The notes under the pieces are model-generated. The model did not search any database and was not told the DNA's origin. It worked only from the letters and a program-made list of their open reading frames with translations. A DNA stretch of 23,303 bases from IMG/VR virus record IMGVR_UViG_3300042111_000102, positions 1-23,303 of that record; one strand, 5' to 3'. A program made the translations under genes and the position numbers. Positions 1 through 23,303 of this stretch are shown here, in pieces. Source of the stretch: a virus. The first letter of the stretch is position 1. Every line of letters begins with the position of its first letter.

Positions 1-17
1 AATCCCCACTATCAGAC

Positions 18-227
18 ATGAAAAAAATCAACGAACCAAAAACCATTTTACATTTCCAAAATAAAGATTATATCTATCGTTATGTTCTAGTTGATAGATT
101 TAAACATACATCAACTGCACATAATGGTTTTGATAAAGACTTAGAGCTTACAGAAGCTGAAATCTTTGCATTGGTTAAACCTAGACAATTAAGAAGAAAG
201 TACATTATTAAAAATGACTCTAAGTGA
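18..227 (+). CDS. Small phage protein, first copy of a tandem pair
   Basis: A 69-residue protein of unknown function. It holds a motif of the form PK-hydrophobic-LHFQ, then YRY-x-LV, then an acidic ELTEAEIF segment and a basic C-terminus. The next gene has the same three blocks in the same order, so the two look like diverged tandem duplicates. Its last 14 bases overlap the start of that gene. No clear Shine-Dalgarno is visible upstream, but only 17 bases of upstream sequence are present. Its place just before tail tubular protein A, where T7-like genomes carry capsid and assembly genes, suggests a small virion or assembly role; that is inference. No signal peptide or membrane segment is visible. 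Confidence 0.75.
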   Translation: MKKINEPKTILHFQNKDYIYRYVLVDRFKHTSTAHNGFDKDLELTEAEIFALVKPRQLRRKYIIKNDSK

Positions 228-438
228 TTTTGATCCAGGATGTTTGTTTTCATATCCAAAACCTAAAGTTTTATTACATTTTCAATGGGGTAATTCTAGT
301 GATGTATATCGTTATGCTTTAGTTGAAATTATTAAACAAAACAAAATTGATAGCAGAAAAAAACAAAAACAAGATGAAACAGATTTATCTCAAGAAGAGA
401 TTTGGCAAAAATACAATATTGTAGTAAAGAAAGATTAA
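214..438 (+). CDS. Small phage protein, second copy of a tandem pair
   Basis: A 74-residue protein of unknown function, paralogous to the gene before it. It shares PKVLLHFQ (PKTILHFQ in the first copy), VYRYALVE (IYRYVLVD) and DLSQEEIW (ELTEAEIF). It has a slightly longer N-terminus and a lysine/glutamine-rich spacer. It starts inside the previous gene, overlapping 14 bases in another frame, and stops one base before the tail tubular protein A start, so the three are probably translated together. No transmembrane segment. It could be a small head-completion or decoration protein, but nothing in the sequence shows this. Confidence 0.75.
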   Translation: MTLSDFDPGCLFSYPKPKVLLHFQWGNSSDVYRYALVEIIKQNKIDSRKKQKQDETDLSQEEIWQKYNIVVKKD

Positions 439-439
439 T

Positions 440-1021
440 ATGGCTTCAGTTGTAGAAATTTGTAATAACGCATTAAATCAGTTAGGTGCTTCAACTATAT
501 TGACACTTACAGAAGATTCTAAAAATGCAAGACTTTGTAATGCTAGATATGAAAGCATTCGTAATGCAGTATTTAGATCTCATACCTGGAATTGTTTAAT
601 GGCAAGACAAGAACTTGCTGCAGACACAGCAACTCCTGCTTGGGGCTGGGCTAATCAATTTACATTACCAGCAGATTGTTTAAGGGTTATTACAATATCT
701 GATTATGACTATGATTATAAAATTGAAGGTAGAAAAATAATGGCAAATATATCTCCAATTAAACTTCAATATGTAAAATTGGCTACCGATCCAAATGAAT
801 ATGATACTTTATTAACTGAAACTATTTCTGCTGCTTTAGCTGCTGATATTGCTTTTGCTGTTACTGCTAATGCTACATTGGTAACAACAATGAAAGAAAT
901 CTATCAAGAAAAATTAGCAGAAGCTAAACACATTGATGCTACAGAGGGTCAAAATACAGATCCTAATATGGGTCAAGTTGATGTAATATTATCAGACGAA
1001 TTTATCAACAGTAGGTTTTAA
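440..1021 (+). CDS. Tail tubular protein A (T7 gp11-like)
   Basis: A 193-residue protein matching the podovirus tail tubular protein A family, whose members form the ring between portal and nozzle. The N-terminal pattern (VVEICNNALNQLG, then SKNARLCNARYESIR and VFRSHTWNCLMAR) is the familiar family signature: a helical start, an Arg-Tyr-containing helix and a W-containing strand. The middle has the usual FTLPADCLRV block and the C-terminus the long helix seen in homologues. The length is normal (about 190-200). ATG at 440 follows the previous stop by one base and the next gene starts two bases after its stop. It should act in the virion with the large protein encoded next. Confidence 0.88.
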   Translation: MASVVEICNNALNQLGASTILTLTEDSKNARLCNARYESIRNAVFRSHTWNCLMARQELAADTATPAWGWANQFTLPADCLRVITISDYDYDYKIEGRKIMANISPIKLQYVKLATDPNEYDTLLTETISAALAADIAFAVTANATLVTTMKEIYQEKLAEAKHIDATEGQNTDPNMGQVDVILSDEFINSRF

Positions 1022-1023
1022 TT

Positions 1024-3297
1024 ATGGCAAGAGTATCAACAGCTCTTACTAACTTTACTGGGGGTCAGTTATCTGATCGTATGGAAGGAAGAACAGACTT
1101 CCAAAAATATTTTAGCGGCTGCAAAACTTTAGAAAATTTTATAGTTCAACCACATGGTTCAGTAACACGTAGACCAGGTACAACCTTTGTAGCAGAAATT
1201 AAAACATCATCAGAAAAAACAAGATTAATCCCTTTTGAATTTTCAACTGAACAATCTTATGCTTTAGAATTTGGAAATTTATATATTCGTTTTTATAAAG
1301 ATAATGGAGCTGTATTAGAAGCTAATAAAACCATAACAGGAATTACACAAGCAAATCCAGGTGTTGTTACATCTGCATCGCATGGTTTTTCTAATGGAGA
1401 TACAGTTGTTATTTCTGGAGTTGTTGGAATGACACAAGTAAATGGTAAAAGATTTAAAGTTGCAAGTGTTGCAACAAATACTTTTCAATTACAAGATATA
1501 GATGGTAATAACGTAAACACTACATCTTATACTGCATACACATCTGGTGGTATTGCAAATAGAGTTTATACATTAACAACAACTTATGCCACAGCAGATT
1601 TATTTGAAATTAAATATGCTCAATCAGCTGATGTTATGTATTTGTGTCATCCTGATTATTCTGTAAAAAAATTATCTAGAACTGGACATACATCATGGAC
1701 AATTACAGAAGTAGATTTTACTGATGGACCCTATTTAGATGATAATATCACAACTACAACATTTGGTATGTCATCACATACTGTTGGAACAGGAAGAACA
1801 TTAACAGCATCCGCTGTAACTGGAATTAATAATAATACAGGTTTTCAATCTACTGATGTTGGCAGACTTTTTACTTTTAGAGATGGTTATGGTGAGATCA
1901 CAGCTATTACTAGCACAACAGTTGTAACAGCAACAGTTTTAAAAGACATGGGTTCTTCCTCTACTACTACAAACTGGGCATTAGGCGCTTTTTCAGACAC
2001 TACTGGTCATCCTTCTTGCGTAACTTTCTATGAACAAAGATTAGTATTTGCAGGAACAACTGAACAACCTCAAACATTATTTTTTTCAAGATCAGGAGAT
2101 TATGAAAATATGCACGAAAATAGAGGTGGAACTGTAGCCGCAGATGATGCAATGATTTATACAATCGCATCAAATCAAGTAAATGTTATTCAATCTTTAA
2201 AAGCAACAAGAACATTAATTATATTAACATCAGGAGGTGAATTTACATTAAATTCAGATTCTACAGGAACTGCTGTATCACCTACAAATATAAATATTAA
2301 AAAACAATCTAACTATGGAGCATCTTCTATAGATGCTTTATCAGTTGGTAACGCAACTTTATTTGTTCAACGCGCTAAAAGAAAATTAAGAGAACTTGCT
2401 TATAATTTTGACACAGATGGATATGTTGCTCCTGACATGACAATCTTAGCTGAAGATATTACATTAAATGGATTAGATGAATTAACTTACCAACAAGAAC
2501 CTCATAGTATTATTTGGGGTATTCGTGGAGATGGAGTATTAGTTGGCTTAACTTACCAAAGATCAGAACAAGTTGTTGCTTGGCATCAACATAAATTAGG
2601 CGGATCTTTTGGAGCGACAGCTCATGGTATTGTTGAAAGTGTTATTTCTATTTCTGGCAATTCTTACAATAGAACTGATGAAGATCAAATTTGGGTTATT
2701 GTTAAACGTACTATTAATGGAGTAACAAGAAGATATGTAGAATATTTTACACCATTTCAATTTGATAGTTCACTTACACAATTTCAATTTGTAGATAGTG
2801 CTTTATCATATTCTGGATCAGCAACATCTACACTTACAGGATTAGATCATTTAAACGCAGCAACAGTTAGAATAATTGCTAATGGTGCAACGCATCCTGA
2901 TAAAACAGTATCTTCAGGATCTATTACATTAGACAGAACAACAACTGCTGCAAAAGTTGGTTTACCATATACATCAACATTACAAACAATGAGACTAGAT
3001 GTTGGATCGCAAGATGGAACTTCACAAGGAAAAACAAAAAGAATATTTGATGTTACATTAAGATTTTATGAAACAGTTGGAGCTAAAGTGGGTCCAGATC
3101 TAAACAATCTTGAAGAAATACCATTTAGATCTTCTGCTGCATCTATGGATGCTGCTGTTCCTCTTTTTACTGGAGATAAAAAAATTGAATTTAGAGGTAA
3201 CTTTGAAACTGATGGTTATTTATTTGTAGTTCAGGATCAAGCATTACCTATGACATTATTATCATTATATCCAAGATTAATTACTAATGATGGATAA
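1024..3297 (+). CDS. Tail tubular protein B / tail nozzle (T7 gp12-like)
   Basis: A 757-residue protein of the podovirus nozzle type. The N-terminal block, with TNFTGGQLSDRMEGRTD followed by a GC-x-LENF segment and GSVTRRPGT, is diagnostic of this family, as is the later FYEQRLVFAGTTEQP and FSRSGDYENM region. Residues about 100-180 (GITQANPGVVTSASHGF... ending in a YTSGG stretch) look like the FCCH-type beta domain often inserted in phage nozzle proteins. Length and position next to tail tubular A agree with the role. Its last 11 bases overlap the start of the following gene. Function from family; the insert boundaries are estimated by eye. Confidence 0.87.
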   Translation: MARVSTALTNFTGGQLSDRMEGRTDFQKYFSGCKTLENFIVQPHGSVTRRPGTTFVAEIKTSSEKTRLIPFEFSTEQSYALEFGNLYIRFYKDNGAVLEANKTITGITQANPGVVTSASHGFSNGDTVVISGVVGMTQVNGKRFKVASVATNTFQLQDIDGNNVNTTSYTAYTSGGIANRVYTLTTTYATADLFEIKYAQSADVMYLCHPDYSVKKLSRTGHTSWTITEVDFTDGPYLDDNITTTTFGMSSHTVGTGRTLTASAVTGINNNTGFQSTDVGRLFTFRDGYGEITAITSTTVVTATVLKDMGSSSTTTNWALGAFSDTTGHPSCVTFYEQRLVFAGTTEQPQTLFFSRSGDYENMHENRGGTVAADDAMIYTIASNQVNVIQSLKATRTLIILTSGGEFTLNSDSTGTAVSPTNINIKKQSNYGASSIDALSVGNATLFVQRAKRKLRELAYNFDTDGYVAPDMTILAEDITLNGLDELTYQQEPHSIIWGIRGDGVLVGLTYQRSEQVVAWHQHKLGGSFGATAHGIVESVISISGNSYNRTDEDQIWVIVKRTINGVTRRYVEYFTPFQFDSSLTQFQFVDSALSYSGSATSTLTGLDHLNAATVRIIANGATHPDKTVSSGSITLDRTTTAAKVGLPYTSTLQTMRLDVGSQDGTSQGKTKRIFDVTLRFYETVGAKVGPDLNNLEEIPFRSSAASMDAAVPLFTGDKKIEFRGNFETDGYLFVVQDQALPMTLLSLYPRLITNDG

Positions 3298-3739
3298 TCT
3301 TAATATTATTCCTTTTAAAAAGGAACATGCACATTACATCATTAACAATCCAATGAATGATCCTACTATTCAAATTGCACCACAATTTAAAAAATATGCA
3401 TTGTTTTTAGAAATACCAGGAATGTCATTTACTGCTGTAAAAAATAATAAAATTGTAGTATCAGGCGGTATTGGCATATTATGGGATAATGTTGCTGAGG
3501 GATGGGTTTTGGCAACAAGCGATGTATGGAAAAATCCTATATCTATTGCTAGACACGTTAAAAAAAAACTAGATATTTTAACAAAAACTTATAAAGTGAA
3601 AAGATTACAAACCGCTGTAAAAGCAGATTTTGTTTTAGGGATAAAATTTGCTGAATGGTTAGGTTTAAAATCAGAAGGTTTAATGAAACATTATGGACCA
3701 GATGGTGCTGATTACATAAGGTTCGCAAAGATTTATTGA
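3287..3739 (+). CDS. GNAT-fold internal virion protein (T7 gp13-like)
   Basis: A 150-residue protein resembling the acetyltransferase-fold proteins that sit at the gp13 position of T7-like phages (DUF2833-type). Visible hallmarks are an N-terminal FKKEHA segment, a central strand pair, and the C-terminal FAEWLGLKSEGLMKHYGPDG motif, which matches the usual GNAT ending F-x-x-x-LGF-x-x-EG-x-x-K-x-Y. The classical acetyl-CoA loop (Q/R-x-x-G-x-G/A) is not obvious, so catalytic activity is uncertain. Two start codons are adjacent (3287 and 3290). It overlaps the nozzle gene by 11 bases and precedes the other internal proteins, as gp13 does in T7. Confidence 0.72.
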   Translation: MMDNLNIIPFKKEHAHYIINNPMNDPTIQIAPQFKKYALFLEIPGMSFTAVKNNKIVVSGGIGILWDNVAEGWVLATSDVWKNPISIARHVKKKLDILTKTYKVKRLQTAVKADFVLGIKFAEWLGLKSEGLMKHYGPDGADYIRFAKIY

Positions 3740-3740
3740 T

Positions 3741-4202
3741 ATGTCATTTGTAGGTGATCTAATAACTGGACAATCGCAGAAACAGATATCCAAATATAAT
3801 GCGTCTTTATTAGAAAGAGATGCGCTTGTAAAAGAACAACAAGCTAAACAAGGATATAAAGTTTATGAAAAATTTGATTTACCACAAATTTATGCATTAG
3901 AAACAAAATCAGTTGGAGACATTAGAACTGGTTATGCAATAAGAGGTGTTGAAGAATCAGGAACTGGATTTAGAGTATTAATGGATAATGCTTTAAACTT
4001 TGAAAGAGATAGAGATATGATGGAATACAATGCTCTTGTTAAAAAAGAACAATTAGAAAATGAAGCTGTTATGAAAAGAGCTGAAGCAAGAGTTGAAATA
4101 TATCGTGGAAGAGTTGCCGAAACAATTAGTTATTTTAGAGCTGGTTCAAGTTTACTTGGCGACATTAGAACTGGACAACAAATTTATAAAGGAATGGGTT
4201 AA
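3741..4202 (+). CDS. Internal virion protein (gp14-like position)
   Basis: A 153-residue, mostly helical protein at the position of T7 gp14. It is rich in charged heptads, consistent with an elongated helical internal core or ejection protein, and has no clear membrane span. A short motif GD-(I/L)-x-TG occurs three times: VGDLITGQSQ near residue 4, VGDIRTGYAI near 58 and LGDIRTGQQI near 139. Its stop overlaps the next start as TAATG. Related short proteins occur between nozzle and large ejection proteins in many podoviruses; assignment rests on order and style rather than a named domain. Confidence 0.65.
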   Translation: MSFVGDLITGQSQKQISKYNASLLERDALVKEQQAKQGYKVYEKFDLPQIYALETKSVGDIRTGYAIRGVEESGTGFRVLMDNALNFERDRDMMEYNALVKKEQLENEAVMKRAEARVEIYRGRVAETISYFRAGSSLLGDIRTGQQIYKGMG

Positions 4203-6325
4203 TGGCAATTAAAATTTATCAATCTCAAATTAGACCCACAGAAGAAATAAGTGCTGTTCCAACAACTCCTGGATTACGTATTAGTCAAGAAATTCCAGCA
4301 GCTATTGGTAGAGCTTCTTCTGAATTTTTAGGATCGGTAAAAGATTTTTATGTTGAACAAGAAAAACTTAAAGCCGAAACAGAAGTTTTAGAAAAAAAAG
4401 AAAAGATATATAATGGAGATGATAATGTTCCAGGTTTATCTAAAATTAAAGACGAAGCATCTAAAATGGAAGATCCAGATGCAGCAAATAAATATTACAA
4501 AGAACAATTAAAAACTATTCAAGATTATCATACTAAAGATACAAAAAATTTTTTTACTAAAAGAGTATTAGATACATTTTTACAAAAACAATCAGTTGAA
4601 GATTCTATTCTTATTAGAAACTCAGCAACTAATAATCTATTAGAAAGAAGTAGATTAGCATTAGAAGCAAATACCGATCGTTTAAAAAAATCTATTGTCT
4701 ATGGAAAGACTGATCTTGAAATATCTAATGCAACAAATGAGCTTAATACTGTTTTAGAATCTGATGCTTATAATAGGATTTATGGGAAAAAAGCAGCAGA
4801 TGAGAAAAACAAAGTTAGAGAAGATATAGATTATTATAAAGGTTTAAGAACCTTAGATCGTGATCCAATGAAAATTAATGATGTTATTGCAAACTCTAAT
4901 TTACCTATAGAAAAAATTGAAAAGTTAAGATCTCATGCAAAATTATCTTCAATTAAAATAGACGAAACAACAGGCAATAATTTAAAAGATTATGATGATC
5001 AACTTAACAAAGGTAATGATCCAGGAATAAATTCTATTTTAGCATTAAGAGAAAGAGCTGTTGCAGTTGATAATTTTGAAGCAGCCAAAAAAATAGAAGG
5101 TTTAATTGAAAAAAGAAATATTATTGTAGGCATTAGAAGTAAATCACTTCCAGAAATGGATGCGGAAATTAGTAAAATGGAATCTGTATTCACAACTGCA
5201 AGAGCTAATAATCAAGACATTCCTATTGCTGAACTTAAAAAATATGAAATTATTAAAAAATTTAAAGCAGATTTACAAACAGATTTAGAAAAAGATTTAT
5301 TAAGAACAGCTTCTGAAAGAAATATTGTTTCATTAAATAATCTTAATTTTAATGATGTAATGGTTAATCCATCTGAAGAAAATAAAAAAATGTTTACAGA
5401 AAGTTTAGCTGCTAGAAAAAATTCAGCTGCTGCTGCTGCAAAATATTATAATTTACCAGCTAGATTTTTTACTGAAGCAGAATCTAAACAATTAAAATCT
5501 ATTGTTGAAAAGACAACCGATAGCAAAATGTTATTAGATTTAACACAAAATATTGCTAATGGTTTTGGTGCTGATGCTCCTGCTGCGTTTTCTGAAATTT
5601 CTAAAGAGAATGCATTGTTAGCTCATGTTGGTGGAATTACAATGTTTAATGGTGGAACTCCAACTAAAGGAGCTGCTGATGCTATTGATGGATATTTATT
5701 AAGCAAAAATAAAAATATTAAATTATTAAATTTTAGAGACGCAGATAAAGGATCTATTATTTCATCTTATAGAAATGCATTTACAAGTGTTCCAGCTGAA
5801 ACATTAAATAGAGTTATTGAAACAGCTGATAATATTTATTTAAAAAGAACTTATGATGTTAATGAATTAGAAAAATCATTTAGTACATCAAGATATCAAG
5901 AAGCAATGAATGAAGCAGTTGGTGGATTAAAAGTTAATGGTAAAGAATATGGTGGATTTGATAAATATAATGGTTTGGATGTTATTATTCCAGCTTATAT
6001 AAGAAAAGGTAATTTTAATTCTATTGTTGATTATTTAGAAAAAAATGAAAACATTCTTAAAAAATCTGGATCTTACATTGATCCTCAAGGAAATTTAATT
6101 GAAACTTTACCATTAGATAAAAATGGAAAAGAAATTAAAATATTTTCAGAAAAATTTTTTGGTGATCCTTATTTTATAACAGTGGGTCCAGGAAAGTACA
6201 AAATATCATTATCAAAACCTTATGGCAAAAATACACAACCTGAATATTTAATAAATAAAAATGGTGGTTACTTTATCGTAGATCTTAATAAGATTAAAGG
6301 AGATCTAGGAACAGTAAATAAATAA
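4202..6325 (+). CDS. Internal virion / ejection protein (gp15-like position)
   Basis: A 707-residue, highly charged and largely helical protein. Long runs of Lys/Glu-rich heptads suggest coiled coil through roughly residues 50-400, and the C-terminal third holds more Gly and aromatic residues. There is no signal peptide or evident transmembrane span. Length and order (after the gp14-like gene, before the largest ejection proteins) match T7 gp15, which is ejected into the cell with gp14 and gp16 and helps to form the trans-envelope channel. I see no enzymatic motif. Both ends overlap neighbours by one base, so translation is probably coupled. The function is inferred from position. Confidence 0.68.
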   Translation: MAIKIYQSQIRPTEEISAVPTTPGLRISQEIPAAIGRASSEFLGSVKDFYVEQEKLKAETEVLEKKEKIYNGDDNVPGLSKIKDEASKMEDPDAANKYYKEQLKTIQDYHTKDTKNFFTKRVLDTFLQKQSVEDSILIRNSATNNLLERSRLALEANTDRLKKSIVYGKTDLEISNATNELNTVLESDAYNRIYGKKAADEKNKVREDIDYYKGLRTLDRDPMKINDVIANSNLPIEKIEKLRSHAKLSSIKIDETTGNNLKDYDDQLNKGNDPGINSILALRERAVAVDNFEAAKKIEGLIEKRNIIVGIRSKSLPEMDAEISKMESVFTTARANNQDIPIAELKKYEIIKKFKADLQTDLEKDLLRTASERNIVSLNNLNFNDVMVNPSEENKKMFTESLAARKNSAAAAAKYYNLPARFFTEAESKQLKSIVEKTTDSKMLLDLTQNIANGFGADAPAAFSEISKENALLAHVGGITMFNGGTPTKGAADAIDGYLLSKNKNIKLLNFRDADKGSIISSYRNAFTSVPAETLNRVIETADNIYLKRTYDVNELEKSFSTSRYQEAMNEAVGGLKVNGKEYGGFDKYNGLDVIIPAYIRKGNFNSIVDYLEKNENILKKSGSYIDPQGNLIETLPLDKNGKEIKIFSEKFFGDPYFITVGPGKYKISLSKPYGKNTQPEYLINKNGGYFIVDLNKIKGDLGTVNK

Positions 6326-9300
6326 TGTCATTCTTTTTTGAAGAAGATAAATCTCTTAATACGTTATTAGAACCTCAAGAAAATTTTTATACTAAAAAAG
6401 AACTTCCTCCTGAACAACCTAAATTAGGTGGTGTTGAAGCAAGAGCCAAAGGAAGAGAAGAATATTTTACAGCAAAATCATTTTTAGATAATTTTAATGC
6501 AAGTATAAAAGATTTTGAAACAAGAAGTTCTGAAGTATCTGAATATAGAAATCTTACAGAAGCATGGGGTGAAATTACAGATATCATGCTTAAAAAAAAT
6601 ATTAATTTTTATAATCCAATGCCAGATGTAGATTTATATACTACAGAATTTGGATTACCATCAGATTATAAATCAAGAGAAGATAGAGTTATTGATGCTT
6701 TAAAAATTTTAGAAGAAGAACAAAATAAAAATCAAGATTTAAAAAGAGAATTAGAAAGCAAATCATTAAATAATTTAGATGCTATTTTAAAAAAAATTAG
6801 TGTTAATGCAAAAGATTCTGAAGCATACGCAAATGAACTTTATCAAAATACAAATTTTTCAGGAAAAATTGGAAATTTTGCAGGAACAGCTGTGGGTTAT
6901 TTAAAAGAACCAAGTGTATTAGTTAGTTTACCAGCTGGTTTTGCTTATGGGTTTGGAACAACAGCATTACAAACATTTTTAAAAACAGCATATTACGAAA
7001 CAGTTCTTGGAGCAGGTGCAGAAGCATCAAGACAATTAAATGTTCAACCATATAGAAAAAAATTAGGTTATGAAGGAGCTGGTTTTGAAGAAGGAGCTAA
7101 AGAAGTATTTTGGAGCGCGCTCCTTGCAGGAGGTATTGGAGGTGTTTTAAACACAGGAGTTTATGGAATATCTAAATTATTTTCAAAAACTACTCCTGAT
7201 ATGCAAGTTAAGATGATTTCAAAAATTCAAAACAATATTGAAAATTTAACTGATGAACAAGTATTAAAAATTTATAAAGAAAACTTTCCAGAACAATTTA
7301 AAACAAAAGATACTGATGCTGCAGCTCAATTTGTAGAAGATAGAATATTTGAAAATAAACAAAATCCAATGGTGGATAATGTTAGAAGTAGAGATTTACA
7401 CAATGAAAGAACAGCAGAGGTAACTGCAAATTTATTAAATGATGAACCAATTCTTATTCCAGATGAATTACCACAAAAATTAAAATTTGAAGATATCCTT
7501 AAAGGTGGATCTATAGAAGAATTTGATATTAATAAATTATCAACTGATGCAAAAACTTTTCAATATAAATCAGAAACAAATGAATTTGGAATATCACAAA
7601 AACTTATGGAAGTTACAAAATGGGATCAACCAAGTTCAAGTAGTATTTTAGTATATGAATTTAAAGATGGTAGATTAGCAGTCGTAGATGGACATCAACG
7701 ATTTGGATTAGCTAAAAAACTTATAGATCAAAAACCTAAACTTTATGGATATAGAATTAGAGAAGTAGATGGTTATTCACCTGATCATGCTATGCTTCAA
7801 GGTGTTGCAATCAATCTAAGACATGGAACAGGAACTGCTATTGATGCTGCTAAAATGATGCGTGTTAAAAATTTTGATATTAATGCAATCATGGCAAGCA
7901 TGCCTATTAAAACAGAAATAGTTAAAGTTGCTCAAGGTTTAACTAAATTATCTAATGAATCTTTTTCAATGGTAGTTAATAAATTTATTGATTACAAAAT
8001 TGCATCTAGAGTTGGTGAATTATTACCTGATAAAGAATTACATGTATCTGCGCTTTCAATTTTAAAAAAACAAAGAATTGATAATATGCAACAAGTAGAT
8101 TTAATATTAAAACAAATTAGAGAAACACCTTCTGTAAAAATGAAGGAACAAACATTATTTGGAGTTGAAGAATTTAAACAATCTTTAATTGTTGAAAAAG
8201 CAGCATTATTATCACAATTCACAAAATCTACAAAAGACAAGAAAAAGTTATTCTCACTTGTATTAAGAGAAGATGAATTATTGACTTCTGTAGGTAATAA
8301 GTTAGATAATATTAATAACGAAAAAATATTAACTCAAAATGCGAAAATCCAAGAAAAAATTGAAATCCTTGCAACCAGAGTTGGACAACTCTCTACAGAT
8401 CTCACAGAAGCAGCCAAGCTCTACCAAGCAGGAAGAAAAGCCGAAGCAAGAAAATACTTTGCCAACGCTGTCGATCGAGCAGCAGAAAGAGGCGATTTTG
8501 ATGGGATCAATGCTAGCGGATCACCAGACAATAATGCAATTAAAACTGAGATACAAACAGGCACTCCAGGAAGCAGACCAAAATCAGAAAACTTAAGTAA
8601 TAAATTATTTGATCAACCTGGTGGTAAAGGTTCAGTTGATCAAAGCCAATCTTTAAAAAATGAAATATTAGTAGGTGAAGAAGTTCCTCCTGCTAAACCA
8701 ACACAAACAGATTTAACAAATTCTATTAATGCAAAAAATAAAGTTCTTGACGAAAAAGAATTAAGAATAGTTAAAAATATAGATGAAAAATTAAGCTCTG
8801 GTAATCCAACAATAGAAAACGTTGAAGATATTAGAAATTCAGATGTACTTAAAAAAATAATTAAAGATCAAGATGTTTATTATGAACAATATCGTACAGA
8901 TGTGTCTCCTAATTTTGTTAATGGAAAATTTACAGATGAATATCTAAATAATAAAATTTATAAATTAGGAAAAAAAGAATATAAAGGTATAGATAATATT
9001 ATTAATGCCATTTATCAAACAGGATCTGAAACAAAAGATCGTATTGCATTTATAGTTACAGGTTTACCAGCTGCAGGTAAATCAACATTTACAAACGATA
9101 TTAAAACCATTGTTAAATCAATAGTTATTGATCCTGATGATTTTAAAAAAGTTATTCCAGAATATAAAAAAGGTATTGGTACATCTGCAACACATAAAGA
9201 AAGTAAAGTATTTTTTAGAAAAATGGGTGAGAAAGCTATTGGTAATGGAGATAATATTATTTTACCAATTCTTGGAAGAAATGAACAATCATTAAATGAA

Positions 9301-9822
9301 ATAATACAATCTTTAAAAGAAAATAAATATAATATTATTGTTACACGAGTTGATGTTCCTATTAATGTTGCAAAACTAAGAAATCTTAAAAGAGCAATAG
9401 AAACTGGAAGATATGTTTATGATGATATTATTTCAAAAGATGTTGATAATGTTATTAAAACAAATTATAATAAACTAACAAAGGAACAAATAAATGTCAG
9501 AAGTGAAATTGATGGCACAACAACCGAAGGAATCGTCAAATACATTAGCGGATCAAGAGAAGAAATTGAAGCAAATATACGAGGATGGAGAGAAATTCGA
9601 GCTAGAGATGTTGAGGGAAATGCGCCAAAACCTATTGAAGAAACAAAACCAATAATTGCTTTAGGCGACGAAATAGCAAATATTCTAGATCAAGAATTTT
9701 CATTAAGCACTAAATTAGATGATGTTAATGAAATCGTACCAGAACTTAAAACCATGAGACAAATTCTTGATGAAGAAAATCAAACTAATTTATTTATTGA
9801 AAGATTGAAAGACTGTATATGA
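6325..9822 (+). CDS. Large polyvalent ejection protein with ParB-like and zeta-toxin-like domains
   Basis: A 1165-residue multidomain protein in the internal-virion block. In order: a charged helical N-terminus; a Gly/Ala-rich hydrophobic stretch at about 180-285 that could contact membrane; a ParB/sulfiredoxin-like domain at about 395-490 with VVDGHQR at residues 453-459, followed by a NLRHGTGTAIDAAK helix; a helical linker and a low-complexity Gly/Ser segment; and a P-loop kinase domain at about 900-1050 with Walker A GLPAAGKST at 913-921, an IDPDD motif at 935-939 and GRN at 984-986, as in zeta-toxin/UDP-sugar kinases. This architecture fits the polyvalent proteins described for phages and conjugative elements, which enter the cell with the DNA and act against host defences. 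Two alternative-frame ORFs lie inside it where codon use shifts to C-ending codons. The stop overlaps the next start as ATGA. Confidence 0.78.
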   Translation: MSFFFEEDKSLNTLLEPQENFYTKKELPPEQPKLGGVEARAKGREEYFTAKSFLDNFNASIKDFETRSSEVSEYRNLTEAWGEITDIMLKKNINFYNPMPDVDLYTTEFGLPSDYKSREDRVIDALKILEEEQNKNQDLKRELESKSLNNLDAILKKISVNAKDSEAYANELYQNTNFSGKIGNFAGTAVGYLKEPSVLVSLPAGFAYGFGTTALQTFLKTAYYETVLGAGAEASRQLNVQPYRKKLGYEGAGFEEGAKEVFWSALLAGGIGGVLNTGVYGISKLFSKTTPDMQVKMISKIQNNIENLTDEQVLKIYKENFPEQFKTKDTDAAAQFVEDRIFENKQNPMVDNVRSRDLHNERTAEVTANLLNDEPILIPDELPQKLKFEDILKGGSIEEFDINKLSTDAKTFQYKSETNEFGISQKLMEVTKWDQPSSSSILVYEFKDGRLAVVDGHQRFGLAKKLIDQKPKLYGYRIREVDGYSPDHAMLQGVAINLRHGTGTAIDAAKMMRVKNFDINAIMASMPIKTEIVKVAQGLTKLSNESFSMVVNKFIDYKIASRVGELLPDKELHVSALSILKKQRIDNMQQVDLILKQIRETPSVKMKEQTLFGVEEFKQSLIVEKAALLSQFTKSTKDKKKLFSLVLREDELLTSVGNKLDNINNEKILTQNAKIQEKIEILATRVGQLSTDLTEAAKLYQAGRKAEARKYFANAVDRAAERGDFDGINASGSPDNNAIKTEIQTGTPGSRPKSENLSNKLFDQPGGKGSVDQSQSLKNEILVGEEVPPAKPTQTDLTNSINAKNKVLDEKELRIVKNIDEKLSSGNPTIENVEDIRNSDVLKKIIKDQDVYYEQYRTDVSPNFVNGKFTDEYLNNKIYKLGKKEYKGIDNIINAIYQTGSETKDRIAFIVTGLPAAGKSTFTNDIKTIVKSIVIDPDDFKKVIPEYKKGIGTSATHKESKVFFRKMGEKAIGNGDNIILPILGRNEQSLNEIIQSLKENKYNIIVTRVDVPINVAKLRNLKRAIETGRYVYDDIISKDVDNVIKTNYNKLTKEQINVRSEIDGTTTEGIVKYISGSREEIEANIRGWREIRARDVEGNAPKPIEETKPIIALGDEIANILDQEFSLSTKLDDVNEIVPELKTMRQILDEENQTNLFIERLKDCI
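8339..8596 (+). CDS. Possible overprinted small protein inside the ParB/zeta gene
   Basis: An 85-codon ORF in the +1 frame of the 1165-residue protein gene. It is Lys/Gln-rich, with a Pro/Ser-rich middle and a C-terminal helix (LKLRYKQALQEAD). No good Shine-Dalgarno precedes the ATG, which is the main weakness. In its favour, the host frame here abruptly uses C-ending codons (ATC, CTC, GCC, TAC, ACC), rare elsewhere in this genome. In the +1 frame each of these supplies a C at codon position 2, giving Ser, Pro, Thr or Ala. By hand count, 48 of 94 bases at 8401-8494 are G or C, against roughly a quarter to a third nearby. A shadow ORF in a recombined segment is the alternative. Confidence 0.4.
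   Translation: MRKSKKKLKSLQPELDNSLQISQKQPSSTKQEEKPKQENTLPTLSIEQQKEAILMGSMLADHQTIMQLKLRYKQALQEADQNQKT
9494..9655 (+). CDS. Possible overprinted 53-residue protein inside the ParB/zeta gene
   Basis: A 53-codon ORF in the same +1 register as the one at 8339-8596, lying just after the zeta-like kinase domain. It has an AAGGA ribosome-binding site (9481-9485) eight bases before ATG. The product starts MSEVKLMAQQPKE and continues as one amphipathic charged helix ending in RQNLLKKQNQ. The host frame again switches to C-ending codons (GTC, GGC, ACC, ATC, TAC, AGC) over exactly this stretch, and its hand-counted G+C is about 42% over 9511-9630. A good RBS, ATG start, sensible composition and correlated codon bias together make it the better of the two overlap candidates. 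Function unknown; it could be a small scaffold or core partner encoded within its partner gene. Confidence 0.5.
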   Translation: MSEVKLMAQQPKESSNTLADQEKKLKQIYEDGEKFELEMLREMRQNLLKKQNQ

Positions 9823-12503
9823 GTTATAAAGATTGTATCACTAATGGTATTGCAGAAGGTAATGTTACCAAAAATCAAGCTGATGAACAGATAAAGTTAT
9901 TTGATGAAAAGGTAGAAGAATATCTAGCTAAAGGTATGTCGCAAGTGGATGCTGAAAAACAAGCAGCCAAAGATTCTTTTGATATTTTTAAATACGAAGC
10001 AGCAGAAAAAAAACGTAGAGAATTATTAACTCTTAAAGCTCAACAAAGAATTTTAAAACATTTTAAAACTTATAGAAATATGAATGGAGAAGTAGATTAT
10101 GGCAATGCAGGTATATCTGTTTTGTCCCCTGATGATTATTCACCACATATTACTGTAGAAAATCAAGCGAAGATTGTTAAGGGACAAGCTCATAAAATAT
10201 TAGTGGATGTATTAGATACATTCAAACCAGGATTTGGTGGATATGAAAGAAATAAAGCTACATTAAATATGTTAGTTAGAGAAATTATAGAACCAGGTTC
10301 TACTAAAAATCAAGCAGCAAAAGAAATGGCAGAAGCATGGAAAGCAACTTCAGAATTTTTAAGATTAGAATTTAATAAATATGGTGGAAGAATACCATCT
10401 AGAAAAGATTGGGGTTTGCCACAAGCTCACGACACATTAGCAATTAGAAAAACAAATAAAGAAGATTGGATTAATTTTACTATTGATAGATTAGATATGG
10501 TTAAAATGATTAATGAAAAAACTAATCTTCCTTTTAATGAAAAGACTTTAAGATTAGCATTATCCGATGTTTATGAAACAATCGTTAATGAAGGTTTTAA
10601 TAAAGTAAAACCAACACAAAGAACTTTTGGAAGTAATCTTGCATCACGTTATACAGATCATAGATTTTTAGTTTTTAAAAACGCACAGTCTTGGATTGAA
10701 TATCAAAATAGATTTGGCAATAACAATGCATTCCAAGTAATGATGGATCACATTAATAAAATGTCTAGAGATATTGCATTAATGAAAGTTCTTGGAGCTA
10801 ACCCTGATGCAACAATTTCTTACATGACTACTCTTATTAAAAAACAAGCTCAAATAGATGTTACTAAACAAGTAAGACTTCCTGTTGCTAAACAACAATT
10901 AGAAGAGGCAAAAGCATTATTAGCTAAATCTACTGATCCTGTTGAAATTGAAAAACTAAATAGACAAGTAAGTCAATATGCTCAAGATATTGCTGATGCT
11001 GAAAAATTTAATAGAAAGTCAATAGCTCAATTCTTTGGTTCGTTAGAAGAAGATAGAGCTAGTAAAAAAATAGAATTAATTAAAAATTTATATGGTTATC
11101 ATAAAGGTGCTTTAACAAACCCAGTTGATGGGTTTGTAGCAAGATCTTTAGCAGGTTTAAGACATATATTAACATCAGCTCAATTAGGATCTGCATCAGT
11201 TCTTGCTTTAACAGACTTTAACTGGAGTAGAGCTACATCAGCTCATGTTGGTTTACCACAATGGAGAACAGCACAAAATAGTTTAAAATTATTATTTGAT
11301 CCTTTAAAAAGTAGTCAAAGATCAAAACTTGCAATTAGACTTGGTTTAGTTGCTGAACACTGGAGTACAGTAGCATCTGCATCTGCTAGATATCTTGGAG
11401 AAATAGAAGCTCCACAAATAACAAAAAGAATATCAGATTCTATTTTAAGAATATCTGGTTTATCACATTTAACTCAAGCTGGTAGATGGAGCTTTGGAAT
11501 GGAGTTAATGGGGTTTTGGGCTGAGAATGTTGGTAAGAAATTTAATGAATTACCAGAAGCAATGCAAAAAACATTTTTACGTTATGGAATAAATGATGGA
11601 TCTTGGGATATTATTCGTCAAACAAAATTATATGATGCTGGTATTGATGATGTTAATTATGCAAATAAAGGTGCAACATTTTTAAGACCCGATGATATTA
11701 GATCAAGAGCTGATTTAACTGAAAGTTTAAGAGAAGATTTAACAACAAAACTAATGGAATTAGTTATTAACGAAACAGAATTTGCAATTCCTGCAACTTC
11801 AGCAAGAGGTAAAGTTGCATTATTTGGCAATCAAAGATCAGGAACAATCGGTGGAGAATTAATCAATTCTGTTGCAATGTATAAAAACTTTCCAATTACA
11901 TTTGCTTATACTCATTTAAGAAGAGGATTTACTCAAACAAATTTAACTGGCAAAATGAAATATGTAGTTCCTTTAGTTATTTCAGGAACTTTATTTGGAG
12001 CTTTAGCTTATGAGCTTGGTGAGATAACAAAAGGTAGAGACGTTACTTCTCCAGAATCAATGAAAGATCCTAAATATTGGGTTAGAGCAATGATTAAAGG
12101 TGGTGGACTTGGTATCTTTGGAGATTTCTTAACTGCATCACAAAATCAATATGGAAGAAATTTATCAGGAACAATACTTGGCGCTCCTGCAGGTTTCTTT
12201 GAAGATGTTGCTAAACTTACATTTGGTAATTTAATTAATTTAGTCTCAGGAGAGGAAACTACTTATGGAAGAGATGTAAGTGATTTTTTAAGACAATATA
12301 CTCCTGGAGCTAGTTTATGGTATGCCAGACTAGCTTTGGAAAGACTTATCTTTGATAACATACAAAAAATGATAGATCCTAAATTTAATGATAGAGTTAT
12401 TAGACGAATTAATAAATATAGAGATGAATACAATAAAGAATATTTTTGGAAACCAGGAGAAAGTTACCCTGAAAGATCACCAAAAATTAATATATTTGAA
12501 TAA
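9819..12503 (+). CDS. Large internal virion / ejection protein (gp16-like position)
   Basis: An 894-residue protein at the T7 gp16 position. The N-terminus (MSYKDCITNGIAEG) and the WGLPQAHD segment near residue 200 are shared with large internal proteins of many podoviruses and prophages. The body is mainly helical with coiled-coil-prone Glu/Lys/Gln stretches around 340-410. A hydrophobic segment near 713-733 (VVPLVISGTLFGALAY) could span or insert in a membrane, fitting a role in the ejection conduit. No lytic transglycosylase signature (a Glu in an ES-x-G context) is evident, unlike T7 gp16. It starts inside the stop of the ParB/zeta gene (ATGA), so the two are probably made in fixed ratio. 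Confidence 0.72.
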   Translation: MSYKDCITNGIAEGNVTKNQADEQIKLFDEKVEEYLAKGMSQVDAEKQAAKDSFDIFKYEAAEKKRRELLTLKAQQRILKHFKTYRNMNGEVDYGNAGISVLSPDDYSPHITVENQAKIVKGQAHKILVDVLDTFKPGFGGYERNKATLNMLVREIIEPGSTKNQAAKEMAEAWKATSEFLRLEFNKYGGRIPSRKDWGLPQAHDTLAIRKTNKEDWINFTIDRLDMVKMINEKTNLPFNEKTLRLALSDVYETIVNEGFNKVKPTQRTFGSNLASRYTDHRFLVFKNAQSWIEYQNRFGNNNAFQVMMDHINKMSRDIALMKVLGANPDATISYMTTLIKKQAQIDVTKQVRLPVAKQQLEEAKALLAKSTDPVEIEKLNRQVSQYAQDIADAEKFNRKSIAQFFGSLEEDRASKKIELIKNLYGYHKGALTNPVDGFVARSLAGLRHILTSAQLGSASVLALTDFNWSRATSAHVGLPQWRTAQNSLKLLFDPLKSSQRSKLAIRLGLVAEHWSTVASASARYLGEIEAPQITKRISDSILRISGLSHLTQAGRWSFGMELMGFWAENVGKKFNELPEAMQKTFLRYGINDGSWDIIRQTKLYDAGIDDVNYANKGATFLRPDDIRSRADLTESLREDLTTKLMELVINETEFAIPATSARGKVALFGNQRSGTIGGELINSVAMYKNFPITFAYTHLRRGFTQTNLTGKMKYVVPLVISGTLFGALAYELGEITKGRDVTSPESMKDPKYWVRAMIKGGGLGIFGDFLTASQNQYGRNLSGTILGAPAGFFEDVAKLTFGNLINLVSGEETTYGRDVSDFLRQYTPGASLWYARLALERLIFDNIQKMIDPKFNDRVIRRINKYRDEYNKEYFWKPGESYPERSPKINIFE

Positions 12504-12509
12504 ATAGGA

Positions 12510-12539
12510 TAGACATTAACGATTGAATTTAATATAGGG
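12510..12539 (+). promoter_or_regulatory. Promoter-like site ahead of the tail fibre gene
   Basis: This 40-base gap is one of the few real intergenic spaces in the structural block. It holds a sigma70-like pair, TAGACA (12510-12515) and TATAGG (12533-12538), 17 bases apart. The TATAGGGA core also resembles the end of T7-type promoters (TATAGGGA), with TAAT-like bases upstream. AGGGA also lies close to the ATG at 12544 and could serve as ribosome-binding site. Which polymerase would use it cannot be told from this window, since no phage RNA polymerase gene is present here. Confidence 0.4.
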
Positions 12540-12543
12540 AATT

Positions 12544-15500
12544 ATGACAATATCATCAACTACAGTTAGAAATAGTTATTCAGGCAATGGATCAACTACA
12601 GTTTTTGCATATACATTTAAAATCTTAGATGATGATGAAATTCAGGTTATTATCAGATCTTCAACAGGAACTGAAACTATAAAAACAAAAACAACTCATT
12701 ATACAGTATCTGGTGTAGGTGTTGCTGGAGGTGGTAATATCACATTCTTAACAGCTCCTGGATCAACTGAAACAGTAGTTTTAAAAAGAAATACAACTAA
12801 AACACAAGAAACAGATTACGTAGCTAACGATCCATTCCCAGCTAACTCTCATGAGGAAGCTCTAGATAGAGTTACAATGATAGCTCAAGAAATTCAGGAA
12901 GAATTAGGAAGAGCAATTAAATTATCTAAAACAAATACAATGACATCTACTGAGTTTACAGTGGGTGCTGCAGATCGTGCTAATAAAATTTTAGCATTTG
13001 ATGGTAATGGAGAAATATCAGTTACACAAGAGCTTGGAACTTACAGAGGAAACTGGGCTACAGCCACATCTTACAATGCTAGAGATTTAGTTAAAGATAC
13101 ATCTACTGGTAATATTTTTATTGTTGATACTGCACATACTTCTTCTGGTTCACAACCACTAACTACAAATGCTAACTCTGCTTATTATGAATTAATTGTT
13201 GATAACGCATCAGCATCTGCAAATGCCAATGCGGCTTCAAACCACGCATCTAACGCATCTAATCATGCGTCTAATGCTAGCAATCATGCTACAAATAGTT
13301 CTAATCACGCATCTAATTCAAGCAATCACGCATCTAATGCTTCTAACTCAGCAAATAGTTCTAGCAATCATTCTTCTAACGCATCTAATAGTGCAAACAG
13401 TTCTGCAAACTTTTCATCTAATAGTTCTAACTTTGCGAACAATTCTAGCAACAGTGCTAACTCAGCATCAAATCATTCTAGCAACTCAAGTAACTTTGCT
13501 AACAATAGTTCTAATAGTGCTAATGATTCAGCTAACCACGCATCAAATTCTAGTAACTTTGCTAATAACAGTTCTAATAGTGCAAACACTTCAGCTAATC
13601 ATGCAAGTAATTCATCTAACTTTGCAAACAATAGTTCAAATCATGCAAGCAATTCTTCAAACCATGCTAGCAATAGTTCTAACCATGCAAGTAATAGCTC
13701 TAATCATTCTGCAAACTCATCAAACTTTGCTAACAACTCTAGCAATCATTCTAGCAACTCATCAAACTTTGCTAATAATGCTTCTAATCATTCTAGTAAT
13801 GCTGCTAATCATGCTAGTAATGCAGCAAATAGTGCCGCAGCGGCAGCTGCGAGTGCAGAAACATTTGATGATGTTTATTTAGGTTCTAAAGCAAATGATC
13901 CAACAGTTGATAATGATGGAGATCCTTTAACTGCTGGTGATTTATATTACAACTCAACTTCTGGTAATTTAAAATACTACACAGGTTCAGCTTGGATAGC
14001 TGTAACTTCAGGTGGTATTTCAGATTTAGTACAAGATACATCTCCACAACTTGGTGGTAATTTAGACGTTAATACATATTCAATTACATCAACATCTAAT
14101 GGTAATATTACATTACAACCTAATGGTACTGGAGATGTAGTATTATCTGCAGATACAGTTAAAATTGGTGATACTAATACTGATGCTATTTTAACTACAG
14201 ATGGTACTAGCGATATAACAATTAGCACAAACTCTGGAACTAATTCTGGAACTGTTAAAATATTTGATGGTGCTAATGGTAATATAGAAATAACTCCTAA
14301 TGGAACTGGTGTTGTTAAATTAGATGGATTATCTTATCCAACTGCTGATGGTTCTGCTGGACAAGCTCTTGTTACAAATGGATCTGGTGTATTAAGTTTT
14401 GCAACAGCTGGTATAGCTTGGCAATCAGTTCAAACATCTGGTTTTACTGCAGTTGCTGGTAGAGGTTATCCTTGCAACACAACATCATCTGCATTCACAG
14501 TAACATTACCTGCATCACCATCTGCTGGAGATACAATTATATTAGTAGATTACGCAGGAACTTTTGATACTAACACACTTACAATTAATCCTAATGGAAA
14601 TAAAATAGAAGGTGCAACATCTAATTTAAGATTAACAGGTGAGAGAGAAGGTGCAACATTAACTTATATAGATGCAACACAAGGTTGGATAGCAAGTTCA
14701 GGTATTAATGAAGGAACAGATGCTTTATCACCATTAAGTTATTCAGTAGATTTTTTAGTAGTAGCTGGAGGAGCTGGGGGTGGATCTGGTAATGGTTCAG
14801 GTGGAGGTGGAGGCGGTGGTGCAGGTGGTTATAGAACATCAACTCAAACAGTAAATGGTGGAACAGTAATTACAGTAACAGTAGGAGATGGAGGTGCAGG
14901 TGGAATTGCTCCATATACAAATGACGATGCTGTAGCAGGTAGTAATTCATCTATATCAGGTTCAGGATTAACAACAATTACTTCAGCTGGAGGAGGAAAA
15001 GGTGGAGCTGCAATTGCAAATGGAGGTAATGGTGGTTCAGGTGGAGGTGGTGGTTATGGTCCATCAACTGGAGGTAATGGAAACACTCCTAGCACATCAC
15101 CAAGTCAAGGAAATAATGGAGGTAATTCTGGCTCTGTAAGAGGTGGTGGCGGTGGTGGAGGTTCTAGTGCTGTTGGTGCTTCTGTAGCTGGTGATGGCTA
15201 TGCTGTTCCTGGAGGAGCAGGTGGAGCAGGTGGAGCAGGTACGGCAAATTCAATAACAGGTTCTTCAGTAACAAGAGCTGGAGGAGGAGGCGGAGGAGCT
15301 TATGGAACAGGTGGTTCAGGTGGTTCAGGTGGTGGAGGAGCAGGAGGTGGAGCTTCTACTAATGGTTCAAATTCTTCACCTGCTAATTCAGGTTCAGGTG
15401 GAGGTGGAGGCGGTGGAGCTGCAAACACAGATGGAGGAAGTGGAAGTAAAGGAGTTGTTATATTAAGTATGCCAGATGCAAATTATACAGGAACAACTAC

Positions 15501-15579
15501 TGGTTCTCCAACTGTTGCTACAGGAGTTTCAGGAAAAACAGTTTTAACATTTAATGGTTCAGGGAGTTACACAGCATAA
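12544..15579 (+). CDS. Tail fibre protein with T7-type N-terminus, Asn/Ser heptad shaft and Gly-rich tip
   Basis: A 1011-residue receptor-binding fibre. Residues about 1-140 match the T7 gp17-type virion-attachment domain (STTVRNSYSGNGSTTVFAYTF, a YTVSG block, EEALDRVTMIAQEIQEELGR). A short cap (about 165-215) leads to 28 seven-residue repeats at 231-426, consensus [SA]-S-N-[HFS]-[AS]-[SN]-N, then an Ala-rich heptad pair to 440. Next is a YLGSKANDP...GDLYYNSTSGNLKYYTG domain, then beta-rich repeats with two NGNI-x-x-x-PNGTG motifs. Residues about 742-970 are strongly glycine-rich (GGGGGGGAGGY and similar), like polyglycine adhesin tips. Expected to be a homotrimer. The tip should set host range; that is inference from known phage adhesins. 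Confidence 0.88.
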   Translation: MTISSTTVRNSYSGNGSTTVFAYTFKILDDDEIQVIIRSSTGTETIKTKTTHYTVSGVGVAGGGNITFLTAPGSTETVVLKRNTTKTQETDYVANDPFPANSHEEALDRVTMIAQEIQEELGRAIKLSKTNTMTSTEFTVGAADRANKILAFDGNGEISVTQELGTYRGNWATATSYNARDLVKDTSTGNIFIVDTAHTSSGSQPLTTNANSAYYELIVDNASASANANAASNHASNASNHASNASNHATNSSNHASNSSNHASNASNSANSSSNHSSNASNSANSSANFSSNSSNFANNSSNSANSASNHSSNSSNFANNSSNSANDSANHASNSSNFANNSSNSANTSANHASNSSNFANNSSNHASNSSNHASNSSNHASNSSNHSANSSNFANNSSNHSSNSSNFANNASNHSSNAANHASNAANSAAAAAASAETFDDVYLGSKANDPTVDNDGDPLTAGDLYYNSTSGNLKYYTGSAWIAVTSGGISDLVQDTSPQLGGNLDVNTYSITSTSNGNITLQPNGTGDVVLSADTVKIGDTNTDAILTTDGTSDITISTNSGTNSGTVKIFDGANGNIEITPNGTGVVKLDGLSYPTADGSAGQALVTNGSGVLSFATAGIAWQSVQTSGFTAVAGRGYPCNTTSSAFTVTLPASPSAGDTIILVDYAGTFDTNTLTINPNGNKIEGATSNLRLTGEREGATLTYIDATQGWIASSGINEGTDALSPLSYSVDFLVVAGGAGGGSGNGSGGGGGGGAGGYRTSTQTVNGGTVITVTVGDGGAGGIAPYTNDDAVAGSNSSISGSGLTTITSAGGGKGGAAIANGGNGGSGGGGGYGPSTGGNGNTPSTSPSQGNNGGNSGSVRGGGGGGGSSAVGASVAGDGYAVPGGAGGAGGAGTANSITGSSVTRAGGGGGGAYGTGGSGGSGGGGAGGGASTNGSNSSPANSGSGGGGGGGAANTDGGSGSKGVVILSMPDANYTGTTTGSPTVATGVSGKTVLTFNGSGSYTA
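13234..13863 (+). repeat. Array of 21-bp heptad-coding repeats in the fibre gene
   Basis: Thirty consecutive 21-base units code the fibre shaft: 28 conform to [SA]SN[HFS][AS][SN]N and the last two are Ala-rich. Within it, 13423-13611 is three successive 63-base units (SSNFANN, then SSNSAN plus S/D/T, then an H-containing heptad), showing amplification at two scales. The DNA copies differ at synonymous positions, so they are not freshly copied. A long open reading frame in another frame over the array is a by-product of its periodicity. Confidence 0.9.
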
Positions 15580-15980
15580 TGGCTAGCTTTGCAAAAATAG
15601 GATTAAATAATAAAGTAATAGAAGTTCTTTCAGTAGTTAATAAAGTTCTTCATGACTCTAATGGAGTTGAACAAGAAGTTAATGGTATTGATTTCTTAAC
15701 AAAATTAACAGGTTATCCTGTATGGAAACAAACATCTTATAACACTCATGGTGGAGTACATGATAATGGTGGCACACCTTTAAGAAAAAATCATGCAGGA
15801 ATAGGTTATACTTATGATGAAGATAGAGATGCTTTTATTCCAAAAAAACCTTTTAACTCTTGGGTATTAAACGAAAATACTTGTTTATGGGAATCTCCAA
15901 TACCTTATCCACAGGATAACAATAGATATAATTGGAACGAACAAAATCAATCTTGGGATTTAATAGAAGATAATATATAA
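15579..15980 (+). CDS. Fibre-adjacent protein of a type common in marine phages
   Basis: A 133-residue protein with the recognisable start MASFAKIGLNNKVIEVLSV, then a GYPVWKQTSYNTHGG-type region, an AGIGYTYDEDRDAF-type hairpin, and repeated W-x(n)-W/Y elements (FNSWVLNENTCLWESP, YNWNEQNQSWDL). Proteins like this occur next to tail fibre genes in cyanophages and pelagiphages. They are usually listed as structural or hypothetical, and no biochemical role is established to my knowledge. The start overlaps the fibre stop as TAATG, so it is coupled to the fibre. It could be a small fibre-associated or particle protein. Confidence 0.7.
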   Translation: MASFAKIGLNNKVIEVLSVVNKVLHDSNGVEQEVNGIDFLTKLTGYPVWKQTSYNTHGGVHDNGGTPLRKNHAGIGYTYDEDRDAFIPKKPFNSWVLNENTCLWESPIPYPQDNNRYNWNEQNQSWDLIEDNI

Positions 15981-15992
15981 TTTAATCAAACA

Positions 15993-16607
15993 ATGATTGA
16001 ATCTAATATTAATGGGATATTCCCAACACCTATTTATATATCTAAATTAAATAGAGAATTAACACCATTAGAATTAAAGTTTGTAGATAAATCTAAAAAA
16101 GATTTCTATAAAAATGATGGCAACATTACATCAAACAATAATTATATTCTTAATGAAAAACCTTTTGTTAATATTAAAAAAGAATTAGATTTAAGAGTAC
16201 AAGATTATTTTAATAAAATAATATCTCCAGCTAATAACATCACACCTTACATTACTCAATCTTGGTTAAACTATACTGAAAAAAATCAATATCATCACAA
16301 ACACGCACATCCTAATTCATTGGTATCAGGAGTATTCTATATTAACTGCCATCAAGAACACGATAAGATCAAATTCTTTAATGATAATTACAAAACTATC
16401 AAACTAGAAGTTAAAGATTGGAATATATGGAACTCAGAATCTTGGTGGTTTTCTGTGAAAACTGGAGATGTAATACTATTCCCATCATCATTAACTCACA
16501 TGGTAGAAACTAAAGAAGGAGATAACACTAGAATTAGTCTTGCTTTTAATGTCTTTATAAAAGGAACTATTGGTAATAATAAATCTTTAACTGAACTTAT
16601 ATTATGA
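15993..16607 (+). CDS. 2OG-Fe(II) oxygenase-like protein
   Basis: A 204-residue protein resembling the 2-oxoglutarate/Fe(II)-dependent dioxygenases found in marine phages (the TIGR02466-type group). It begins with the FPTPIYISKL start typical of that group. A histidine-rich metal-site strand follows at 101-109 (HHKHAHPNS) before VSGVFYI, and the double-psi-like end carries GDVILFPSSLTH (H169) and R180 in NTRISLAFN, the usual distal Fe ligand and 2OG-binding Arg. The substrate is unknown; relatives are proposed to hydroxylate proteins or small molecules. It lies 12 bases after the fibre-adjacent gene, with a weak ribosome-binding site, and overlaps the next start by ATGA. Confidence 0.78.
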   Translation: MIESNINGIFPTPIYISKLNRELTPLELKFVDKSKKDFYKNDGNITSNNNYILNEKPFVNIKKELDLRVQDYFNKIISPANNITPYITQSWLNYTEKNQYHHKHAHPNSLVSGVFYINCHQEHDKIKFFNDNYKTIKLEVKDWNIWNSESWWFSVKTGDVILFPSSLTHMVETKEGDNTRISLAFNVFIKGTIGNNKSLTELIL

Positions 16608-16858
16608 CAGTTAGAAAACTATCTATTGAAGCAACTATAAAAAGATACACAAATGAAAATGGTTTTGCTTGGGGTATAAATACAGTAATGAAATCCTTAG
16701 CACCTGACGCAAGTTATGATTTAACTTCTGCTGGTGAGTTTATTATAGATAGATGGGATTCTCCTTTACCACAACCTACATCACAAGAAATAAGAGATGA
16801 ATATATTAGGCAACAAACTATAGCTGAGTGCATTGAATATTTTAATAAAGTAAAATGA
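16604..16858 (+). CDS. Small fibre-block protein, possible assembly factor
   Basis: An 84-residue protein of uncertain function. The middle (IIDRWDSPLPQPTSQEIRDEY) has the W-x(n)-PQPT-x-x-EI pattern seen in small XkdW-like and fibre-assembly-type proteins encoded beside phage tail fibres. The C-terminus is a charged helix (RQQTIAECIEYFNKVK). No membrane segment. Both ends overlap neighbours as ATGA, so it belongs to the oxygenase and glycosyltransferase unit. The resemblance is to a short motif only. Confidence 0.62.
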   Translation: MTVRKLSIEATIKRYTNENGFAWGINTVMKSLAPDASYDLTSAGEFIIDRWDSPLPQPTSQEIRDEYIRQQTIAECIEYFNKVK

Positions 16859-17610
16859 ATATCCTTATTGCTATTCCCTGTTATGGAGGGAATATATCTA
16901 ATCTAACATTCCATTCTTTGTTTAATGTTATCAAACCTTTAAATGATATGGGACACAATCTTAGAATAGAAACACTTCCAACTGAATCTTTAATCAATCG
17001 TGCTAGAAATAAGTTTGTAACTAAGTTCTTAGATAATAAAGAATTTAATGGAACTCACCTTTTATTCATTGATGCTGACATTGGATTCACATTACAGAAC
17101 TTATTAAGAGTTATAGAATTTAATAAAGAAGTTGTTACATGCACATATCCTGTCAAAGGATTTTACTGGCAGCAATTACTAGATCGTATCAAAGAAAATA
17201 ATAATATAGATGAACAAACAATGCGTGATTATCTTTTGCAGTTCAATGTTAATCTATATCCTAACACAGAATTTAAACAGGGATTCGCAAGGGTAAAGGA
17301 ATCAGCTACTGGTTTCATGATGATTAAACGTAATGTCTTTACTACTATCATAAATAAATTTCCTAACCTTAAATACAAACCAGATCTAAGAACAGGAATA
17401 GAAGGATCAGAGAATGCCTATGATTTCTTTCCAGTTGGAATTTATAGAGAAAAAGATGGTGTTAATAGATTTCTATCTGAAGACTATTATTTCTGTAGAT
17501 TAGCTGAAGAGTGTGGCTTTGAGATCTGGACTGATCTATCTACTCCTATAAATCATTTGGGTAGCACCGAATATTATGGTAAGTTTATAGATCAAATAAA
17601 TAGGAAATAA
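16855..17610 (+). CDS. Glycosyltransferase-like protein (GT-A type)
   Basis: A 251-residue protein with a nucleotide-sugar glycosyltransferase look. It starts with a Rossmann-like strand and loop (MNILIAIPCYGG) and has a helix with SLINRARNKFV at 45-55 and the DXD metal motif in LLFIDADIGF (D73, D75). A CTYPVKGF strand and ATGFMMIKR follow, then an LSEDYYFCRLAEECG helix with the ED pair expected of an acceptor-site acid, ending in a PINHLGSTEYYGKF histidine element. Similar proteins are common beside structural genes in marine phages. It could glycosylate a host surface glycan, DNA or virion protein; the acceptor cannot be read here. Codon use holds somewhat more C than the structural genes, hinting at a separate origin. 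Confidence 0.75.
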   Translation: MNILIAIPCYGGNISNLTFHSLFNVIKPLNDMGHNLRIETLPTESLINRARNKFVTKFLDNKEFNGTHLLFIDADIGFTLQNLLRVIEFNKEVVTCTYPVKGFYWQQLLDRIKENNNIDEQTMRDYLLQFNVNLYPNTEFKQGFARVKESATGFMMIKRNVFTTIINKFPNLKYKPDLRTGIEGSENAYDFFPVGIYREKDGVNRFLSEDYYFCRLAEECGFEIWTDLSTPINHLGSTEYYGKFIDQINRK

Positions 17611-17611
17611 T

Positions 17612-17728
17612 ATGACAACAATATTAATACTTATATCTTTAATCATTGGCATCTACATTGGATGGCGTTATGAGCATGTAGTTAATGATATAATAGAATC
17701 TATTAAATCGCACTTGAATATAAAATAG
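17612..17728 (+). CDS. 38-residue single-span membrane protein
   Basis: A short gene directly after the glycosyltransferase, preceded by AGGAAATAAT that contains a usable Shine-Dalgarno. The product begins MTTILILISLIIGIYIGWRY, a membrane span of about 17 residues followed by a Trp-Arg boundary, and ends in an amphipathic tail with His and Lys. It could anchor in the inner membrane with a cytoplasmic tail. Function unknown; such micro-proteins are common in small phages. Confidence 0.6.
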   Translation: MTTILILISLIIGIYIGWRYEHVVNDIIESIKSHLNIK

Positions 17729-17741
17729 TTAGCACTATATG
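17714..17741 (+). promoter_or_regulatory. Promoter-like site ahead of the 40-residue gene
   Basis: TTGAAT (17714-17719) and TATATG (17736-17741) are 16 bases apart, overlapping the end of the preceding small gene. The core CACTATAT recurs at 18476-18483. A sigma70-like promoter is the simplest reading; AT-rich background makes chance matches likely. Confidence 0.35.
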
Positions 17742-17743
17742 CA

Positions 17744-17760
17744 CTCCATAACCAATGGAG
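17744..17760 (+). promoter_or_regulatory. Hairpin covering the ribosome-binding site
   Basis: CTCCAT (17744-17749), loop AACCA, then ATGGAG (17755-17760) form a perfect 6-bp stem. The 3' arm is the GGAG Shine-Dalgarno of the gene starting at 17767. When folded, it would hide that site and lower initiation. Confidence 0.45.
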
Positions 17761-17766
17761 AATAAC

Positions 17767-17889
17767 ATGTTAAACTATACTGACATCAAGTCATACTGGA
17801 ATAAATTCTTTAATGATTATGCAGCAGACGTTAAGTCTTTCTGGAATAATTATTTAGAAGCAGTAGAAAAAATATATAAAAATAAATAA
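17767..17889 (+). CDS. 40-residue aromatic helical protein
   Basis: A small gene with GGAG six bases before ATG. The product has two similar units, IKSYWNKFFNDY and VKSFWNNYLEAV, separated by a short AAD linker, so it reads as an amphipathic helix with Trp/Tyr/Phe on one face and Lys/Asp/Asn on the other. The aromatic pattern recalls phasin-like helices, but the similarity is short. It may bind a membrane surface or another helix. Its upstream RBS is predicted to be folded into a hairpin. Confidence 0.6.
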   Translation: MLNYTDIKSYWNKFFNDYAADVKSFWNNYLEAVEKIYKNK

Positions 17890-17905
17890 ATAATAATTAC
17901 AAAAC

Positions 17906-17939
17906 AATAAGTTATAAAAAATAATTTTATTTACTTATT
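17906..17939 (+). terminator. AT-rich long hairpin between small genes
   Basis: AATAAGT (17906-17912) pairs with ACTTATT (17933-17939), and the inner ATAAAA (17914-17919) pairs with TTTTAT (17925-17930) around the loop AATAA, leaving only 1-2 base bulges. It sits just after the stop at 17889. It is weak in G-C pairs and not followed by a T tract, so it may be a terminator, an RNA-processing site or a protein-binding site. Confidence 0.35.
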
Positions 17940-17988
17940 ATTCAATTAACCTTATCTCGCCACTGCCAAACCAACTATAGGAGTTAGC

Positions 17989-18159
17989 ATGGCAAAAAAG
18001 AAAAAATCAGCAGAAGATATCATATATGAGATTAAAGATCTCTTAGATGATTTGGAACTGAAAATAAATCCTGATGATGCTCATGTAGCATACGAGGATG
18101 AGCTAGACGAAGATGAAGACTTTGATCTGGATGAAGATGAGGATGAAGATAAAGATTAA
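17989..18159 (+). CDS. 56-residue protein with a highly acidic tail
   Basis: The gene has GGAG just before the ATG and is missed by longer ORF cutoffs. The product starts with a basic patch (MAKKKK), continues with an amphipathic helix (SAEDIIYEIKDLLDDLEL) and ends in about 20 residues that are almost all Asp or Glu (DELDEDEDFDLDEDEDEDKD). The tail resembles DNA-mimic or histone-chaperone-like acidic tails, so interaction with a DNA-binding or basic phage protein is a fair guess. No known domain is recognised. A stable hairpin follows the stop at 18159. Confidence 0.65.
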   Translation: MAKKKKSAEDIIYEIKDLLDDLELKINPDDAHVAYEDELDEDEDFDLDEDEDEDKD

Positions 18160-18176
18160 TTCATCTTTATAGTATT

Positions 18177-18197
18177 GGTGGCAGCAATGCCACCTTT
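18177..18197 (+). terminator. Stem-loop terminator with GCAA tetraloop
   Basis: GGTGGCA (18177-18183), loop GCAA (a GNRA tetraloop) and TGCCACC (18188-18194) form a perfect 7-bp, GC-rich stem in very AT-rich surroundings, followed by TTTACTT. It lies 18 bases after the acidic-protein stop. It is a likely intrinsic terminator or transcript-end stabiliser; the short T tract makes full termination uncertain. Confidence 0.6.
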
Positions 18198-18199
18198 AC

Positions 18200-18208
18200 T
18201 TATCCACA
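18200..18208 (+). promoter_or_regulatory. Perfect DnaA-box consensus TTATCCACA
   Basis: The 9-mer TTATCCACA equals the strong E. coli DnaA box. It lies in noncoding DNA right after the GNRA hairpin and ahead of an AT-rich stretch. A match by chance is quite possible in a window of this size, but the phage also encodes a DnaA domain IV-like protein (21746-22270). Confidence 0.35.
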
Positions 18209-18228
18209 TATTCATATAACTAATCTTA

Positions 18229-18459
18229 ATGAAATTTTTATTAATCTTTACCATTTGCTCAATGGTTAATGGCAACTGCCTAGACGTAATGAGTACAGGT
18301 AAGAAGTTTAATACCCTTAGGGAATGCACCATAGCTGGCTATGAGTTTATAGCAGAGCAGAATAAACTATTCCCAATAGATCAGTTTGAGAAAGTCAAAC
18401 CATCCTTTCATTTTGACTGCGTAGAAATAACAGAACAATCTATTAACTACAATCTATAA
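18229..18459 (+). CDS. Small secreted Cys-containing protein
   Basis: A 76-residue protein with a clear short signal peptide (MKFLLIFTICSMVNG) and likely cleavage before Asn-Cys. The mature part has three cysteines, CLDVM, ECTIAGYEF and FDCVEI, suggesting a small periplasmic disulphide-bonded protein. No lipobox with the canonical L-x-G/A-C is present. It lies just before the lysis cluster, so a role in lysis or superinfection exclusion is possible but not shown. No Shine-Dalgarno is visible, and it lies downstream of the hairpin at 18177-18197. Confidence 0.6.
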   Translation: MKFLLIFTICSMVNGNCLDVMSTGKKFNTLRECTIAGYEFIAEQNKLFPIDQFEKVKPSFHFDCVEITEQSINYNL

Positions 18460-18491
18460 TTGACTTTTGCATACCACTATATATGGTGTGC
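18460..18491 (+). promoter_or_regulatory. Promoter-like site overlapping a 23-base inverted repeat
   Basis: TTGACT (18460-18465) and TATGGT (18482-18487) are 16 bases apart. The -10 element lies within an inverted repeat: GCATACCA (18469-18476), spacer CTATATA, TGGTGTGC (18484-18491), paired over 8 positions with one G-T wobble. It could be an operator on a promoter, or a 5' hairpin hindering the ATG at 18494. Confidence 0.4.
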
Positions 18492-18493
18492 CA

Positions 18494-18721
18494 ATGAGAA
18501 AGAAACACAAGACTATATCTGCTACTTCAGTTCGTTTATCTGCACATGAGAAGTTATGCGCGGAAAGAATGAATACACTTATAAAAACAATAGATGAATT
18601 AAGAGCAGATGTTAAGCAGCTCCATTCAGATATGAATAAGGGTAAGGGTGTTATTGCTTTCGTAATAATAGTCGGTGGTATCATCGGCGCAATAGTTGGC
18701 TTGCTAAAATATTTTAGATAA
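18494..18721 (+). CDS. Small coiled-coil protein with C-terminal membrane anchor
   Basis: A 75-residue protein (from ATG 18494). The N-terminus is basic (MRKKHK), followed by a helix with heptad character (LSAHEKLCAERMNTLIKTIDELRADVKQLHSDM) and a C-terminal span (VIAFVIIVGGIIGAIVGLL) ending in KYFR. This is a tail-anchored layout. A longer reading from a TTG at 18467 would cover the inverted repeat, so the ATG is preferred. Its neighbours are the nuclease, endolysin and holin genes, so it could be a lysis accessory or membrane-anchored adapter. It overlaps nothing downstream, as the next ATG follows the stop directly. Confidence 0.65.
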   Translation: MRKKHKTISATSVRLSAHEKLCAERMNTLIKTIDELRADVKQLHSDMNKGKGVIAFVIIVGGIIGAIVGLLKYFR

Positions 18722-19024
18722 ATGAAAACAAGCAACAAAGGTGTGCTTAGCGAAACGATAGCGCAATCTTACTTTGCTAAAGATCCTAATCTTTTAATCT
18801 TTACTCCATTATGCGGAGTGGGACCCATTGATATCATCACCTACAATATTAAAACAAAAGAATATAATAATTATGATGTTAAGACAGAATCTTTTAGATT
18901 ATCAAATACAAAGTATGGTAATAAAAATAAAGATCGTATTAACAGAACTCCAAATAAAAGACAAAAGAATCTAAATGTTAAAATAGTTTATGTTAATAAA
19001 GAAGGTAAGATAACAATCAAATGA
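18722..19024 (+). CDS. PD-(D/E)XK nuclease-like protein
   Basis: A 100-residue protein with the compact restriction-endonuclease-like core. An N-terminal helix carries KGVLSETIA (E11), a GVGPIDIITY strand carries D37, and YDVKTES holds D52-x-K54, giving the D-x(n)-(D/E)-x-K arrangement of the superfamily. A basic segment follows (RINRTPNKRQKNLN), typical of DNA-facing loops. Relatives include intron-type endonucleases and Holliday-junction-like resolvases; its small size would fit a resolvase-like role, as T7 gp3 does by function. The stop overlaps the endolysin start (ATGA). Assignment is from motifs only. Confidence 0.6.
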   Translation: MKTSNKGVLSETIAQSYFAKDPNLLIFTPLCGVGPIDIITYNIKTKEYNNYDVKTESFRLSNTKYGNKNKDRINRTPNKRQKNLNVKIVYVNKEGKITIK

Positions 19025-19485
19025 AACTATCCAATAATTTTACATTAGAAGAATTAACTTATTCTAAAACAGCAGAAGAAAAAAAGATAATTAATATTCC
19101 TAAAGTTGAGCATATTAAAAATTTACAATTATTATGCGATCATGTATTGCAGCCAATAAGAGATGCATTTCAAATGCCAATTAAAATTACTTCTGGTTAT
19201 AGATCACCTGAGCTATGCCTGGCTGTTGGTTCAACTATTAAGTCTCAACATACCGAAGGTAAAGCAGCAGACTTTGAAATAGAAGGTATTCCAAATTTAC
19301 AATTAGCTAATTGGATATATAAGACTTTAGAATTTGATCAATTAATACTTGAGTTTTGGAACCCTGCTGAAGATAACTCAGGATGGGTTCATTGCTCTTA
19401 CAATGCTAATAATAACAGAAGAGAATATTTGAAAGCAATGCGAATAGATGGTAAGACTGTTTATTCAACAATGGAATTAGAATAA
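19021..19485 (+). CDS. M15-family peptidase endolysin
   Basis: A 154-residue peptidase of the M15A type (D-Ala-D-Ala carboxypeptidase/endopeptidase fold). It starts with the usual LSNNFTLEELTYS segment, then VLQPIRDAF and ITSGYRSPEL. The zinc site is visible: SQHTEGKAADFE supplies H77 and D84, and GWVHCSY supplies H124, with E111 in the DQLILEFW strand as the catalytic-base candidate. There is no signal peptide, so release to the cell wall depends on the holin encoded next (TAATG overlap). It should cleave peptide cross-links of peptidoglycan. Confidence 0.88.
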   Translation: MKLSNNFTLEELTYSKTAEEKKIINIPKVEHIKNLQLLCDHVLQPIRDAFQMPIKITSGYRSPELCLAVGSTIKSQHTEGKAADFEIEGIPNLQLANWIYKTLEFDQLILEFWNPAEDNSGWVHCSYNANNNRREYLKAMRIDGKTVYSTMELE

Positions 19486-19907
19486 TGTTACCTGCTCTAC
19501 AAATTATAGCTCCACTTGCTAAGATGCTTTTTTCAACTATTGACAAAGCAATTCCTGATAAGGATCAAGCTGAAAAATTAAAGTTTCTTTTAAATCAACA
19601 ATTACTTAAATCATCAACAGAGGAATTAAAAGCAGCTGCATCTATTGTAGAAGCTGAAGCTAAATCTAATTGGTTTGTTTCATCCTGGAGACCCCTGCTG
19701 ATGTATGTTCTTATTTTTATTCTTGTATGGAATTATATATTGGGACCCATAATAAAAATAGTTCTTGGATCTGTAATAACATTTGAACTTCCAGGAGATG
19801 TCTGGACATTGCTGCAGATAGGTTTAGGTGGTTATGTTGTAGGTAGATCAGGAGAAAGTATTGCAAGAACATTAGCTAATAAAACTGTAGTTAATAAAGA
19901 TGAGTAA
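19485..19907 (+). CDS. Holin of the three-transmembrane (GTA-type) family
   Basis: A 140-residue membrane protein. After a helical N-terminus with an AIPDKDQAEKLKF segment and a charged AASIVEAEAKS helix come the conserved SSWRPLLMY motif and a hydrophobic span (VLIFILVWNYILGPIIKIVLG), then a C-terminal span (LLQIGLGGYVVGRSGESI). The WRP motif and layout match the 3TM holin family of gene-transfer agents and phages. It lies directly after the endolysin with a TAATG junction. It should make membrane lesions that free the M15 enzyme; no antiholin or spanin pair was recognised nearby. Confidence 0.83.
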   Translation: MLPALQIIAPLAKMLFSTIDKAIPDKDQAEKLKFLLNQQLLKSSTEELKAAASIVEAEAKSNWFVSSWRPLLMYVLIFILVWNYILGPIIKIVLGSVITFELPGDVWTLLQIGLGGYVVGRSGESIARTLANKTVVNKDE

Positions 19908-20013
19908 TCAAATACAAACAGCATTCGCAATGAAGTATAAAAAGAAAGCAATCAATAAAGATTACAATGGCAAGAAAAAATCTAGAAAACAAACATATAA
20001 GAAAACCACCTAA
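19900..20013 (+). CDS. 37-residue basic protein overlapping the holin end
   Basis: It begins in another frame eight bases before the holin stop. The product starts MSNQIQTAFAMKYKKK and ends KKKSRKQTYKKTT, very rich in Lys and Arg, so nucleic-acid or acidic-partner binding is likely. It overlaps the next small gene by 47 bases in a different frame. It could be a real gene or a chance reading; both overlapping products have similar basic composition. Confidence 0.4.
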   Translation: MSNQIQTAFAMKYKKKAINKDYNGKKKSRKQTYKKTT

Positions 20014-20092
20014 GAAAAGAAAAGGTAGACATACCAAGAAAGTTAATAAGCATAAGACTTATAAACCTTACGTGGGACAAGGTAGAGTGTAA
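19967..20092 (+). CDS. 41-residue basic protein of marine-phage type
   Basis: The product starts MARKNLENKHIRKPPKKRKG and ends TYKPYVGQGRV. The short basic body ending in a YVGQGR-like tail recalls tiny proteins in cyanophages and pelagiphages; its function is unknown. It starts within the previous small gene in another frame. The C-terminal motif and composition make it the more credible of the two overlapping readings. No strong Shine-Dalgarno is visible. Confidence 0.55.
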   Translation: MARKNLENKHIRKPPKKRKGRHTKKVNKHKTYKPYVGQGRV

Positions 20093-20097
20093 TTATT

Positions 20098-20172
20098 ATG
20101 TACTGTATATTTAAAACAATGTATGGTTGCCTGTTATTAAATAAATGTAAGTGTTATGAGAAAAGAACATAA
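20098..20172 (+). CDS. 24-residue cysteine-rich micro-ORF
   Basis: A tiny reading frame with four cysteines (C3, C11, C17, C19) ending KCKCYEKRT, five bases after the previous stop and overlapping the next gene by 17 bases. No clear ribosome-binding site. It may be a leader peptide or chance; recorded as possible only. Confidence 0.25.
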   Translation: MYCIFKTMYGCLLLNKCKCYEKRT

Positions 20173-20425
20173 GAATCCAAAAGGTGGATTAACAGCCGCA
20201 GGTAGAGCTTACTTTAAAAGAACAGAAGGATCTAACCTTAAAGCTCCTGTAAAGAGTGGTTTAAACCCTCGTAGGATCTCTTTTGCCGCACGATTTGGCG
20301 GTATGAAGGGTGCCATGAAGGATAGCAAAAATAGACCCACTAGATTGGCTTTAGCGCTAAAAGCATGGGGTTTTAGAAATAAGGAATCTGCCAGAGCTTT
20401 TGCTGCAAGACATAAGAAGTCGTGA
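20156..20425 (+). CDS. Conserved small basic phage protein (DUF6321-type)
   Basis: An 89-residue basic protein with the well-known order NPKGGLTAAGRAYFKRTEG, LKAPVKSGLNPRRISFAARFGGMKG, then SKNRPTRLALALKAWGF and a C-terminal ARAFAARHKK helix. This layout recurs with little change in many phages and is sometimes listed as DUF6321; no function is established to my knowledge. The dense Arg/Lys and glycine turns suggest nucleic-acid binding. The TGA stop overlaps the GTG start of the next gene (GTGA). Confidence 0.72.
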   Translation: MRKEHKNPKGGLTAAGRAYFKRTEGSNLKAPVKSGLNPRRISFAARFGGMKGAMKDSKNRPTRLALALKAWGFRNKESARAFAARHKKS

Positions 20426-20637
20426 GAAAAAAAAAGAACTCAATATTTCGTTGTGGTTTCTGCTTTATTTGTAATAAAGAATTGTTGTCAAATATGGGTG
20501 GTTGGGTTATTAATGCAGAGGGTTTGCGATTTTGTCATGCAGGAGATGGTGATTGCTTTGATAGATACCACCAGGATAACCTAAGACGAAGAGCTGCCGA
20601 ACAAAGAAAAGAGGAAAGATATTATGCCACTAAATGA
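20422..20637 (+). CDS. Small zinc-finger-like protein
   Basis: A 71-residue protein starting at GTG that overlaps the previous stop (GTGA). Its cysteines are arranged as RCGFCFICNKEL followed by a FCHAGDGDCFDRY segment, that is CxxCxxC and then C-x6-C with a nearby His, consistent with one bound zinc. The C-terminus is a basic helix (RRRAAEQRKEERYY). It could be a DNA- or RNA-binding accessory protein. It overlaps the next gene by 14 bases. Confidence 0.65.
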   Translation: MRKKKNSIFRCGFCFICNKELLSNMGGWVINAEGLRFCHAGDGDCFDRYHQDNLRRRAAEQRKEERYYATK

Positions 20638-20767
20638 AAAAGGAAAAAAAATTATGGCTGCCATGAAGAAAGAGTATGGAGCTAAACGTGGAGAAAAAAT
20701 ATTCTACGCAGCAGAGAATAAAGGAACCATCATGGGTGTTAAAAAAAAGAAAAAGACTATACTATAA
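20624..20767 (+). CDS. 47-residue conserved marine-phage protein
   Basis: The product MPLNEKGKKIMAAMKKEYG continues with KRGEKIFYAAENKGTIMGV and a KKKKKTIL tail. This short form (EKG-x-KIM-x-x-MKK-x-YG then FYA-x-x-NKGTI) is common in cyanophages and pelagiphages and has no known function. It starts inside the previous gene and its stop overlaps the next ATG (TAATG). Small size and basic tail suggest nucleic-acid or virion association. Confidence 0.68.
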   Translation: MPLNEKGKKIMAAMKKEYGAKRGEKIFYAAENKGTIMGVKKKKKTIL

Positions 20768-20910
20768 TGGAAAACAAAGGTTTATATTATAACATAAATA
20801 AACGCAGGAAAGCAGGAATATCTAGATCAAAAAAAGATTCAACGATATCTCCTGAAGCATATAGAAATATGAAAGCTGGCTTTCCTAAAAAGAAAAAAAC
20901 TATTCTTTAA
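20767..20910 (+). CDS. 47-residue conserved marine-phage protein with matching tail
   Basis: The product begins MENKGLYYNINKRRKAGISR and continues DSTISPEAYRNMKAGFP and KKKKTIL. The GLY-x-NI-x-KR start is shared with small proteins seen in many phages. Its last seven residues equal those of the previous gene. The TAA shares bases with the stop of the - strand HNH gene (TTAA at 20907-20910), so the two operons meet with no spacer. Function unknown. Confidence 0.65.
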   Translation: MENKGLYYNINKRRKAGISRSKKDSTISPEAYRNMKAGFPKKKKTIL

Positions 20911-21740
20911 TTACACATCCATTTTTTTCCAAATATTTTATCCATACTTTGAAAAGGTTTAAATTTATTTTTCTTAGCAGAATTTAATCCAGCAGGAATA
21001 ATTTTTAAATTATTATGCACATGCAATCCTGTTACAAACTTTCCTTGTAAAGGAATAACATGATCAACAGATACATTTCTTCCTTGTTTTCTTAATGTCT
21101 TTGCTTTTTTATATATATTTAACATTATAACTTTGTTATTCCACATTGGAGTTTGTTTTTGTGATATTAATCTTCTGTTAATAGCTTTTAAATTATAAAT
21201 CTCTTTATTTTTTTTATAATGTTCTTTGTTTCTTTTTTTATAATATTCTAAATTATTTTTATAATGTTCTCTAGAATTTCTTCTTCTTTTTAATTTATAT
21301 TTTTGATTATATATTTTATGGTAAGCTCTCATTTTAATGAGAAGTTTATCTCTATTTTTCCAATAATATTTTTTACGATGCTCTTTATAATATTCTGGAT
21401 TATTTATTCTTTTTAATCTTTCTCTTTCTCTAATAATTTTTTTATTTTTCTTTCTATATTGTCTTGCTTTTAATACATACTTATCTTTATTTTTATTATA
21501 TCTTTCTCTTTGTTTTAATATAATTATATTTCTATGTTTAGATCTATAGTCATTCCAATATTTTTTATATTTTTCAGGATTGTCTTTATATTTTTGTTCT
21601 CTTATTTTTAATAAACAAGACTTACATTCTCTTCTTGGAAAGAAGATATTTTTTTTTTGTGATTTGCTATACCAACTTCTGATCCAAAAAAATTTAATTA
21701 ATCTTTTTTTTTTACAAATAGAACATTCTTTTGCAAGCAT
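20907..21740 (-). CDS. HNH endonuclease with zinc-finger N-terminus and Tyr/Lys repeats
   Basis: A 277-residue HNH-family nuclease. The C-terminal catalytic part reads VDHVIPLQGKFVTGLHVHNNLKIIP, then a GLNSAKKNKF segment, the phage-type HNH core (DH, then HNNL, then N-x(n)-K-x-N). The N-terminus carries CSICKKKR and an RRECKSC pair, a zinc-knuckle seen in related enzymes. Between them are several units of about 17 residues rich in Tyr, Lys, Asn and Glu (NPEKYKKY, NKDKYVLK, NPEYYKEH, NLEYYKKR), likely a DNA-binding helix array. It could be a free-standing homing endonuclease beside the DnaA-like gene. The start is ATG 21740, five bases after the DnaA-like stop. Confidence 0.8.
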   Translation of the reverse strand: MLAKECSICKKKRLIKFFWIRSWYSKSQKKNIFFPRRECKSCLLKIREQKYKDNPEKYKKYWNDYRSKHRNIIILKQRERYNKNKDKYVLKARQYRKKNKKIIRERERLKRINNPEYYKEHRKKYYWKNRDKLLIKMRAYHKIYNQKYKLKRRRNSREHYKNNLEYYKKRNKEHYKKNKEIYNLKAINRRLISQKQTPMWNNKVIMLNIYKKAKTLRKQGRNVSVDHVIPLQGKFVTGLHVHNNLKIIPAGLNSAKKNKFKPFQSMDKIFGKKWMCN

Positions 21741-21745
21741 AAAAA

Positions 21746-22270
21746 CTATAACTCTTTATTTAGTTCCTCGTAAATATTCCAGATTTCATTCTGCGGTTTC
21801 CAATAACCTATCTTTAAATTTTTCTGGTTATGGTGATACATAATCGTTGTATGATTTCTCTTACCAAGAACATTACCAACGATTGTATAATTCATACTAG
21901 CTCTCTCAAGCATAATATTAATAGCAATAGTTCTTGCATATACAAACTTCTGCAATCTACTTGGAGATTTAATCTCATCAATAGAGACATCAAATCTTTT
22001 ACATATCTTCTCCAGGATATGATTAACCTCAGGGAATATACTAATTATATTAGCTTTCTTTGTTGGTTCTTTAATTGAATATAATTTCTTTTTAGAAATA
22101 ACAGAATAATATTTTGCTTTATATTTATTAACTTCAGTATTTAAAAAATCCCAAACAAGTCTGGACCCAGTCATAAAACCTTCTCTATATTCTTTATTGT
22201 TAATTGTTTTGGTTCTTCCTTTAATGGAGGTTTTTAATCTTATAATGGCTGCTTTAGTAAATTCACTCAT
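21746..22270 (-). CDS. DnaA domain IV-like DNA-binding protein
   Basis: A 174-residue protein. The C-terminal half matches the DNA-binding domain IV of DnaA: a VNHILEKICKRFDVSIDEIKS helix, a basic loop, YARTIAINIMLERA, and the signature GKRNHTTIMYHH (family GGRDHTTVLHA), with Asn replacing the usual Asp before HTT. No Walker A or B motif is present, so the AAA+ ATPase is missing. The N-terminal half is helical and unassigned. The start at 22270 follows a strong AAGGAGATATC, preferred over an upstream ATG at 22315 that would add a hydrophobic stretch from the overlapping gene. It may bind DnaA boxes to help phage replication or block host initiation. Confidence 0.75.
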   Translation of the reverse strand: MSEFTKAAIIRLKTSIKGRTKTINNKEYREGFMTGSRLVWDFLNTEVNKYKAKYYSVISKKKLYSIKEPTKKANIISIFPEVNHILEKICKRFDVSIDEIKSPSRLQKFVYARTIAINIMLERASMNYTIVGNVLGKRNHTTIMYHHNQKNLKIGYWKPQNEIWNIYEELNKEL

Positions 22271-22379
22271 TGATATCTCCTTGATCAAATTGAAATAAAA
22301 AATTAACAACATCATAAACTAATGATGCTGCTGCTATTAATATAAGAATCTGCATTAATGTTATTATATATGTAAGCAT
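22263..22379 (-). CDS. 38-residue membrane protein upstream of the DnaA-like gene
   Basis: A short gene with AGGAGATAAT just before ATG 22379. The product MLTYIITLMQILILIAAASL is one membrane span followed by VYDVVNFLFQFDQGDINE. Its stop lies inside the first codons of the DnaA-like gene (8-base overlap), so translation is probably coupled. Function unknown. Confidence 0.55.
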   Translation of the reverse strand: MLTYIITLMQILILIAAASLVYDVVNFLFQFDQGDINE

Positions 22380-22380
22380 A

Positions 22381-22467
22381 TTATCTCCTGTTGTTAAAAT
22401 ATATTAGTATCAAAATTAAGATTAAAATTATTTCATACCAAAATAAATCTTGTAATGTTTCAATCAT
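22381..22467 (-). CDS. 26-residue membrane micro-protein
   Basis: This very short gene starts within the end of the zinc-ribbon gene (ATGATTGA) with AGGA before its ATG. The product is MIETLQDLFWYEIILILILI followed by LIYFNNRR, a single span with a basic end. Its AGGAGATAA terminus doubles as the ribosome-binding site of the next gene. Tiny membrane proteins in phage early regions can affect host membrane enzymes; that is only a guess here. Confidence 0.45.
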   Translation of the reverse strand: MIETLQDLFWYEIILILILILIYFNNRR

Positions 22468-22660
22468 TTATTCCTACCCATTCATTATCACACTTAATGC
22501 ATCTAAAAGTTGGGTTTGGATCTGCTTGGATATCCTGTGTTGTAATGTTTGGAGTATACCATTCCTGAGTAAGCTCGCTTTGTAAATAAGCAAGATTTCT
22601 TTGGAATGCTAAGTATTGTACTCTAGAACTATTACAATCTGGACATCTAATTATTTTCAT
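22460..22660 (-). CDS. Zinc-ribbon protein
   Basis: A 66-residue protein with IRCPDCNSS near the start and FRCIKCDNEW near the end, a two-knuckle CxxC/CxxC zinc ribbon spaced by about 45 residues. The middle (QSELTQEWYTPNITTQDIQ) is polar. Zinc ribbons of this size in phage early genes often bind nucleic acid or RNA polymerase; the role here is unknown. It starts within the upstream gene (ATGA) and ends overlapping the micro-protein by eight bases. Confidence 0.68.
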   Translation of the reverse strand: MKIIRCPDCNSSRVQYLAFQRNLAYLQSELTQEWYTPNITTQDIQADPNPTFRCIKCDNEWVGIND

Positions 22661-22821
22661 TGAGTTACTTCTTTCTGTTTTAATTGATCATCATCAGCTT
22701 TAAATAACATCTCAACATATTGAGTGTAATAAAAGTCTGATAAAGTTGGATCATTTTCATCTAATGATTTTTGTAAGAATGATTGAGCAAGTACGTATTT
22801 ATCTTTAATAAGTTTATTCAT
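22657..22821 (-). CDS. 54-residue small early-region protein
   Basis: The product begins MNKLIKDKYVLAQSFLQKSL, continues DENDPTLSDFYYTQYVEMLF and ends DDDQLKQKEVTQ. It is acidic and helical, with no membrane span or cysteines. It starts and ends in ATGA overlaps with its neighbours, strong support that it is translated. No recognised domain. Confidence 0.55.
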   Translation of the reverse strand: MNKLIKDKYVLAQSFLQKSLDENDPTLSDFYYTQYVEMLFKADDDQLKQKEVTQ

Positions 22822-23027
22822 AGTGATGCTGTCTCCATTTCATATTGATCTTCATTAATTTTTAAATCTAAAAGATTTCTTCTATCTAGTTCTTGTTTAA
22901 TTGCTTTTAGATTAAGAAGAGCTGTTAAAGTTCTAACAGGCATGCTGTTATAATAATCATATTTATTTAATAGAATTTCATCTGATGATCTTCTAATTAA
23001 ATCTAATTGAGTTTTACTAATGATCAT
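22818..23027 (-). CDS. 69-residue small early-region protein
   Basis: A strong GGAGG lies six bases before ATG 23027. The product MIISKTQLDLIRRSSDEILL continues with a mainly helical, charged body (LLNLKAIKQELDRRNLLDLKI) ending acidic. It overlaps both neighbours by ATGA. No known domain; a small regulator or partner protein is possible. Confidence 0.6.
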   Translation of the reverse strand: MIISKTQLDLIRRSSDEILLNKYDYYNSMPVRTLTALLNLKAIKQELDRRNLLDLKINEDQYEMETASL

Positions 23028-23203
23028 AAAACCTCCGAATAATGAAAATCTTTTGAAGGAAAAACTGGTTCTGCTTTTGGGAACACAGCTAAAAGATTTT
23101 TTAATGCTTCTTCTTTAGTTGTTCCAGTTCTGCTTACCTGCACCTTTACAGAATAACCTGCATCTATAGCTCCAGTGCATTTAAACTTTTCAGTATTATT
23201 CAT
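23024..23203 (-). CDS. 59-residue small early-region protein
   Basis: The start at 23203 follows AGGAGGCAGC, a strong ribosome-binding site, and gives MNNTEKFKCTGAIDAGYSVK. An upstream ATG at 23251 would add 16 residues without such a site. The body has a strand-rich start and a helix TTKEEALKNLLAVFP, resembling a small alpha/beta fold. Ends ATGA-overlap the neighbours. Function unknown. Confidence 0.6.
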   Translation of the reverse strand: MNNTEKFKCTGAIDAGYSVKVQVSRTGTTKEEALKNLLAVFPKAEPVFPSKDFHYSEVL

Positions 23204-23295
23204 GCTGCCTCCTTTTGTTTGTTTAAAATTTTCCATCCAATATCTCTGCAAAGATAAATGGTTCCATCAACATCAACTATATCACCAACACTCAT
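23200..23295 (-). CDS. 31-residue protein at the window edge, possibly partial
   Basis: The frame reads MSVGDIVDVDGTIYLCRDIG then WKILNKQKEAA to a TGA that overlaps the next start (ATGA). The codons before this ATG are open to the window edge, so the true start may lie outside. The beta-rich beginning (VGDIVDVDG) looks like a small barrel. It is the first visible gene of the leftward operon. Confidence 0.5.
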   Translation of the reverse strand: MSVGDIVDVDGTIYLCRDIGWKILNKQKEAA

Positions 23296-23303
23296 TGAAG
23301 TGT

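Follow-up and report, generated by a model that had tools for sequence, protein, structure and literature searches.

A stand-alone DnaA domain IV protein in the early operon of HTVC010P-type phages and a separate O-like gene as their probable replication origin

SAR11 phages of the HTVC010P type rank among the most abundant viruses of surface waters. The DNA analyzed here (the window, 23,303 nt) is part of the genome of a podovirus of this type, a freshwater relative of the marine ones; its large tail protein is 67–68% identical to its counterparts in HTVC035P and HTVC010P. The minus strand of the window encodes a 174-aa protein, P0001, that combines an N-terminal helical part with the DNA-binding domain (domain IV) of the bacterial initiator DnaA. 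The features of the locus are listed below.

21746..22270, minus strand: gene of the stand-alone DnaA-domain-IV protein P0001
22034..22270, minus strand: N-terminal helical part (aa 1–79)
21749..22033, minus strand: domain IV proper, a helix-turn-helix DNA-binding domain (aa 80–174)
21845..21865, minus strand: signature GKRNHTT (aa 136–142)
22263..22379, minus strand: predicted hydrophobic peptide of 38 aa, whose ORF shares 8 nt with the start of the P0001 gene

The P0001 reading frame runs from an ATG at position 22270 to the end of its stop codon at 21746, and an AAGGAG ribosome-binding site is located upstream of the start at 22277–22282. A longer in-frame alternative begins with an ATG at 22315; the relatives use the codon at 22270 as their start, which is GTG in L004, L005, and L008. 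The close relatives are viral contigs (77–99% identity), and the dN/dS of the gene against its relatives was 0.05–0.17, indicating purifying selection. The occurrence of a DnaA domain IV gene at these coordinates is far beyond chance. The 38-aa peptide is absent in L013 and conserved in the freshwater clade, a label that denotes closeness to the HTVC010P-related phages that Chen et al. 2019 described from freshwater and not the sample origin of the contigs. Its overlap with the P0001 gene makes translational coupling possible. Another tiny hydrophobic ORF (approximately 28 aa) precedes that of the 38-aa peptide.

PF08299 (Bac_DnaA_C) matched P0001 at aa 83–148 (58.8 bits, E = 5.3e-16, cut-off of 31.5) and was the sole Pfam family above the cut-off. 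The AlphaFold2 model, for which a 41-sequence family alignment was the input, showed pLDDT >90 over aa 80–174, and it was superposed on the box-bound domain IV of E. coli (1J1V) with a Z score of 14.4 and an rmsd of 1.8 Å (92 residues aligned); for the M. tuberculosis counterpart (3PVP), the Z score was 13.6. The original prediction, which had assigned GKRNHTTIMYHH (aa 136–147) and the preceding helices to domain IV and had described a phage-encoded DnaA DNA-binding domain that stands alone, was thus borne out by both the profile and the predicted structure. Its statement that no AAA+ domain is present also held, as PF00308 (DnaA AAA+) was unmatched at E ≤ 0.1 in the window and in eight related phage records, with 14 of 14 controls positive. 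TIGR00362, which represents the whole DnaA protein, scored P0001 at 53.4 bits, below its cut-off of 343.9, and none of the PHROGs families matched P0001 at E ≤ 0.1. We rejected an identity as a RAYT (TnpA-REP) transposase because the Y1 transposase domain was not found in P0001 with Pfam. TnpA-REP transposases with Bac_DnaA_C resemble P0001 in re-using domain IV outside DnaA, but they carry it fused to Y1 (PMC6006769).

The description of P0001 as a truncated DnaA was correct only in part. P0001 shares the fold of E. coli domain IV, to which it is 16% identical, and lacks domains I–III of E. coli DnaA. However, the N-terminal part, modeled with low-to-middling confidence, is conserved in the 41-sequence alignment, in which F32 and G35 of a GF-x2-G motif are family-invariant, and domain IV is accompanied by a C-terminal W-x6-W helix (K150 and W157 invariant and W164 nearly invariant across the 41 relatives). 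Given these two elements, P0001 is not simply a truncated DnaA. The N-terminal part possibly serves in self-association.

In alignments, P0001 fits the pattern of the HTVC010P-type DnaA-C proteins (160–180 aa, invariant N-terminal F and G, domain IV, and W-x6-W). HTVC010P gp46, HTVC035P gp24, Greip gp42, and the product of Skadi-1 gene 28 resemble it in length and two-part architecture, in their place in the operon, and in the type of phage that carries them. The marine pelagiphage proteins are 25–34% identical to P0001, which differs from them in being one residue longer before the signature, in having Asn for Asp, and in belonging to the freshwater clade. In marine phages, GenBank labels these proteins 'DNA replication initiation (DnaA)', 'Bac_DnaA_C domain-containing protein', or 'DnaA-like protein', and in a predicted viral structure library the name 'DnaA C-terminal' is given to dozens of short phage proteins. 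Chen et al. 2019 reconstructed freshwater HTVC010P-related phages, inferred Fonsibacter (LD12) to be the host, and listed DnaA for every HTVC010P-related genome, the freshwater ones included (PMC6811365). Their freshwater 'DnaA', which we liken to P0001 by description only, comes from the same phage group and habitat type; the gene is listed there as DnaA only, without a domain, signature, or mechanism (PMC6811365). As the gene is a published core gene and dozens of DnaA-C proteins exist, a stand-alone phage DnaA domain IV is already known and not new as such. What is added here is its core membership in the nuclease/annealing-protein operon, the lack of a DnaA-box cluster or enrichment, and the in-gene iterons of a separate O-like gene.

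Stand-alone domain IV also occurs outside this phage group. Gp62 of Sulfitobacter phage phiGT1 is, like P0001, encoded in a phage early region; it differs from P0001 in lacking the N-terminal part and in its phage type. A 170-aa stand-alone domain IV gene was found in Aureimonas endophytica (L111:5734-6246, plus strand), where it adjoins a helicase gene and a primase-polymerase-like gene; this locus is likely a prophage.

The DnaA-IV gene was present in all of the contigs (36 of 36) that hold the O-like gene described below with approximately 5 kb or more of upstream sequence, and the order was always nuclease, single-strand annealing protein (SSAP), and, further on, DnaA-IV, on the same strand. 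DnaA-IV is thus a core DNA-metabolism gene, located downstream of the others in the early nuclease/single-strand-annealing operon and at its end. The nuclease and annealing genes of the present phage lie beyond the window; they are at the expected place in the related record G001. As in HTVC010P-type genomes generally, the DnaA-IV gene is on the early strand and adjoins the convergent late genes. A 277-aa endonuclease-VII/HNH-like gene (phrog_26577; window 20907-21740, minus strand) lies between the late genes and DnaA-IV. It was missing from all other freshwater loci fetched and is therefore probably a recent insertion.

Searches of nine phage records (controls positive) yielded neither a DnaB-type helicase nor a PolA-type polymerase, replicative genes that would be expected in a self-sufficient phage; the seven named records are complete genomes, and G001 and the window may be partial. 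Skadi-1 has no DNA polymerase and uses that of its host (PMC10504331). In the literature consulted on HTVC010P-type phages, we found no mechanism by which replication starts without a polymerase of their own.

No DnaA-box cluster was detected in any of 11 sequences, in a search that covers consensus-like sites and could miss an unlike single site. A DnaA-box origin in the phage was accordingly rejected. Neither enrichment nor significant depletion of boxes was found in the phage genomes under a third-order Markov model. Avoidance of boxes, as a first count (0.6–0.9x) had indicated, was discarded, as the ratio was 0.85 under that model and 17% of 300 permuted motifs were equally low. A perfect TTATCCACA at window position 18200 was rejected as a conserved site: it is shared by the closest relatives only and is not retained at the homologous place elsewhere, and the copy in G001 sits in a different intergenic gap. 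Autoregulation through an upstream box was dismissed because the region upstream of DnaA-IV codes for small hydrophobic peptides and holds no box, and the motif shared upstream of the marine DnaA-IV genes was only the conserved ribosome-binding region. A conserved DnaA-box-like motif was found neither in the phage genomes at large, nor upstream of the DnaA-IV gene, nor in the divergent early promoter.

A separate gene, annotated as 'putative transcriptional regulator' in marine phages, is the better candidate for an initiator. Representative copies are the following.

L021:15445-15969, plus strand: O-like/HTH_36 gene of the freshwater record G001 (HTH_36, 44 bits; PHROG replication-initiation and O-like matches)
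L025:4165-4845, minus strand: marine O-like gene with AGATAGCCGTT iterons at 22-bp spacing
L020:31592-32278, plus strand: marine O-like gene of HTVC010P with AGATAGCCGTT iterons at 22-bp spacing

The marine genes match the PHROG O-like families weakly. Of 46 non-redundant marine O-like genes (the IMG/VR loci among L211–L290), 42 contain an exact repeat of 10 nt or longer at 22-bp spacing, with the core AGATAGCCGTT; after 22, spacings of 54 (six genes) and 32 (five genes) were the most frequent, and these largely reflect a third copy. The freshwater gene has the same spacing with a different sequence, AGATGTGCCTCACAG, which is almost invariant at the DNA level and is followed by an A+T-rich stretch. 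When ten sequences were scanned for spaced repeats with exact matches, nearly all other spacings were divisible by three, as in protein repeats. As 22 is not a multiple of three, the iterons of the O-like gene are not a protein repeat.

The origin of phage lambda consists of iterons inside gene O, and the HTVC010P-type O-like gene likewise contains its 22-bp iterons. Judged from sequence, the O-like gene is probably both the origin and the initiator gene of HTVC010P-type phages. No iterons were found around the DnaA-IV gene (window 20900–23303), and its identity as a lambda O-like initiator was rejected because its own gene has no iterons and the separate O-like gene does. Since the DnaA-box cluster and enrichment are lacking and the iterons are in another gene, the DnaA-IV protein is probably not the origin-defining initiator. 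The recruitment of host replication proteins to the phage, which the original prediction had offered, has little support, and it is unlikely that the protein initiates replication at a phage origin by such recruitment. The label 'DNA replication initiation (DnaA)' in HTVC024P, 035P, 100P, 203P, and others, the presence of the gene in all members, and the lack of any other DnaA in the phage favor such a role; however, the AAA+ domain and the box cluster are absent, and the same genomes hold the better candidate with in-gene iterons. The common annotation of DnaA-IV as a replication initiator is thus probably wrong. Assigning the initiator role to the O-like gene in place of the DnaA-like protein provides a directly testable origin, and we regard the O-like gene as the more interesting result of the two.

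The DNA-contact residues bear on what the DnaA-IV protein does instead. Domain IV by itself suffices for specific DNA binding (PMC5835720), and the contact residues listed for DnaA are R399, P423, D433, H434, T435, and H439 (PMC7561715). By alignment, P0001 retains R399, R407, H434, T435, and T436 of E. coli DnaA and is therefore likely to bind DNA; it carries the substitutions D433N, P423T, H439Y, Q408T, and L438M. The suggestion that the usual Asp of the signature is Asn was confirmed: N139 corresponds to E. coli D433, and Asn is fixed in all freshwater relatives, whereas Asp is found in 36 of 36 more distant ones. In the box, D433 contacts the base pair at position 7, and the residue is described as highly conserved among bacteria (PMC8235120); an altered box preference is thus plausible. 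Among the 80 best cellular loci, a set selected with the [DN]HTT pattern and consisting nearly entirely of full-length DnaA genes, Asn was found in five, which argues that Asn is tolerated in real DnaA and is not simply a loss. As the 80 loci are nearly all full-length DnaA, a cellular source for the stand-alone gene was rejected. The Asn variant offers a natural test of the control of D433 over box preference.

The main action of the DnaA-IV protein might also lie in contacts with other proteins: it could titrate Hda, a binding partner of domain IV, and so raise ATP-DnaA and host replication capacity. Binding of Hda to domain IV appears as a title in the reference list of PMC5835720; nevertheless, the DNA-contact residues are conserved across the DnaA-IV family, and we consider this role improbable, the least likely of those weighed here.

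Our preferred reading, held tentatively and at somewhat less than even chances, is that the DnaA-IV protein acts as a regulator that binds DNA and contends with host DnaA for the DnaA boxes, in a phage that uses the O-like origin and the host polymerase. The protein would be made early and would bind DnaA-box-like sites on the host chromosome. As a domain IV without ATPase, with initiator and origin probably elsewhere, the protein would be unable to open DNA in the manner of DnaA or to form an ATP-DnaA filament. It would rival host DnaA at oriC and at DnaA-regulated promoters, so that host initiation would be held back and the host replisome drawn to the phage O-like origin. The steering or blocking of host initiation that the original prediction had also raised may accordingly occur. 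The Asn at the D433 position and the changes at P423 and H439 may relax or shift the preferred box. The lack of a box cluster or enrichment in the phage genomes makes a host target likelier than a phage DnaA-box origin. However, residues of the host type would be expected for competition at host boxes, yet the freshwater clade departs from it at D433, P423, and H439. The conservation of the N-terminal part, moreover, hints at a partner or at self-association, neither of which a simple decoy would require.

The same divergence of the base-contact residues from DnaA points to the phage's own DNA. With altered recognition, the DnaA-IV protein could act at one or a few sites, in a promoter or as an origin accessory, and time replication, recombination, or late transcription. 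This possibility, which we rate at around one in three and nearly as likely as competition at host boxes, is consistent with the universal linkage to the recombination operon, the co-occurrence with the O-like initiator, and the position of the gene next to the early/late boundary; the failure to find a DnaA-box-like motif in the genomes, the upstream region, or the divergent early promoter speaks against it. The slight preference for competition at host boxes rests on the failure to find phage sites and on the consideration that a block on host initiation would suit a phage dependent on the host replisome.

A stand-alone LexA DNA-binding domain (71 aa; PF01726, 50.8 bits; L021:11226-11441, minus strand) was observed outside the window. 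It lacks the protease part, shares the early operon with the DnaA-IV gene, and is conserved in the freshwater clade, forming a freshwater-specific parallel to the DnaA-IV protein. Pelagibacter HTCC1062 carries lexA (PMC12753301). A more speculative extension of competition at host boxes, to which we give a low probability, is a two-part takeover in which the O-like initiator would fire the in-gene iteron origin with the host polymerase and the DnaA-IV decoy would silence the host origin, and in freshwater members the LexA domain would be a second decoy of the same design.

Three further elements were observed. In HTVC010P (L020, positions 627–675), an exact GGACTCCCTTA repeat with 32-bp spacing occupies the gap before the terminase genes, and its second copy runs into a perfect TTATCCACA. 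By eye, a promoter-like stretch, TTGACT-N17-TATAT, is conserved between the window (18460–18490) and the corresponding position in relatives; it precedes the late small-gene/peptidase cluster, and a conserved GGTGGC...GCCACC hairpin lies approximately 280 bp upstream of it.
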